From Gemmatimonadota bacterium (GTDB taxonomy: Bacteria; Gemmatimonadota; Gemmatimonadetes; Gemmatimonadales; GWC2-71-9), in the NCBI GenBank assembly GCA_022710485.1, contig JAKLGU010000001.1, forward strand, positions 1 to 64,000: a DNA stretch of 64,000 nucleotides, given 5' to 3'. Of the stretch, positions 1 through 64,000 are shown piece by piece. The position numbers and the translations under genes were made by a program. The first letter of the stretch is position 1, and each line of letters starts with the position of its first letter. Under the pieces are notes generated by a model that was given only the letters and a program-made list of their open reading frames with translations, had not been told where the DNA came from and ran no database searches.

Positions 1-1067
1 CGATCCCGCCGGCCCGTGCCTGGGCCGATATCGACCTTGGCGCCCTCGTCGCCAACGCCCGGACCGTGCTCTCGGTCTCCGGCTCCCGACTCTTACCCAT
101 GGTCAAGGCCAACGCCTACGGCATCGGTGCCGCAGAGGCGACCCGCGCGCTCGAGCCGCTCGACCCCTGGGGCTACGGCGTGGTCGCCGTAGAGGAGGGG
201 GTGGCGCTCCGCCGGTCCGGCATCCGGAGGCCGATCATCGTGTTCGGGCCGGTGACAGACGAAGGGGCGGACGCATGCATGCACGACGACCTCCGTCCCG
301 TCATCGGCGATCTCGAGGCGCTCAGGCGCTGGCGGGCGAGGGGTGATCGCCCGTTTCACGTCGAAATCGACACCGGCATGGCTCGCCTCGGCTTGCCGTG
401 GCGAGACCGCGAACTGCTCGGCGAAGCGGGGAGGCTCCTGATCTCCGCGCACGGGTGGGAGGGGATCTTCACCCACTTTCATTCCGCGGATACCGACCTG
501 GAGTCGGTCGTGACGCAGTGGGACCGGCTCAACACCGTCGTCAACTCCCTGCCGCGACGCCCTGCGATGGTGCACGCCGCGAACAGCGCGGCCGCACTGC
601 AGGGGGCCCGGTTCGCCGGCGACCTGGTGCGCCCGGGCATCTTCCTGTACGGTGGAGCGGCCGGCGCGAGGACGCCCGAGACGGTGGTGCGGTTGCGGGC
701 GCCGGTGGTCGCGACCCGTCGGCTGGCACCGGGGGACACCGTCAGCTACAGCGCCACCTGGCGTGCCGCCCGGCCCACCACCGTCGTCACCATCGCGGCC
801 GGGTACGCCGACGGAGTGCCCCGTTCGCTCGGCGGGAAGGGCAGCGTGGAAATCGCCGGCGCAGTCCACCCGATCGCGGGGCGGGTGACCATGGACTTCA
901 CGATGGTGGACGTCGGCGACGCGGACCCGCCGATCGGCACGACCGCCACTTTCTTCGGCGGCGCGATTTCGCTCGATGCGCAGGCGGCCGCGGCGGGCAC
1001 GATCAGTTACGAACTCCTGACGGGGCTCGGTCCGCGGGTGTCCCGGCGATACGGAGGGAACGGATGA
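1..1067 (+). CDS. alr: Alanine racemase, 5' end cut by the window edge
   Basis: PLP-dependent interconversion of L- and D-alanine in the cytoplasm, supplying D-Ala for peptidoglycan. The reading frame is open from base 3 (ADIDLGALVANARTVL), the usual alanine racemase start region, so only a few N-terminal residues are missing. The PLP lysine lies in MVKANAYGIGA and the second catalytic base, tyrosine, in VSYSATWRA. The visible part is about 354 residues, close to the family's usual length. Its stop overlaps the next start in an ATGA junction. Confidence 0.95.
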   Translation, partial: IPPARAWADIDLGALVANARTVLSVSGSRLLPMVKANAYGIGAAEATRALEPLDPWGYGVVAVEEGVALRRSGIRRPIIVFGPVTDEGADACMHDDLRPVIGDLEALRRWRARGDRPFHVEIDTGMARLGLPWRDRELLGEAGRLLISAHGWEGIFTHFHSADTDLESVVTQWDRLNTVVNSLPRRPAMVHAANSAAALQGARFAGDLVRPGIFLYGGAAGARTPETVVRLRAPVVATRRLAPGDTVSYSATWRAARPTTVVTIAAGYADGVPRSLGGKGSVEIAGAVHPIAGRVTMDFTMVDVGDADPPIGTTATFFGGAISLDAQAAAAGTISYELLTGLGPRVSRRYGGNG

Positions 1068-1318
1068 ATCAGCATTTCATGTCGCTGGTGCTCGGGCTCG
1101 CCCAGCAGGCGGAGGGAGCGCTCGCCGGGAAGCTGCCCCCGGGGGCCGAGGGACTCAGCGCCGCCGACGCCCGCCAGGTCGGGCAGGCGCTCATCGACAC
1201 GCTCGGGATGCTCCAGCAGAAGACGGCCGGGCGACTCGACCCGGACGAACAGAAGCTGCTCGATGAAGTGCTGACGGCCCTCCGGTTCCGATTCGTCCAG
1301 GGGGCGTCGGCGCAATGA
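1064..1318 (+). CDS. DUF1844 family protein
   Basis: An 84-residue helical protein of unknown function. The MNQHFMSLVLGLAQQAEGAL start followed by a GQALIDTLGMLQQKT segment and an LLDEVLTALRFRFV tail matches the DUF1844 pattern as I recall it. No signal peptide or catalytic motif is visible. It overlaps alr by 4 bases upstream and deoB by 4 bases downstream (ATGA both times), so it is translated as part of that operon. In other genomes DUF1844 genes often sit beside housekeeping genes; no biochemical role can be claimed. Confidence 0.75.
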   Translation: MNQHFMSLVLGLAQQAEGALAGKLPPGAEGLSAADARQVGQALIDTLGMLQQKTAGRLDPDEQKLLDEVLTALRFRFVQGASAQ

Positions 1319-2484
1319 GCCGTCGCGCCGCGATCATCGTGCTCGACGGGCTCGGCATCGGACAGGCACACGACGCCGATGCCTACGGTGACACCGGCAG
1401 CGACACGCTCGGCAACACTCTCCGCGCCTCGGGTGGCCTGCGGCTGCCGCACCTCGAGGCGCTCGGGTTGGGCAACTGCGCCACGCTGGCCGGTGTGCCG
1501 TCGGTTGCCGCACCAACGGCGGCGTGGGGCACCTGCCAGCCGGTCGGGGCGGGAAAGGACTCCACGACAGGGCACTGGGAAATCTGCGGCCTGCCGCTCG
1601 AGCACCCATTCCCGACCTATCCGGGTGGATTCCCGCCGGAGCTGGTGGCGGAATTCGCGAGCCGCACCGGCCGAGGGGTCATTGGCAACAAGGCCGCCTC
1701 GGGCACAGCCATTCTCGACGAACTGGGCGAGGAACACCGGCGGACCGGCGCCTGGATCGTGTACACCTCCGCAGACAGCGTCTTCCAGGTCGCCGCCCAC
1801 CAGGAGGTGGTGCCACTGGAGGAGCTGTACGCCGCGTGCCAGGCGGCCCGGGACCTGCTCCGCCCGCCGCACGGCGTGTCCCGGGTCATCGCACGGCCCT
1901 TCGTCGGGTCGCCCGGCGCCTGGACCCGGACCGCTCACCGGAAGGATTTCAGCTCGCCGCCGCCGGGGCCGACCCTGCTCGACCGGCTTGCCGACCGGCA
2001 CGTGCCGAGGCTTGGGATCGGCAAGGTGGACGACCTGTTTGCCGGCCGGAACATCGCGAGCGTGCACGCCGCCACGAACACCGAGGGATACCACCTGATC
2101 TGCTCGGCGCTGGAGGCGATGCCACGGGGGCTGATCTTCGCGAACATCCTCGAATTCGACCAATCGTGGGGGCACCGGAACGACGTCACCGGCTTCCTCG
2201 GCGGGCTACACGAACTCGACCGGGCGCTCCCCGGGATGTTGGGGCGGGTGCGGGAGGAGGACCTCGTTATCTTTACCGCGGACCACGGGAACGACCCGAC
2301 GACACCGTCCACCGACCATTCGCGTGAACGGGTGCCCCTGCTTGTGTACGGACCCCGCGTGCGACCTGTGGCCCTGGGGGAGCGCGCCACCTTCGCCGAC
2401 ATCGGCCAGACGGTCGCGGAGTACCTCGGCGCCGCCCCACTGGACGCCGGCCGCTCATTCCTGGGAGAGATCCTGGATGGCTGA
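1315..2484 (+). CDS. deoB: Phosphopentomutase
   Basis: Interconverts (deoxy)ribose 1-phosphate and 5-phosphate, linking nucleoside salvage to the pentose phosphate pathway. The 389-residue protein is an alkaline-phosphatase-superfamily metalloenzyme. Metal-binding motifs are LDGLGIG near the N-terminus and FTADHGNDPTTPSTDHSRE near residue 325, and the PVGAGKDSTTGHWE loop holds the phospho-acceptor threonine. The cdd start lies 8 bases inside its 3' end, which makes a nucleoside salvage pair. Confidence 0.93.
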   Translation: MSRRAAIIVLDGLGIGQAHDADAYGDTGSDTLGNTLRASGGLRLPHLEALGLGNCATLAGVPSVAAPTAAWGTCQPVGAGKDSTTGHWEICGLPLEHPFPTYPGGFPPELVAEFASRTGRGVIGNKAASGTAILDELGEEHRRTGAWIVYTSADSVFQVAAHQEVVPLEELYAACQAARDLLRPPHGVSRVIARPFVGSPGAWTRTAHRKDFSSPPPGPTLLDRLADRHVPRLGIGKVDDLFAGRNIASVHAATNTEGYHLICSALEAMPRGLIFANILEFDQSWGHRNDVTGFLGGLHELDRALPGMLGRVREEDLVIFTADHGNDPTTPSTDHSRERVPLLVYGPRVRPVALGERATFADIGQTVAEYLGAAPLDAGRSFLGEILDG

Positions 2485-2869
2485 CGCGATGCTCGAGGCG
2501 GCGCGCGCCGTGCAGCGGCTGGCGTATGCGCCGTATTCCGGATTCCGGGTCGGCGCCGCGCTCGAGGGGACCGATGGCCGAGTGTTCCTGGGGTGCAACG
2601 TGGAAAATGCGTCCTACGGACTGACCATCTGCGCCGAGCGCGCCGCGCTCGTGTCCGCCGTCTCCGCGGGCGTCCGCCAGTTCCGGAGAATCGTGGTGGT
2701 CAGCGACAGCGACCCACCGGCGTCGCCCTGCGGGGCGTGCCGGCAGATGCTCGCCGAATTCGGGCTCGCCCTCCTCGTGGAGGCGGTCGGGCCCGCGCAG
2801 GCGCAGCGCTGGGTCCTGTCCGAGCTGTTGCCGGATGCTTTCACCTCGCACCGTCTCGAGGCACCTTGA
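2477..2869 (+). CDS. cdd: Cytidine deaminase
   Basis: Zinc-dependent hydrolytic deamination of cytidine and deoxycytidine to uridine forms. The 130-residue protein is the short tetrameric type. CAERAA carries the zinc cysteine and catalytic glutamate, and PCGACRQ carries the other two zinc cysteines; NVENASYG is the substrate loop. The ATG at 2477 was chosen because it gives the family's normal N-terminus (AVQRLAYAPYSGFRVGAAL). It overlaps deoB by 8 bases and the following lipoprotein gene by a TTGA junction. Confidence 0.95.
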   Translation: MADAMLEAARAVQRLAYAPYSGFRVGAALEGTDGRVFLGCNVENASYGLTICAERAALVSAVSAGVRQFRRIVVVSDSDPPASPCGACRQMLAEFGLALLVEAVGPAQAQRWVLSELLPDAFTSHRLEAP

Positions 2870-4098
2870 ACGTTCTCTTCCGCCGGTTCACCCTCCGGCG
2901 ATTCGCCCTCGGCGCCTGCGGCGCCGCCCTGGTGGGGTTGCTCGGGTGCACCGAGGACTTCACTACGCCGGGTTACTGCCCGCAGACCTGTCCAGGCGGC
3001 AATATCGTCATCCGGGACACGGTCATTGACGCGGTGGTGGACGGCGACAGCAGCTATTTCGGGTATCTGGCGCCCGGTGAGGGCACCGGGTTGCTCGTCT
3101 CGACCGCGGAGCCGGCCGATCAGTACCTGACCGCGATGCGGTTCGGCGCATTTCCCGATTCGGTCCGGATCGGCGATTCCCTCTACGCCTTCGTCGTCGA
3201 CAGCGTCGGCATCTCCCTTGGGGTGCTCGCCCGGGACCCGGACGCCACGGGGATCGCGCTCCAGGTGTACCGGGCCCCCGTCACGGTCGACAGCGGGATC
3301 ACCTTCGCCGAGGTGGCCGGATACGTCGTCCCTGCGACTTTCCTCGACAGCATTACCGTGCCGGATACGCTGGAGAACGGAAACGTGCAGGTGGTGTTCC
3401 GCGGCGCCGACCTGGTCAAGGTCGCGATCCCGGCCGCGGACAGCGGCGTCATCGCCCTCGCGGTATCGGTCACGGCGGATTCCGCCACGGGGGTGGAACT
3501 GGGAAGCACCACGGCGGCCGGCTTCCTGCCAAGGATCACCTGGTACATCAGCGTGCCCGAGGTGGATTCCACCAAGCAACCCGCCCCGATCCAGCGCGTC
3601 CCGACGTTCGACACCTACGTGCAGCAGAACCCTCCCGCGCCCGATCCGGACGTGCTGCAGGTGGGCGGGGCACCGTCGGCGCGCTTCATCGTGCGCTTCA
3701 GCATCCCCGACAGCGTCATCGTCGGCGTGGAGATTCTGCGCGCGGAACTCCTGCTGACCCCAACCACGCCCATCGCCGGCGTCCCTGGGATCGGGACGAC
3801 GATCACCGCCCGCGGCGTCCTGAGCGACCAGGGTGGCAAGTCGCCCCTGGTCCCGCTCCTCGCCTCCACCACGGCCGTGACGGTCGGGTCCGCCGACAGC
3901 GTCACGGTCGAAGTGATCGACCTGGTGCGCACTTGGCAGGTGATCGAAGGGACGCGCCCGGCGCAGGCTTTCTTCCTTTCGCTGCAGCCCGAGGCGTCGT
4001 CGTTCACCCTGCCGGTCTTCGCCTCCACCCGCAGCCCCTCCGGAGCCCCGCGGCTTCGCCTGACGTACGTGTATCCGCTGGACTTCGAGGAGCCCTGA
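2866..4098 (+). CDS. Predicted lipoprotein with DNRLRE-like C-terminal region
   Basis: A 410-residue secreted protein of unknown function. The TTG start overlapping the cdd stop (TTGA) gives a short basic N-terminus, a hydrophobic stretch and a lipobox LLGC with Cys28, so it is probably lipid-anchored in the envelope. The rest is rich in short beta-strand-like segments. The C-terminal part (about residues 245-410: PTFDTYVQQN, ARFIVRFSIPDSV, ILRAELLLTP, LRLTYVYP) resembles DNRLRE-type domains that cap surface proteins; that resemblance is from memory. Its stop abuts the start of the next envelope protein, so the two probably act together. Confidence 0.75.
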   Translation: MNVLFRRFTLRRFALGACGAALVGLLGCTEDFTTPGYCPQTCPGGNIVIRDTVIDAVVDGDSSYFGYLAPGEGTGLLVSTAEPADQYLTAMRFGAFPDSVRIGDSLYAFVVDSVGISLGVLARDPDATGIALQVYRAPVTVDSGITFAEVAGYVVPATFLDSITVPDTLENGNVQVVFRGADLVKVAIPAADSGVIALAVSVTADSATGVELGSTTAAGFLPRITWYISVPEVDSTKQPAPIQRVPTFDTYVQQNPPAPDPDVLQVGGAPSARFIVRFSIPDSVIVGVEILRAELLLTPTTPIAGVPGIGTTITARGVLSDQGGKSPLVPLLASTTAVTVGSADSVTVEVIDLVRTWQVIEGTRPAQAFFLSLQPEASSFTLPVFASTRSPSGAPRLRLTYVYPLDFEEP

Positions 4099-5241
4099 GT
4101 GCGACGCATCGTGGTGGGACTCGTACTCCTGTGCGGGGTCAGCGGCCGCGCGGCGGCGCAGTCGAGCATCTTCGACGCGCGAGGGCTGGGCATCCCGCAG
4201 CCGCCGATCTCGGTGCGCGCCGTGGGCATGAACGGGAGCGGCAGCATGCTGGACGGGATGTCGGGGACCAACCCCGCGGCCATCACCTCCATCATCGGGC
4301 TCAGCGTGGGGTTCAACGTCTTCCAGAACTGGCGGTCAAGCACCTCTCCCGGCGGTGAGGGATCGGGATCCGACGCCGGGGTCCCCCTGGTGACGGTGGT
4401 GAACCGGATCAAGGAGACGCCCTACTATTTCTCCGGGAGCTTCGGGTCCTACACGGACCGGGACTTCGGATTCGTGACCACCGACACGACGGTCGTCAAC
4501 GGCACGCCGGTCGGCTTTCGGGACTCGCTCGAGTCGCGCGGCGGCACGTCGGACTTCCGCCTCGCGGTCGGGTACCGCAGCGGCAAGACCATCGCGCTGG
4601 GGTTCGGCTTCCATTTCATCACGGGCTCCAACCGCTTCTACCTGAATCGCACATTCTCGGACAGCGTGTTCACTCCGGTGCGCCAGCGCTCGGAGCTGGC
4701 GTACAACGCCGTCGGCTTCAGCCTCGGCGCCGTGTACCACCCGATCGAGCCGCTCCTTCTGACCGCGACGGTGCGGCATGACGGACAGATGAACGTCGAC
4801 CGGGACTCCCTCCAGGCCTACACCTACGAGCTCCCCTGGACCCTCGCCGGCAGCGCCCAGTATCAGCTCGGCAGCCGCGGCACGATCAACGCCGAGGTGG
4901 CCTATTCCACCTGGTCGGATGCCAACGCCGAAATCGTAGCGAACGGGGGGGCGGGCGCCGACAACACGTTCAACGCGTCGCTCGGGGCGGAAATCGCCAC
5001 CTCCCCGGCGCAGCCGGGCAAGCTCCCGTTGCGCGTGGGCATCCGGACCAGGCAGCTGCCCTTTCCCCTGGCGCCTGGCCAGCAGCCGTCCGAATTCAGC
5101 GTCGCCGCCGGCACCGGCGTGCGCTTCGCGAAGGGGCACGCCGCCGCCGACTTGGCGCTCCAGCGCCTGTGGCGGAAGGCGGACGGCGGATTCTCGGAAG
5201 ACGCCTGGATCCTCTCCCTCGGCATGACTCTGAAGCCCTGA
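4099..5241 (+). CDS. Predicted outer-membrane beta-barrel protein (FadL/PorV-like)
   Basis: A 380-residue protein starting at a GTG that directly follows the previous stop. A signal peptide (VGLVLLCGVSGRAAAQ) ends in AAAQ. The mature start, SVRAVGMNGSGSMLDGMSGT followed by NPAAIT, follows the R-A-x-G-M-x-G...NPA pattern common to FadL/PorV-type barrels. Alternating hydrophobic strands run to a final WILSLGMTLKP strand. The cargo is unknown. Pairing with the upstream lipoprotein suggests an envelope complex or an uptake/export pore. Confidence 0.72.
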   Translation: MRRIVVGLVLLCGVSGRAAAQSSIFDARGLGIPQPPISVRAVGMNGSGSMLDGMSGTNPAAITSIIGLSVGFNVFQNWRSSTSPGGEGSGSDAGVPLVTVVNRIKETPYYFSGSFGSYTDRDFGFVTTDTTVVNGTPVGFRDSLESRGGTSDFRLAVGYRSGKTIALGFGFHFITGSNRFYLNRTFSDSVFTPVRQRSELAYNAVGFSLGAVYHPIEPLLLTATVRHDGQMNVDRDSLQAYTYELPWTLAGSAQYQLGSRGTINAEVAYSTWSDANAEIVANGGAGADNTFNASLGAEIATSPAQPGKLPLRVGIRTRQLPFPLAPGQQPSEFSVAAGTGVRFAKGHAAADLALQRLWRKADGGFSEDAWILSLGMTLKP

Positions 5242-5242
5242 C

Positions 5243-6571
5243 GTGGAACCGACACCCGCCCAGCGCCGCGTCTACATCGAGACGTACGGCTGCCAGATGA
5301 ACGTGGCGGACTCGTCGCTCATGCTCGGGACGCTCGGCCGCGAGGGGTTCGTGCCCACCGACGACCCCGAGGGCGCCGACGTGCTGCTCGTCAACACCTG
5401 CGCTGTGCGTGACAATGCCGAGCAGCGGGTCCTCGGACGGGTGGGCGAGCTGCAGCGGTTTACGCGGCCGGGGACGGTGCTCGGCGTGGTCGGCTGCATG
5501 GCCCAGCGCCTCGGCCCCGCGTTGCTGGCGCAGGTCCCTCGCGTGGACCTGGTGGCGGGCCCGGACGCGTACCGAAACCTGCCCGACCTGATCCGGCAGG
5601 CACTCGACGGCGGCCGGGTGCTGGACACCGAGTTCCGCTCCTGGGAGCACTATGAGGACGTCCCGCAGGTCCGGGAGCCGGGCCCGATGGCCTTCGTCAC
5701 CGTCCAGCGCGGCTGCGATTACAAGTGCACCTTCTGCATCGTTCCGTACACGCGCGGCCCCGAGCGAAGCCGCAGCTTGGGGGAGGTCGTCCGCGAAGTG
5801 ACCGACCTCGCGGCTGCTGGGATCTCCGAGGTCACGCTGCTCGGCCAGACCGTCAACAGCTATCACGACGGCACGCACGATTTCGGAGATCTCCTCCGCG
5901 CGGTGGGTGCCGTGGACGGCTTGCGCCGGCTTCGGTTCACCAGTCCGTACCCGACCGACTTCACGCCACGGGTCATCGAGGCCATGGCAGGCACCCAGGC
6001 GGTCTGCGAGCATGTGCACCTGCCGGTGCAGAGCGGCTCGGATGCGGTGCTCCGCCGTATGCTCCGGCGCTACACGCGCGCGCGGTACCTCGACGTGGTG
6101 GCCGAGCTGCGGGCCGCGATGCCCGGCATCACGATCTCGACCGACATCATCGTCGGGTTCCCGGGGGAAACCGAGGCGGATTTCGCCGACACCCTTTCGC
6201 TGGTGGACGAGGCAGGGTTCGACGAGGCGTATACATTCCTCTACTCGCCGCGCGACGGCACGCCGGCGGTCCGGATTCCCGGCCACGTCCCGGAGGACGT
6301 CGGCGCCGAGCGGCTCCAGCGGCTGATCGCCCACGTGCGCGCCGGGACCCGGCGCCGGAACGCGGGCCGGGTCGGCACGGTGCACGAGGTGCTCGTCGAG
6401 CGGCCGGCGCGCCGGGGCGGGCAGATGCTCGGGCGTACCCGGTCGAACCTCCTGGTCGTGTTGGACCTCTCCCCTGACAGCATCGGCGAGTATCGCACGG
6501 TGCGGCTGACGGGGACCACGGGATCCACGTTCACGGGCGCGGTCATCGCCCCCCAACTGGCGGTCCTATGA
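5243..6571 (+). CDS. miaB: tRNA-2-methylthio-N6-dimethylallyladenosine synthase
   Basis: Radical-SAM methylthiotransferase that turns i6A37 of tRNA into ms2i6A37. The 442-residue protein shows the N-terminal MTTase domain (ETYGCQMNVADS, NTCAVRDNAEQR, GVVGCMAQR: three cluster cysteines), the radical-SAM motif CDYKCTFCIVPYTRGPE near residue 157, and a C-terminal TRAM domain ending in FTGAVI. The YGCQMN and IVPYTRG signatures favour MiaB over RimO or MtaB. The start is GTG 5243. It overlaps the next gene by ATGA. Confidence 0.94.
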   Translation: MEPTPAQRRVYIETYGCQMNVADSSLMLGTLGREGFVPTDDPEGADVLLVNTCAVRDNAEQRVLGRVGELQRFTRPGTVLGVVGCMAQRLGPALLAQVPRVDLVAGPDAYRNLPDLIRQALDGGRVLDTEFRSWEHYEDVPQVREPGPMAFVTVQRGCDYKCTFCIVPYTRGPERSRSLGEVVREVTDLAAAGISEVTLLGQTVNSYHDGTHDFGDLLRAVGAVDGLRRLRFTSPYPTDFTPRVIEAMAGTQAVCEHVHLPVQSGSDAVLRRMLRRYTRARYLDVVAELRAAMPGITISTDIIVGFPGETEADFADTLSLVDEAGFDEAYTFLYSPRDGTPAVRIPGHVPEDVGAERLQRLIAHVRAGTRRRNAGRVGTVHEVLVERPARRGGQMLGRTRSNLLVVLDLSPDSIGEYRTVRLTGTTGSTFTGAVIAPQLAVL

Positions 6572-6852
6572 TCCACAACCTCGTTGAGCAGCATGTGGTC
6601 ACGGCGTACGATCAGCTGAAGGGGCATTTCCCCGGTTTCTGCGGGTGCGAAGTCTGCCGGAGCGACGTCCTGGTGTATGCCCTGAACCGGCTGCCCGCCC
6701 GGTACGTGGCGAGCGTCGAGGGCAAGGTCGTCACGGAACTCAATCTCGATAAGGATCAGACGCGGGTCACGATCGAGATCCACGTGATGGAGGGCTTCCG
6801 GAAGGTGACCCTGTCGCCCCGGTGCGGCCGGGCAGCCCGCCCGCCCAAGTGA
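6568..6852 (+). CDS. ComFB family protein
   Basis: A 94-residue soluble protein. The signature is FCGCEVCRSDVLVYALN followed by LPARYV, matching the ComFB pattern of clustered cysteines, then D..ALN.LP.RYV. In Bacillus comFB lies in the comF competence operon, and ComFB-family proteins have recently been reported as cyclic dinucleotide receptors. Here it sits between miaB (ATGA overlap) and comEC (13-base gap), so a link to DNA uptake is plausible. Direct function here is inferred only from family and position. Confidence 0.8.
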   Translation: MIHNLVEQHVVTAYDQLKGHFPGFCGCEVCRSDVLVYALNRLPARYVASVEGKVVTELNLDKDQTRVTIEIHVMEGFRKVTLSPRCGRAARPPK

Positions 6853-6865
6853 GCACCGAGGGGCC

Positions 6866-9124
6866 GTGAGGCCCCCCCTCTCCGCCTGCATTGCACTCGC
6901 CTACGGGGCCGGTCTCGCGACCGGCCTCGCGCGTTTTCCGGCCCCGATCATCCTGCCGATGCTCTTGTTCCCCGTCCTGATCGGGGAGCGCGGTCGTGCC
7001 CGGATGCTGTGCGCCGGGGCCGTCCTTCTTGGGCTCGCCGCGGGCGGTCTCGCCCGTGTGAGGGACGCGGCGAGCTGTGCCGCCACGCTGCCTGCCGGGC
7101 AGCTCGTGCTGACGCTCCGTGCCGAGGAGCCGATCGATTCGGGAGGGTCGAGAACGGAGGCCACGCTTCCCGCGGCGAACTGCGGCGGCTCCGTCGCCGT
7201 GCGGTGGCCGCGAACGCTCCGGGCACCGGCTGGGACGGAGATCGAGGCGGCCGGACGGTGGCGGCCACGCAACGGGCGCCTCGGCCGGCCATCCGGGATC
7301 CTGGTGGTCACGGATGTGCGGGAGATCGACGATCGCGCCGGAGTGTCCGACCGGCTGCGCACCGGCATCCACGAAGGCGCCGGTCGCCTCTTCGGCCGGC
7401 GCGCACCGCTGGTCGATGCCCTCGTGGTCGGCCGGCGCGGAGACCTCGACCGTGACCTGCTCGAGAATTTCGCCGCCGCCGGACTGGTGCACCTGCTTTC
7501 GATCAGCGGGTTCCACCTCGGCGTGCTGGCCGGTTGGGTGTTCGTACTCCTCCGGCTCGGCGGCGTGGGGCGCCCCCGCGCCGGGTTCGCAGCCGCCTCG
7601 TTTGCGGTGGCCTACACCGTCTTCCTCGGCTGGCCGGCGCCGGCCGCGCGCGCCGCGGCGCTCATCGTCATCCTGGCCATCGAGCGCAGCCGGCAGCGGA
7701 TGCCCCACGCCGGCGCCCTCCTCGGTACGACCGCGGTCGTCGTCCTGCTCTTCGATCCCTGGGCGGTCCTCGACCTGGGCGGGTGGCTGTCCATCGCGGC
7801 GCTCTGGGGCGCGGTGACCTTCTCGGCCTGGTCGTCGCGACGGCTCGGCAATGGCGGCGTGACGAGCACCCTCGCCACGTCCGTCGGTGCCACCCTCGCG
7901 ACCGCACCGATCACGGCGGCCGCGCTCGGCTCGGTGGCGCTCATCGGGATCGGGCTCAACCTGGTGGCGATTCCACTGGCCGCGGTCGTCGTGCCTGCAG
8001 TCATGGCGAGCCTCGCCATCGGTGCGGTGTCGGTATCGCTCGCCGCCCCGCTCGCGGCAGGGGCGGGCATCGGACTGGGGGTGCTGCAGGAGATCGCACG
8101 GTGGGGGGCGGTCGTGCCGGGCGGGCATCTCGTCGTGCCCGCGCGGCTGGCGTCGGCGGTTCCGTGGGCCGCGCTGCTCACCGCCGCAGTCTGGAGCCTG
8201 CACCGGACGACTCGTGGCGAGGCCGCCCGCCGGCTGGGCTGGGTGGGTGTGGTGGCGGTCTGGGGCTGGATCCTCGGCACGAGCCTTCCGGCTCTCCGAA
8301 TTCGACCTGACGAGGGGTCGGAACTGGCGTTACATTTTCTCGATGTGGGGCAGGGGGACGCCGCCGCCATCCGGACCCCCGCTGGGCGCTGGATCCTCGT
8401 GGACGGGGGGCCGTCGGGGCCCTCCTCCGACGCGGGCCGCAGCGTGGTGGTGCCCTTCCTCCGTCGCCACGGGGTGCGGCGGCTGGAGGCGATGGTGCTC
8501 TCCCACGCGCACGCCGACCACCTTGGGGGATTTCCGTCGGTCCTCGACCGAATTCCGGCCGGCGAGGTGATCGATCCGGCGGTGGAGAGCGCCGACCCGC
8601 TATACGCAGGGTTTCTGGCCCAGCTCGATGAACTGTCCGAGCCGTGGATGCGCGCACGACGTGGGGACGCGTTCGTGCTGGACAGCGTGCGGTTCCGGGT
8701 GCTCCACCCCGATACCGCCTGGGCCGGATGGGGGCAGGACCTCAACGAGAATTCGCTGGTGCTGCTGGTCGAGTACCGGGAGTTCCGCGCCGTGCTCGCC
8801 GGAGACGCCGGGTTTCCGGCCGAATCGGCGCTGGCGGGGCGGGTGGGGCGGGCGGACCTCCTGAAGGTGGGGCACCACGGAAGCCGCGGGTCGACCGGCA
8901 GTGCGTGGCTCGAGGAGTTGCGGCCCGCCGCCGGGATCATCAGCGTGGGCGAGGGCAACCGATACGGACACCCCGCGCCGGAGGCGATGGAACGCCTGGC
9001 CGCCGCCGCGGTGGAGGTCTTCCGTACGGATCGGGACGGCACCATCGAGGTCCGCACCGACGGCAGGACCATGACCATCCGCTCCCGCCGGGGAGTGGTC
9101 ACGCGCACAGTGAGCGAGCCATGA
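6866..9124 (+). CDS. comEC: DNA uptake channel protein ComEC/Rec2
   Basis: Inner-membrane channel that carries single-stranded DNA into the cytoplasm during natural transformation. The 752-residue protein has an N-terminal pair of hydrophobic segments with an OB-like region (to about residue 160), a multi-pass competence domain ([16 protein letters not shown] marks its start), and a C-terminal metallo-beta-lactamase domain ([36 protein letters not shown]). All three parts are present, so it looks functional. The start is GTG 6866. The next gene starts inside its stop (ATGA). Confidence 0.93.
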
Positions 9125-10139
9125 TCGGAACGACCGCGGTCACGACCATCGAGCGATTCATCATCGACCAGGAGCACAAGTACCCCGAGGCCACGGGGGA
9201 ACTGTCGAACCTGCTCTACGACATCGCGCTCGGCGCCAAGCTGATCGCGGCCGCGACGCGGCGGGCCGGCCTCGTGAACATCCTCGGCGCCATGGGCAAC
9301 GTGAACGTGCAGGGCGAGGAACAGCAGAAGCTCGACGTCTTCGCCAACGAGATCCTGAAGAACGCGCTCAACCACACCGGCCGGGTCTGCGTGATGGCCT
9401 CCGAGGAGGACGACGCGCCGATCCCGATCCCGCCCGAGTATCCCGCCGGGAAATACGTCGTGCTGTTCGATCCGCTCGACGGCTCGTCCAACATCGACTC
9501 GAACGCGTCGGTCGGCACCATCTTCAGCGTCTATCGCCGGGTGTCGATGGAAGGGCGGGGCACGATGGACGACGTGCTGCAGCCGGGGCACCGCCAGGTG
9601 GCCGCGGGGTACGTGCTCTACGGGTCGAGCACCATGCTGGTCTACACCACGGGGCAGGGGGTGCACGGCTTCACGCTCGACCCGACGATCGGGGAGTTCC
9701 TGCTCTCCCATCCCAACATCAGGACGCCGGAGGTCGGCAAGTACTACAGCGTGAACGAGTCCAACTACGCGCGATGGAACCGGGGCAGCCAGATGGCGGT
9801 GCGCGGCTTCCACGGCGACACGCCGGAACGGATCAAGGGGAAGAACAGCCGGTACATCGGCGCGTTCGTCGCGGATTTCCACCGGAACCTGATCAACGGC
9901 GGGATCTTCCTTTATCCCGCGGACACGAAGAACCCGAACGGCAAGCTGCGGCTGCTCTACGAGTGCAGCCCGATGGCGTTCCTTGCCGAGCAGGCTGGCG
10001 GCGCGGCCACCGACGGCATCCGCCGCATCCTCGACCTGCAGCCCGAGTCGCTGCACCAGCGCGTGCCCCTGGCCATCGGCTCGAAGGCCGATGTCGAGTT
10101 CGTCGCGCAGACGATGAAGGAGTACGGGGCCGGCGCCAC

Positions 10140-10143
<4 letters not shown>
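9121..10143 (+). CDS. fbp: Fructose-1,6-bisphosphatase class I
   Basis: Hydrolyses fructose 1,6-bisphosphate to fructose 6-phosphate in gluconeogenesis. The 340-residue protein carries the metal-binding [13 protein letters not shown] motif near residue 115 and the substrate/metal region [20 protein letters not shown] near residue 272. Length and motifs are those of the class I enzyme. It overlaps both comEC and the mutase gene by 4 bases, so it is co-translated with neighbours of unrelated function. Confidence 0.95.
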
Positions 10144-11693
<1,550 letters not shown>

Positions 11694-11700
11694 ACCTTCC

Positions 11701-11729
11701 TTGAACCCTGCTCTCTGAGGGGCTAAGTT
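11701..11729 (+). promoter_or_regulatory. Sigma-70-like promoter for the FmdB/argS run
   Basis: TTGAAC at 11701-11706 and TAAGTT at 11724-11729 are separated by exactly 17 bases, in the 71-base gap after the mutase gene. Transcription would start near 11736, about 29 bases before the ATG, with GGATGGAG as ribosome binding site. Confidence 0.65.
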
Positions 11730-11764
11730 TAGGACTTGGCTTTACTTAGACCGGATGGAGCAGC

Positions 11765-12115
11765 ATGCCGACGTACGACTATCAGTGCACTGCAGGCCAC
11801 AATTTCGAGAAGATCCACAAAATGTCCGAATCGCCGCGGGTCAAGTGCCCGGTCTGCGGCAAGCCGGCGGCGCGCCAGATCTCCGGCGGGGCAGGCCTGG
11901 TCTTCAAGGGAAGCGGTTTCTACATCACCGATTACGGCAAGGACGGCAAGGGCGCCCGGAAGGCCGAGGCAGGCGACAGCCCCGCTCCGGCGACGTCCAC
12001 GTCGGGTTCACCTTCCGGCTCGGCGGAGTCCGCCAAGCCCGCGAAACGGGAGCCGAAGGCCACCAAGGAGTCGGCGCCGAAGTCTTCCGGCGGATCGAAG
12101 AAGGCGGCCGAGTGA
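11765..12115 (+). CDS. FmdB-family zinc ribbon protein
   Basis: A 116-residue protein. Its first 70 residues are the FmdB/CxxC regulatory-type zinc ribbon: MPTYDYQC, GHNFE, then VKCPVCGKPA and the conserved ISGGAGLVFKGSGFYITDY. The remaining residues are a low-complexity Ser/Pro/Ala/Lys tail, probably disordered. The first motif has one cysteine (QCTAGH), so zinc would be bound by Cys/His plus the CPVC pair. FmdB proteins are often called regulators, but their true role is unclear. It has its own promoter upstream and overlaps argS by GTGA. Confidence 0.85.
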   Translation: MPTYDYQCTAGHNFEKIHKMSESPRVKCPVCGKPAARQISGGAGLVFKGSGFYITDYGKDGKGARKAEAGDSPAPATSTSGSPSGSAESAKPAKREPKATKESAPKSSGGSKKAAE

Positions 12116-13749
12116 GCGAGGCGCTTCGGCAGGCACTCGCGCGCGTCGCCACCAAGCTGGGCGCCGCGGACGCCGAGTTCGTGCTCGAGCGGCCGAAGGA
12201 CGCGGGTCATGGCGACATGGCCACCAATCTGGCCATGGTGCTGGCTCGGGTGCAGAAGGCGCCGCCGCGCGCCGTCGCCGCCAGCATCATCGAGGCGCTG
12301 GACCTGCCGCCGGGCGTGATCGAGAAGACCGAGATCGCCGGCCCGGGATTCATCAATTTCTGGCTCGCGACCGATGAGCTCGCCGCCTCGCTCCGGGGCA
12401 TCGTCGAGGCGGGGCCCCGCTACGGGCGGCACGACTTCGGCCGTGGGAGCCGGGTCAACGTCGAGTTCGTGTCCGCCAACCCCACCGGCCCGCTGCACGT
12501 GGGGCACGGGCGGGGCGGCGCGCTGGGGGACGGCATCGCCGCGCTCCTCGAGTGGACCGGCCACCAGCTCACGCGCGAGTTCTACATCAACGACGCGGGC
12601 GTGCAGATCGACCGGGTGGGCCAGAGCCTCTGGGCGCGGGTGCAGGAGGCGGCCGGACGTCCGTTCGCCATCCCCGAGGGCGGCTATCACGGCGAGTACC
12701 TCCGCGAGGACGCGGTGAAGGTCCTGGAGCGGGAAGGGCGGGAGTTCGCCGACCTGCCCGATGAGGAAGGGGTGCGGCGGTGCCGGGCGCTCGCCCTCGT
12801 CATGCAGCGCGAGGAGCAGGACCGCGACCTCGCCAGCTTCGGCGTCCGCTACGACGTCATGACCTCGGAGCAGGCGATCTACGACCGCGGCGCCATCCCG
12901 GCCACGCTGGCGCTGCTCGCGTCGCGGGGTCTCACCTTCGAGCGCGACGGCGCGCTCTGGCTGCGGACCACCGATTTCGGTGACGACCAGGACCGGGTGC
13001 TCCGGAAGAGCGATGGCAGCTACACCTACTTCCTTCCGGACATCGCGTACCACGTGGACAAGCACGACCGGGGGTTCGACCGGGTCATCGACGTCTGGGG
13101 CGCGGACCACCACGGCTACGTGCCGAGGGTCCGGGCCGCGCTCCGCGCACTCGGCTACCCCGACGACTTCTTCCACGTGACGGTGGTGCAGCTGGTCAAG
13201 GTCCTGCGTGGCGGGGACGAGGTGAAGATGTCCAAGCGGTCCGGCGAGTTCGTGACCCTCCGCGACCTGGTCGACGAGGTCGGACCGGACGCCGCCCGGT
13301 ACTTCTTCCTGATGCGCCGCGGGGACTCGCAGCTGAACTTCGATCTCGACCTGGCCAAGAGCCAGACCGAGGAGAACCCCGTCTTCTACGTGCAGATGGC
13401 CCACGCCCGGATGAGCGGCATCTTCCGCGTGGCGGGCGTCGCGCCGGAGGCGGTGGACGCGGACGTGCGCCTCGACGCGCTCCCCGCGCCGGAGGACCGT
13501 GAACTGCTCAAGAAGCTGACGGCGTTTCCCGAAGTCACGGCGCGCGCCGCGCGGGACCTGGAGCCGAACAAGGTCACCGGCTATCTCGAGGAGCTCGCCC
13601 GGCTCGCCCACGGCTGGTACCACAAGTGCCGTGTCCTCGGCGAGCCGCCCGAGGTGGAGCACGCACGGCTTGCGCTGGCGCGGGCCACCCGCATCGTCCT
13701 GGCCAACGGCCTCACTCTTCTGGGCCTTTCGGCCCCCGACCGGATGTGA
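12112..13749 (+). CDS. argS: Arginyl-tRNA synthetase
   Basis: Charges tRNA-Arg. The 545-residue class I synthetase has an N-terminal tRNA D-loop-binding domain, the HIGH motif as HVGHG inside SANPTGPLHVGHGRGG, the KMSK loop as KMSKRSGEFVTL near residue 373, and a C-terminal helical anticodon-binding domain (DALTLL-type end, VLANGLTLLGLSAPDRM). The GTG at 12112 was chosen because it overlaps the preceding stop (GTGA) and gives the normal N-terminus. Confidence 0.96.
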   Translation: MSEALRQALARVATKLGAADAEFVLERPKDAGHGDMATNLAMVLARVQKAPPRAVAASIIEALDLPPGVIEKTEIAGPGFINFWLATDELAASLRGIVEAGPRYGRHDFGRGSRVNVEFVSANPTGPLHVGHGRGGALGDGIAALLEWTGHQLTREFYINDAGVQIDRVGQSLWARVQEAAGRPFAIPEGGYHGEYLREDAVKVLEREGREFADLPDEEGVRRCRALALVMQREEQDRDLASFGVRYDVMTSEQAIYDRGAIPATLALLASRGLTFERDGALWLRTTDFGDDQDRVLRKSDGSYTYFLPDIAYHVDKHDRGFDRVIDVWGADHHGYVPRVRAALRALGYPDDFFHVTVVQLVKVLRGGDEVKMSKRSGEFVTLRDLVDEVGPDAARYFFLMRRGDSQLNFDLDLAKSQTEENPVFYVQMAHARMSGIFRVAGVAPEAVDADVRLDALPAPEDRELLKKLTAFPEVTARAARDLEPNKVTGYLEELARLAHGWYHKCRVLGEPPEVEHARLALARATRIVLANGLTLLGLSAPDRM

Positions 13750-13753
13750 CGCG

Positions 13754-14674
13754 ATGACCCTGATCGTCGTCGGCAGCGTGGCGCTTGACTCCATCTACAC
13801 CCCGTTCGGCGAGACCGCCGACGCGCTGGGCGGCTCCGCCGTCTACTTCAGCGTGGCGGGCTCGCTCCTCCACCGGGTGCACGTCGTCGGCGTGGTGGGC
13901 GACGACTACCCCGTGGCGGAGCTGGACCGGCTGGCGCCCCGCGGGATCGACTGGAGCGGCGTGGAGCGCGCCGCCGGCGAGAGCTTCCGCTGGAAGGGCA
14001 AGTACTCGTACGACCTGCAGAGCCGGGAGACCCTGGAGACGCGGCTCGGCGTGTTCGCGACCTTCCAGCCCCGCCTCCCCGCCGCGCTGCACGCCGCCAA
14101 GTTCGTCTTCCTCGGCAACATCGACCCCGAGCTCCAACACGGCGTGCTGGACCAGATCACGTCGCCGACGCTGGTCGTCTGCGACACGATGAACTACTGG
14201 ATCCAGAGCAAGAAGCCGGTGCTGATGGAGCTGCTCAAGCGGGTGGACATCCTGATGGTCAACGACAGCGAGGCGCGCGAGCTGTCGGGCGACTGGAACA
14301 TCCACCGGGCGGGGCGCTGGATCCTGGCGCACGGCCCGAAGCGGGTGGTAATCAAGCAGGGGGAGTTCGGCGCGCTGCTCATCGAGCCGGGCCGCACCTT
14401 CTACGTCCCGGCGTTCCCGCTCGAGGAAGTCTTCGACCCGACCGGTGCGGGCGACGCCTTTGCCGGCGGCTTCATGGGCTACCTGGCCCGCGCCGGCATG
14501 GCGGACAGCGACCACCTCCGGCGGGCGATGGTCTACGGCGCGGCCATGGGATCGTTCGCCGTGTCGCAATTCGGCATCCGGGGGTTCGACGACGTGACGA
14601 CGGTGGACGTCGAGCAGCGCGTCCGTGCGTTCTACGACCTCACCCACGTCGCCGAGGCGGAGCGGGTCCCGTGA
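13754..14674 (+). CDS. PfkB-family sugar kinase
   Basis: ATP-dependent kinase of the ribokinase/PfkB fold; the substrate cannot be named. The 306-residue protein begins with VVGSVALDSI and ALGGSAVYFSVAG (substrate-side signature 1) and ends with DPTGAGDAFAGGFMGYLA (signature 2, with the catalytic Asp in GAGD). The DTMNYWIQ segment and the absence of an extended lid distinguish it from FruK and adenosine kinases. It sits 4 bases after argS and overlaps purM (GTGA), so a sugar or nucleoside substrate is plausible. Confidence 0.85.
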   Translation: MTLIVVGSVALDSIYTPFGETADALGGSAVYFSVAGSLLHRVHVVGVVGDDYPVAELDRLAPRGIDWSGVERAAGESFRWKGKYSYDLQSRETLETRLGVFATFQPRLPAALHAAKFVFLGNIDPELQHGVLDQITSPTLVVCDTMNYWIQSKKPVLMELLKRVDILMVNDSEARELSGDWNIHRAGRWILAHGPKRVVIKQGEFGALLIEPGRTFYVPAFPLEEVFDPTGAGDAFAGGFMGYLARAGMADSDHLRRAMVYGAAMGSFAVSQFGIRGFDDVTTVDVEQRVRAFYDLTHVAEAERVP

Positions 14675-15708
14675 GCGACTCGCGCGAGTCCCGGCAGTAC
14701 GCCGCCGCCGGCGTGGACCTGGCGGACGCCGAATCCGCCAAGGAGCGGATCGGGCGCCTGGTCGCGAGCACGCGCACGGCGCTCACCGCCGGGAGGGTGG
14801 GCGCGTTCGGCGGGATGGTGCGGGTGCCTGGCGGCATGCGGAAGCCGACCCTCGTGATGAGCACCGACGGCGTGGGCACCAAGGTGCTGGTGGCGCAGCA
14901 GGCCGGCCGCTTCGACACGGTCGGGGAGTGCCTCGTCAACCACAGCGTCAACGACATCCTGGTGCATGGTGCGCGCCCCCTGGCGTTCATGGACTACGTC
15001 GCGGGAGCCGGCCTCGGCATCGAGATGCTGGCGGACATCGTCGAGGGTGTGGCGCGCGGATGCCGGGCGCACGGAATGGACCTCGCCGGCGGTGAGACGG
15101 CCCAGATGCCCGGGCTCTACGCGCCCGGCCACTTTGACCTGGCCGGGACCATCGTCGGCGTCGTGGAAGAGGACGAGGCGCTCCATGGCGACGCCGTCGT
15201 GCCGGGCGACCTCCTGCTGGGCTACGCCTCCACAGGGCTCCACACCAACGGCTACACCCTCGCCCGTAAGATCGCCGCGCAGGATCTCGGACTCGGCGTC
15301 GGCGACCTGTGGCCCGGCCTCGGGATGACCGTGGCCGACGCATTCCTTGCGGTGCACCGGAGTTACGCGCGAGCGGTGACGCCCGTGCTCCCGCGGCTGC
15401 ACGCGTTGGCCCACATCACCGGCGGGGGAATCCCCGGCAACCTGGTGCGGGTGCTTCCGAAGGGGTGCAAGGCGGTCGTGGACCCTGGTACGTGGGAATG
15501 GCCGCCGCTCTTCCGCCTCCTGCAGGAGGCCGGCAAGGTGACCACCGACGAGATGCGCGACGTGTTCAACCTCGGCGTCGGCTTGATCGCCGTCCTGCCC
15601 GAGGACGGCGTGGCGGCTGCGCGGGCGGCGGCCCGGGCGGACGGCATCGAGACGTGGGTGATCGGGCGGATCGAGGCCGGGTCGCACGGTGTCCGGTTCA
15701 CGGGCTGA
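14671..15708 (+). CDS. purM: Phosphoribosylformylglycinamidine cyclo-ligase (AIR synthetase)
   Basis: Fifth step of purine synthesis: ATP-dependent ring closure of FGAM to AIR. The 345-residue protein shows the PurM signatures YAAAGVDLADAESAKERI, STDGVGTKVLVAQQ, VNHSVNDILVHGARPLAFMD, the AGGETAQMPG loop and HITGGGIPGNLVRVLP. It starts at GTG 14671 inside the kinase stop and ends 18 bases before ribD. Purine precursor synthesis and riboflavin synthesis (which starts from GTP) are thus on one transcript. Confidence 0.95.
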   Translation: MSDSRESRQYAAAGVDLADAESAKERIGRLVASTRTALTAGRVGAFGGMVRVPGGMRKPTLVMSTDGVGTKVLVAQQAGRFDTVGECLVNHSVNDILVHGARPLAFMDYVAGAGLGIEMLADIVEGVARGCRAHGMDLAGGETAQMPGLYAPGHFDLAGTIVGVVEEDEALHGDAVVPGDLLLGYASTGLHTNGYTLARKIAAQDLGLGVGDLWPGLGMTVADAFLAVHRSYARAVTPVLPRLHALAHITGGGIPGNLVRVLPKGCKAVVDPGTWEWPPLFRLLQEAGKVTTDEMRDVFNLGVGLIAVLPEDGVAAARAAARADGIETWVIGRIEAGSHGVRFTG

Positions 15709-15726
15709 AGGGTCGGGCCGCCTGAC

Positions 15727-16803
15727 ATGACCGACGAGGTCGTCATGGAGCGCGCGATCGAGCTCGCCTGGCGCGGCTGGGGGCGTGTGCATCCCAACCC
15801 GCTGGTCGGCGCGGTGGTGCTCGACGCCGCAGGCGCCGTCGCGGGAGAGGGCTTCCACGGGGAGTTTGGCGGCCCGCACGCGGAGCGCGTGGCGCTCGCT
15901 GCGGCCGGTGCCCGGGCGCGAGGGGGGACGCTGGTCGTGTCGCTCGAGCCGTGCCACCACCAGGGCAAGCAGCCGCCGTGCACCGAGGCGATCCTCGCCG
16001 CCGGCATCGCGCGGGTGGTGTTCGCGCTCGAGGATCCGAATCCCGTGGCGATGGGCGGGGCAGAGGCGCTGCGCGCGGCGGGCCTGGCGGTCGAAGGGGG
16101 GCTGCGCCGTGCCGAGGCGGCGGCGCAGAATGCGCCGTTCCTCGGCGGGTACCGGACGCCCGAGCGCCCGTGGGTAGCGCTCAAGCTCGCCACCTCGCTG
16201 GACGGGCGGATCGCGGACCAACTGGGACGGTCCCGGTGGATCTCTGGCGAGCAGGCGCGTGACTTCGTGCACTGGCTCCGTGCCGGGGTGGACGCGATCG
16301 GGGTCGGGGGCGCGACCGCGCGGGTGGATGATCCGTCGCTGACGGTGCGCGGTGCCGTCGAACCACGGGTCGCCCCGCTCAGGGTCGTCTTCGACCAGAC
16401 GGGGAATCTGCCCACCACGCTCGAGGTGCTCCGCACCGCCCGCGAGCGCCCCACCTGCGTGGTGGCGGGCCCGCTGCTCTCGAGCGAGCGCGCGGAAGCG
16501 ATCGAGGCGGTCGGGGCGCGGCTCGTTCGGAGCAGCAGCCTGCGGCAGGGGATGGCGGAACTCAAGCGACAGGGCATCGGGTCGATCGTGGTGGAGGGGG
16601 GCGGGCAGTTGGCCGGCGCGTTGCTCGGGGAGGGGCTGGTGGATCGATACTACTGGATCCAGAGCCCGGTCTGGCTCGGCGAGGGTGGCGTTCCGGCCGT
16701 GGCGGGGCTTCCGGGGGCGGAGCTGGCCACTGCGGAGCGGTGGACCGTCGTGGAGCGGCGCGCCCTCGGGGCCGACACTCTCCTCGTGGCGGATCGCGCC
16801 TGA
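15727..16803 (+). CDS. ribD: Bifunctional riboflavin biosynthesis deaminase/reductase
   Basis: Deaminates the GTP-derived pyrimidine and then reduces its ribose chain. The 358-residue protein has an N-terminal deaminase domain (HPNPLVGAVV, PHAERVAL, EPCHHQGKQPPCTEAI zinc site) and a C-terminal reductase domain (LKLATSLDGRIAD, SRWISGEQARDFVHWLRA, VEGGGQLAGALL). Only 18 bases separate it from purM, leaving no room for an FMN riboswitch. It overlaps the next start by one base (TGATG). Confidence 0.95.
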   Translation: MTDEVVMERAIELAWRGWGRVHPNPLVGAVVLDAAGAVAGEGFHGEFGGPHAERVALAAAGARARGGTLVVSLEPCHHQGKQPPCTEAILAAGIARVVFALEDPNPVAMGGAEALRAAGLAVEGGLRRAEAAAQNAPFLGGYRTPERPWVALKLATSLDGRIADQLGRSRWISGEQARDFVHWLRAGVDAIGVGGATARVDDPSLTVRGAVEPRVAPLRVVFDQTGNLPTTLEVLRTARERPTCVVAGPLLSSERAEAIEAVGARLVRSSSLRQGMAELKRQGIGSIVVEGGGQLAGALLGEGLVDRYYWIQSPVWLGEGGVPAVAGLPGAELATAERWTVVERRALGADTLLVADRA

Positions 16804-17402
16804 TGTTCACCGGCCTGGTGTCGGCGGTGGGAACCGTGAAGTCGGCGCGTGCGGCGGACGGCGGCCGGACGCTGGTGATCAGCGCCCCCTGGCGGGGGCT
16901 CGCCCTCGGCGAGAGCGTCGCGGTGGATGGCGCATGCCTGACCGTCACACGCCGGCTCACGGGGGCGTTCGCGGTGCACGTGGTTGCCACGTCGCTGGAG
17001 CGGACGGCGTTTGGGAACTACCGTACCGGGAGGCGGGTGAACCTGGAGCGGGCCCTGCGGGCCGGTGACCGGCTCGGGGGGCACCTGGTGCAGGGGCACG
17101 TGGACGGCGTGGGGCGCATCCGCCGGATCGCCCGGCAGTCCGATGCGCTGCTGCTCGACATCACGGTGCCGCGGGCGGTTGCCGAGGCCTCGATCCCGCT
17201 GGGGTCCATCACGGTGGACGGCGTGAGCCTGACCGTGAACGCGCTGAAGGGCCGACGCGTGGTCCAGGTCTCCCTGATACCCTTTACCTTGCAGCACACC
17301 ACTCTCGGGGACCGGCGCGTCGGCGACGAGGTCCACCTCGAGGGGGACACCATCGGCAAGTACGTGGCGGCGTGCCTGGCGCGCCGCAGAGAGCTGACCT
17401 GA
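16803..17402 (+). CDS. ribE: Riboflavin synthase, alpha chain
   Basis: Dismutates two 6,7-dimethyl-8-ribityllumazine molecules to riboflavin and its precursor. The 199-residue protein is a tandem repeat of two lumazine-binding barrels. Repeat 1 begins MFTGLV with [12 protein letters not shown]; repeat 2 has [13 protein letters not shown] and [12 protein letters not shown]. It is joined to ribD and ribBA by TGATG junctions on both sides. The symbol ribC is used for the same enzyme in some species. Confidence 0.95.
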
Positions 17403-18604
17403 TGTTCGCGAAGATCGAGCAGGCCATCGAGGACCTGCGCAACGGCAAGATCGTCATCGTGGCGGACGACGAGAACCGCGAGAACGAGGGGGATCTCGTC
17501 TGCGCGGCGGAACTTGTGACGCCCGAGATGGTCAACTTCATGGCGCTGCATGGCCGGGGGCTGATCTGCCTGGCGCTCACCGGCGAGCGGTGCGATCAAC
17601 TCGGTCTCCCGCAGATGGCGGAGCACAACACCGAGGCCCTGAGCACTGCCTTCACCGTCAGTATCGACGCGGAACGGCGGTTCGGTGTCACCACCGGCAT
17701 CTCCGCGGCGGACCGCGCCGCGACCATCCACGTCGCCATCAACCCCGCCACCGTCGCGGCCGACCTCCGGCGCCCCGGGCACGTCTTCCCCCTGCGCGCG
17801 CGGCCGGGCGGCGTGCTCCAGCGCGTGGGCCAGACCGAAGCCAGCGTCGACCTTGCCCGCCTTGCGGGGCTGGCCCCCGCCGGGGTGATCTGCGAGATCC
17901 TGAATCCCGACGGCACCATGGCCCGGCGGCCGGAACTCGAGGTCTTCGCACAAACGCACTCGCTCACCTTCGTCACCGTGGCCGATCTCGTGGCGTACCG
18001 CCTTCAGAAGGAGCGGCTGGTCCACCGGGTCGCCACCGCCAGGCTGCCCACCGAGTTCGGCGAATTCCGCGTCATCGGCTACCGGAACGACGTGGATGCG
18101 GCGGAGCACGTCGCGCTGGTGCACGGGGAGGTCGAGGGAAAATCCAACATCCTCGTCCGCATGCACTCCAAGTGCCTGACCGGCGACGTCTTCGGCTCGC
18201 AGCGCTGCGACTGCGGCGCGCAGCTGCACGCCGCCATGCGCCAGGTGGTGGCGGCCGGCGCCGGCGTCATCGTCTACCTCGACCAGGAGGGCCGGGGCAT
18301 CGGGCTCCTGAACAAGCTGCGCGCCTACGCGCTCCAGGACGGCGGCGACGACACCGTGGAGGCCAACGAACGGCTCGGCTTCGCGCCAGACCTCCGGAAC
18401 TACGGCATCGGCGCGCAGATCCTTCGCGACCTTGGCCTCACCACGATCCGCATCCTGACGAACAACCCGCGCAAGCTGGTGGGCGTCGAGGGGTACGGGC
18501 TCGACATCGTCGAGCGGGTGCCGCTCCTGATCGACCGGACCCGCGAAAACTCCGACTACCTCACCGCCAAGCGCGACAAGCTCGGCCATCTCCTGGCCCA
18601 CTGA
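17402..18604 (+). CDS. ribBA: Bifunctional DHBP synthase / GTP cyclohydrolase II
   Basis: Makes both riboflavin starting intermediates. The N-terminal half (about residues 1-200) forms dihydroxybutanone phosphate from ribulose 5-phosphate, with the acidic metal site in [10 protein letters not shown] and the HTEA-like segment [12 protein letters not shown]. The C-terminal half is GTP cyclohydrolase II, with three zinc cysteines in [19 protein letters not shown] and the catalytic region [11 protein letters not shown]. The protein is 400 residues, the normal fused length, and both domains keep their key residues. The ribH start follows 5 bases after the stop. Confidence 0.95.
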
Positions 18605-18609
18605 GACTC

Positions 18610-19089
18610 ATGCCCGAATACGCCGGCCGACTCGGCCCTGTGGGACGCGTGGCCATCCTGGTGAGCCGGTATAACGAGCTCGTCACTAACCGGCTGCTCG
18701 AAGGCGCCCGCCACTGCTGCCGTGATGCGCGGATCGCGGATCGCCACATCGACGTGCTCTGGGTGTCGGGGGCGTTCGAGCTCCCGGTGCTCGCGGAGGA
18801 GGCGGCCCGCTCCGGCCAGTACGCCTGTCTCGTCGCGCTCGGCGCGGTCGTCCGCGGCGATACCCCGCATTTCGAGTTCGTCGCGGGGGAGGCCACCCGC
18901 GGCCTCGGCGCGGTGGCCCGCACCCACGTGCTCCCGGTGGGGTTCGGGCTCCTCACGGTGGACACGATGGAGCAGGCCCTCGACCGCGCGGGCGGGTCGG
19001 CGGGGAACAAGGGCTACGAGGCGGCCGAGGCGGCCATCACCGCAGCCGACGCGCTCGCCCGGATCCGGAGAACCGATGCTCCGGCCTGA
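18610..19089 (+). CDS. ribH: 6,7-dimethyl-8-ribityllumazine synthase
   Basis: Condenses the two riboflavin intermediates to lumazine, usually in a large hollow assembly. The 159-residue protein shows VSRYNELVTNRLLEGA, the substrate loop VSGAFELPV, GAVVRGDTPHFEFVAGE with the catalytic His, and GNKGYEAAEAA near the C-terminus. It overlaps nusB by 14 bases, and this ribH-nusB pairing is common in bacteria. Confidence 0.95.
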   Translation: MPEYAGRLGPVGRVAILVSRYNELVTNRLLEGARHCCRDARIADRHIDVLWVSGAFELPVLAEEAARSGQYACLVALGAVVRGDTPHFEFVAGEATRGLGAVARTHVLPVGFGLLTVDTMEQALDRAGGSAGNKGYEAAEAAITAADALARIRRTDAPA

Positions 19090-19486
19090 GACCCGCGCGC
19101 GCGCGCGCGCCCTCCAGCTCCTCTACGCGTGCGAGATCACCGGCGCCGGCTCCGTGGCAGCCGCGGGCGGGCTCGCACGGCTCACCGGGCCTGAGCCCCG
19201 GGTGCTCGACGGGGCGGAGGAACTCGCCAGTGGCGTGCTCGCCAACCGGGAATCGCTCGATCGCTTGATCCAGGGCGCCGCCGACAACTGGCGGGTCGAG
19301 CGTATCGGTGTCGTGGAGCGGAACATCCTCCGGCTCGGGATCCACGAACTGCAAGTGGGCCAGACCCCCCCCAAGGTCGTGATCGACGAGTCGATCCGGC
19401 TGAGCCAGTGGTTTGGCGGGACCAAGACGCCGGCGTTCGTGAACGGCGTCCTCGATCGGATCGCGCACACCCTCGGGCGGCTGTGA
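19076..19486 (+). CDS. nusB: Transcription antitermination factor NusB
   Basis: Binds boxA RNA with S10 (NusE) in rRNA antitermination complexes. The 136-residue all-helical protein begins RPETRARARALQLLYA and ends with the conserved VERNILRLGIHEL, PPKVVIDESIRLSQWFGG and FVNGVLDRI segments. The CG-repeat at 19095-19110 simply encodes the basic Arg-Ala start. The next gene starts inside its stop (GTGA). Confidence 0.94.
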   Translation: MLRPETRARARALQLLYACEITGAGSVAAAGGLARLTGPEPRVLDGAEELASGVLANRESLDRLIQGAADNWRVERIGVVERNILRLGIHELQVGQTPPKVVIDESIRLSQWFGGTKTPAFVNGVLDRIAHTLGRL

Positions 19487-20592
19487 ACCTCCTCGTCGTG
19501 AACTGGCTCGACCGCCTGAATCCGCAGGCGGGCGGCGCGGAAATCCACCTGTTCGAGATCTTCCGGCGCCTCGCCGACCGCGGGCACCGGGTGCGGCTGG
19601 TCTGCTCCGGCTGGCCCGGCGCGACGCCGGTCGAAATGGTGGACGGCATCGAGGTGACGCGGGTGGCGGGCAGGAACAGCTTCGCGCTCGCCGCGAGAGG
19701 GGCCGTTCGCCGTGCCCTGGCGCAGGAACGGCCCGACGTGGTCGTGGAGGACATCAACAAGCTGCCCCTCTTCCTGGCCGGCCTGACCGACCGCCCGTTC
19801 TGCGTGCTGGTGCCGCATCTCTTCGGCACGACTGCGTTCCAGGAAGCGCCCTGGCCCATGGCCGCCACGGTCTGGCTCGCCGAGCTCCCGATCCCGTGGG
19901 GGTACCGGCGGGCCGACTTTCAGGCCATCAGCGAGAGCACGAGGGACGACCTGGTGGCACGGGGGGTGCGCGCCGAACGCATCCGGGTGATCCACCCCGG
20001 GGTCGATTCCGCCATGTTCTGCCCTGATCCCGCCGTCCGGCGCACGACTCCGCCCTCCTTCCTCTACATCGGGCGTCTCAAGCGGTACAAGGGGGTGGAC
20101 CTGGCCATTCGGGCCCTGGCCATCGCCCGGCGAACGCGGCCTGACCTCTCCTTGGACATCGCGGGGACCGGCGACGATCGGGCCCGGCTCGAGGCGGTCA
20201 CGAGCGCGCTGGGGCAGGGGGCGGCGGTCCGGTTCCACGGGTTCGTGGACGAGGCCCACAAGCTGACGCTCCTGCGCAGCACCTGGGGCAATCTCTTCCC
20301 TTCGCCGAAGGAGGGGTGGGGTATTACCGTTGTGGAGGCGGCCGCGTGCGGCACTCCATCGCTTGCATCGGACAGCCCGGGTCTCCGGGACTCAGTCCGG
20401 GCGGGCGAAACGGGGTATCTGGTTCCCCATGGAGACGCTGACGCGCTGGCCGCCCGGATGCTGGAGCTTGCCGCCGATCCGGCGCTCGTGGAGCGCCTGG
20501 GTCAGGCTGGGCGGCGCTTCGCCGAGTCACACTCCTGGGACCACGCGGCCGACCGCACCGAGGCTCATCTCCGAGAACTCGGCAGCCGCTGA
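19483..20592 (+). CDS. Glycosyltransferase, GT4 (GT-B fold)
   Basis: Transfers a sugar from a nucleotide donor to an unknown acceptor, probably in envelope glycan synthesis. The 369-residue protein has an N-terminal acceptor domain (NWLDRLNPQAGGAEIHLFEI, the glycine-rich GGAE loop) and a C-terminal donor domain with FLYIGRLKRYKGVDLAIRAL and SPKEGWGITVVEAAACGTPS, which contains the GT4 EGxGxxxxEA motif. The GTG at 19483 overlaps the nusB stop and gives a clean start MNLLVVNW. Nothing nearby defines the substrate. Confidence 0.88.
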   Translation: MNLLVVNWLDRLNPQAGGAEIHLFEIFRRLADRGHRVRLVCSGWPGATPVEMVDGIEVTRVAGRNSFALAARGAVRRALAQERPDVVVEDINKLPLFLAGLTDRPFCVLVPHLFGTTAFQEAPWPMAATVWLAELPIPWGYRRADFQAISESTRDDLVARGVRAERIRVIHPGVDSAMFCPDPAVRRTTPPSFLYIGRLKRYKGVDLAIRALAIARRTRPDLSLDIAGTGDDRARLEAVTSALGQGAAVRFHGFVDEAHKLTLLRSTWGNLFPSPKEGWGITVVEAAACGTPSLASDSPGLRDSVRAGETGYLVPHGDADALAARMLELAADPALVERLGQAGRRFAESHSWDHAADRTEAHLRELGSR

Positions 20593-20616
20593 CCCGTCAA
20601 CTTCACGGGGGGATGC

Positions 20617-20940
20617 ATGCCCGTCACCGTCACCGTCACCGCCCGTCACTGTGAACTTCCTGAACAGCTTCGCGAGCGCGCCCACGAGATCGCCGGCCGG
20701 CTCGAACTCCGCGCCGGCCGACCGGCGGAAGTCGGGATCCTGTTCGACGTCGAGGCAGGCGTGCCGACCGCGGAACTCCGGTTCCGCGCCGCCGGAGAGG
20801 AACTCCTGATCGCCGCCGGGCGGGGCGACGACCACCGGTCGGCCCTCGACCAGGCGGAGGGGCGCCTGCGCCGCCAGCTCGAGAAGCCGGGCACCCGTCG
20901 CCTCCGCAACCGCAAGCCGACCGAACTGGACAACGCGTGA
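20617..20940 (+). CDS. hpf: Ribosome hibernation-promoting factor, short form
   Basis: A 107-residue protein of the HPF/RaiA (YfiA) family, which binds the 30S decoding region and silences ribosomes in stationary phase. It has the beta-alpha-beta-beta-beta-alpha pattern: VTVTARHCELPEQLRERAHE, a strand-rich middle and an amphipathic C-terminal helix (DDHRSALDQAEGRLRRQLEK). There is no long-form C-terminal dimerisation domain. It lies directly before hprK and PTS genes, as hpf does near ptsN or hprK in many bacteria. Confidence 0.88.
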   Translation: MPVTVTVTARHCELPEQLRERAHEIAGRLELRAGRPAEVGILFDVEAGVPTAELRFRAAGEELLIAAGRGDDHRSALDQAEGRLRRQLEKPGTRRLRNRKPTELDNA

Positions 20941-21902
20941 CGCTCCGCCTCCGGGACCTCGTCGAGGGGAGCGGCGAGGCGCTCCAGCTGGAGTGCCTGA
21001 CTGGGGCGATGTGCCTCGACCGCTTCCTCCCGGACTCGGAGGTGGCGAGCCCCGGGCTGGCGCTCGCGGGGTTCACCAGCCGCTTCATCGCCAACCGGAT
21101 CCACGTGTTCGGCGAGACCGAGATCACCTATCTCGCCTCGCTCGACTCGGCGGGCCGCCAGGCCGCGCTCGAGGCGCTCTTCGGCTTCGAGCTCCCCGTC
21201 GTCTTCGTCACGAAGGGGCTGTCCGTCCCGCCGGAGATGATGGCGCTCGCCGAGGAGCGCCAGGTGCCCATCGTCCAGACCAAGCTCAAGACGGCGGAGT
21301 TCTACCGGCGCATCAAGCCGGTGCTCGAGGAGGCGTTCGCGCCGCGCACCACGCTGCACGGATCGCTCGCCGACGTCTACGGCGTCGGGCTCCTGTTCAT
21401 CGGACGCTCGGGCATCGGGAAGAGCGAGTGCGTGCTGGACCTGGTGGAGCGGGGGCACCGGCTCGTCGCCGACGACGTGGTCCAGGTGTCCCGGCGGGGC
21501 AACGGCGTGCTCATCGGCCGGGGGCACGAACTGGCGCAGCACCACATGGAAATCCGCGGCATCGGCCTGGTGGACATCTCGGCGCTGTTCGGCGTCCGGG
21601 CCATCCGGCAGCAGAAGCGAATCGAGGTCGTGGTGCAGCTGGAAGACTGGGAGCACGCGCAGGAGGCGGAGCGCACCGGCCTGACCCAGCAGGAGGTGGA
21701 GATCCTGGACGTGAAGGTGCCGAAGGTGATCGTGCCGCTGAACCCCGGCAAGAACCTCACGGTCATCTCGGAGGTCGTGGCGATGATGCACCTCCTCCGG
21801 TATTCCGGCGTGGACGTGGCCGCGTCGTTCAACGAACGCCTGATCCGCCGGATGAAGGAACAGCGGGGCATCCGGGAATACCTGCAGGAAGACTATGAGT
21901 GA
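20937..21902 (+). CDS. hprK: HPr kinase/phosphorylase
   Basis: Bifunctional enzyme that phosphorylates and dephosphorylates Ser46 of HPr. The 321-residue protein has an N-terminal MurF-like domain and a C-terminal catalytic domain with a P-loop GRSGIGKSECVLDLVERGH near residue 156, LVADDVV, and the HprK signature EIRGIGLVDISALFGVRAI. The start is GTG 20937, inside the hpf stop. The partner HPr encoded at 24153 keeps both His15 and Ser46, so the kinase has its substrate in the same operon. Confidence 0.95.
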   Translation: MTLRLRDLVEGSGEALQLECLTGAMCLDRFLPDSEVASPGLALAGFTSRFIANRIHVFGETEITYLASLDSAGRQAALEALFGFELPVVFVTKGLSVPPEMMALAEERQVPIVQTKLKTAEFYRRIKPVLEEAFAPRTTLHGSLADVYGVGLLFIGRSGIGKSECVLDLVERGHRLVADDVVQVSRRGNGVLIGRGHELAQHHMEIRGIGLVDISALFGVRAIRQQKRIEVVVQLEDWEHAQEAERTGLTQQEVEILDVKVPKVIVPLNPGKNLTVISEVVAMMHLLRYSGVDVAASFNERLIRRMKEQRGIREYLQEDYE

Positions 21903-22269
21903 GCCGCTGCGCGGCGTCGTGGTGTGCCACGGTGCCCTCGCGCAGGCGCTCGTCTCCGCCGTGGAGCAGATCACCGGGCTCACCGGCCGGTTCGTGCCCG
22001 TCTCGAACACCGACTGCGACCGCGACGGGCTCGAGCGGCGGATCGCGGACGCGATCGGCGGTGCGCCTGCAGTCGTGTTCGTGGACATGGCCAGCGGGTC
22101 CTGCCTCTTCGCCGCGCTGCACCGCCTCCGCGACGAGCCCAACGTGAAAGTCGTGACCGGGGTCAACCTCGCGATGCTGATCGATTTCGCCTTTCATCCT
22201 GACGAATCCCCCGCCGAAGCGGCCGCCCGGGCGGTCGCCACCGGCGAGCGGGCCATCCGCACGCCCTGA
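21895..22269 (+). CDS. PTS mannose-family EIIA component
   Basis: Accepts phosphate from HPr and passes it to EIIB. The 124-residue protein has the EIIA-Man fold start GVVVCHGALAQAL with the phospho-accepting His12, followed by VFVDMASGSCLFAAL, which equals the conserved D.xGGSP region but with a serine-cysteine variant (ASGSC). It overlaps hprK by 8 bases and EIIB by one base. Confidence 0.88.
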   Translation: MSEPLRGVVVCHGALAQALVSAVEQITGLTGRFVPVSNTDCDRDGLERRIADAIGGAPAVVFVDMASGSCLFAALHRLRDEPNVKVVTGVNLAMLIDFAFHPDESPAEAAARAVATGERAIRTP

Positions 22270-22742
22270 TGCCCATTCGACTCTGCCGTATCGACGACCG
22301 GCTCATCCACGGACAGGTGGTGCTGGGGTGGGCCCGCGCACTTGGCATCGGCGACATCGTGCTGGTGGACGACGACGTGGCCGCCAGCGGGTGGGAACAG
22401 GACCTCTACCGCATGGCGGTGCCCCCGGAGCTCAAGGTCGAGTTCGTCGACGTGGCGCAGGGACGGCGGCGGTTGCCCGAGTGGGAATCGGGCCCGATGG
22501 CGGTCCTCATCCTCACCGGGAAGATCGAGACGATGTCCCGGCTCCTGGCCGACGTCCCGCACCCGCCGCCCGTGAACCTCGGCGGCATCCATCACCGGGA
22601 CGGCCGGACGGAGCGGTTGCCGTACGTCTACCTCACGGACGAGGAACTCGCGGAACTGCGACGGCTCGAATCGGCCGGGGTCGCCGTCAGCGCCGAAGAC
22701 GTGCCGGGCGCCGGCGCAGTCAGTCTCGAGGGCCTGGCGTGA
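22269..22742 (+). CDS. PTS mannose-family EIIB component
   Basis: Cytoplasmic phosphocarrier that phosphorylates the incoming substrate at EIIC/EIID. The 157-residue protein begins LCRIDDRLIHGQVVLGWARA, the classical EIIB-Man signature with the active His14. VNLGGIHHRDGRTERLPYVY is also typical of the family. It is coupled to EIIA by TGATG and to EIIC by GTGA. Confidence 0.92.
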   Translation: MPIRLCRIDDRLIHGQVVLGWARALGIGDIVLVDDDVAASGWEQDLYRMAVPPELKVEFVDVAQGRRRLPEWESGPMAVLILTGKIETMSRLLADVPHPPPVNLGGIHHRDGRTERLPYVYLTDEELAELRRLESAGVAVSAEDVPGAGAVSLEGLA

Positions 22743-23425
22743 CCGAAGTGTCGTTCGCCGTACTGGGGCTCCTGCTGGTCTGGGGGACCGCGGTCGGGCT
22801 CGACCTGGTCAGCGTGCCGCAGGGCCTGCTCTCGCGCCCGCTGATATCGGCCTCGGTGGCCGGGTGGCTCGTCGGAGACCTCGAAACGGGGCTGCGGGTG
22901 GGCGCGATCCTGGAACTCTTCGCCCTCGATGTCCTTCCGGTGGGCGCCAGCCGGTACCCGGAGTACGGTCCCGCGGCGATCGGGGGGGTCCTGCTGGCGG
23001 CCGGCCTGCCGAAGTGGGACGGCGTCGGGGTCGGGGCGCTCCTCGGGCTCCTCGTGGCCATGCTGGCCGGGTACTCCCTCGAATGGTTGCGGCATGCAAA
23101 CGCCCGCGACGTGCACCGCCACTCGGCGGAGCTGGACGGTGGCTCCACCGCTGTGATCCGGCGGCTGCAATGGTCCGGGCTGGCGCGGGACGCTGTGCGC
23201 AGCTCGGCCGTGACCGCCGTGGCGCTCACGCTCGCCTGGCTGGCGCGCGCCCAGCTCGACGGAGCGGTCCGCATGCCGACGTACCTGACGCCGGTGCTGG
23301 TGGGTGTGGGGCTCGCCGCCGCGCTCTCTGGCGCACTCCGCACAGCCGGCCGGGGCAGGCGGCTGGCGTGGCTGGGTGTCGGTCTCGCGGCCGGGGTGGT
23401 GCTGGCCGTCGTGGTGACCGCATGA
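22739..23425 (+). CDS. PTS mannose-family EIIC membrane component
   Basis: Integral membrane subunit of the sugar permease, 228 residues with about six to seven hydrophobic segments. Conserved features include the N-terminal DLVSVPQGLLSRPLI helix and GLRVGAILELFALDVLPVGASRYPEYGPAA, a family pattern. The start is GTG 22739. It pairs with EIID directly downstream (ATGA overlap). The sugar is unknown. Confidence 0.85.
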   Translation: MTEVSFAVLGLLLVWGTAVGLDLVSVPQGLLSRPLISASVAGWLVGDLETGLRVGAILELFALDVLPVGASRYPEYGPAAIGGVLLAAGLPKWDGVGVGALLGLLVAMLAGYSLEWLRHANARDVHRHSAELDGGSTAVIRRLQWSGLARDAVRSSAVTAVALTLAWLARAQLDGAVRMPTYLTPVLVGVGLAAALSGALRTAGRGRRLAWLGVGLAAGVVLAVVVTA

Positions 23426-24156
23426 AGGGGAAGGGACGCGCGCTGGTGCGGCTTCTGGCCGTCCAGGGGGCGTGGAGTTACGAGCGGATGACGGGCGTCG
23501 GGATGGGGTTCGCGGCGGAGCCGCTGCTTCGCGCCCTGGAATCCGACGAGCCGGAGCACCACCGCGAGGCGACGGCGCGCGCCGCCGAGTTCTTCAACTG
23601 CCACCCGTACCTGGCCGGCCTGGCGCTCGGCGCGTCGGCCCGCGCCGAGTACGAGGGCGTCCCCGGCGCGCAGATCCGGCGGCTGCGCACGGCGCTCTGC
23701 AGCCCGCTCGGCGCCCTGGGCGACCAGTTCTTCTGGGCCGGGCTGGTGCCGATCATGATGTCGCTGGCGCTGGTGGGCGTCGCGCTGGGCGCGGGAGCGG
23801 TCGGGCTGGCGACGGTCGTGATCGGCTACAACGTGGCGCGCCTCCTGGTCACGCGCTGGGCGCTCTGGACGGGGCTCGAGACGGGGATGCAGGTGGGCAC
23901 GGCCATTTCCGCCTCGTGGCTTCCCCGGGCTGCGGCACGGATCGCGGCGCCTGCCGGACTGGTGGCCGGGCTGGCGGTCCCCGTAGTCGGGGCTTGGCTC
24001 CTGTCGCCGGTGGCGGGACCCCGGTTGGCCGTCACCCTGCTCGCCGCCGGGGCGACGCTCGCACTGGTACGATGGGGCGGGGCCCGGTGGACGTCGCTGC
24101 GAGTCGGCCTGGTGTTCGCGCTGGTCGTTCTTCTCTGGACGAGGTTTGCGCCGTGA
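23422..24156 (+). CDS. PTS mannose-family EIID membrane component
   Basis: Second membrane subunit of the permease, 244 residues. Family marks are NCHPYLAGLALGASARAE in the N-terminal soluble part (the F-x-x-N-P/H region) and SPLGALGDQFFWAGLVPIM leading into the hydrophobic C-terminal half with several membrane segments. It overlaps both EIIC (ATGA) and HPr (GTGA). Confidence 0.87.
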   Translation: MKGKGRALVRLLAVQGAWSYERMTGVGMGFAAEPLLRALESDEPEHHREATARAAEFFNCHPYLAGLALGASARAEYEGVPGAQIRRLRTALCSPLGALGDQFFWAGLVPIMMSLALVGVALGAGAVGLATVVIGYNVARLLVTRWALWTGLETGMQVGTAISASWLPRAAARIAAPAGLVAGLAVPVVGAWLLSPVAGPRLAVTLLAAGATLALVRWGGARWTSLRVGLVFALVVLLWTRFAP

Positions 24157-24419
24157 TCGAACGCCAGGCCACGATCGTCAACCCCCTCGGGATGCATGCC
24201 AGGCCAGCGGCCCGGCTGGTCAAGTTGGCGTCGAGTTTCCAGTCGCACATCGAACTGGTGAAGGACGGCCTCGCCATCAACGGGAAGAGCATCATGGGGG
24301 TGATGATGCTCGCGGCGGAGTGCGGCAGCAGCATCACGATCCGCGCGGAGGGCCCGGACGCGGAGGCCGCGCTGGACGCGCTCGCCGGGCTCGTGGCCGA
24401 GGGATTCGGCGAATCGTGA
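24153..24419 (+). CDS. ptsH: Phosphocarrier protein HPr
   Basis: Central phosphocarrier of the PTS. The 88-residue protein has NPLGMHARPAARLV with the PEP-dependent phosphorylation site His15 and INGKSIMGVMML with the regulatory Ser46. Both residues fall at the canonical positions. It lies between EIID and enzyme I with GTGA overlaps on both sides. Confidence 0.95.
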   Translation: MIERQATIVNPLGMHARPAARLVKLASSFQSHIELVKDGLAINGKSIMGVMMLAAECGSSITIRAEGPDAEAALDALAGLVAEGFGES

Positions 24420-26227
24420 CCGACTCGCGGCGACTGGTCGGGGTGGGCGTCTCGCCCGGGGTCGGCTTCGCCGCCGCCATGGTCGTGCATTGGGGCTTCC
24501 CCGAGGTGCCCGACCGGACGGTGGAGGAATCGGACCTGGAGGCAGAGGTCCTCCGTCTCCACGCCGCCGTGCGGGAGGCGGTCGACGGGTTGGAGGCGCT
24601 GCGCGAGCGGGTGCTGGTCCGGGCGGGGGTCGAGGAGTCGCGCATCTTCGAGGCGCAGATCCTGATGGTGCAGGACCCCGATTTCCTCGCCGGGGTCGAG
24701 TTGCTGATCCGGAAGAACCAGCTGAGCGCCGAGACCGCCTACGAGTTCAAGGCGCTCGAGCTCCGAAACCTCTGGGCCAGTTCCGGCAGCGCGCAGCTTC
24801 GCGAGCGTCTGACGGACCTGACGGCCATCCAGCGGCGCGTGGTGCTGAAGCTGATGGGGCAGACCGAGCGGGAGCCCTGGTCGGGCACGCTCGGCGAGCA
24901 GGTGATCGTGGTCGCGCACGAGCTTTCCCCGGGCCTCACCGTCCAGCTGGATCGCGAGCACGTGGTGGGTCTGATCAGCGAGGAGGGGACGCGCACCTCC
25001 CACGCCGCCATCCTGGCGCATTCCCTCGGGATCCCGGCGGTCATGGGCGTGGCCGGCGCGTTGCAGCGGGTCCGGGACGGCCAGATGATCCTGCTCGACG
25101 GCCGGACGGGCGAGATCATCCTCGAGCCGACCCGCCCGGAGCTCGAGGAGGCGAAGACCCGGCTCCATCGCCGCCACCGCCTCGAACTCAAGCTCGAGGC
25201 GGGGCTCTCGGCGCCGGCCGTCACGCCGGACGGGCGCGCGATGTCCCTCCGCGGCAACGTGGACCTGCCGGAGGAGATCGAGCCAGCGGTCCGGCACGGC
25301 GCGGCCGGCGTCGGCCTGCTCCGGACTGAGTTCCTCCTTACCGGACGGGCCGTCGTGCCCTCGGAGACGGAGCAGGCCGACTACTTCCGTCGCGTCGCCC
25401 AGGCGTTTCCCGGGCAACCCGTGGTGGTGCGGACGTTCGACCTGGGGGGAGACAAGTTCCCCGCCGCCTTCGACGCGCCCCTGGAAGCGAATCCCTTCCT
25501 GGGCTGGCGCTCGATCCGGGTCTGCCTCGACCACCCCGAGATCTTCCGGCCGCAGGTCCGTGCGGTGCTTCGGGCCGCGGTCGGGCGTGACCTGCGCATG
25601 ATGCTGCCGCTGATCACGCGCGTGGACGAGGTGCTTCGTGTGCGGGAGCTGGTCGAGCAAGAGCGGGCGGCGCTGCGAGCGGCGGGAGAGCCGGTGGGCG
25701 AGCGACTCTCGATCGGGGTCATGATCGAGACGCCCGCCGCCGTGATCCTCGCCGACCGGCTGGCCGCCGTGTCCGACTTCTTCAGCGTCGGCACGAACGA
25801 CCTGACCCAGTACACCCTGTGCGTGGACCGCGGGAACGCCCGCCTGGCGGACCGCTTCCGGACCGAGGACCCCGCCATCCTCCGGCAACTCCGGACTGTG
25901 CAGCAGGCCGCAAGCGCCGCGGGCATCCCGGTCAGCATCTGCGGCGAGATGGCCTCCGAACCGCTTTCCGCGGTGCTGCTCATGGGGCTCGGTTTCGTCG
26001 AGTTGAGCGTGGCGCCGCCCGCGCTCCCGCTGCTCAAGCTCATCGTGCGCAGCGTGCCGGCGGCGGCGGCCGAGGCGGCGGCGGCGCGCGCCCTCGAGGC
26101 CGGCACGGCCGACGAGGTGCGGGAGATCCTTCGGGCGGCCATCGGCGCGCACCTCGACCTCGCGTTGATCGACCCGGCGGGCGCGTTGCCGGCCTACCGA
26201 CCGCCCACTACTATTCCCTCCACGTGA
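24416..26227 (+). CDS. ptsI: PTS enzyme I (PEP-protein phosphotransferase)
   Basis: Autophosphorylates with phosphoenolpyruvate and charges HPr. The 603-residue protein has the HPr-binding helical domain, the phospho-His domain (ISEEGTRTSHAAILAHSLGIP), and the C-terminal PEP-binding barrel (LRGNVDLPEEI, GVGLLRTEFLL, DFFSVGTNDLTQYTL, and catalytic Cys in ISICGEMASE). The start is GTG 24416 at the HPr stop. The metK promoter lies inside its last 45 bases. Confidence 0.95.
   Translation: MTDSRRLVGVGVSPGVGFAAAMVVHWGFPEVPDRTVEESDLEAEVLRLHAAVREAVDGLEALRERVLVRAGVEESRIFEAQILMVQDPDFLAGVELLIRKNQLSAETAYEFKALELRNLWASSGSAQLRERLTDLTAIQRRVVLKLMGQTEREPWSGTLGEQVIVVAHELSPGLTVQLDREHVVGLISEEGTRTSHAAILAHSLGIPAVMGVAGALQRVRDGQMILLDGRTGEIILEPTRPELEEAKTRLHRRHRLELKLEAGLSAPAVTPDGRAMSLRGNVDLPEEIEPAVRHGAAGVGLLRTEFLLTGRAVVPSETEQADYFRRVAQAFPGQPVVVRTFDLGGDKFPAAFDAPLEANPFLGWRSIRVCLDHPEIFRPQVRAVLRAAVGRDLRMMLPLITRVDEVLRVRELVEQERAALRAAGEPVGERLSIGVMIETPAAVILADRLAAVSDFFSVGTNDLTQYTLCVDRGNARLADRFRTEDPAILRQLRTVQQAASAAGIPVSICGEMASEPLSAVLLMGLGFVELSVAPPALPLLKLIVRSVPAAAAEAAAARALEAGTADEVREILRAAIGAHLDLALIDPAGALPAYRPPTTIPST
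26186..26214 (+). promoter_or_regulatory. Promoter for metK inside the 3' end of ptsI
   Basis: TTGCCG at 26186-26191 and TACTAT at 26209-26214 are 17 bases apart. Transcription would start near 26221, giving a leader of about 38 bases. That is too short for a SAM riboswitch, and I see no strong Shine-Dalgarno sequence. Confidence 0.6.
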
Positions 26228-26258
26228 GTCGCCTCTCTTCTCCCTCTCCGGTTGATCG

Positions 26259-27494
26259 ATGACTGCCAAGCGCGCCAAGCACAAGCGGTACCTCTTCACC
26301 TCCGAGTCGGTCACGGAAGGCCATCCGGACAAGGTGGCCGACCAGATCTCCGACGCCGTCCTGGACGCCATCCTGGCCGACGACCCGAACGGCCGGGTGG
26401 CCTGCGAAACGCTGGTCACCACCGGCATGGTGATGGTGTCGGGCGAGATCACGACCAAGACCTATGTCGACATCCCCGGCATCGTGCGGCAGACCGTCGA
26501 GCGCATCGGCTACAACGACGCCACCCACGGCTTCGACGCCCGCACCTGCGCGGTGCTGTCGTCGATCGGTCGCCAGTCGGCCGACATCGCGATGGGCGTC
26601 GACGAGACCGGCGGCAAGGAGCAGGGCGCCGGCGACCAGGGAATGATGTTCGGCTACGCCACCCGCGAGACCCGCGAGCGCATGCCGCTTCCGATCATGC
26701 TGGCGCACCGGATCGCCGAGCGGCTCGCCGCCGTCCGCAAGGGCCTGCACGGCCTCGACCAGCTGGACTGGCTGCGGCCAGACGGCAAGTCCCAGGTGTC
26801 GGTGGAGTACGAGGGCGACCGACCGGTCGCCGTGCGTACCGTAGTGGTCTCGACCCAGCACGCCGAACGGCACGGGGGCCGGCAGCTGGCGCAGTCCACC
26901 ATCCGCCAGGCCGTCATCGAGCACGTCATCCGGCCGGTGCTCGACAAGGCCGGGTTTGGTGACGGACGCACCAAGTTTCTCATCAACCCCACCGGCCGGT
27001 TCGTCATCGGCGGACCGCACGGAGACGCGGGGCTGACTGGCCGGAAGATCATCGTGGACACCTACGGGGGCATGGCCCGACACGGCGGCGGGGCGTTCAG
27101 CGGCAAGGATCCCTCCAAGGTGGACCGCAGCGCGGCCTACGCGGCGCGGTGGGTGGCGAAGAACATCGTCGAGGCGGGGCTCGCGCAGAGGTGTGAAGTG
27201 CAGGTCGCGTATGCCATCGGCGTGGCGGAGCCGGTCTCCATCATGGTGGACACCTTCGGCACCGGTGTCATGCCCGATGAGCGGCTGGAGCGGGTCGTCG
27301 GGCGCGCGTTCGACCTGACGCCCCGGGGCATCATCACGGCGCTCAAGCTCAAGCGGCCGATCTACAGCCCGACCGCCGCGTACGGGCACTTCGGCCGCAA
27401 GCCGGCCAAGGGAAAGGTCAACGGCAAGCCGCAGGAGTTCTTTACCTGGGAAGCGCCGAGCCGGGTCCGCGCCCTGTTGAGCGAAGCGCGGTAG
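26259..27494 (+). CDS. metK: S-adenosylmethionine synthetase
   Basis: Makes SAM from methionine and ATP. The 411-residue protein shows [20 protein letters not shown] at the N-terminus, [12 protein letters not shown] in the middle and the P-loop-like [19 protein letters not shown] near residue 273. The length is slightly above the usual 380-400 because of a lysine-rich start and a C-terminal extension. The gene has its own promoter in ptsI, and the next gene follows after 7 bases. Confidence 0.96.
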
Positions 27495-27501
27495 CGCCCC
27501 C

Positions 27502-27993
27502 ATGATCGAGGTGCAGGTGGCGCATCTGGGCCTCGACCAGAGCACCAACAGCCCCGTGGTGCTGCTGAAGGAGCGCGACGGGGAGCGCGTCCTGTCCATC
27601 TGGATCGGGCCCGCCGAGGCGAGCGCCATCGCCATGGAGATGCAGGGGGTCAAGGCGCAGCGGCCGATGACCCACGATCTCCTCAAGCACGTGATCCTCG
27701 GCCTCGGCGGGGAGCTTCGCCGGGTCACGATCACGAACGTCCGGGACAACACCTATTTTGCCGAACTGCTCATTCGTCGCGACGAACAGGTGGTCCAGGT
27801 GGATGCCCGTCCCTCCGACAGCATCGCCCTCGCCCTGCGGCTTCACGCCCCGATCTTCACCAGCGACGACCTGCTCGACCAGAACGCCGGCGGCACCGGG
27901 CCCCCAGCGCCTGAGCGACGGCTCGACGCCGAGTCCCTCAAGCAATATCTCGAGAAGCTCGATCCGCAGGATTTTGGCCGCTTCACGCCGTAG
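27502..27993 (+). CDS. Bifunctional nuclease (BFN/DUF151) family protein
   Basis: A 163-residue protein with the DUF151 domain: VVLLKERDGERVLSIWIGPAEASAIAMEMQG near the start, RPMTHDLLKHVI and the ARPSDSIALALRLHAPIF motif. Plant members were reported to have DNase and RNase activity, but the bacterial role is not established. A short C-terminal tail follows the domain. It lies 7 bases after metK; the next gene begins within its last 20 bases. Confidence 0.88.
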   Translation: MIEVQVAHLGLDQSTNSPVVLLKERDGERVLSIWIGPAEASAIAMEMQGVKAQRPMTHDLLKHVILGLGGELRRVTITNVRDNTYFAELLIRRDEQVVQVDARPSDSIALALRLHAPIFTSDDLLDQNAGGTGPPAPERRLDAESLKQYLEKLDPQDFGRFTP

Positions 27994-29092
27994 CCGGGCG
28001 GCGGTCCTGGGCGCGGCGCTGGCGCTGAGCACGAGCCCCCTCGCCGGGCAGGTTCCCCTCGCCATCAGCGGGCAGACCACTCGCATCCAGGGCCCCGACA
28101 CGGTGCCCGTGCGCGGGGTGCAGATCACGCTGCATCGCGTGAGCCGCACCGCGCAGGGCGCCATCGACTCCACGACGACTGGCGATGATGGCCGGTTCCG
28201 GTTCCGGGCCGCCGGCGATACCACGGCCATCTATCTCGTCAGCGCGAACTACGCGGGCATCGAGTATTTCGCTGAACCGGTGCGGATGCCGGGCGTGGAG
28301 GGTATCCGGATCATCGTCTCGGACACGTCGTCCACGGCGCCGGTGCGGCTCGGCACGAGGCACCTGATCATCCGCCCCCCCGATGCCTCCGGCAGCCGGG
28401 CCATCCTCGATCTCTTCTCGATTCGCAACGACGGGGCCGAGACCCGGATCGGCCGCGACTCTCTCTCGGCGTCCTGGCAGGTCATCCTCCCGGCCGGCGC
28501 CCTCCAGCCAGAGGTGCAGGAAGGGGACATCAGCCCGAGTGCGGTGCGGTTCCGCGGCGACACGGTGGACGTCCTCGCGCCGATCGCGCCCGGCGTCAAG
28601 AACATGATGTTGAGCTACCGGCTTCCGGTCGGTAAGGACCGACCGGCGTGGATTGCCCCGGCAGATTCATTCGATGTGCTCGTGGAGGAGGAGGGCGCCA
28701 CCGTCCACGGGGCCGGACTCGAACCGGCGGCGCCGGTCGAGTTGATGGGGAGCACCCTCCGCCGGTGGACGGCGTCGCCACCCACCGGCGGCTCCGCTGA
28801 GGTGAAGTTCGCAGGTGGCTCGGCGGCGCTGGGGCGCCTCCTCTACTGGCTCGTCGGCCTGGTGGCGGTGGCCCTCGCGACCGGGGCCGCCTTGGCGTTC
28901 AGGCGACAGTCCCGGAACGTGGCGCCCCCGGCGACACCGCTCCCGGCCGACCTGGTCGGCGAGATCGCCCGGCTCGACGCGCGCTATGCGGGGAGCCGAG
29001 ACAGGGTCGGCGAGGCGGAGTGGGCGGCATACGAAGCGGAGCGCGCCCGGCTCAAGGCCGCCGCGCTTGCCCGCCGGCGCACGCATCGGTAG
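27974..29092 (+). CDS. Envelope protein with carboxypeptidase-regulatory-like domain and one C-terminal membrane helix
   Basis: A 372-residue protein of unknown function. The TTG at 27974 overlaps the previous gene and gives a signal peptide (VLGAALALSTSPLAGQ). It is followed by a regulatory-like beta domain (GVQITLHRVS, TTGDDGRFRFRA), a long beta-rich region, one hydrophobic helix near residues 290-312 (LLYWLVGLVAVALATGAALAF), and a charged, Ala/Arg-rich cytoplasmic helix. A periplasmic sensor or anchor is possible. The start codon choice is an inference, because no ATG or GTG gives a better N-terminus. Confidence 0.7.
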   Translation: MAASRRSRAAVLGAALALSTSPLAGQVPLAISGQTTRIQGPDTVPVRGVQITLHRVSRTAQGAIDSTTTGDDGRFRFRAAGDTTAIYLVSANYAGIEYFAEPVRMPGVEGIRIIVSDTSSTAPVRLGTRHLIIRPPDASGSRAILDLFSIRNDGAETRIGRDSLSASWQVILPAGALQPEVQEGDISPSAVRFRGDTVDVLAPIAPGVKNMMLSYRLPVGKDRPAWIAPADSFDVLVEEEGATVHGAGLEPAAPVELMGSTLRRWTASPPTGGSAEVKFAGGSAALGRLLYWLVGLVAVALATGAALAFRRQSRNVAPPATPLPADLVGEIARLDARYAGSRDRVGEAEWAAYEAERARLKAAALARRRTHR

Positions 29093-29095
29093 GTT
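29067..29095 (+). promoter_or_regulatory. Promoter of the cobalamin uptake operon
   Basis: TTGCCC at 29067-29072 and TAGGTT at 29090-29095 are 17 bases apart and overlap the end of the previous gene. The predicted start near 29101-29102 coincides with the first base of the riboswitch P1 stem. Confidence 0.65.
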
Positions 29096-29100
29096 TGCGC

Positions 29101-29295
29101 GGTCAGAACAGATCGCAAGCGAACGCAGATTTTCGGAAGCCGGTGCAATTCCGGCGCGGCCCCGCCACTGTAACGGGCAGTTCTCTCCGCTCACGACGCC
29201 ACTGGGAAACCGGGAAGGCGAGCGGAGGCCCGAAGCCAGGAGACCTCTCCGTTCGCGCCACCACACGTACCCTCGGGGGAGGGACAGGTGGCGTG
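29101..29295 (+). promoter_or_regulatory. Cobalamin riboswitch
   Basis: Adenosylcobalamin-class aptamer upstream of btuF. It has the conserved core: GCCGGTGCAATTCCGGCGCG at 29139-29158, then CCCGCCACTGT at 29161-29171, GCCACTGGGAA near 29198-29208, and the B12 box GAAGCCAGGAGACCT at 29232-29246. GGTC (29101-29104) pairs with GACC (29242-29245) as P1. A further hairpin, CGCCACC (29256-29262) with GGTGGCG (29287-29293), matches the position of P13. When B12 is bound, the switch should reduce expression of the uptake genes. Confidence 0.96.
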
Positions 29296-29328
29296 CCCCG
29301 GCGTCCCTTCGCCGTGTCCCGCCCATCG

Positions 29329-29359
29329 CCGCCCTCCCGGAAGTGGGCGGTTTTCGTTG
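29329..29359 (+). promoter_or_regulatory. Expression-platform hairpin covering the btuF ribosome binding site
   Basis: CCGCCC (29329-29334) pairs with GGGCGG (29345-29350) around a 10-base loop, followed by TTTT (29351-29354). The TTG start of btuF is at 29357. The 3' arm is the only purine-rich stretch near the start, so this hairpin could both hide the ribosome binding site and act as a weak terminator. Confidence 0.6.
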
Positions 29360-30253
29360 GTCCTCACTCGGCGTTCCGCGTGGTTGCTCCTCACCGTCCT
29401 CCTCGGGGCGGTCGGCTGCGTCGGTCGGGAGTCGACCCCGGGCGCGCCGGCCATCATGGCCGTGGACGACCTCGGCGACACCCTCCGGCTCGCCACCCGG
29501 GCCACGCGCATCGTCTCGCTCATCCCCGCCACCACGGAACTGCTCTTCGCGCTCGGACTCGGCGACCGGGTGGTCGGCCGGACGACCTGGTGCGACTACC
29601 CAGCCGCCGCTCGCGCGGTCCCCAGCCTCGGCGACGGCCTGCAGCCGAATCTCGAGGCCATCGTTGCGGCACAGCCGGACCTCGTGGTCCTCTACAACTC
29701 AGTGCAGAACGTCGCCGCGGCGGATCGGTTGCGGGCCCAGCACATCCCGACCGTGCTGGTCACCACGGACCGCCTCGCTGACGTCCCGCGGCTGGCCCGG
29801 CTCCTGGCCCCCCTCGGTGGGCGGGCCGAAGCGGGCGACAGCCTTGCCCGGTGGTTCGAAGCGGCGCTGGACAGCGCCACCGCCACTGGGGGGGGGCACA
29901 CGCGCAACGTGCTTGTCCTCGCGTGGGACCAGCCGCCGATCGTGATCGGGGCGGGCAGCTTCCTCAGTGAACTGGTCGAACGCGCCGGGGGGCGAAACGT
30001 CTTTCACGACCTGGCGGCCGCTTCGGCACCGGTGAGCCTGGAGGCGATCGCGAGCCGCGACGTCGACGTCGTGCTGGTGCTCGGCGACACCATGCCTGCC
30101 TTCGCGCGGCGCGCGGAGTGGATGTCGGTGCCCGCCGTACGCGAGCATCGGTTCGTCTACGTGCCCTCCGCCCTGTTCAGCCGGCCCGGTCCGCGGAGCC
30201 CGGAGGCGCTGCGGGTCCTCTCGGCCGCCCTCCGCGCAGGGCCGCTGCCGTGA
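29357..30253 (+). CDS. btuF: Vitamin B12 ABC transporter substrate-binding lipoprotein
   Basis: Binds cobalamin in the periplasm and delivers it to BtuCD. The 298-residue protein begins at TTG 29357 and has a lipobox LLGAVGC with Cys21, so it is lipid-anchored, unlike soluble E. coli BtuF. The class III binding-protein fold is clear: RIVSLIPATTELLFALGLGDRVVGRT then CDYP, AAQPDLVVLY and the FHDLAAASAPVSLEAIASRD region. The riboswitch directly upstream fixes the substrate as a cobalamin or corrinoid. It overlaps btuC by GTGA. Confidence 0.93.
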   Translation: MVLTRRSAWLLLTVLLGAVGCVGRESTPGAPAIMAVDDLGDTLRLATRATRIVSLIPATTELLFALGLGDRVVGRTTWCDYPAAARAVPSLGDGLQPNLEAIVAAQPDLVVLYNSVQNVAAADRLRAQHIPTVLVTTDRLADVPRLARLLAPLGGRAEAGDSLARWFEAALDSATATGGGHTRNVLVLAWDQPPIVIGAGSFLSELVERAGGRNVFHDLAAASAPVSLEAIASRDVDVVLVLGDTMPAFARRAEWMSVPAVREHRFVYVPSALFSRPGPRSPEALRVLSAALRAGPLP

Positions 30254-31224
30254 CGACGCGCCAGTGGGGGGCGCTCCTGGCAGGGACGATCCTCGCCCTG
30301 ATTGCCGGTGTGTCGGTCGGCGCCGTGGACATCGATTGGCGCGGCGTCGCCGGTGCCCTGTCCGCGGCGCCGACTGGCGAGGCGGCGCTGGTGCGCTACC
30401 TCCGCATGCCAAGGGTCGTGCTGGCCTTCCTGGTGGGCGGGGCGCTCTCGGTCGCCGGCGCCTCCCTGCAGGCCCTGGTGCGGAATCCCCTCGCCGACCC
30501 CTACCTCGTCGGGCTGTCCGGCGGCGCGGGGCTTGGCGCCGTGCTCGCGATCGCCCTCCATCTCGGCGGGCCCTGGGCCGTGCCGCTTGCCGCTTTTGCT
30601 GGCGCGCTGGGCGCCGTGGCCGTCGTCTACCGGCTGAGCGTCGTCGCGGGGCGGCGGCTCGACCCCCATATCCTCTTGCTCGGCGGCGTCGTGGTCGGGG
30701 CGTTCGCCGGTTCCCTCATGAGCGCGGTGATCACGCTGGCGTCCGCCTCCGAGTTGCGGAGCGCGATGCTCTGGCTCCTCGGCGGGTTCGGGATGGCCTC
30801 CTGGCCGGCGGTCGCGGTCTTCGCCTCCTACGCGCTGGTGCCGCTCGGACTGCTGGTCGGAAGCGCCCGCGGCCTGGACCTGCTGACCCTCGGGGAGGAG
30901 AACGCCCAGTATCTCGGCGCCGACGTGGAGGCGCTCAAGCGACGCGTCTATCTCTCCGTGGCCGCGCTGACCGGCGCCGCCGTGGCGGTCTCTGGGATCA
31001 TCGGATTCGTGGGACTCGTCGTGCCGCACGTGATGCGCCGCTGGGGCGTCCCGCTGCACCGGCAGCTCCTTCCCGCCGCCTTCCTGGCGGGTGGTGCGTT
31101 CCTGGTGCTCTCCGACCTCATCGCGCGCAGCCTGTTCCGTCCGCTCGAACTCCCCGTCGGCGTGGTCACCGCGCTGATCGGCGTGCCGATCTTTGCCCTG
31201 CAGCTGCGGAAGTCGCTCCGATGA
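30250..31224 (+). CDS. btuC: Vitamin B12 ABC transporter permease
   Basis: FecCD-family membrane subunit, 324 residues with about ten hydrophobic helices. Family marks are RMPRVVLAFLVGGALSVAGA, QALVRNPLADPYLVGLSGGA and the C-terminal GIIGFVGLVVPHVMR motif at the ATPase interface. It is translated from GTG 30250 inside the btuF stop and overlaps btuD (ATGA). The substrate is assigned from the operon and riboswitch. Confidence 0.93.
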   Translation: MTTRQWGALLAGTILALIAGVSVGAVDIDWRGVAGALSAAPTGEAALVRYLRMPRVVLAFLVGGALSVAGASLQALVRNPLADPYLVGLSGGAGLGAVLAIALHLGGPWAVPLAAFAGALGAVAVVYRLSVVAGRRLDPHILLLGGVVVGAFAGSLMSAVITLASASELRSAMLWLLGGFGMASWPAVAVFASYALVPLGLLVGSARGLDLLTLGEENAQYLGADVEALKRRVYLSVAALTGAAVAVSGIIGFVGLVVPHVMRRWGVPLHRQLLPAAFLAGGAFLVLSDLIARSLFRPLELPVGVVTALIGVPIFALQLRKSLR

Positions 31225-32015
31225 TCCTCAGGGGGGAAGGGCTCACCGTCCGCTATCCCGGCGCGGCGCTCCCCGCGTTGCAGGGCGTCGATTGCGCAGT
31301 AGCCCCGGGGCACCTGCTCGCGGTCGTCGGGCCAAACGGGAGCGGGAAGTCCACGCTCCTGCGCGCGCTCCTGGGGCTGGCGGCCCTGGAGGCCGGCTCC
31401 GTGTCGCTGAAGGGACGGCCGTTCGGGGGCTGGCGCCGGCCCGAGGTCGCCGCCCTGGTGGGCGTGGTGAGCCAGCGCGAGGATATCCTCTTCTCGCTGA
31501 GCGTGGAGGAGACGGTCCTGATGGCGCGGTACGCGCGGCTCGGCCCGCTCGCGCCGGCGCGGATGGAGGATCGCGCCGCGGTCCGTCGCGCCCTCGAGAG
31601 GTGCGACGCCTGGTCGCTGTGCGAGCGCCGGACGGACACGCTCTCCGGCGGGGAGTGGCAGCGGGTGCGCGTGGCGCGCGCACTGGCTCAGGAACCTGAG
31701 GCGCTCCTCCTCGACGAGCCGACGGTGGCGCTCGACGTCCGGCACGAGATGGAGGTGTTCGAGCTGGTGCGGGCGCTGACGGACGGTGGCCTGGGGGCGC
31801 TGGTCATCACCCACCACCTGAACCTCGCGGCCCGCTACGCCGACTCGCTGCTCCTGCTCGACGAGGGGCGGGTGGTGGCTCACGGGACGCCCGGCGAGGT
31901 CTTGCGGGAGCCGGTACTCTCGTCCGTGTTCCGGTGGCCGGTGGCGGTCACGCCATGGCGGGATGGGTCCCCGCAACTGGTTCCGCTGCGCCCGGGGGAA
32001 GGGCAGGCCGGGTGA
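31221..32015 (+). CDS. btuD: Vitamin B12 ABC transporter ATPase
   Basis: ATP-hydrolysing subunit that drives B12 import with BtuC. The 264-residue protein has Walker A GPNGSGKST, Q-loop VVSQRED, signature TLSGGEWQRVRVARALAQEP, Walker B ALLLDEPT and the switch His in VITHHLN. The order fits the FepC/BtuD family. It overlaps btuC upstream (ATGA) and the receptor gene downstream (GTGA). Confidence 0.93.
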   Translation: MILRGEGLTVRYPGAALPALQGVDCAVAPGHLLAVVGPNGSGKSTLLRALLGLAALEAGSVSLKGRPFGGWRRPEVAALVGVVSQREDILFSLSVEETVLMARYARLGPLAPARMEDRAAVRRALERCDAWSLCERRTDTLSGGEWQRVRVARALAQEPEALLLDEPTVALDVRHEMEVFELVRALTDGGLGALVITHHLNLAARYADSLLLLDEGRVVAHGTPGEVLREPVLSSVFRWPVAVTPWRDGSPQLVPLRPGEGQAG

Positions 32016-34057
32016 GGGGGGGGCTTCGTGCGGCATGCGCCTCGGCACTGTTGCCGATGACGCTCGCCGCGCAGGCGCCGGTCACCGTCCGCGGAAGGGT
32101 GGTCGACGCCGCGAACGGAACGCCCGTCGCTGCCGCCCGCGTGGACCTCGGGGCGCTCTCGGCGCAGTCTGGGCCCGACGGCAGGTTCGTCCTCGGGGGC
32201 GCGTCCGCCGGCACCGCGGTCATGGTGGTCGCCGCCGTCGGTTACCGCTCGCGTCGCGTGCGGCTCGAACTCCTGCCGGGTCTGGACGCCGAGGCGACGG
32301 TGCGACTGGAAGCGATGGCGGTGACGCTGCCCGATCTCGAGGTCCAGGCGGCGGGCGGGCAGCCGATGACGCTCGATGGCGCCGCGCTGGTCCGGCGCGG
32401 TTCCGACCTCGCCACGGCGATCGACGGCTGGCAGGGGATCGTCGTCAGGCGGAGCGGTGGTAACGGGGCCGCCTCGCCCCAGGTGCGCGGCAGCGCTCCG
32501 GAGGAAGTGCTCGTGCTGGTGGACGGCTTCTCCATCAACGACCCCCTGACGGGCCGGGCGGACCTGAGCAAGCTCGCCACGCGGGATGTGGCTTCGGTGC
32601 AAGTCCGGCCCGGGGCGCAGTCGGCCGGTGGGGCGGGTGTGGCGGTTGGCGGAGTCCTCGACATCCGGAGCCAGGCCGCTGGCAGACCAGAGGCCTCCGG
32701 CTGGGTGGGGAGCTACGGCAGCGCGGGTGCCTCCCTGTCGGGGATGCTGCTGGACACCCGAGTGTTCCTGAGGGGCGAGCTGCTCCCTGATGACTACCCG
32801 TACAGCGTTCCCGTCAACCGGGGTGGTGGGGAGGCGCGCCGGGTCAATGCGGGCGGCGGGCTCGGTTCGCTTTCGTTCCGACACGCGGGTCGCTTCGACG
32901 TGCAGGGGCGGGCGAGCGTTTCGCGGCGCGGCCTGCCCGGGTCGGTCGGCAACGAAACGCCATACGCCGAGGCGGAGGACGGGGCGGGGTTCGTCGGAGT
33001 GACGATCGGCGGCGCATCGACCTGGAGTGCGTCGCTTCAGTACCTCCAGAGTACAGTGCGGGACTCGGCCCCGCCGAGCGGGCCGGCGTACGAAGCGCGC
33101 TCGGCGGGATGGAGCGGGACGATCGATTGGTCTCATTCGAGGCCGGTTGCCGTGGTGGGGTGGGCAGGCAGCGTCGCGCTGGGGGCTTCCGCGCGGCACG
33201 ACCGGTTCGGGGGAGACGTGGTGCAGGATGGCTCGCAATTCTCGCGGGCCGGGCTGCGGGGAACGGCAACGCTCCGCCCGGGCGGCCAGTCTCCATGGAC
33301 GCTCACGCCGTCGCTGCGCCTCGACATCTGGACCGGCGAGAACCTGCCGCTCGGGAGCGCCCGGCTCGACGCCGGATGGCAGCACGGCGCGACCTCGGTG
33401 CAAGCCTCCGTCGGGAGCGCGGTCTCCGCCCCACCGCTCGCGGACTTATTCTTTCGGGAGGGGGTCGGGGTTGCGCTGAATCCCGGGCTCAGGCCGGAGC
33501 GTGTGCGGTGGGAGGTCGAACTGGGCGTGAACCAGGACTGGTCGCTCTTCGGGGCTCCCGGCAGCGCCTCGCTCCGCGGCTACTATGGGCGCGTCGATGA
33601 CATGATTCTCTGGGCCCCCGGGGTCGGGTTCATCTGGAGCCCGCACAATTTTGACGTGACTCGCCGAGGGGTGGAGGCGGCGGCGAGCATCCACCCGGTG
33701 CCCACGGTCTCGCTGGCCGTGCAGGGGGCCTGGACCCCGATCACCTATGATGTTCCCGATGGCGCCCAGGTGCAGTATCGTCCGCGAGGGACCTGGGGGG
33801 CGTCGGTCGGGTGGGCCGACGGTGCATGGGGCGCCGATGCCCGGTGGCGTTGGGTCGGCGAGCGGTACCCGAACCCCGGCGGCGTGAACCCACGACCATC
33901 CTTCGGACTCGTGGACGTCGGGGCGGAGCGGGCTCTCGGCGCGGCCGTGGTGCGGGCCGACGTCCGTGACTTGCTGGACACGCGCGCCGAATTCCTGGCC
34001 GGCTACCCCACACCGGGGCGCACGCTGGTCGTATCTATCTCCTTGGAGTGGCAATGA
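32012..34057 (+). CDS. TonB-dependent outer-membrane receptor, probably for cobalamin
   Basis: Energy-coupled outer-membrane importer, 681 residues. After a signal peptide (ASALLPMTLAAQA) comes a carboxypeptidase-regulatory-like domain (VTVRGRVVDAANGTPVAAAR). A plug domain follows (LATAIDGWQGIVVRRSGGNG, VRGSAPEEVLVLVDGFSIND) and then a beta barrel to a terminal aromatic strand ending in SLEWQ. Position inside a riboswitch-controlled B12 locus makes it a BtuB equivalent. The N-terminal added domain is unlike E. coli BtuB but common in TonB receptors of Bacteroidota-like groups. The start is GTG 32012. Confidence 0.88.
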   Translation: MRGGLRAACASALLPMTLAAQAPVTVRGRVVDAANGTPVAAARVDLGALSAQSGPDGRFVLGGASAGTAVMVVAAVGYRSRRVRLELLPGLDAEATVRLEAMAVTLPDLEVQAAGGQPMTLDGAALVRRGSDLATAIDGWQGIVVRRSGGNGAASPQVRGSAPEEVLVLVDGFSINDPLTGRADLSKLATRDVASVQVRPGAQSAGGAGVAVGGVLDIRSQAAGRPEASGWVGSYGSAGASLSGMLLDTRVFLRGELLPDDYPYSVPVNRGGGEARRVNAGGGLGSLSFRHAGRFDVQGRASVSRRGLPGSVGNETPYAEAEDGAGFVGVTIGGASTWSASLQYLQSTVRDSAPPSGPAYEARSAGWSGTIDWSHSRPVAVVGWAGSVALGASARHDRFGGDVVQDGSQFSRAGLRGTATLRPGGQSPWTLTPSLRLDIWTGENLPLGSARLDAGWQHGATSVQASVGSAVSAPPLADLFFREGVGVALNPGLRPERVRWEVELGVNQDWSLFGAPGSASLRGYYGRVDDMILWAPGVGFIWSPHNFDVTRRGVEAAASIHPVPTVSLAVQGAWTPITYDVPDGAQVQYRPRGTWGASVGWADGAWGADARWRWVGERYPNPGGVNPRPSFGLVDVGAERALGAAVVRADVRDLLDTRAEFLAGYPTPGRTLVVSISLEWQ

Positions 34058-35103
34058 TGGTATCCACACGTCCGCGCCGTGCCCTCGTCGGGTGCCTGGC
34101 CGCCCTGGTTTCCGCGTGCGCCGATCCCGAGGCGCCGCTTCCGGCGCCCTCCGAGGTGGTGCTCGTCGTCAACTCGATCGAATATTCGCTGAGCGTTGTG
34201 CCTGTGGGCGCCACCGGCTCGACCTACAAGATCCCGCTCGGCGGCACGACGCCGACGCCAGTCGGGGTCTCCGCCCTCGGCGCCTACGCGGTCGTGCCGA
34301 TGGGGCTCGACCACGCCGCGACCGTCGTGGACCTCTCCACCGGCTCGGTCGCGCGGGTCGTCCCGCTGGCTGCCGGTTCGTTCGCCACCGGATCGGCCAT
34401 TGTCAGCGATTCGATTGCCTACGTGGCGAATCCGGGCCTCAACACCGTCACCCGGATCAACTACCTGACCGGCGATACGGCGAGCGTGGCCGTGGGCGTG
34501 TATCCGCAGGGAGTGGTCGCCACACGAGGGAAAGTCTTCGTCCTGAACGGGAACCTGGTCAACTACGCGCCTGCCGGCCCAGGCTGGATCACCGTCATCG
34601 ATCCGGTCACCAACGCGAAGGCTGTCGGGATCGATTCCATCCCGTTGCCGCTTCCCGGCAATCCGCAGTTCGCCGTGGTCGGCGGAGACGGACGCATCTA
34701 CGTCATGAACGTCGGCAACTACGTGGACGATGGCCGCCTCTCCATTGTGGATCCGGTGGCGCGCGTGGAACTCGCCAACTTCGGCGGGTTCGGGCCCGGT
34801 CCCGGCAACCTGGCCACCGACGGCGGCGACCGCCTCTTCATCAGCTCGTTCACCGAGGGGCTGATGGAGTTCGACATTGCGACCCGAACCGTGGTCCTCG
34901 GGGCTGGGGACGGGCTGCCCATCCCCGATAACTCAGGCGTCGCGGTGGATTCCGAGGGGCGCATCTACGCCATTTCCGCTGGTTGCGGGGGCGGGGCCGA
35001 TGGAGTGGCGCACGTGCTTCGGCCCGATCTCACGGAGCGGTCGGTCGTGGCCCTCGGCAGCTGCGCCATCGGAACGGCCGTCACCAGCATTCCCGCCGAG
35101 TAG
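34054..35103 (+). CDS. Beta-propeller lipoprotein, candidate BtuG-like cobalamin-binding protein
   Basis: A 349-residue secreted protein with a lipobox LVSAC (Cys22) and at least five or six YncE/NHL-like blades. Blade marks include ATVVDLSTGSVARVVPL, NTVTRINYLTGDTASVAVG, GWITVIDPVTNAKAVGI, GRLSIVDPVARVELANF and SGVAVDSEGRIYAIS. The ATG at 34054 has GGAG five bases upstream and overlaps the receptor stop. In Bacteroides, BtuG is a surface beta-propeller lipoprotein that captures B12 for BtuB. Here the location after a B12 receptor and the same architecture suggest the same job, but the binding residues cannot be checked by eye. Confidence 0.72.
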   Translation: MMVSTRPRRALVGCLAALVSACADPEAPLPAPSEVVLVVNSIEYSLSVVPVGATGSTYKIPLGGTTPTPVGVSALGAYAVVPMGLDHAATVVDLSTGSVARVVPLAAGSFATGSAIVSDSIAYVANPGLNTVTRINYLTGDTASVAVGVYPQGVVATRGKVFVLNGNLVNYAPAGPGWITVIDPVTNAKAVGIDSIPLPLPGNPQFAVVGGDGRIYVMNVGNYVDDGRLSIVDPVARVELANFGGFGPGPGNLATDGGDRLFISSFTEGLMEFDIATRTVVLGAGDGLPIPDNSGVAVDSEGRIYAISAGCGGGADGVAHVLRPDLTERSVVALGSCAIGTAVTSIPAE

Positions 35104-35112
35104 ATTGCGGGG

Positions 35113-35874
35113 ATGGCCGCCATCACCACGCCGTCCATCATCCTGGGCGCGCTTCGCTACGGCGACACCTCCAAGATCGTTCGCCTCGCCACCCGGGACC
35201 TCGGCATCCGCAGCGCCCTCGCCAAGGGGGCGCTGCGGCCGCGGAGCCGGTTCGGCGCCTCACTGCAGCTCCTCAGCGAGGGCGTGGCCCACCTGTACCT
35301 CAAGGACACCCGAGATCTCCAGACCCTCGCCGCCTTCGACCTGACGAACCTGCGGGCCGGGCTGGCAGGGGACCTGCCGCGCTTTGCCGCCGCCGCCGCG
35401 CTGGGTGAGGTCGCGTGGCGGTTCTCTCCCGCGGAGCCACATCCCGACAGCTTCGACCTGCTCAGTGGCGCGCTCAACGTCCTCGAGTCCGCCCCGCTGG
35501 AGGCCGTCGAGGTTCTCGGCCTCCGGATGCTCTGGCGCCTGGTAAGCGTGCTCGGGTTCGCTCCTGCGCTCGACCGCTGCGCCCGCGACGGCGCGCCCCT
35601 GCCGCCCGACGAGCCGCTCCGCTTCAGTGCGGCCGAGGGAGGAGGACTCTGCAGGAGGTGCGGAGAAGGGCAGGGAGTCACGACACTCTCGCCCGCCGAC
35701 CGGAACGACCTGGAGGCGCTCGTCCGCGCCGATGCGGAACTCCCGATCCTCGACGAGCGCCACGCGGCATCGCACCGGCGGCTCTTCGCGCGATTCCTCC
35801 GCCATCACCTGGCGGAGGGAGCGGACCTCCCCGCCATCGCGTTCTGGGAAGACCGGCCCTGGGTCGCCGCGTGA
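35113..35874 (+). CDS. recO: DNA repair protein RecO
   Basis: Recombination mediator that, with RecR, loads RecA at gaps. The 253-residue protein has the N-terminal OB fold (TPSIILGALRYGDTSKIVRLATRDLG), a helical middle and a C-terminal zinc-like element: DRCARDG and GGLCRRCGEG near residues 155-190. The first half of the zinc site has a single cysteine (usually CxxC), so metal binding may be partial. It lies 9 bases after the B12 locus and overlaps selB (GTGA). Confidence 0.88.
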   Translation: MAAITTPSIILGALRYGDTSKIVRLATRDLGIRSALAKGALRPRSRFGASLQLLSEGVAHLYLKDTRDLQTLAAFDLTNLRAGLAGDLPRFAAAAALGEVAWRFSPAEPHPDSFDLLSGALNVLESAPLEAVEVLGLRMLWRLVSVLGFAPALDRCARDGAPLPPDEPLRFSAAEGGGLCRRCGEGQGVTTLSPADRNDLEALVRADAELPILDERHAASHRRLFARFLRHHLAEGADLPAIAFWEDRPWVAA

Positions 35875-37706
35875 TCATCGGGATGGCAGGGCACATCGAC
35901 CACGGGAAGTCCACGCTCGTCGAGGCGCTTACCGCCAAGAGGATGGATCGCCTTGCCGAGGAGCGGGCCAGGGGCATCACGATCGACCTGAACTTCGCCC
36001 CGCTCCGGCTGGCGGATGGGGAGATCGCCGGAGTGGTGGACGTGCCGGGCCATGAGGACTTCGTTCGCACGATGGTGGCGGGCGCGGCTGGCGTGGACCT
36101 CGTGCTGCTGGTCATCGCCGCGGACGAGGGGATCAAGCCCCAGACGCGGGAGCACCTGGCCATCGTGGAAGCGCTCGGTGTCCCGCGCGGTGTGGCGGTG
36201 CTCACCAAGTGCGATCGGGTGGACGCCGACCGGGTGGCGTTGGCGCAGGGGGAAGTGCAGGACTGGCTCAAGAACTCCCCGGTCGCGTTTGTCGGGGCGC
36301 TTCCCGTGTCGGCGCGCACCGGTGCGGGGCTCGGGGACCTGCTGGATACGGTGCAACGCGAGGCCGCCGAGCTCCGTCCGCGCGACGAATCGGCCCCCTT
36401 CCGGATGCCGATCGATCGGGCCTTCTCCCTTCCGGGCGCCGGCACCATCGTGACGGGAAGTGTCTGGAGCGGCTCCGCCGGGCCGGGGGATGCTCTTCGG
36501 CTCCTTCCCGCGGGTCGATCGGTACGGGTACGTGCCGTCGAGGTGCACGGCACGCGGAGCGATTGCGCCCGGCCCGGGAACCGCGCGGCGCTGGGACTGT
36601 TCAACGTCGAGCGGGACCAGGTCGGCCGCGGCGACGTCCTCGTGGACGCCGCGCTCCCATGGGAGCCCACCACCGCGCTCGATGTGAGGCTTCAGCTTCT
36701 CCAGACTGCTCCGCGCCCGCTCACCTCCCGCACCTCCGTCCACCTTCACCTCGGCACCACGGAAGTGGTGGCAAGGGTCCTCCCACGCGCGCCCATCCCA
36801 CCCGGCGGAGTCGGGCTCGCCCGGCTGATCTGTGAAGCACCAGTTGTCGCGCGCGGCGGTGACCGGTTCGTGATCCGGAGCTACAGCCCGGTGTCCACCA
36901 TCGGCGGCGGGGTGGTGCTCGACCCGACTCCTCCTCGCCGTCGGGCGCTCTGGCCCGGGACCCTCGGCTCCTCCAACTCGATTGAACGGCTCGGGGCCCT
37001 CCTGGAGCGGCATCCCGCGGGTGCCTCCTCCGCCTCGCTCGCCTTCCGTTCGGGGCTCGCGACGTCTGACGTGGAGGGACTGCTCGCGGGCGAGGCTCGG
37101 GTTCGCCTCCTCCCCGGCGGGTGGGTCATGACGGCCGTCGTGGACGAGGCTCGGCGGAGCGCGCTCGAGGCGCTGTCATCGTTTCATGGCAGCCGGCCGG
37201 CCCAGCCCGGCATGCCGGTCGAGACGCTGCGGCGTGGCATCCACCGCTCGGCACCCGTGGCGGAGGCGGCGGTGGCTGACCTCGCCGCGGGGGGAGCGAT
37301 TACCATCGAGGCCGGTCTGGCCAGGCTGGCCGGCTTCGAGGCCCGTATCGCCGGCGGGCCGGCGGCGGTCGACCGGGTAGTGGCGGCGGTGCGGACGTCG
37401 GGCTTCGCGGCACCCCCGGTTCGGGAGCTCGAACGGCAGTTCGAGCAGGTGGATGTGATGGGAGCGCTCCGGTTGGCGGCGGGGGCCGGGCAGGTCGAGG
37501 CGGTGACGCCGGACTGGTATTTGGCCCGGGAGGTCCTGGATGGGTTCCGGGCGACCCTGCAGGCGGAGGGGCGGGCGGGCCAGATCACCGTGACGGGGGT
37601 CAGGAACCGAACCGGCCTGTCGAGAAAGTACTTGATTCCCCTTTTGGAATGGGCCGACCGCAGGGGAATCACGCGCCGAGAGGGCGATGCGCGGCGGCTC
37701 ACTTGA
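35871..37706 (+). CDS. selB: Selenocysteine-specific elongation factor SelB
   Basis: GTPase that delivers selenocysteyl-tRNA to the ribosome at UGA codons with a SECIS element. The 611-residue protein has G1 GHIDHGKST, G2 RGITID, G3 DVPGHEDF, G4 TKCD and G5 SART, then EF-Tu-like domains 2 and 3 (GAGTIVTGSVWSG), and C-terminal winged helices that bind SECIS RNA (GQITVTGVRNRTGLSRKYLIPLLEW). The start is GTG 35871. No selA, selD, tRNA-Sec or obvious selenoprotein gene is in the window. Confidence 0.93.
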   Translation: MIIGMAGHIDHGKSTLVEALTAKRMDRLAEERARGITIDLNFAPLRLADGEIAGVVDVPGHEDFVRTMVAGAAGVDLVLLVIAADEGIKPQTREHLAIVEALGVPRGVAVLTKCDRVDADRVALAQGEVQDWLKNSPVAFVGALPVSARTGAGLGDLLDTVQREAAELRPRDESAPFRMPIDRAFSLPGAGTIVTGSVWSGSAGPGDALRLLPAGRSVRVRAVEVHGTRSDCARPGNRAALGLFNVERDQVGRGDVLVDAALPWEPTTALDVRLQLLQTAPRPLTSRTSVHLHLGTTEVVARVLPRAPIPPGGVGLARLICEAPVVARGGDRFVIRSYSPVSTIGGGVVLDPTPPRRRALWPGTLGSSNSIERLGALLERHPAGASSASLAFRSGLATSDVEGLLAGEARVRLLPGGWVMTAVVDEARRSALEALSSFHGSRPAQPGMPVETLRRGIHRSAPVAEAAVADLAAGGAITIEAGLARLAGFEARIAGGPAAVDRVVAAVRTSGFAAPPVRELERQFEQVDVMGALRLAAGAGQVEAVTPDWYLAREVLDGFRATLQAEGRAGQITVTGVRNRTGLSRKYLIPLLEWADRRGITRREGDARRLT

Positions 37707-37732
37707 CATGTCACTCGAAGGGGTCGCATACT
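37703..37732 (+). promoter_or_regulatory. Promoter with consensus -35 box
   Basis: TTGACA at 37703-37708, overlapping the selB stop, and CATACT at 37727-37732 with 18-base spacing. An alternative -10, TACTTA at 37729, would give a 20-base spacing. The leader to the ATG at 37824 is about 85 bases and shows no clear structure. Confidence 0.55.
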
Positions 37733-37823
37733 TAGGATGAAATGGCGTAAGTGCGCCACTATCAATCGCTTCGACGGAGGTGCTTCCACCCGCTTCATAA
37801 CCCTTGTTCGAGTGAGGTTCCGT

Positions 37824-38261
37824 ATGGCAGGCCGTGCCTGGACGGGGCTGTTACTCGGGCTCATGGTGGGGTTGGCGGCACCCGCGAGATCGCAGGTTCC
37901 GACACCACCGCCGGTATTCGAGCTCGGAGACAACTTCCCCAACCCGTTCTTCCCGGCCACGTCCATCCCGTTCGTGCTCACACCGGAGGCCTGTACCGAC
38001 GGTCACATTCCGTTGGTGACATTGGAGATCTACAACGTGCTCGTGCAGGTCGTCGCCGTTCCCGAACTTCAGACCGGGGGGCGCGAGCGAGTCCGCGGTC
38101 TCCGCCTGCGGTGCGGATCCTATGTGGCCTACTGGAGCGGCCGCTACCTGGATGACGAGCGGGAGGTCACGCCGGGGGTGTACTACTACCGCTTGACCGT
38201 GGACGGTCAGAGTCAGGTGAAAAAGATGATCGTCCGCAAGGAGAACCAACCGACCAGATGA
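37824..38261 (+). CDS. Small secreted protein with FlgD/T9SS-sorting-like domain
   Basis: A 145-residue exported protein. The signal peptide is GLLLGLMVGLAAPARSQ. The mature part is a single domain that matches the C-terminal FlgD-Ig or type IX sorting-domain pattern: NFPNPFFPATSIPFVL at the start, EIYNVLVQVVAV in the middle, and TPGVYYYRLTVDGQSQVKKMIV at the end. Normally this domain is the tail of a large secreted protein; here it stands alone. The ATG at 37824 was chosen for the signal peptide; an upstream extension to 37737 lacks support. It has its own promoter and a strong terminator. Confidence 0.75.
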   Translation: MAGRAWTGLLLGLMVGLAAPARSQVPTPPPVFELGDNFPNPFFPATSIPFVLTPEACTDGHIPLVTLEIYNVLVQVVAVPELQTGGRERVRGLRLRCGSYVAYWSGRYLDDEREVTPGVYYYRLTVDGQSQVKKMIVRKENQPTR

Positions 38262-38272
38262 CCAGCCGGACC

Positions 38273-38311
38273 GGCGAGGGACGTTCTTCACGAATGTCCC
38301 TCGCCTTTTTT
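38273..38311 (+). terminator. Strong intrinsic terminator
   Basis: A 14-pair stem, GGCGAGGGACGTTC (38273-38286) against GAATGTCCCTCGCC (38292-38305) with one G-U pair and a 5-base loop, is followed by six T bases. It closes the small secreted protein gene and separates it from clpB. Confidence 0.92.
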
Positions 38312-38380
38312 CAGATGTGCGGTCGTACGCTGTCAGAACGGCAGATTTCAGCGGTATACCCCTTGCTTCCGTGACGCGCC

Positions 38381-41008
38381 ATGCTGAGACCCGAACGATT
38401 GACCCTCAAGGCACAGGAAGCGTTCCGCGACGCGTCGGAAGATGCCCGGCGCCGCGGCAATCCGGTGCTCAACGACACCCACCTCTTCGCGGCGCTGCTC
38501 GCGCAGGACGAGGGTGTGGTGCAGCCGCTCCTTCAAAAGGCCGGGCTCAACATCGCTGCGCTCAAGGACGCAGTCGAGCGGGAGCTCGCGCGGCTCCCGC
38601 GGCAGGAGGGGGCCACCGGCGAGCCCACTTTCAGCAGGGAGCTGCACAAGGTATTCGACAAGGCTGAAGAGGAGGCGAAGGCGCTGAAGGACGCCTACGT
38701 CTCCACGGAGCACCTCATCCTGGGGCTCGCGGCGGAAAAGGGAACGACTGCGCGCAACCTGCTCAACGAGAGCGAGGTCACCGCGGACGTCCTGCGCGAG
38801 GCGCTGGAAGGGGTGCGCGGCGGGCATCGCGTGGCGGACCAGTCACCGGAGGACCAGTACCAGGCGCTGCAGCGCTTCACGCGGAACCTCACCGACCAGG
38901 CCCGGAAGGGGAAACTCGACCCCGTCATCGGGCGGGACGAGGAGGTGCGCCGCGTGATGCAGGTGCTCTCGCGGCGCACCAAGAACAACCCGGTGCTCAT
39001 CGGCGAGCCTGGCGTCGGGAAGACCGCCATCGTCGAGGGCTTGGCCCAGCGGATCGTCCACGGCGACGTCCCCGACTCCCTCCGCAACAAGGACATCGTG
39101 GCGCTCGACATCGGCCTGCTGCTGGCCGGGGCCAAGTACCGGGGAGAGTTCGAGGAGCGGCTCAAGTCCGTTATCAAGGAGCTGACGGAGGCCGAGGGGC
39201 GGTACATCGTGTTCATCGACGAGATGCACACGCTCGTGGGGGCGGGCGCCGCCGAGGGGGCGGTGGACGCCAGCAACCTGCTGAAGCCGGCCCTGGCCCG
39301 CGGAGAGCTGCACGTTGTGGGCGCCACCACGCTCGACGAATACCGGAAGCACGTGGAAAAGGATGCGGCCCTCGAGCGCCGGTTCCAGCCGGTGCTGGTG
39401 GGCGAGCCCAACGTCACGGACACGATCGCCATCCTGCGCGGGCTCAAGGAGCGCTACGAAGTCCATCACGGCGTCCGCATCACCGACAACGCCCTGGTGG
39501 CGGCGGCCACCCTCTCCGACCGCTACATCGGGGACCGGTTCCTCCCGGACAAGGCGATCGACCTGGTGGACGAGGCCGCGAGCCGGCTCCGCATCGAGAT
39601 CGACAGTCTCCCGCAGGAAATCGACGAGGTCGAGCGTCGGCTGGTGCAGCTCGAAATCGAGCGGCAGGCGCTGCTGAAGGAGAAGGACAAGGCGGGCAAG
39701 GCGCGCCTGCAGGCGGTGGAGCAGGAGATCTCCGAGCTGAAGGAAAAGAGCGCCGGCATGAAGACGCAGTGGCAATCCGAAAAGGCGGCCATCGGCGAGC
39801 TGCAGGCAGCGCGCGCCGAGGTGGACGAGCTCCGGACCGAGGTGGACCTCGCCACCAGGCGGGGTGATCTCCAGAAGGCGGCCGAGCTCCGCTATGGCCG
39901 GATCCCCCAGCTGGAGGCCACCCTGCAGGCGCAGGAGGCCCGGCTCCAGGAGGTGCAGCGGAGCGCCCGGTACCTGAAGGAAGAGGTGGACGCCGACGAC
40001 ATCGCCGAGATCGTGGCGAAGTGGACCGGTATCCCGGTGTCGCGGATGATGGAGTCGGAGCGCGAGCGGCTCACCCGGCTCGAGGGCGAGCTGTCCCAGC
40101 GGGTCGTCGGCCAGCCGCAGGCGGTGGCGGCCGTGGCCAACGCCGTGCGGCGGAGCAGGGCGGGGCTGCAGGATCCCAACCGTCCCACAGGCTCGTTCAT
40201 CTTCCTGGGGCCCACCGGCGTCGGCAAGACCGAGACGGCGCGGGCGCTGGCCGATTTCCTCTTCGATGACGAGCGGGCCATCGTCAGGCTCGACATGTCG
40301 GAGTACATGGAGAAGCACGCGGTGGCACGCATGATCGGCGCCCCGCCGGGGTACGTGGGGTACGAGGAGGGCGGGCAGCTGACCGAGGCGGTCCGGCGCC
40401 GGCCCTACAGCGTGGTCCTCTTCGACGAGATCGAGAAGGCCCACGCCGACGTCTTCAACGTCCTCCTGCAGATCCTCGACGACGGGCGCCTGACCGACAG
40501 CCAGGGCCGGGTGGTGGATTTTCGCAATACCGTCATCATCATGACGAGCAACATCGGGGGCAGTCACATCGTGGACGCCGGCCCCACGGCGGACGACGAG
40601 GCGTGGGCCGTCGTGGACCGTGCGGTGCGAAACGAACTCCGCCACCACTTCCGGCCGGAGTTCCTCAACCGGGTGGACGACATCATCGTGTTCCGGCCGC
40701 TGTCGCGCGACGACATCCGGCACATCGTCGACCTGCAGCTCGCCAAGCTCGGGAAGCTGCTCGCCGACCGGAAGCTCGGCCTGGAGGTCACCCCGGAGGC
40801 CCGGGCGTACCTGGCGGAACTCGGATATGACCCGATCTATGGGGCGCGCCCCCTCAAGCGCGTCGTGCAGCAGCGACTGCAGAACCCGATCGCCCTCGAG
40901 GTGCTCGAGGGGCATTTCCCGGAGGGCTCGACGATCCGGGTCGTCCGCAAGGGCGACGAACTCACCTTCAGCACCACCGACGGTAGTTCGGAGCGGCCCG
41001 GTGCGTAG
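38381..41008 (+). CDS. clpB: ATP-dependent chaperone ClpB
   Basis: AAA+ disaggregase working with DnaK. The 875-residue protein has the Clp N-domain (residues 1-145), NBD1 with Walker A GEPGVGKT near residue 206, the long coiled-coil middle domain (about 400-520, rich in Glu/Lys/Leu) that marks ClpB, and NBD2 with [14 protein letters not shown]. Substrate loop [12 protein letters not shown] is present and no ClpP-binding IGF loop is evident. Upstream I see no CIRCE or sigma-32 site. A weak candidate promoter is TGTCAG (38331) with TATACC (38355). Confidence 0.96.
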
Positions 41009-41468
41009 GGGGGGCGCGTCTCCTGCCGACGTGGTCTGGATGGAGGCCGCGCTGCGGCTGGCCATGTCGGCCGCGGTCCGGGGCGAGGTGCCGGTCGGCG
41101 CGCTTGTGGTGAGAGACGGGAAGGTGATCGCCCAGGCGCACAACGAGATGGTCCAGCGGAAGGACCCCACTGCCCACGCCGAGTTCCTGGCCATCCAGCG
41201 CGCGCTGGAAACGGTCGGCGAGGACCGGCTGGTCGATGCCACGCTGTACGTCACCCTCGAGCCGTGCGCCCAGTGCGCCGGCGCCATCGTCCTGAGCAAG
41301 GTCGGCACGGTGGTCTTCGGCGCCTGGGACAACCGGGCCGGAATGGCCGGGTCGGTCCACGATCTCCTGCGGCACCCCAGGCTGAATCACCGGCCGGAAG
41401 TGATTCCGGGTGTCATGGAGGAAGAGTGCGGGGAGGTCCTCAAGCAGTTCTTCAGGGCCCGCCGTTAA
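41001..41468 (+). CDS. tadA: tRNA-specific adenosine deaminase
   Basis: Converts A34 to inosine in tRNA-Arg(ACG). The 155-residue zinc deaminase has AHAEFLAIQ (zinc His, catalytic Glu) and [15 protein letters not shown] (two zinc cysteines), and the TadA-type [17 protein letters not shown] segment. The GTG at 41001 overlaps the clpB stop; an internal ATG at 41040 is an alternative start at MEAALRLAM. Confidence 0.93.
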
Positions 41469-41494
41469 TGCCACCCGGACGGTAGGGATTGAGT

Positions 41495-41524
41495 TGACGT
41501 AACCCTGTGCAGCTGATTATTTTA
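41495..41524 (+). promoter_or_regulatory. Promoter for the fatty-acid hydroxylase gene
   Basis: TTGACG at 41495-41500 and TATTTT at 41519-41524 with 18-base spacing (TTATTT at 17). The leader is about 60 bases. Within 41469-41591 nothing else is evident. Confidence 0.6.
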
Positions 41525-41591
41525 GCCCCTGTCGAGTCGCGCCCTGTGCGCGAAGCTTCCAGTCAGGCATCGCGGTTCAGGAGAGCGCTCA

Positions 41592-42224
41592 ATGCCAGCG
41601 AAATACGTGTCCAACAAGGACGAAACCATCCCGCTCTTCAAGAGCCCCTGGCTCGAGCGGCTGTCACATATTCACCCGGCCACTCCGGCGGTGGTGTTCC
41701 TGCCGGTCGCCGGATGGTACCTCTGGCAGGGCCTGCAGGGCGCCTCGTGGCTCACGGTCGCCGGGCTGGTCGTCGCCGGGCTGTTCATCTGGACGCTGAC
41801 GGAATACTCGCTGCACCGCTGGGTCTTCCACTATCAGCCCACCAGCGACCTCGGCAAGAAGCTCCACTTCCTGATGCACGGCGTGCATCACGACTATCCG
41901 CAGGATCATACCCGGCTCGTCATGCCGCCGCCGGTGAGCATCCCGCTCGCCGCAGCGTTCGGCCTGCTCTTCTCGTGGCTCTTCGGGGCGCACTGGGAGG
42001 CGATCTTCGCCGGCTTCCTGGTGGGCTATGTCATCTACGACACCACGCACTACGCCACCCATCACTGGAAGATGCAGAGCGGGCTCGGCCGGTTCCTCCG
42101 GGAGTACCACCTCCGCCATCACTTCCGCGACGACGATCTCGGCTACGGCGTGAGCTCGCCCCTCTGGGACTACGTCTTCGGCACCGTCTCCACCCGGGCC
42201 AGGGCCGACCGCCAGGCGGCGTGA
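41592..42224 (+). CDS. Fatty-acid/sterol hydroxylase superfamily membrane protein
   Basis: Di-iron membrane oxygenase, 210 residues with three to four hydrophobic segments. All histidine clusters of the fatty-acid 2-hydroxylase type are present: HRWVFH, HGVHHDYPQD, HYATHH and HLRHHFRDDDLGYGVSSPLWD. The arrangement is closest to FA2H/Scs7, which 2-hydroxylates acyl chains of sphingolipids, so a role in modifying membrane lipid acyl chains is likely. The substrate is not determined. It has its own promoter and a downstream hairpin. Confidence 0.85.
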   Translation: MPAKYVSNKDETIPLFKSPWLERLSHIHPATPAVVFLPVAGWYLWQGLQGASWLTVAGLVVAGLFIWTLTEYSLHRWVFHYQPTSDLGKKLHFLMHGVHHDYPQDHTRLVMPPPVSIPLAAAFGLLFSWLFGAHWEAIFAGFLVGYVIYDTTHYATHHWKMQSGLGRFLREYHLRHHFRDDDLGYGVSSPLWDYVFGTVSTRARADRQAA

Positions 42225-42264
42225 TCGGGGTGCCGGCGCGGTCCCGACGCGGGCACACACGCCC

Positions 42265-42296
42265 AACGGGCCGCCGAGCGCATCGGCGGCCCGTTT
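42265..42296 (+). terminator. Hairpin terminator after the hydroxylase gene
   Basis: A perfect 13-pair stem: AACGGGCCGCCGA (42265-42277) against TCGGCGGCCCGTT (42283-42295), with a 5-base loop. The T tract is short (TTT), so termination may be moderate. Confidence 0.7.
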
Positions 42297-42365
42297 CGCG
42301 TTCCGCGCCCCGCCCCCGGCCAACCCGAGCGGAGCAATGGCCGTTCCCATGCTCAAAGTGAGCCG

Positions 42366-44315
42366 ATGCGCGCACGACTTCTGAGGATCAGGGACCAGTG
42401 GCGCCGTGACCTCCGGCGGCTCGCGGCTCGGGCGCGTCGCACCACGTCCGGTCCGGTCAACGCGGCGCAGGGCGTGTGGGACGACGTGGTCGATTGGTTC
42501 AATGGGCTCGAGTTCAATGAGAACGGCATTCTCCTCGGGTTCGCCGTGCTCATCGGGGTGGGCGCCGCCCTCGGCGCCATCGGCTTCTACAAGCTGATCG
42601 ACCTGGCTCACCGGGTGTTTTTCTCGCTGCCCGAATCGCTGCTGCCCTCCCTCGGCCTGCTGGCCTATCGACCCGTCCTCACTGCCGCCGGGGCGGTCGT
42701 CGCGTGGTACATCACCGCGCGTTTCGCCCGTGGGAACGACGGCATGAACATCCCGGACCTCCAGCGGGCCGTGCTGCGCCGTCACGGTGAGATTCCCACC
42801 CGGCCCGCCGTGGCTCGGACGGCGGCCAGCGCGGTGACGATCGGGAGCGGCGGATCGGCCGGGAGTGAGGGGCCGGTGGCGGTTTTCGGGGCGCTCATCG
42901 CCTCGCGGCTCAGTGCGCTCTTTCGCTTTTCAGGAAACCGAACCAGGATCCTGGTGGGGGCGGGCGCCGCGGCCGGGATTTCCGCGGCCTTCAACGCCCC
43001 GTTGGCTGGCGCCTTCTTCGCGCTGGAGGAGATTCTCGGCTCCTTCAGCACCGCCGCCTTTGCGCCCGTGGTGGTCAGCAGCGTCGTGGCGGCGGTCGTG
43101 TCGCGATCGGTGTTCGGTAACCATCCGGTCTTCCCCGTTCCGCTCGCGGAAGGGTACACGCTGACCCGGGAGGTGGCGCTCTTCTATCCGCTCCTGGGGC
43201 TCGTGACCGGCCTGGTTTCGGTGTTCTTCGTCCGCTGCTATTTCTGGGTGGACGGTCGGAGCCGGGCGGTCCGCCTCCCGCCCGCGTGGCTGGCCGCCGG
43301 TGGGGGCGCCCTGGTCGGCGGGCTGGCGTTTCTTTCGGGAGGGCTGCTGGTCGGGGCTGGGCATCTCGCAATCCCGCTTGACCGGTTTCGGGAGCTCTCC
43401 TGGTACCTTCTTGCGCTCCTGGCACTCGGTAAGATCGTCGCCACTTCGATCACACTGAACACGGGCGGATCAGGGGGCCTCCTCACGCCCTCACTCTTCG
43501 TCGGGGCGAGTGTCGGCGCCGCGTTCGGCTCCCTCGTCCTGACGCTGTTCCCGGGACTCCACCTGAGCGCGGAGCCGTACGCCCTCGTGGGAATGGGGGC
43601 CGTGATTGCGGCGGCCACGAACGCCCCGATGACCGGAATCTTCATGGTGTGGGAAATGACCGGGAATTCCGCGATCATCCTTCCCCTCATGTTGTCGGTG
43701 GTGGTCAGTCACGCCGTGGCACGGCGGCTGGAGCAGGATTCGTTGTACAGCGGGTGGCTCCGGCGGAGGGGGGAGCACATCGAGCATGGAGCGGATCGCG
43801 ACGTGCTGTCCGGGCTGCGGGTGGACGACGCATTCGACCGCAAACCCGCGGTCATTCCCGGTGAGGCGCCCGCGAGCCAATTCCTCACGCACCTGGGCTC
43901 GGGCAGCCAGGACCTGTTTCCGGTGGTGGACGAGCAGGGGACGCTCCTCGGCGTCCTGACGGTGCCGGAACTGGCCCGCATATCCCGGGAGGACCGGGAC
44001 CGCCACCCGACGATTCTGGCCCGCCAGGTGGTCCTTCCGAGCGAGACCCTGCAGCCCGGCGATTCGCTGCTCGAGGCGATGCGGCGGATGGGCGCCCGCG
44101 GCGCTGGCGCCCTCCCCGTGGTCGATCCGGCGGAACAGGGGCGCTTCGTCGGCCTCTTGAGTCAGGGGGACGTCTGGGGCCTCTACGAACGGATCCTGGC
44201 CGGCGCACCTGATCCACCGACGGCTTCCCCCGGGGGCGGGCTCACGCCAACCGCGAGGGGTGAGGTCGTCGTTTCCGCGGAGTCGCGCAAGGGGTCCAGC
44301 CGGGGGGCCTCGTAG
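42366..44315 (+). CDS. ClC-family chloride channel/antiporter with CBS pair
   Basis: Membrane chloride transporter of 649 residues. The ClC core (about residues 55-460) carries the selectivity motifs GSGGSAGSEGPVAVFG (equivalent of GSGIP and GREGP), a GAAAGISAAFNAPLAGAFFALEE stretch and GSGGLLTPSLFVGAS. The glutamate in GSEGP corresponds to the gating glutamate. Two CBS domains (about 490-610) follow and may sense nucleotides. The unconserved last 44 codons overlap an opposing gene. Confidence 0.92.
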   Translation: MRARLLRIRDQWRRDLRRLAARARRTTSGPVNAAQGVWDDVVDWFNGLEFNENGILLGFAVLIGVGAALGAIGFYKLIDLAHRVFFSLPESLLPSLGLLAYRPVLTAAGAVVAWYITARFARGNDGMNIPDLQRAVLRRHGEIPTRPAVARTAASAVTIGSGGSAGSEGPVAVFGALIASRLSALFRFSGNRTRILVGAGAAAGISAAFNAPLAGAFFALEEILGSFSTAAFAPVVVSSVVAAVVSRSVFGNHPVFPVPLAEGYTLTREVALFYPLLGLVTGLVSVFFVRCYFWVDGRSRAVRLPPAWLAAGGGALVGGLAFLSGGLLVGAGHLAIPLDRFRELSWYLLALLALGKIVATSITLNTGGSGGLLTPSLFVGASVGAAFGSLVLTLFPGLHLSAEPYALVGMGAVIAAATNAPMTGIFMVWEMTGNSAIILPLMLSVVVSHAVARRLEQDSLYSGWLRRRGEHIEHGADRDVLSGLRVDDAFDRKPAVIPGEAPASQFLTHLGSGSQDLFPVVDEQGTLLGVLTVPELARISREDRDRHPTILARQVVLPSETLQPGDSLLEAMRRMGARGAGALPVVDPAEQGRFVGLLSQGDVWGLYERILAGAPDPPTASPGGGLTPTARGEVVVSAESRKGSSRGAS

Positions 44316-45433
44316 TCCGAGGGCGGCACCCGAAGCACCAGCGCCGGCAGGAGGGTCACGCAGACAGTGTAGAGGACGAGGCCGCCGATCAAGGCGGAAG
44401 GCACTTCCGGCCGATCCCGCAGCAGATCCGCAAGCACCAGGGTGAACACCAGCGTAGGCAGCAGCGCGAGGCCGATCCGCAGGCTCTTGGCAGGGGGCTC
44501 CCCCAGCGCGAGCCGGCGATGCAGCGCGGTCTTGCCAAGGCGCAGCGCCACCCCGCCGACGACCAGCACCATCCCCGTCAGGAACGCCAGCGCCCCCAGC
44601 TCCTCGGGGCGGACGCCCTGGCCCGCCTTGAAGAAGTAGAACGGCACGAACACCGCCGCGAACGCCTCCACCCCAGCCAACACGCGTTCTGACGAGGCCG
44701 CCGGAAGTCGCGTGCGGAATTGGCGCGCCGCGAGCCCCACCAGGAAGGCCCCGACGAGGTAGTAGACGCCGAGCGCCCGCGTCGCGGAGGCGCAGACCAT
44801 CGCCACCATGAGCAGGAACGCGAACTCCGACTTCGGGGCGAAGGGGGCGACCCGCACGGCGAACCAGCGGAAGAGCGGCGGCAGCACAGCCAGCAAGCCG
44901 ATGAGCGCCAGCGTGCTGAGCGCCATGTGGCCGACGGAGGTGGACTGCAGCACCACGAACATCACGCCGAGCGCGAGAAACTCGGCCGAGATTGCCTTGG
45001 ACTTGGTCCACCGCTGCTCTGCAGGGGAAAGTCCGAGCGAGCCCAGGCTGTCGAGAATGAACCCCGCCGAGGGCGTGAGGATGGCGAGTCCCACCAGGGT
45101 CGCGGAGCGCGGGGTCAGGCCGAACACGGCGGCAACGACCACGGCCACGGCCAGTAGCGTGATACTCCAGGCGCCCAGGTGCTGCAGCAGCACGGGCAGG
45201 TCCGGCCGAAGCTCCTCGACGTCGGCGTCGAGGCCGGCGAGGAGGAAGAGGGCCACGATGCCGAACGTGGCGAGGAGCGCGATGGTCGGGTCGTGCTCGA
45301 ACAGCCCTAGCGCCGTCGCCGCCACGCCGAGCAAGAGGCTGGTGATGGCCGAGGGGAGGCGGTACCGCTGCAGGAACCGCGGCACCACGAACAGCACGAA
45401 GAGCAGCAGGATGTAGGTCAGGTCTCTCGGCAT
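44183..45433 (-). CDS. Cation:proton antiporter, Kef/CPA2 type
   Basis: A 416-residue membrane protein with about 12 to 13 hydrophobic helices (DLTYILLLFVLFVVPRFLQ, LATFGIVALFLLAGLDADVEELR, LVGLAILTPSAGFILDSLGSLG). FLLAGLDAD and the GL..TPSAGFILDSL segment match the CPA2 family signatures. There is no TrkA-N nucleotide-binding domain, so it is a bare transport core. The ion is unknown. The ATG at 45433 is the first start before the first helix. It lies 55 bases after prfC on the same strand. Its last 43 codons run antisense to the 3' end of the ClC gene. Confidence 0.87.
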   Translation of the reverse strand: MPRDLTYILLLFVLFVVPRFLQRYRLPSAITSLLLGVAATALGLFEHDPTIALLATFGIVALFLLAGLDADVEELRPDLPVLLQHLGAWSITLLAVAVVVAAVFGLTPRSATLVGLAILTPSAGFILDSLGSLGLSPAEQRWTKSKAISAEFLALGVMFVVLQSTSVGHMALSTLALIGLLAVLPPLFRWFAVRVAPFAPKSEFAFLLMVAMVCASATRALGVYYLVGAFLVGLAARQFRTRLPAASSERVLAGVEAFAAVFVPFYFFKAGQGVRPEELGALAFLTGMVLVVGGVALRLGKTALHRRLALGEPPAKSLRIGLALLPTLVFTLVLADLLRDRPEVPSALIGGLVLYTVCVTLLPALVLRVPPSDYEAPRLDPLRDSAETTTSPLAVGVSPPPGEAVGGSGAPARIRS

Positions 45434-45488
45434 GCACCAAGATGCGTCCGAACCCGGCCGGGCCGCAACGTCGCCGCGCGTGCGCCCG

Positions 45489-47093
<1,605 letters not shown>

Positions 47094-47131
47094 GGTAAAT
47101 CCTCCGGGTCGGGCGGGCGGGACGGGGTCGC

Positions 47132-47160
47132 TTGGCGGCGGCGACCTCGTCCGCTATTTT
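47132..47160 (+). promoter_or_regulatory. Promoter for tRNA-Ser(CGA)
   Basis: TTGGCG at 47132-47137 and TATTTT at 47155-47160 are 17 bases apart. Transcription would start near 47167, 26 bases before the tRNA. Confidence 0.7.
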
Positions 47161-47192
47161 GCGGCCGGCGAGAGATGTGTCGCCGTCGTTGA

Positions 47193-47279
47193 GGACAGGT
47201 GTCCGAGTGGCTGAAGGAGCCGGTCTCGAAAACCGGTGGGCCCGCAAGGGTCTCGTGGGTTCGAATCCCACCCTGTCCG
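47193..47279 (+). tRNA. tRNA-Ser(CGA)
   Basis: Class II tRNA of 87 bases. Acceptor stem GGACAGG (47193-47199) pairs with CCTGTCC (47272-47278) with discriminator G47279. The anticodon loop CTCGAAA gives CGA, which reads UCG. It has the long variable arm of serine tRNAs and the T-loop GGTTCGAATCC. The CCA end is not encoded. Confidence 0.96.
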
Positions 47280-47280
47280 T

Positions 47281-48198
47281 TTATTCCCTGATGTTCTTCC
47301 GCAGCGCCCCCACGTCCAGCACCGGAATCCCGCCCTCGGTCGGCACCATGATGATCATGTTGCTCGACCCCTTCATGTCGTGCAGGACCTCCAGGTACTG
47401 CTTGGTCAGCTGTTCCGGCGTCAGCGTCAGGTTGAGCAGGCGCTGCTGGTCGCTCTGCAGCCGGGCCACCTCCACCCGGTGCTTTTCCGTCTCGATCTGC
47501 TGTTCCTGTGCGATCTTGTTGTTGATGGCCTGGACCACCTGCGGCGGCGGCTCGAGGTTCCGGAGGTAGAACGCCGTGACGGTGGCAATCTGGAACGGCT
47601 CGCCGCCATTGCGCGGCCGAGTGAGCAGGGCCGAGTCGACCTCGTTCTCCATCAGGAGTGCGATGGCGTTCCGCTGGGAAACCTCGTTGATCGAGAAGGC
47701 GACCATCCCGTCGCGCACGCCGTTCCGGATGGCGTTGCGGACCACGTTGTCGATCTGCTCCTGACTGCCGATCTCCAGGAAGAGCCGTGGGGCCGTGGCG
47801 GGATCGATCTGGTACCGCAGGGCGGCGTCGATCTTCATGGACATCTGCTCGCTTGAGAGCGCCTCCATCTTCTCGGCCTCGTCGCCCGCCCTGGGGAACT
47901 GCTCCTCGCGGGTCGAGTACCGTTCCACCTCCGACCAGGGACTCACGAACCGGATGCCCGGCAGGAGCGGAATCGGGTCCACGGTGCCGAAGGCGTGACG
48001 GACCCCCACCTGGCCCGGCTGGATCACCACGACCGCCGACGTGAGGAGAACAAAGGCGCCGAGCCCGGCGAGACCCAGCCCGAGCGCACGGCCGATGGTC
48101 CCACCGGCGGAGGGGCCCTTCGCCCGGAGTCCGGCCGCGCCGAGCAGGACCAGGAAGCCGACGGCCAGGATGAAGAAGCCGAAGACGAGGTGACTCAT
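47281..48198 (-). CDS. SPFH/prohibitin-family membrane protein
   Basis: A 305-residue protein with two N-terminal membrane helices (LVFGFFILAVGFLVLLGAA and LGLAGLGAFVLLTSAVVVI) followed by an SPFH domain (QPGQVGVRHAFGTVDPIPL, LLPGIRFVSPWSEVERYSTR, DAALRYQID) and a C-terminal helical coil (QAINNKIAQEQQIETEKHRVE). SPFH proteins form large membrane rings that often modulate proteases such as FtsH; the partner here is unknown. The ATG at 48198 follows a GGGAG site. Its stop lies one base from the tRNA on the opposite strand. Confidence 0.87.
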   Translation of the reverse strand: MSHLVFGFFILAVGFLVLLGAAGLRAKGPSAGGTIGRALGLGLAGLGAFVLLTSAVVVIQPGQVGVRHAFGTVDPIPLLPGIRFVSPWSEVERYSTREEQFPRAGDEAEKMEALSSEQMSMKIDAALRYQIDPATAPRLFLEIGSQEQIDNVVRNAIRNGVRDGMVAFSINEVSQRNAIALLMENEVDSALLTRPRNGGEPFQIATVTAFYLRNLEPPPQVVQAINNKIAQEQQIETEKHRVEVARLQSDQQRLLNLTLTPEQLTKQYLEVLHDMKGSSNMIIMVPTEGGIPVLDVGALRKNIRE

Positions 48199-48227
48199 TG
48201 GGACTCCCACCGGTGAAAGGTTGGTGT

Positions 48228-48256
48228 AAGATAGAGGGCGTGGCCCGCCGGGCCAA
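48228..48256 (-). promoter_or_regulatory. Promoter for the SPFH gene
   Basis: On the minus strand TTGGCC (48256 to 48251) and TATCTT (48233 to 48228) are separated by 17 bases. Transcription would start near 48221, giving a leader of about 23 bases. Confidence 0.65.
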
Positions 48257-48278
48257 TCGAGACGATCGGAGGGATTTG

Positions 48279-48605
48279 ATGGCCGAGTTGCCGCGGGACA
48301 GGATCTACGTCGGGGCCAGCGGGCACGTCGTGGCGCTCGAGGGGTCGAGCGGCCGGGAAGTCTGGCGGACCAAGCTGCGCGGTCGAGGCTTCGTCAACGC
48401 CGGCCTGGCGGAGGGCCGACTGCTGGCGGCCACGGGCGGCCACCTGTTTTGCCTCGATCCGGTGACAGGCGCCGTGCTCTGGGATAACGAGCTCAAGGGG
48501 CTCGGGTTTGGCCTCATGAGCATTCCCGGAAGCGGCGGGGCGGGGGCGCTTGAGGCGGCCGCGGTGGCGGCGGAGCGCCAGCGCCGGGCCGCGGCGGCCA
48601 CGTGA
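48279..48605 (+). CDS. Small PQQ-type propeller-repeat protein
   Basis: A 108-residue protein with two PQQ-like blades (IYVGASGHVVALEGSSGREV and LLAATGGHLFCLDPVTGAVL) and an Ala/Gly/Arg-rich tail. There is no signal peptide, so it is cytoplasmic. Two blades cannot close a propeller, so it may form oligomers. CGGAGGGA lies 8 bases before ATG 48279. It ends 10 bases before a membrane kinase gene and is probably co-transcribed with it. Confidence 0.72.
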   Translation: MAELPRDRIYVGASGHVVALEGSSGREVWRTKLRGRGFVNAGLAEGRLLAATGGHLFCLDPVTGAVLWDNELKGLGFGLMSIPGSGGAGALEAAAVAAERQRRAAAAT

Positions 48606-48615
48606 GGAGCGCACC

Positions 48616-50244
48616 ATGAGCCTGCTCACCGGAGCGCGGAGCCTGCTGGCGTCCGGGGCGAGCTTGCCCGGCGACCTGATGGAGGACTCGCGGAAGCGGA
48701 TCGGCATCGCGGCGATGTCCGTCGCGGCCATCTGGCTCATCATCCTGGGCATGATCGAGCTGGCCGGCCGGTGGTTCAGCGCCACGCTTCCCAATGTCTC
48801 CGCCGTCTGGCCGGAGCCGGGGCGGTACTTCACGATCACCGGCATCGTCGTGGCGAGTGCGGTGGCGCTGGTGGCGCGACGCGTCGGCCCGAAATCGCAC
48901 TGGCTGCGGGACGTCGCCGTGGTGCTGATGGTCGGAACCTGCCTGATGCTGGCCATCCTCGAGGCCTGGGTGCCCATTACCCAGCCGGGGCGGCTTTCCT
49001 GGGTGTGCGTCATCATCCTGCTCTATCCGCTGATCGTCGCGGAATCGCCACGCCGGACGCTCGTGGTATCGCTCTCGGCGGCCACGACGGTCCCGGTGGC
49101 GCTCTACCTGGCTCGGGTCCGTGGTGTGGACATGCCCGAACACGGCTTCTCGATCCTGACCCTCGTCCTCCCTCCCTATTTGTGTGCGGCCATCGCGGTG
49201 GTCCCGGCACGCCTGATCCAGCGACTCGGCAGGGCGGTGAGGGAGGCGCGCGAGATCGGTGCGTACCGCCTCGGCAAGCTTCTGGGCGAGGGCGGCATGG
49301 GGCAGGTGTTCCGCGCCACCCACCAGCTCCTGGCACGGCCGGCGGCGGTGAAGCTCATCCGTCCGGAAAGCATCAAGGGAGTCAGCAGCGACACGGCCCG
49401 CACTGCCATGGAGCGGTTCCGGCGGGAAGCCGCTGCCGCAGCCGCGCTCACCTCCCCCCACACCATCGCGCTGTACGACTTTGGCCCCACCGGAGACGGC
49501 AGCTTCTTCTACGCGATGGAGCTGCTCGAGGGGATGAGCCTCGAGGATATGGTCAAGAAGCACGGCGCCCTGCCCCCCGAGCGCGTGGTGTACCTGCTTC
49601 GGCAAGCCTGCCTCTCGCTGGCGGAGGCGCACCAGCGAAACCTCGTGCACCGCGACATCAAGCCCTCCAATCTCTACGCCTGCCGCGCCGGCGTGGAGGT
49701 GGACTTCATCAAGGTCCTGGACTTTGGTCTCGTCAAGGAAACGACGCCTGGGGGGCCAGCCGACCTGAAGCTCACCGCCGCTGACGCGCTCACCGGTACG
49801 CCGGCGTTCATGGCGCCTGAACTGGCGCTCGGAGACCCGGACGTGGACCACCTGGTGGACATCTACGCACTGGGGTGCACCGCCTACTGGCTGCTGACCG
49901 GCGACCTCCCGTTCTACGCTACCAACACGGTGCAGATGCTGTTCAAGCAGGCGAACGAGGCGCCGCCGAAGCCTTCCGCCAAGGCCAAGTTCCCGGTGCC
50001 GCCCGCCGTGGACTCGATGGTGCTCGCCTGCCTGGCCAAGGCGCCGAACGACCGCCCGCGCGACGCGATGGCGCTCATCGCGATGCTCGATGCGATCCCG
50101 TTCGACAACCCGTGGACCCCGGCGCGGGCGCTGGCCTGGTGGAACGAGCAGATTCCATCGGCCCTCGCGCCACCAGCAGCGGATACCCGTCCGGTCGAAC
50201 GTGGCGAGTGGGTCCGGTTCCTCAAGGATTCGAAGGCGCAGTAG
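48616..50244 (+). CDS. Membrane serine/threonine protein kinase
   Basis: A 542-residue Hanks-type kinase with unusual order. An N-terminal membrane domain of about five or six helices (residues 30-205) comes before the kinase domain (about 215-500). Kinase motifs: LGEGGMGQVFRA (P-loop), VKLI (Lys), VHRDIKPSNLYA (catalytic Asp), LDFGLVKE (DFG), GTPAFMAPELAL (activation segment) and DIYALGCTAYWLLTGDLPF. All catalytic residues are kept. No PASTA domains follow. The membrane part may be a sensor; targets are unknown. Confidence 0.9.
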   Translation: MSLLTGARSLLASGASLPGDLMEDSRKRIGIAAMSVAAIWLIILGMIELAGRWFSATLPNVSAVWPEPGRYFTITGIVVASAVALVARRVGPKSHWLRDVAVVLMVGTCLMLAILEAWVPITQPGRLSWVCVIILLYPLIVAESPRRTLVVSLSAATTVPVALYLARVRGVDMPEHGFSILTLVLPPYLCAAIAVVPARLIQRLGRAVREAREIGAYRLGKLLGEGGMGQVFRATHQLLARPAAVKLIRPESIKGVSSDTARTAMERFRREAAAAAALTSPHTIALYDFGPTGDGSFFYAMELLEGMSLEDMVKKHGALPPERVVYLLRQACLSLAEAHQRNLVHRDIKPSNLYACRAGVEVDFIKVLDFGLVKETTPGGPADLKLTAADALTGTPAFMAPELALGDPDVDHLVDIYALGCTAYWLLTGDLPFYATNTVQMLFKQANEAPPKPSAKAKFPVPPAVDSMVLACLAKAPNDRPRDAMALIAMLDAIPFDNPWTPARALAWWNEQIPSALAPPAADTRPVERGEWVRFLKDSKAQ

Positions 50245-50264
50245 GGGCGAGCGCTCGAAGGACG

Positions 50265-50293
50265 TTGACCTCACCGCACCCCGCGGCTAGTAT
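50265..50293 (+). promoter_or_regulatory. Promoter for tRNA-Ser(GGA)
   Basis: TTGACC at 50265-50270 and TAGTAT at 50288-50293 are 17 bases apart, a strong match. Transcription would start near 50300, 21 bases before the tRNA. Confidence 0.78.
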
Positions 50294-50320
50294 GCGCCCC
50301 GGCCCGAGGAGGGCCGCCCT

Positions 50321-50409
50321 GGACGGGTGCTCGAGTGGTTTAAGAGGCACGCCTGGAAAGCGTGTAAACGGTTAACGCCGTTTCGAGGGTTCGAATCCCT
50401 CCCTGTCCG
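50321..50409 (+). tRNA. tRNA-Ser(GGA)
   Basis: Class II tRNA of 89 bases. Acceptor GGACGGG (50321-50327) pairs with CCTGTCC (50402-50408), with one G-U pair and discriminator G50409. The anticodon loop CTGGAAA gives GGA, reading UCC and UCU. A long variable arm and GGGTTCGAATCC are present, and CCA is not encoded. Confidence 0.96.
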
Positions 50410-50445
50410 TTTCCGACGTTCCCACGCACAACGGCTTCTTTTGTC

Positions 50446-50475
50446 ATTGCGAGGCCACGCCGTGGCCGAAGCAAT
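50446..50475. repeat. REP-like palindromic element
   Basis: An imperfect palindrome: ATTGC and GCAAT ends (50446-50450, 50471-50475) enclose GGCCAC (50453-50458) and GTGGCC (50462-50467). The outer sequence (TTGTCATTGCGAGG ... GAAGCAATC) resembles dispersed palindromes I recall from many bacterial genomes. Only one copy was seen in the window. Confidence 0.6.
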
Positions 50476-50535
50476 CCGGCAATCGGGAACCCTTCGACCC
50501 CTCCCGGCGTATTGTGGGGGTCACCCTCCGGAGCC

Positions 50536-51447
50536 ATGCCCGTGCTTATCCGCCGCGGCGGCGACATCCCCGCCTCCCAGATCACCCCCGAGTCCGTCTA
50601 CCTGAACCGGCGGGCCTTCGTGGCCGCCGCCGGTGGAGTCGCGCTCGGGGCGCTGCTGCCGCCGCGCCTCAGGGCACTGGCCGGCCCCGACGACCTGAAG
50701 CCCACCCCGTACGAAACGATCACCACCTACAACAACTACTACGAGTTCGGCACCAGCAAAGAATCTCCCGCCAAGCTGGCGGGCCGCCTGAAGACCAGTC
50801 CGTGGACGGTGGAGGTCGCGGGGGCGGCCAAGCGCACGGGGCGTTACAGCTACGAGGACCTCGTTCGCCCGTTCACCATGCAGGTGCGGATCTACCGGCA
50901 TCGCTGCGTCGAGGGGTGGTCCATGGTGGTCCCCTGGATGGGGTTCTCTCTCGGCGACCTGATCCGACGGCTGGAGCCGACCAGCAAGGCCAAGTTCGTG
51001 CAGTTCACCACGCTCGACGACCCGGCGCAGATGCCCGGGCAGCGGAGCGACATCCTTCCGTGGCCATATGTCGAGGGGCTCCGGCTGGACGAGGCGATGC
51101 ACCCCCTCACCATCCTGGCGACCGGGCTCTACGGAAAGCCGCTCCCCAACCAGAACGGCGCGCCGCTCCGCCTCGTCGTTCCGTGGAAGTACGGGTTCAA
51201 GGGCGGGAAGGCGATCGTCCGGATCACCTTCATGGAAACCCAGCCGATGACCACGTGGAACATGGCCGTGCCAAGCGAGTACGGGTTCTACGCAAACGTG
51301 AACCCCGAGGTGGACCATCCACGCTGGAGCCAGGCCCGGGAGCGGCCGGTCGGCGAGTTCTTCAAGCGGGACACCCTGATGTTCAACGGCTACGCGGACC
51401 AGGTGGCCAGCCTCTACACCGGCATGAACCTGCGCACGAACTACTGA
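50536..51447 (+). CDS. msrP: Periplasmic methionine sulfoxide reductase, catalytic subunit
   Basis: Molybdenum enzyme that repairs oxidised methionine in periplasmic proteins. The 303-residue protein carries a Tat signal ([21 protein letters not shown]) and the SUOX-like fold, with the Mo-ligating cysteine in [35 protein letters not shown] and [17 protein letters not shown] are typical MsrP (YedY) segments. The heme membrane partner msrQ is 7 bases downstream. The region between tRNA-Ser and this ATG (50410-50535) holds only the palindromic repeat and a lone -10-like TATTGT. Confidence 0.94.
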
Positions 51448-51454
51448 CCCGGGT

Positions 51455-52057
51455 ATGACACGGGCGCAGGTAATTCGCCGGGTCGTCAAGCCGGTGGTCT
51501 GGGTGGTCGGGCTGGGAATCCCGGTTCGACTTCTGTGGGGGGCCCTCCACGGCACGCTGGGAAGCGAGCCGGTCCGGGCCATCCAGGAGTGGACGGGCAA
51601 GGGTGCCCTGGTCGGGCTGCTGCTCACGCTGGCGGTCACGCCACTCCGGCGCCTCACCGGCTGGAACGAGCTTATCCGACTCCGGCGGCTCCTCGGCACT
51701 TTCGCCTTCTTCCTCGCGACGCTCCACCTGCTCACATACCTGGTATTCGACCAGTCCCTCTCGCTCGCCATGATCCGCAAGGACATCATGGAACACCCGT
51801 GGGTTACCGCGGGGTTCGCCGCCTGGGTCCTGATGGTGCCGCTGGCCCTGACCTCGACCGCCGGCATGGTACGTCGTCTCGGCGGCAAGCGGTGGCAGCG
51901 GCTCCACCTGCTGGTCTACCTGGCCGCGGCGGGCGGGGTCTTTCATTTCCTCTGGCTGGTCAAGAAGGACGCCACCACGCCGGAGCGATTCGGGCTGGTC
52001 CTCGTGGCGCTGCTCCTCATGCGCCTTCCCGCGTGGGCCGTCCGGGCGCGCGCTTGA
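51455..52057 (+). CDS. msrQ: MsrPQ heme-binding membrane subunit
   Basis: Passes electrons from the quinone pool to MsrP. The 200-residue protein has about six membrane helices and belongs to the ferric-reductase-like (YedZ) family. Heme-ligand histidines are visible in FFLATLHLLTYLV, WQRLHLLVYLAAAGGVFHFL. It lies directly after msrP in the standard order. Confidence 0.92.
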   Translation: MTRAQVIRRVVKPVVWVVGLGIPVRLLWGALHGTLGSEPVRAIQEWTGKGALVGLLLTLAVTPLRRLTGWNELIRLRRLLGTFAFFLATLHLLTYLVFDQSLSLAMIRKDIMEHPWVTAGFAAWVLMVPLALTSTAGMVRRLGGKRWQRLHLLVYLAAAGGVFHFLWLVKKDATTPERFGLVLVALLLMRLPAWAVRARA

Positions 52058-52082
52058 TTCGCCCCCGACCCCCCGCTAGCTT
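52054..52082 (+). promoter_or_regulatory. Promoter giving a near-leaderless pyrR transcript
   Basis: TTGATT at 52054-52059 and TAGCTT at 52077-52082 are 17 bases apart. A start 6-7 bases later falls at 52089-52090, 2-3 bases before the pyrR ATG at 52092. No Shine-Dalgarno sequence lies between. Confidence 0.6.
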
Positions 52083-52091
52083 CCGCCCTCG

Positions 52092-52631
52092 ATGCCCTCA
52101 CGTTCCCCGCTGCTCGACGAACGAGCCATCGCGCGCACCCTGGCGCGCATGGCCGTTGAAATCGTCGAGCGATGCCAGGGAACGGAGGGCCTCTTGCTTG
52201 TCGGCATCCAGCGCCGGGGCGTGGAGCTCGCGGAGCGCCTCGGACGGCTGATCGAGGCCTCCGAAGGCGTGCAGGTGCCGCGCGGCAAGCTCGACATCAC
52301 CCTCTATCGCGACGACCTCCAGACCGTGGGCGTCGGCCCCGTGGTCGGGGAGACGCACCTGCCCGGCACCCTCGACGGCCGCACCGTCGTCATCGTGGAC
52401 GACGTGCTGTACACCGGCCGGACCATCCGCGCCGCCCTCGACGAACTCGCCGACTTCGGCCGCCCCAGGCGGATCCTCCTCTGTGTGCTCGTCGACCGCG
52501 GAGGGCGCGAACTGCCCATCCAGCCCGACATCGCCGGCCGGACCGTGCGGGTGGGCCCGGGGGAGCGGGTGGACGTCCTCATCTCCGAACTCGACGGCCG
52601 CGACGCGGTGGAGCTCGCCCGTGCCGACTGA
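52092..52631 (+). CDS. pyrR: Pyrimidine operon regulator / uracil phosphoribosyltransferase PyrR
   Basis: Regulates pyrimidine genes by UMP-dependent RNA binding in Gram-positives and often has uracil phosphoribosyltransferase activity. The 179-residue protein has [35 protein letters not shown] and the PRPP loop [19 protein letters not shown]. It heads a pyrR-pyrB-pyrC run. No attenuator leader precedes it; the promoter is next to the ATG. The pyrB start lies 11 bases inside its 3' end. Confidence 0.93.
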
Positions 52632-53595
52632 CGCCGCCTCGCTCGCCCTTGGCAAGGACCTGGTCGGGCTCGAGACGCTCAGCCCGGCCCAGCTCCGGTT
52701 CATCCTCGACACCGCCGAACCGTTCAAGGAAGTGAGCGAGCGCGCCATCAAGAAGGTGCCGGCGCTCCGCGGGAAGACGATCGTCAACCTCTTCTTCGAG
52801 GCCTCCACCCGGACCAGGATCTCGTTCGAGTTCGCCGAGAAGCGACTGTCGGCCGACACGGTCAACGTGGCGACCCAGGGTTCCTCGGTCTCGAAGGGGG
52901 AGACGCTGGTGGACACGGCGCGGAACCTCGAGGCGATGCGGATCGACATGGTGGTCATCCGCCACGGCTCCTCGGGCGCGGCCAAGTTCCTCGGCGACCG
53001 GATCGCCTCCAACGTGATCAACGCCGGCGACGGCAAGCACGAGCACCCCACCCAGGCGCTCCTCGATCTCCTGACCCTGCGCGACAAGTTCGGCCGGATC
53101 GAGGGGCTCAAGGTCGCCATCTGCGGCGACATCCTGCACAGCCGGGTGGCGCGGAGCAACATCTGGGGGCTGACCAAGCTCGGGGCCGAGGTCGGCGTCT
53201 GCGGTCCGCCATCCCTCCTGCCGCGCGACATCGAGGAACTCGGCGTCACCATCCTGCCGCGCATCGAGGACGCGATCGCCTGGGCCGACGCGCTGAACGT
53301 CCTACGGCTGCAGCTCGAGCGGATGCAGGCAGGGTTCATCCCGTCGCTCCGCGAGTACAACCGCGTCTTCGGCGTCACCCGGGACCGCCTGGCGCGGGCC
53401 CCGAAGGACCTGGTCATCCTGCACCCCGGACCGATGAACCGCGGCGTCGAGATCGACAGCGACGTCGCCGACGGCGAGCACAGCGTCATCCTGCCCCAGG
53501 TCACGAACGGCGTGGCGGTGCGGATGGCGGTGCTCTACCTGCTGGCCGGCGGCACCGGGGCCGTCGCCGCCGCGGCACGAGGTGAGGCAGCGTGA
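52621..53595 (+). CDS. pyrB: Aspartate carbamoyltransferase catalytic subunit
   Basis: Condenses carbamoyl phosphate and aspartate in pyrimidine synthesis. The 324-residue protein has the carbamoyl-phosphate motif [30 protein letters not shown] and LRLQLERMQ followed by [13 protein letters not shown]. No regulatory chain (pyrI) follows. The start is GTG 52621, which gives [17 protein letters not shown]. It overlaps pyrR by 11 bases and pyrC by GTGA. Confidence 0.94.
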
Positions 53596-54881
53596 CATCC
53601 ATCCTGATTCGCGGCGGCCGCGTCATCGACCCCTCCCGGGGCACCGACGGCGTCGCTGACGTCCTGGTCGAAGGCAACACGATCGCCGCCGTGGGCCGGG
53701 GGATCGAGGCTCCCGACGGCGCGCAGGTCATCGACGCCACGGGGAAGGTCGTCGCCCCCGGGCTGATCGACCTCCACGTGCACCTCCGCGAGCCCGGCCA
53801 GGAGGACCTCGAGACGGTCGCGTCCGGCGCCATGGCGGCGGCCGCCGGCGGATTCACCGCTGTCTGCGCCATGCCCAACACCGACCCGGTCACCGACAAC
53901 CAGGCGGCGGTGGGCTTCATCGTGAGCCAGGCCCAGCGGGCGGGAAAGGCGCGCGTCTACCCGATCGGCGCCGTGACCCTCGGCCAGCGGGGCGAACAGC
54001 TCGCGGAATTCGGCGAGCTGGTGGGTGCCGGGGCGGTGGCGGTCAGCGACGACGGCAAGCCGGTCGGCTCCAGCCACATGATGCGGACGGCGCTCGAGTA
54101 CGCCCGGACCTTCGGCATCCCGGTCGCCAATCACTGCGAGGAGATGAGCCTGGCGCAGGGCGGCGCCATGCACGAGGGGCTGGTCAGCACACGGCTCGGG
54201 CTCAAGGGGATTCCCGCCGCGGCGGAAGAGATCATGGTGGCGCGCGACATCATCCTCGCGGAACTTACCGGGGGCCACGTCCACCTCTGCCACATGTCCA
54301 CGCGCGGATCGGTGGAGCTCATCCGGCGGGGCAAGGAGAAGGGCGTCCGGGTGACTGCGGAGGCGACGCCGCACCACTTCTCCCTGACGCACGAGCGGTG
54401 CGAAGGGTACGACACCAACGCCAAGATGAACCCGCCCCTCCGCGAGCACGAGGACGTCGAGGCGATCCGGCAGGGGCTCAAGGACGGCACCATTGACGTG
54501 ATCGCCAGCGACCACGCCCCGCACCACTACGACGCCAAGGAGCGGGAGTTCGACAACGCGCCGAACGGCATCATCGGGCTGGAGACCGCGCTCGGCGTGG
54601 CCATCCGGGACCTCGTGGAATCGGGCGTGCTGTCCCTGCCGGCGCTGATTGACCGGATGAGCACCCGGGCCGCTCGGATCTTCAACCTGCCCGGCGGCAC
54701 GCTGGCCGTCGGCGCGCCGGCCGACGTGGTGGTCCTCGACCCGACCGAGCGCTGGATCGTGCGCCCGGAGAGCTTCCGGTCGAAGAGCCGGAACACCCCG
54801 TACGCCGGCGCCGAACTGGTCGGGCGCGCCCACCAGACGGTGGTGCGGGGTCGGATCGTCTTCGACATCCGCACCGCCTGA
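53592..54881 (+). CDS. pyrC: Dihydroorotase
   Basis: Zinc amidohydrolase that cyclises carbamoyl aspartate to dihydroorotate. The 429-residue protein is the type I class: [16 protein letters not shown] (metal His), [42 protein letters not shown] and [20 protein letters not shown]. The start is GTG 53592 in the pyrB stop. Residues 391-429 end in the usual small beta domain. Confidence 0.95.
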
Positions 54882-54887
54882 CCCGGA

Positions 54888-54913
54888 CCGGGGGCTCGGC
54901 GGGGTTCCCCCGG
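54888..54913 (+). terminator. Possible terminator hairpin after pyrC
   Basis: CCGGGGG (54888-54894) can pair with CCCCCGG (54907-54913). There is no T tract, so this is only a candidate for factor-dependent or weak termination. Confidence 0.3.
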
Positions 54914-54932
54914 CCTAGCACCGCGTTACATT
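54905..54932 (+). promoter_or_regulatory. Weak promoter candidate for the zinc-ribbon gene
   Basis: TTCCCC at 54905-54910 and TACATT at 54927-54932 with 16-base spacing. The -35 lacks the TTG that the other window promoters share. The implied leader is about 36 bases with GAGAGGGAAG as ribosome binding site. Confidence 0.4.
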
Positions 54933-54974
54933 TGGCTCTTCCGGCGTTTGCCGTCACGAGAGGGAAGTCCGACC

Positions 54975-55889
54975 ATGGCCAAACCGACCCCCCCATCGGC
55001 CAATCCGATCGACGCGCTGCTCGAGGAGCGGGCCCGTTTCCAGACCTGGCTGACGCGCCTGGATTCGGCCGGCTCCGACGCGCCACCCGCCGTGCGCGCC
55101 AAGATCCGCGGCGATTACCAGCAGCGGCTCGACCAGGTCATCGAGTTGTTGCGGAGCCACGCTGCCTCCGTGGCCGAGCAGCTGGCGACGCTGCGGGTCC
55201 GCCAGGACGACCTGGCGGGGCAGGAGGAGAAGGCGCAGGAAACGCTCGCCGAGGCCGAGCTCCGGCATGCGGTTGGCGAGTACGAGGAATCGGAATGGGA
55301 GCGGGTCCGCGGCGGGAGCGAGCGGCTTCTCATCGACGTGCGCGAGGAACTGGCCCGGGTGAGCGATGAGATCACGCGGCTCGGCGAAGTCCAGGCGCTG
55401 ATCGCCGCCACACCGGAGGCGCCGCCCGAGCCGGAGCCCGAGCCCGAACCCGAACTGTCGCCGACGGCTGCGGGAGACGAGGACCCAGGCGACGACTGGG
55501 AGCCCCTCATCCCGCTCGCCGAGGCCCCGGCGCCCCCGCCGCCCAGCGCACCGCGGTTCACGCCCCGGGGCGCGTCGAGGACGTCCGAGCCCACGCCGCC
55601 CCGCACCATCCCGTTTCCGCCGCGCGCCGAACCCTCGCCGGACGATCTGGCGTTCATCAAGTCGATGGCCGACGAGCAGCCCACCACGAAGCGGCCCAGC
55701 GGCGCCGCGCCGCGCGTCAGCGATGCAGGCAGCAAGCCGACGGAGGAGCCGCCACGGGTCGTCCCCGGAAACGAGCGGCCCAGCCAGGCCGCCGTCCCCA
55801 AGACCCTGAAGTGCGGCGAGTGCGGAACCCTCAACCGGCCGACGGAGTGGTACTGTGAACGGTGCGGGGCGGAACTGGCCGCACTCTGA
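54975..55889 (+). CDS. Coiled-coil protein with C-terminal zinc ribbon
   Basis: A 304-residue cytoplasmic protein of unknown function. Residues 1-140 are strongly helical, charged and probably coiled-coil (ERARFQTWLTRLDS through EELARVSDEITRLGEVQAL). A Pro/Glu repeat (PEPEPEPEPE) and long Pro/Ser-rich disordered linker follow, and the last 27 residues are a double CxxC zinc ribbon (LKCGECGTLNRPTEWYCERC). The layout suggests a scaffold that binds protein or nucleic acid through the ribbon. Confidence 0.7.
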   Translation: MAKPTPPSANPIDALLEERARFQTWLTRLDSAGSDAPPAVRAKIRGDYQQRLDQVIELLRSHAASVAEQLATLRVRQDDLAGQEEKAQETLAEAELRHAVGEYEESEWERVRGGSERLLIDVREELARVSDEITRLGEVQALIAATPEAPPEPEPEPEPELSPTAAGDEDPGDDWEPLIPLAEAPAPPPPSAPRFTPRGASRTSEPTPPRTIPFPPRAEPSPDDLAFIKSMADEQPTTKRPSGAAPRVSDAGSKPTEEPPRVVPGNERPSQAAVPKTLKCGECGTLNRPTEWYCERCGAELAAL

Positions 55890-55911
55890 CGAGGCGGGGG
55901 ACTGAACGAGA

Positions 55912-55941
55912 ACGGGGCCCGGCAGAATTGCCGGGCCCCGT
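55912..55941. terminator. Bidirectional terminator between zinc-ribbon gene and rpsT
   Basis: A perfect 13-pair stem: ACGGGGCCCGGCA (55912-55924) against TGCCGGGCCCCGT (55929-55941), with a 4-base GAAT loop. It lies between two convergent genes. T tracts are poor on both sides, so strength is uncertain. Confidence 0.75.
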
Positions 55942-55966
55942 GTCGTTGCGGCGCGGTGCGAGCGGC

Positions 55967-56221
55967 TCAGGCCTTGGCGGCGGCGGCCTTGGCGAGGCGG
56001 CTCTTCTGGCGCGCGGCGGTCTTGGGGTGCACCAGGTTCTTCCGCCCGGCGCGATCGAGCAGGCTGGCGGCCTCGGACAGGGCCTTGCTGGCCTCGGCCT
56101 TGGTGCCGGCGGCGCGAACCTTCTTGACGGCGGTGCGCAGCTCGCTCCGCTGAGCCTTGTTGCGGGCGGTGCGAACCTTGGTCTGGCGCATGCGCTTCTT
56201 GGCGGACTTGATGCGGGGCAC
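55967..56221 (-). CDS. rpsT: Small ribosomal subunit protein bS20
   Basis: Primary 16S rRNA-binding protein of the 30S subunit. The 84-residue basic protein is typical: PRIKSAKKRMRQTKVRTARN, then RSELRTAVKKVRAAG and a C-terminal LLDRAGRKNLVHPKTAARQKS followed by RLAK. The start is GTG at 56221, preceded by AGAGAGGT. It is monocistronic, with its own promoter and a terminator. Confidence 0.95.
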   Translation of the reverse strand: MPRIKSAKKRMRQTKVRTARNKAQRSELRTAVKKVRAAGTKAEASKALSEAASLLDRAGRKNLVHPKTAARQKSRLAKAAAAKA

Positions 56222-56283
56222 AGCGGACCTCTCTGAAACGGTGCGGCGGGAGGGCCCATCCCCCCCATCATTTGCAAGCGCGA

Positions 56284-56312
56284 ATAGTAGCCGAGCCCCT
56301 GCGCAAGGTCAA
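56284..56312 (-). promoter_or_regulatory. Promoter for rpsT
   Basis: On the minus strand TTGACC (56312 to 56307) and TACTAT (56289 to 56284) are 17 bases apart. Transcription would start near 56277, about 56 bases before the GTG. Confidence 0.78.
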
Positions 56313-56325
56313 GCAGCACGGTGCT

Positions 56326-56354
56326 TTGACTTGCCTCCGACCGGGGTGTATTCT
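56326..56354 (+). promoter_or_regulatory. Promoter for the scpA-scpB-rluB run
   Basis: TTGACT at 56326-56331 and TATTCT at 56349-56354 are 17 bases apart. The -35 box lies only 13 bases from that of the divergent rpsT promoter. Confidence 0.72.
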
Positions 56355-56412
56355 TCCCCGCGCCGTCATCGGCGCCACACCCGGTCCACCCCACCTTCGA
56401 TCCGGACGACGG

Positions 56413-57177
56413 TTGGAACAGCCTGCCGCCCTCACCTTGCCTGACCCGCCGACTTCGGCGTTGGGTGCCTCGCCGGCCTTCGTGGTCGAACTCGAGGCCT
56501 TTTCGGGCCCCCTCGACCTCCTGCTGCACTTGCTCCGGGAGGAAGAGCTCGAGATCGCGGACATCCCGATCGCCCGGATCGCCGACCAGTTCCTCCTGGT
56601 CATCCATGACCTGGGGCTGAACCAGGCGGCCGATTACCTCGAGATGGCGGGGCGCCTCCTTCGGCTGAAGGCGCAAATGCTCCTGCCGCGCCGGAGCGAG
56701 GAAGACGGGTGGGAAGATCCGCGCGCGGAGCTGGTCCGACGCCTCCTCGAATACCAGCAGATCCGCGAAGTGGCGCTCTGGATCGGGCGCGCCGCGGAGC
56801 GGCGTGCCGACCAGTACGCGCGCGGATTTCTCCCCCCGCCCCCGGACCTCCCGCCGCTTCCCCTGCAGGTCGACTTGGTGGAGCTGCTGCAGGCGGTGCA
56901 GCGGGTCATCGAGGGGATCCCCGCGCCCGTCCTGCACCGCGTGGTGGCACGGCCGCTCGACGTCGAGGGCGCCACCCGCCGCCTCTTCTCCCTGCTCGAG
57001 GAGAAGGCGGAGTTCGGCTGGTACGAGGCGCTGGGGCCCGCGCCGACCATCACCGACGTACTGTCCACGCTCCTGGCGCTGCTGGAACTCGCGCGCCGCG
57101 GCACCGTTTCCCTGACCCAGGCGGCTGCGTTCGCGCCTATGGTGATTCGCCGTGACTCCTCTCGCCCAGCTGATTGA
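56413..57177 (+). CDS. scpA: Segregation and condensation protein A
   Basis: Kleisin subunit of the SMC condensin complex. The conserved N-terminal part is AFVVELEAFSGPLDLLLHLL, EELEIADIPIARIADQFL and YLEMAGRLLRLKAQMLLP, and the C-terminal winged helix ends in LARRGTVSLTQAAAFAPMVI. The family domain starts at about base 56479. The promoter at 56326 places the start after 56361; TTG 56413 gives 254 residues and is my choice, but TTG 56437 or 56461 is also possible. It overlaps scpB by 26 bases. Confidence 0.88.
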   Translation: MEQPAALTLPDPPTSALGASPAFVVELEAFSGPLDLLLHLLREEELEIADIPIARIADQFLLVIHDLGLNQAADYLEMAGRLLRLKAQMLLPRRSEEDGWEDPRAELVRRLLEYQQIREVALWIGRAAERRADQYARGFLPPPPDLPPLPLQVDLVELLQAVQRVIEGIPAPVLHRVVARPLDVEGATRRLFSLLEEKAEFGWYEALGPAPTITDVLSTLLALLELARRGTVSLTQAAAFAPMVIRRDSSRPAD

Positions 57178-57736
57178 AGCCGCGCTGTTCGCGGCCGCCC
57201 GCCCGCTCACCGCGGAAGAGCTGTGCGTGCTCGATCCCGACGCGTCGCTCGCCGACGTGCGGACCGCGCTGGAGCAGCTGCGCGAGGTGTACGACTTCAG
57301 CCAGCACGCCATCGAGCTCGTCGAGATGGCGGGCGGCTTCCAGCTCCTCACCCGGCCGGCGTTCGCGCAGGCGCTCGAGCGGGCGCAGTTCACGGTGCGG
57401 GCGTCCAAGCTGACCGCTGCCGCCCTGGAGACGCTGTCCATCATCGCCTACCGGCAGCCGGTCGGGCGGAGCGAAATCGAGGAAATCCGCGGCGTGTCGG
57501 CCGGCGGTGTGCTGCGCTCGCTCCAGGAGCGGGGGCTGATCGAGGTGGTGGGGCGGAGCGAGGCGCTCGGCCGGCCGCTCCTCTACGGCACCTCGCCGAT
57601 GTTCCTCGAGCTGCTTGGGCTCAAGGACCTGAGCGACCTGCCGCGGGCGGAAGAGCTGAGCATCGCCATCCAACCGGCGCGGCCGCTCACGCCCGACGCT
57701 GAAGACGCCGCCGCGTACGTCCCGGCCGAGTCATGA
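57152..57736 (+). CDS. scpB: Segregation and condensation protein B
   Basis: Partner of ScpA in the SMC complex. The 194-residue protein has two winged-helix domains: LAQLIEAALFAAARPLTAEELC at the start, and the signature ETLSIIAYRQPVGRSEIEEIRGV in the second. GRPLLYGTSPMFLELLGLKDLSDLP is also typical. The start is GTG 57152 within scpA; the stop overlaps rluB (ATGA). Confidence 0.93.
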   Translation: MTPLAQLIEAALFAAARPLTAEELCVLDPDASLADVRTALEQLREVYDFSQHAIELVEMAGGFQLLTRPAFAQALERAQFTVRASKLTAAALETLSIIAYRQPVGRSEIEEIRGVSAGGVLRSLQERGLIEVVGRSEALGRPLLYGTSPMFLELLGLKDLSDLPRAEELSIAIQPARPLTPDAEDAAAYVPAES

Positions 57737-58464
57737 GTGAAATGCGGCTGCAGCGCGCGCTCGCGCGCGCGGGGATCGCGTCACGCCGCGCCGCGGAGGA
57801 ACTAATCCGCGCCGGCCGCGTACGGGTGGATGGCAAGGTGGCCGAGCTCGGGAGCAAGGTGGACCCGGACCGGCAGAAGATCACCGTCGGCGGCAAGGCG
57901 GTGCAGGTGGTCTCCCGGCGCTGGCTCGCGTTCCACAAGCCGCTCGGCGTCGTCACCACCGCAAGCGACGAGGAGGGCCGCCGCAACGTCCTCGAGTTCA
58001 TCCGGGACCCCGCCGGCCTCACGTACGTGGGGCGGCTCGACGTCATGACGACGGGGCTGCTCCTGCTCACCACCGACGGCGAGGCAGTCCACCGGCTCAC
58101 GCATCCCAAGTACCGCGTGCCGCGCCGCTACACCGCGCTCGTGCATGGCCGCTCCGCCGCGGAGCTGGAAAAGCTGGTGCGCGAAAAGGTAGTCGTGGAC
58201 GGCCGGCCGGTCATCGCGCAGGAAGTGCGGGTACGTCCCGGCAAGGAAGGGCGCTGCATCCTCGACGTCACGCTCACGGAAGGTCGCAACCGGATCGTGC
58301 GGAAATGGTGCGAGGAAATGGGGCTCAAGGTCGAGCGCCTCGCCCGGCTCTCCTACGGCCCCGTGCGCCTCGGCGACCTGCCCGTGGGACGGTCGCGACC
58401 GCTGACGCCCCGCGAGGAGGCCGCCATCTACAAGACCATTCGGCTCGACCCGTCCGGCGACTGA
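57733..58464 (+). CDS. rluB: 23S rRNA pseudouridine synthase, RsuA/RluB family
   Basis: Makes pseudouridine in rRNA (position 2605 in E. coli RluB). The 243-residue protein has an N-terminal S4 domain (RLQRALARAGIASRRAAEEL), the catalytic Asp in YVGRLDVMTTGLLLLTTDGE, and KYRVPRRYTALV with a C-terminal EGRNRIVRKWCEEMG. The scpA-scpB-rluB order is common in bacteria and supports RluB over RsuA. Confidence 0.9.
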   Translation: MSEMRLQRALARAGIASRRAAEELIRAGRVRVDGKVAELGSKVDPDRQKITVGGKAVQVVSRRWLAFHKPLGVVTTASDEEGRRNVLEFIRDPAGLTYVGRLDVMTTGLLLLTTDGEAVHRLTHPKYRVPRRYTALVHGRSAAELEKLVREKVVVDGRPVIAQEVRVRPGKEGRCILDVTLTEGRNRIVRKWCEEMGLKVERLARLSYGPVRLGDLPVGRSRPLTPREEAAIYKTIRLDPSGD

Positions 58465-58507
58465 CCGGCACGCCCGCCCGCGCGGACCACCCCCCGGAGG
58501 AGTACGC

Positions 58508-59488
58508 ATGACTGCCCAGCAGGCGCCCACCCCCAGCCCGACCGCGGAACGCCTCCCTCTCGTCGTCAAGGAGGTCGGCCTCCGCATCGTCGGACAGGAC
58601 CTGATGATCGAGCGGCTCCTCATCGGGCTCCTGACCGGCGGACACGTGCTCCTCGAGGGCGTCCCGGGGCTCGCCAAGACGCTCGCGGTGCGCTCCCTTT
58701 CCGAGATCATCTCCGCCACCTTCTCCCGCATCCAGTTCACCCCCGACCTCCTGCCGGCCGACGTGATCGGGACGATGGTCTTCGACCAGAAGAACCAGGA
58801 GTTCCGGGTCAAGAAAGGGCCGCTCTTCGCCCAGATCATCCTGGCCGACGAGATCAATCGCGCCCCCGCCAAGGTGCAGTCCGCGCTGCTGGAAGCGATG
58901 CAGGAAAAGCAGGTGACGATCGGCGGCGCCACCTTCCACCTCACCGAGCCATTCCTGGTACTCGCCACCCAGAACCCGATCGAGAACGAGGGGACCTACC
59001 CGCTGCCCGAAGCGCAGCTCGACCGCTTCATGCTCAAGGTCCGCGTCGGTTACCCGACGCGCGACGAGGAGCGGGAGATCCTCCTCCGGATGGCCGGCGG
59101 CACGCCGATCCCGGTCCGGAAGCTCCTCGACCCCGCGGCCATCATGGCGGCGCGCGCCGAGATCGCGGGCCTCTACGCCGACCAGAAGGTGCTCGACTAC
59201 CTGGTGGACGTCGTACGCGCCACGCGCGAGCCGGGCGCGGTCGGCCTTGGCGAGCTGAAGCCGCTCATCGCCTGGGGCGCCTCCCCGCGCGCATCCATCG
59301 CGCTGGCGCAGGCGGCGCGCGCGCACGCCTTCCTGCGCGGGCGCTCGTACGTGGTGCCGGAAGACGTCCGCGCGCTGGCGCCCGACGTGCTCCGGCACCG
59401 CGTCGTGCTCACGTTCGAGGCCGAGGCCGAGGACGTGGACGCCGACGTGGTCATCCAGCGGGTCCTCGCCGCGGTGCCCGTCCCGTGA
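58508..59488 (+). CDS. MoxR-family AAA ATPase
   Basis: A 326-residue AAA+ ATPase chaperone. Motifs: Walker A EGVPGLAKTLAV, FSRIQFTPDLLPADVIGT, Walker B IILADEINRAPAKVQSALLE and TQNPIENEGTYPLPEAQLDRFM. MoxR ATPases usually pair with VWA proteins to insert cofactors or metals. It heads a DUF58-Bat cluster that follows this pattern. GGAGGAG lies 5 bases before the ATG. Confidence 0.93.
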   Translation: MTAQQAPTPSPTAERLPLVVKEVGLRIVGQDLMIERLLIGLLTGGHVLLEGVPGLAKTLAVRSLSEIISATFSRIQFTPDLLPADVIGTMVFDQKNQEFRVKKGPLFAQIILADEINRAPAKVQSALLEAMQEKQVTIGGATFHLTEPFLVLATQNPIENEGTYPLPEAQLDRFMLKVRVGYPTRDEEREILLRMAGGTPIPVRKLLDPAAIMAARAEIAGLYADQKVLDYLVDVVRATREPGAVGLGELKPLIAWGASPRASIALAQAARAHAFLRGRSYVVPEDVRALAPDVLRHRVVLTFEAEAEDVDADVVIQRVLAAVPVP

Positions 59489-59522
59489 GGATCGGCGCCC
59501 CCGCCTGGAGGCGCCTCCCGAC

Positions 59523-60407
59523 ATGACGCTGGTGTCCCAGGAAGTCCTCAAGCAGGTCAAGACGATCGAGCTTCGCACGCGCGGGCTGGTGTCCTCGCTT
59601 TTTGCCGGCGAATACCGCTCGACCTTCCGCGGGCAGGGGATGGAGTTCGCCGAGGTGCGCGCCTACGAAATCGGCGACGACTACCGCACCATCGACTGGA
59701 ACGTCTCCGCCCGCCTCGGCAGCCCCTACGTCAAGACGTTCACCGAGGAGCGCGAGCTCACCGTGTTGCTCGTCGTGGACCACTCCGGGTCCACCCGGTT
59801 CGGCGAGCCCCGCACGAAGGCTGGGCTGGCCGCGGAGGTGGCGGCGGTGCTGGCCCTCGCCGCCGCCCGCCAGAGCGACCGCGTGGGGGCGCTCCTCTTT
59901 TCCGACCGGGTGGAGCAGGTGATCCCGCCGCGGAAGGGGCGGCGCCACGCGCTCCGCGTCATCCGGGACCTCGTCGCCTTCGAATCGGTCGGGAAGGGCA
60001 CCGACCTCGCCGCCAGCCTCACCTACGCCGTGCGTCTCCTCAATCACCGCAGCATCGTCGTGATCCTCTCCGATTTCCTTGCCCCCAACTGGGAGCGCCC
60101 GCTACAACGGCTGGCCGGGAGGCACGAGGTGGTGGCGGTGACGGTGGACGACCCCCGGGAGCGCGCACTCCCGCCGTCGGGCTGGCTCGACCTTCAGGAC
60201 GCGGAGTCCGGGCGGCGGGTGATGATCGACGCCGGGAACCGGGAGGTCCGGGGCCGGCTCGCGAGCCTGGCGGAGCGGCGGGCGGAAGAGCGGCGTCGCA
60301 GCCTCGCCGCCGCGGGCGTCGATCACGTGGCGCTGGTGACGGGACAGGACTACGCCCTGCCGCTCCGGCGCGCCTTTGCCCTCCGCGCCAGGCGCCAACG
60401 CCGGTGA
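59523..60407 (+). CDS. DUF58 (VWA-like) protein
   Basis: A 294-residue cytoplasmic protein that normally accompanies MoxR. Family marks are RGLVSSLFAGEYRSTFRGQG, EFAEVRAYEIGDDYRTIDWN and a partial metal-site motif VVDHSGSTRFG. It has no membrane segments. Spacing of 34 bases to moxR and overlap with the next gene (GTGA) place it in the Bat operon. Confidence 0.92.
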   Translation: MTLVSQEVLKQVKTIELRTRGLVSSLFAGEYRSTFRGQGMEFAEVRAYEIGDDYRTIDWNVSARLGSPYVKTFTEERELTVLLVVDHSGSTRFGEPRTKAGLAAEVAAVLALAAARQSDRVGALLFSDRVEQVIPPRKGRRHALRVIRDLVAFESVGKGTDLAASLTYAVRLLNHRSIVVILSDFLAPNWERPLQRLAGRHEVVAVTVDDPRERALPPSGWLDLQDAESGRRVMIDAGNREVRGRLASLAERRAEERRRSLAAAGVDHVALVTGQDYALPLRRAFALRARRQRR

Positions 60408-61153
60408 TGTCGGCGCTCCTCTTCCTCGCCCTGCTCCAGGCGCCCCTCCCGCAGGTCGGGGACACCATCTGGCTGGTCCGGACCATCCCGGCCCCGATGG
60501 GACGGGTTGCACGGGTGGCGCCCTGGAACCCCGAGGGCACGGTGGAGGCGCTGGGTCCCGGGATCCTGGTGCGTCGGGGCGATTCGCTCGAAGTGCGCTA
60601 TCCGGCGGTGGGGTGGCTTCCCGGCTCGCACGCGGTGGAAGTGCCGGGCCCGATCCTCGTCTCGCCCGACGGCACCACCGATTCGCTTCCGCCGGCCACG
60701 TTGACGGTCACGGTGGCCAGCGTGTTGCCCGACTTGCCCGCGGATTCCCTCCCGGCCCCGCAACCGGAGGCCGCCCCGATCCTCCGGCCGATCCGGACGG
60801 GCGTTCCGGTGGTCGTCCTGCTGCTTGGCGCCACGCTGCTGCTGATCCCGGTCCACTACTGGTGGCGGCGGCGCGGCCGGCCGATGACCGCGCCGGAAGT
60901 GGCACCGCCGCCTGCGCCGCGGGATGCCCCGCTGGACGACTGGATGGCCGCCGGTGAGCCGCGGGCCGCGATTGCGGCCGTCGCCGCACGCCTCCGCGCC
61001 GCGGCTGCGTCGCACCCCTCGCCCGAGGCGGCAGACCTGCTCGACGCCATGGACCGCGCGCTGTTCGGCCCCGGGGACGCCGCGTCGGCACGGACGATGG
61101 CCACCGAGGCGCTCGCGCTCGCCGCACGGCTGGAGCGGACGGGAACGAGATGA
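60404..61153 (+). CDS. Membrane protein of the Bat cluster (DUF4381-like)
   Basis: A 249-residue protein: a short hydrophobic start (SALLFLALLQAPLPQ), a periplasmic domain of about 100 residues, one membrane helix near residues 130-152 (GVPVVVLLLGATLLLIPVHYWW) and a cytoplasmic helical tail. Its place between DUF58 and BatA is where DUF4381 proteins normally lie. The start could be GTG 60404 or ATG 60407. Confidence 0.72.
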   Translation: MMSALLFLALLQAPLPQVGDTIWLVRTIPAPMGRVARVAPWNPEGTVEALGPGILVRRGDSLEVRYPAVGWLPGSHAVEVPGPILVSPDGTTDSLPPATLTVTVASVLPDLPADSLPAPQPEAAPILRPIRTGVPVVVLLLGATLLLIPVHYWWRRRGRPMTAPEVAPPPAPRDAPLDDWMAAGEPRAAIAAVAARLRAAAASHPSPEAADLLDAMDRALFGPGDAASARTMATEALALAARLERTGTR

Positions 61154-62121
61154 GCCTCGCGCGCCCCCTCCTGCTCCTCCTGCTGCTCCCGCTGGTCTGG
61201 TGGTGGTGGCGGCGCCGGCATCCGTCGCCCGGGCTGCCGTACAGCGACGTCTCCCTCCCCGCCGCGATGGGCGGTCCGCCGTGGTGGCTGCGGCTCCCCC
61301 CGATCCTGCGCACGCTGGCGCTCGCCTGCTTCATCGTCGGTGCCGCGGGTCCGCGCGTCGGCGGCAGCCGGATCGAGATGAAGAAGGAGGGCATCGCGAT
61401 CGTCATCGCGATCGACATCTCCAGCAGCATGTATGCGGAAGACTTTGCGCCGTCAAACAGGCTGGAAGTGGCCAAGCTCCGCGCGATCGATTTCATCCGG
61501 GGCCGGAGCGCCGACCGGATCGGCCTGGTGGCGTTCGCCGCCGAGGCGCTCACCCAGGTGCCGATCACGCTCGATTATCCGGTCCTCGAGCAGGCAGTGA
61601 CGGACCTCCGCATCGGAAGCCTCGAGGATGGCACCGCCATCGGCACCGGGTTGGCCACGGCCGTGAACCGACTCCGGGACGCCCCTGAGAAGTCCAAGGT
61701 CGTGCTCCTGCTCACCGACGGCGTCAATAACCGGGGCCTGATTGATCCCCGCACAGCGGGTGCGACCGCCGCCTCGTTCGGCATCCGCGTCTATTCCATC
61801 GGCGTGGGAACCGAAGGCGAGGCGCCGATCCCCACCGGCCGAAGCGCCACCGGCCTGCGCTACGAAGTCCTCCCCGTTCAGATCGACGAAACGCTGTTGA
61901 AGGAAATCTCGGCCGCCACGGGGGGCAGGTATTTTCGCGCTACCGACAGCGAGTCGCTCGCCCGCATCTTCCGTCAGATCGACGGTCTCGAAAAGACGCC
62001 GGTCCAGGTGACCCGGTACCTCCATTACGAGGAGCTCACCAAGCCGCTGGCGATCGCCGGGCTCCTGCTGCTGACCCTCGAGCTCGGCATGGCGGCCACC
62101 GTGGCGGTGCGGATCCCATGA
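61150..62121 (+). CDS. batA: BatA-like VWA membrane protein
   Basis: A 323-residue protein with two N-terminal hydrophobic segments, a von Willebrand factor A domain and a C-terminal membrane helix (LAIAGLLLLTLELGMAA). The metal-ion-dependent adhesion site is intact: DISSSMYAE (DxSxS) with the threonine in EDGTAIGTG and TDGVNNRG. Bat proteins were linked to aerotolerance in Bacteroides and to virulence in others. The partner gene overlaps (ATGA). Confidence 0.9.
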   Translation: MSLARPLLLLLLLPLVWWWWRRRHPSPGLPYSDVSLPAAMGGPPWWLRLPPILRTLALACFIVGAAGPRVGGSRIEMKKEGIAIVIAIDISSSMYAEDFAPSNRLEVAKLRAIDFIRGRSADRIGLVAFAAEALTQVPITLDYPVLEQAVTDLRIGSLEDGTAIGTGLATAVNRLRDAPEKSKVVLLLTDGVNNRGLIDPRTAGATAASFGIRVYSIGVGTEGEAPIPTGRSATGLRYEVLPVQIDETLLKEISAATGGRYFRATDSESLARIFRQIDGLEKTPVQVTRYLHYEELTKPLAIAGLLLLTLELGMAATVAVRIP

Positions 62122-63746
62122 TCTTCGACTCGACGTGGCTTCTGGTCCTCGCCCCGCTGTTGGGTGCCGCCGGCGCCGCACTGGCCTGGTGGGGCCGCCG
62201 CCGCCGGATCGACGCGACCACTGCGTGGTCCCCGGTGCTCGGGACGACGGCGGCGCTGCGCGGCCGGAGCGGTCCCTGGCTGGTCGGCGTCGCCGTTCTC
62301 TGCGGCGCGGTGGCGGTGGCCGGCCCACGCGGCGGGCGCACCTCGGTCAAGACGGAGGCGCGCGCGCTCAGCCTGGTCATCGCAACCGACATCAGTCGCT
62401 CCATGCTGGCGGAGGACGTCCTGCCGAGCCGGCTCGGCCGCGCCAAACGGGAGGCGCGCCGACTGGTGCAGGACCTCGACGGCGACCGGCTGGGCCTCAT
62501 CGCCTTCGCCGGCCGGAGCTACATCCTCACGCCGCTGACCGTGGACGGGGGGGCGGTGTCCCTCTACCTCGATGGTCTCGACCCCGACCTCGCGAGTGAA
62601 GGGGGAACCGACCTCGCCGCCGCCCTCAACCAGGGGCTGGAGTTGCTCGAGGCGACGTCGGAAATCTCCGACCGGGTGCTGGTGGTCTTCACGGACGGGG
62701 AGACGCACGACTCCCTCTCCGCGGTGGAGGACGCGGCCGCGGCCATCAAGAAGGCGGGGATCCGGCTGATCCTGGTGGGCGAGGGGACCCCGGTGCCGGT
62801 CAAGATCCCCATCCGCGACCCGTCCGGCCGCCTGATCGAGTACAAGCTGGACCAGGACGGACAGGTGGTCGAGACCAGCCTGCGCGAGTCGGTGCTGCGC
62901 GCGGCGGCGGATGCCGCCGGCGGGACGGTGGTCCCGGCTTCGCTGTCCGACCAGGCGGGGGCGGTTCGCGAAATCGTGGCCGCGTTCAAGCGCAGTCCGA
63001 GCACGGAGAGCCGCGCCGCCGATTTGCGCCCGATGGGATGGCTGCCCCTCCTGATCGGGACGCTCGTGCTGCTGGGCCAGACCCTCCTGCGCCGCGGCGC
63101 CTCGCTGGTCGTCCTGGCCCTGGCGGTGGCCCTCCCCTCGATGGCCGCCGCCCAGCGGCCCTCGGCCGGCGCGCGCGCCCTCTCCTCTGGCGACCCGACC
63201 GCCGCCGCCGGCGCCTTTCTCCAGGAGGCGCGGGGCGGGGTCCAGCGCGACACCGCGTTCTACAACGCCGGCACTGCCGCGCTCCGTGCCGGCGACCTGA
63301 AGGTCGCCCGGCGCGCCTTGCTGGAGGCGGCCCGGAGCACTGATCCGGGGCTCCGGTACCGATCGCTGTACAATCTCGGCGTCGTCGATCTCCGCGCCGC
63401 CCAAGCCGATTCGAGCCTGCGCGACACCCTCGTCGGCGAGGCGATTTCCCACCTGCGCGAGGCGTTGCTGCTCGAGCCGGCATCGGAGCGCGCCAAGTGG
63501 AACCTCGAGCTCGCCGAGCGGATGCGCCCTCCGCCTCCGCCGTCGAGCGGGGGAGGGCAGAAGCCTCCGCCCCCGCAGGGCGGGCAGCAGCCGAAGCCTC
63601 CGCAGCCGCAGAACAACCAGAATCGCGGCCTCACGCGGGAGCAGGCCGAGCAAATCCTGAACTCCGTGGAGCGCGAGGAGCGCGCCACTCGGAATCGACA
63701 GCTCGACCGGCTGGCCGGTGGCATGGGAGGGGCCAAGGATTGGTAG
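62118..63746 (+). CDS. BatB-BatC fusion: VWA domain plus TPR region
   Basis: A 542-residue protein. Residues 1-290 form a second VWA membrane protein (DISRSMLAED metal site, EGGTDLAAAL, TDGETHDS) with membrane helices at both ends. After residue 300 a second hydrophobic segment (SLVVLALAVALPSMAAAQ) leads to a TPR-like region (GDPTAAAGAFLQEA, NAGTAALRAGDLKVARRALL, AISHLREALLLEPASERAKW). A Pro/Gln/Gly-rich linker and a charged helix end the protein. In Bacteroides BatB and BatC are separate; here they appear fused. Confidence 0.85.
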   Translation: MIFDSTWLLVLAPLLGAAGAALAWWGRRRRIDATTAWSPVLGTTAALRGRSGPWLVGVAVLCGAVAVAGPRGGRTSVKTEARALSLVIATDISRSMLAEDVLPSRLGRAKREARRLVQDLDGDRLGLIAFAGRSYILTPLTVDGGAVSLYLDGLDPDLASEGGTDLAAALNQGLELLEATSEISDRVLVVFTDGETHDSLSAVEDAAAAIKKAGIRLILVGEGTPVPVKIPIRDPSGRLIEYKLDQDGQVVETSLRESVLRAAADAAGGTVVPASLSDQAGAVREIVAAFKRSPSTESRAADLRPMGWLPLLIGTLVLLGQTLLRRGASLVVLALAVALPSMAAAQRPSAGARALSSGDPTAAAGAFLQEARGGVQRDTAFYNAGTAALRAGDLKVARRALLEAARSTDPGLRYRSLYNLGVVDLRAAQADSSLRDTLVGEAISHLREALLLEPASERAKWNLELAERMRPPPPPSSGGGQKPPPPQGGQQPKPPQPQNNQNRGLTREQAEQILNSVEREERATRNRQLDRLAGGMGGAKDW

Positions 63747-64000
63747 TCACCTTCCTGGCGCTCGCCATGCTCCAACAGGCTCAGCCGCCCGAGTTGACCG
63801 TCACCCTGGACCGCGACGAGGTGGCCGTGGGGGAGGAGGTCCTCCTCACCATCCGCACGCGGAGCGCGTCGCCGCTCCCGATCGAGCTTCGGCTCGGCAC
63901 GGCGGACGGCTTCGTGGTCGTGTCCCGCACCGAGGGTACCAGCGTCAACCCGAACGCGGCGGTGTCCCGCACCAAGACGATCGAGCTCCGGTTGCGAGCC
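63740..64000 (+). CDS. BatD-like protein, 3' end cut by the window edge
   Basis: The first 87 codons of a protein that continues beyond the window. TTG 63740 overlaps the BatB-BatC stop and gives a hydrophobic export signal (VVTFLALAMLQQAQP), followed by LTVTLDRDEVAVGEEVLLTI, the usual start of the BatD oxygen-tolerance domain. Position after BatB-BatC agrees. Confidence 0.75.
   Translation, partial: MVVTFLALAMLQQAQPPELTVTLDRDEVAVGEEVLLTIRTRSASPLPIELRLGTADGFVVVSRTEGTSVNPNAAVSRTKTIELRLRA

Follow-up and report, generated by a model that had tools for sequence, protein, structure and literature searches.

Systems close to the locus examined here have been described from Escherichia coli and from Bacteroides. 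In the E. coli BtuBFCD system, vitamin B12 is imported without a propeller lipoprotein. In Bacteroides thetaiotaomicron, BtuG (BtuG1/2/3; 3DSM, 8BMX, 8OKV, 8BLW, 8PTD) is an acidic seven-bladed propeller with an N-terminal lipid anchor, and its gene adjoins that of a BtuB-type receptor at a locus with a cobalamin riboswitch. BtuG has been reported only from Bacteroidetes (PMC6143338), and in the BtuBG structural paper its B12-binding face was reported to be acidic and lipoprotein-capped TonB transporters were called seemingly exclusive to Bacteroidetes (PMC10404256). A further system is XusB (DUF4374) of Bacteroides, a seven-bladed propeller lipoprotein that caps the TonB-dependent receptor XusA and binds iron-siderophores (PMC13142918). 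A survey of Gemmatimonadota mentions btuB and tonB and no propeller or lipoprotein (PMC10581226), and our literature search, with subscription papers and preprints outside its scope, found no paper pairing BtuG with Gemmatimonadota.

We examined a locus on the plus strand of the window, meaning the whole 64,000-nucleotide stretch of Gemmatimonadota DNA that was analysed. The locus opens with a cobalamin riboswitch aptamer (RF00174; 29135..29244; cmscan 75.2 bits, E 1e-16), which was the sole RF00174 match reported in the source 2.53-Mb assembly. It is followed by btuF (29357..30253), which encodes a corrinoid substrate-binding protein with a lipoprotein-type signal (Peripla_BP_2 4.6e-36; NCBIfam BtuF model 1.4e-23, under its cut-off) and probably starts at TTG. 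The gene for the inner-membrane permease, btuC (30250..31224; FecCD 4.8e-83; NCBIfam BtuC models 4.8e-70 and 3.7e-64, both under their cut-offs), was assigned a GTG start because of its 4-base overlap with btuF, and btuD (31221..32015; ABC_tran 7.8e-30) encodes the ABC ATPase. Through these Pfam and NCBIfam matches, the three products fall into the B12/siderophore ABC uptake families. Next come a BtuB-type TonB-dependent receptor of what we call class A (32012..34057) and the BtuG-like seven-bladed propeller lipoprotein P0001 (34054..35103).

The original prediction had placed the propeller gene downstream of btuFCD and a cobalamin riboswitch, with its ATG overlapping the receptor stop, and both statements hold. 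The "seven-part locus" that it described has six parts, namely the riboswitch, F, C, D, the receptor, and the propeller. Overlaps of 4 bases were found at btuF/btuC (GTGA, 30250), btuC/btuD (ATGA, 31221), btuD/receptor (GTGA, 32012), and receptor/propeller (ATGA, 34054-34057), and such a stop/start overlap at every gene junction suggests translational coupling. It was also noted that recO and selB lie directly 3' of the B12 operon (35113-37706), and that the order propeller or receptor, recO, selB is repeated in many genera of Gemmatimonadota.

P0001 comprises 349 aa, has a signal peptide, and is encoded by a single-copy gene in the source genome. It had been described as a lipoprotein anchored at Cys22, and the lipobox LVSAC indeed ends at this residue, which is retained in at least 90% of 53 homologues. 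A second feature of the family is the pair Cys311/Cys337, conserved across most members and perhaps forming a disulfide, by which the family differs from BtuG. No Pfam or NCBIfam model was matched above its cut-off, and the Pfam search gave a weak PQQ_2/BamB match. Searches with the single sequence (PDB, Pfam, NCBIfam, plasmids) yielded nothing useful; phmmer with P0001 alone returned zero PDB chains, BtuG included, at E up to 10, which places P0001 outside the BtuG family as defined by single-sequence homology (BLASTP E below 1e-10). A profile built from the P0001 family was more informative, and its top PDB match was 1l0q, an archaeal S-layer YVTN propeller (3.5e-23), followed by the BtuG1 chains 8ptd/8ptf/8blw_B (1.9e-13 to 1.2e-12), with E. 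coli YncE at 2.4e-4.

The AF2 model of P0001, built with 38 homologues, is a seven-bladed propeller with a mean pLDDT of 92.4, in which the C-terminal strand closes the ring. The original prediction of five or more YncE-like blades was right about the propeller and short on the blade count; "YncE-like" can be kept as a description of fold only, because no Pfam or NCBIfam model was matched above cut-off. When the model was compared with the whole PDB, BtuG1/BtuG2/BtuG3 chains took ranks 1-5 and 7-17, that is, 16 of the 17 best matches (best E 1.8e-16; TM mostly 0.70-0.78), with PDB codes assigned to BtuB and BtuG through the data-availability section of PMC10404256 and the PDB titles. BtuG is thus the nearest fold to P0001 among all solved structures, as the structural comparison suggested for this protein had anticipated. 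Rank 6 was again 1l0q, and E. coli YncE, although it shares the YVTN/YncE repeat superfamily, was a much weaker match at rank 42 (TM 0.61). The BtuG match may reflect the general fold, since the best family-profile match is the YVTN propeller. Identity to BtuG in the structural alignment was 13-17%, and we have not filed P0001 as a BtuG family member because of this low identity, the missing single-sequence match to BtuG, and the generic YVTN propeller as nearest profile match. As a sequence-level signal, 13-17% identity would fit either descent from BtuG or a separate recruitment of a YVTN-type propeller.

The receptor of the window contains a plug domain, an N-terminal CarboxypepD_reg domain, and a weak match to TIGR01779 (TonB-B12) under the model cut-off. 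Its AF2 model (pLDDT 83.6) had BtuB as all 18 of its best PDB matches, with BtuB3 of the BtuB3G3 complex at the top; identity to the Bacteroides BtuB1/BtuB3 receptors was low (16-18%). By structure and profile matches it is a TonB-dependent receptor nearest to the B12 receptors. Two main receptor classes were distinguished in the phylum, class A (alignment A5), which includes the window receptor, and class B (alignment A6). CarboxypepD_reg was present in 29 of the 29 class A receptors scanned compared with 0 of 23 in class B. The class A profile best matched BtuB1 of the Bacteroides BtuB1G1 complex (2.6e-50) and then E. coli BtuB (2.2e-44), whereas the class B profile matched E. coli BtuB at 2e-86 and BtuB1 at 6e-22. 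The locus shares its import route with E. coli BtuBFCD, which is well matched by the btuFCD genes and by receptors of class B, but E. coli lacks the propeller lipoprotein and its receptor class is unlike that of the window.

These receptor data bear on whether the propeller could be a BtuG-type lid that serves another chelate through the same receptor in place of B12. Siderophore propeller lids of TonB receptors do exist in Bacteroides, with XusB as the example (PMC13142918). However, the window receptor model matches BtuB ahead of any siderophore receptor, XusB was not among the 50 best PDB matches of the P0001 model, and DUF4374 was absent from P0001 and from the 20 families listed for its 53 homologues. 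Control by a cobalamin riboswitch and co-transcription with btuFCD also speak against a different ligand, and we regard this reading as very improbable.

The distribution of the propeller was assessed across Gemmatimonadota, where 125 of 395 genomes held a P0001 match with E no higher than 1e-3, of which about 100 were strong, and a profile search recovered further, more divergent copies in additional genera. When GTDB species genomes were scanned, 43 substantial relatives were recovered, and every one apart from L132 belongs to a Gemmatimonadota record. The locus had been proposed to lie outside Bacteroidota, and these relatives place it in Gemmatimonadota. The exception was a 3.2-kb MAG contig labelled Bacteroidetes with 83% identity to P0001, which was judged to be mislabelled or from a mixed bin, and two apparent relatives from other phyla (L174/L175; Firmicutes, Myxococcota) were set aside as matches at chance level. 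In this analysis the P0001 family was confined to Gemmatimonadota, in contrast to BtuG, which was published as exclusive to Bacteroidetes (PMC6143338).

We fetched 100 propeller loci, and in nearly all with enough flanking sequence the propeller gene immediately followed a TonB receptor and/or btuFCD. In the suggested search of other genomes, homologues occupied an equivalent position in about 100 genomes, far beyond chance, and the family is tied to B12 genes across the phylum. Cobalamin riboswitches were mapped genome-wide in 80 propeller-bearing genomes, which held about 1.3 each, and in 64 of the 80 the propeller lay 2.2-6.6 kb downstream of a riboswitch on the same strand, a spacing estimated to arise by chance in fewer than 1 case in 80. 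The other 16 genomes were mostly cases of contig ends, no detected riboswitch, or btuFCD-propeller loci with the receptor elsewhere. YVTN propellers are common and the single-sequence searches name no family, as would be expected if an unrelated YVTN or YncE-type propeller had come to sit in the operon by chance; to our knowledge, such propellers have no link to B12 uptake. The same position in about 100 genomes from many families of the phylum, and the clean absence of the propeller from the same syntenic locus in class B genomes without one, argue the opposite, and we rejected this chance origin on the linkage data, with a probability that we put close to nil.

Several variants of the locus were also observed. 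In some families, the receptor-propeller unit is divergent from btuFCD (L112, L115-L118, L122, L125-L127); where riboswitches were mapped (L112, L115, L117, L118, L122, L126), each of the two units has its own cobalamin riboswitch, and several of the divergent loci encode a propeller with an N-terminal Ig-like extension. Tandem propeller paralogues, two behind one receptor, were seen at L111:8956-11210 and L113:2060-4314. At four loci (L062, L066, L070, L074), the propeller is separated from a class B receptor by a distant second BtuF-like gene.

Pairing between the propeller and the receptor was found to depend on receptor class. The propeller lies immediately 3' of 58 of 60 class A receptors (Gemmatimonadota; receptors of 470 bits or more), and the remaining two are truncated where their contigs stop; in both genomes a propeller was located close to the end of a different contig. 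Two more partial class A matches, in genomes G160 and G158, comprise one contig-end fragment and one broken copy. It was noted that G158 (L106, L233), a single-contig MAG, has a truncated class A receptor more than 1 Mb from the propeller, which may be either a rearrangement or an assembly artefact. In a third, related receptor group, most members whose contig extends far enough are also followed by divergent propellers. Class B receptors were found both with and without a propeller, and 19 surveyed class B receptor loci had none. At L196-L214, in genomes without a detectable propeller, the syntenic order riboswitch-btuFCD-receptor-recO is kept with a receptor of another class.

This flexibility of class B suggests a second possibility, in which the propeller acts as a solo surface corrinoid-binding lipoprotein of BtuH-like type, with no fixed place as a lid, and delivers B12 to any B12 receptor present. 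Several genera keep the propeller beside btuFCD while a class B receptor is encoded elsewhere under a second riboswitch of its own, which means that the propeller does not strictly require a receptor next to it. The practically constant pairing of class A receptors with a propeller counts against this possibility, as does the strength of the propeller-receptor co-variation, which exceeds that with the other operon genes. Across pairwise distances from 30 loci, the propeller and receptor retained a partial r of 0.82 after BtuC, BtuD, and BtuF were removed (Mantel p 5e-4), and no positive partial correlation was found between the propeller and BtuC, BtuD, or BtuF at these loci. The partial correlation between BtuC and BtuF, an interacting pair in known systems, was 0.57 in the same set. 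The propeller-receptor signal would fit co-evolution of touching partners, and joint transfer of both genes would be expected to give an equal signal. We consider the solo lipoprotein unlikely, and prefer a lid that is paired with the class A receptor.

We also assessed the side of the outer membrane on which the lipoprotein might act. Top-face loops of the propeller showed higher conservation than bottom-face loops (p = 0.0008 in alignment A4; p = 0.027 in A1), with the two faces assigned by hand from strand order, and P0001 is acidic like BtuG (mature pI 4.35; family median 4.8). Acidic residues at positions +2 to +4 after the lipid Cys were present in 63 of 83 propellers compared with 15 of 52 BtuF proteins, a weak sequence trend. 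In Bacteroidota, acidic residues after the lipid Cys belong to a surface-export signal; we know of no such established rule for lipoproteins of Gemmatimonadota. The lipobox itself dictates membrane anchoring but says nothing of the side, BamB too is a lipoprotein with a propeller fold, and P0001 has its weak PQQ_2/BamB match, all of which would also suit an outer-membrane lipoprotein that faces the periplasm and either passes B12 on from the receptor to BtuF or aids receptor folding and assembly in the manner of BamB. BtuG, however, tops the structural ranking, BamB structures were missing from the 50 best PDB matches of the model, and the acidic +2 to +4 positions resemble the Bacteroidota export signal and are unlike those of BtuF. 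A periplasmic role thus appears distinctly improbable, and we tentatively favor placement on the cell surface.

Taken with the computed operon structure, lipobox, predicted fold, B12-gene linkage, receptor pairing, and co-variation, these results lead us to read the gene at 34054-35103 as encoding a BtuG-like surface corrinoid-capture lid for the class A BtuB-type receptor, with a probability of about 0.68. The original proposal of a functional equivalent of BtuG is supported, because two of the three conditions set to refute it came out in its favor: the fold is nearest to BtuG, and the family is tied to B12 genes across the phylum. Contact with the receptor, the subject of the third, has indirect backing in the near-obligate pairing and the co-variation. 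P0001 most likely works like BtuG, a reading in which B12 binding, surface exposure, and receptor contact are inferred. In the proposed mechanism, low intracellular B12 would lead the riboswitch to permit expression of the operon, and the lipoprotein, anchored in the outer membrane, would be exposed on the cell surface in contact with the receptor as its lid. A corrinoid would be captured on the top face, the more conserved side of the propeller, and then handed over to the receptor. TonB-derived energy would carry the corrinoid into the periplasm, where BtuF and BtuCD would take it inward.

A broader reading, towards which we lean only slightly, joins the locus with the distribution of receptor classes. 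Here, the propeller-capped B12 receptor would represent a second lineage of lid-and-barrel TonB transporters, one outside Bacteroidota, that either predates the split between Gemmatimonadota and Bacteroidota or evolved separately. Within the phylum, the same syntenic locus would have switched between a lid-dependent class A receptor, always paired with the propeller, and an E. coli-like class B receptor able to do without the lid. If the assignment is true, a phylum-wide equivalent in Gemmatimonadota would end the exclusivity of BtuG and of capped TonB transporters to Bacteroidetes. It would also provide a natural series of lidded and lidless receptors at one locus, by which the benefit of the lid to the cell would become testable. 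The main habitats of Gemmatimonadota are soil, sediment, and fresh water, and the propeller would be a further candidate for high-affinity scavenging of B12 in habitats in which this vitamin is traded.
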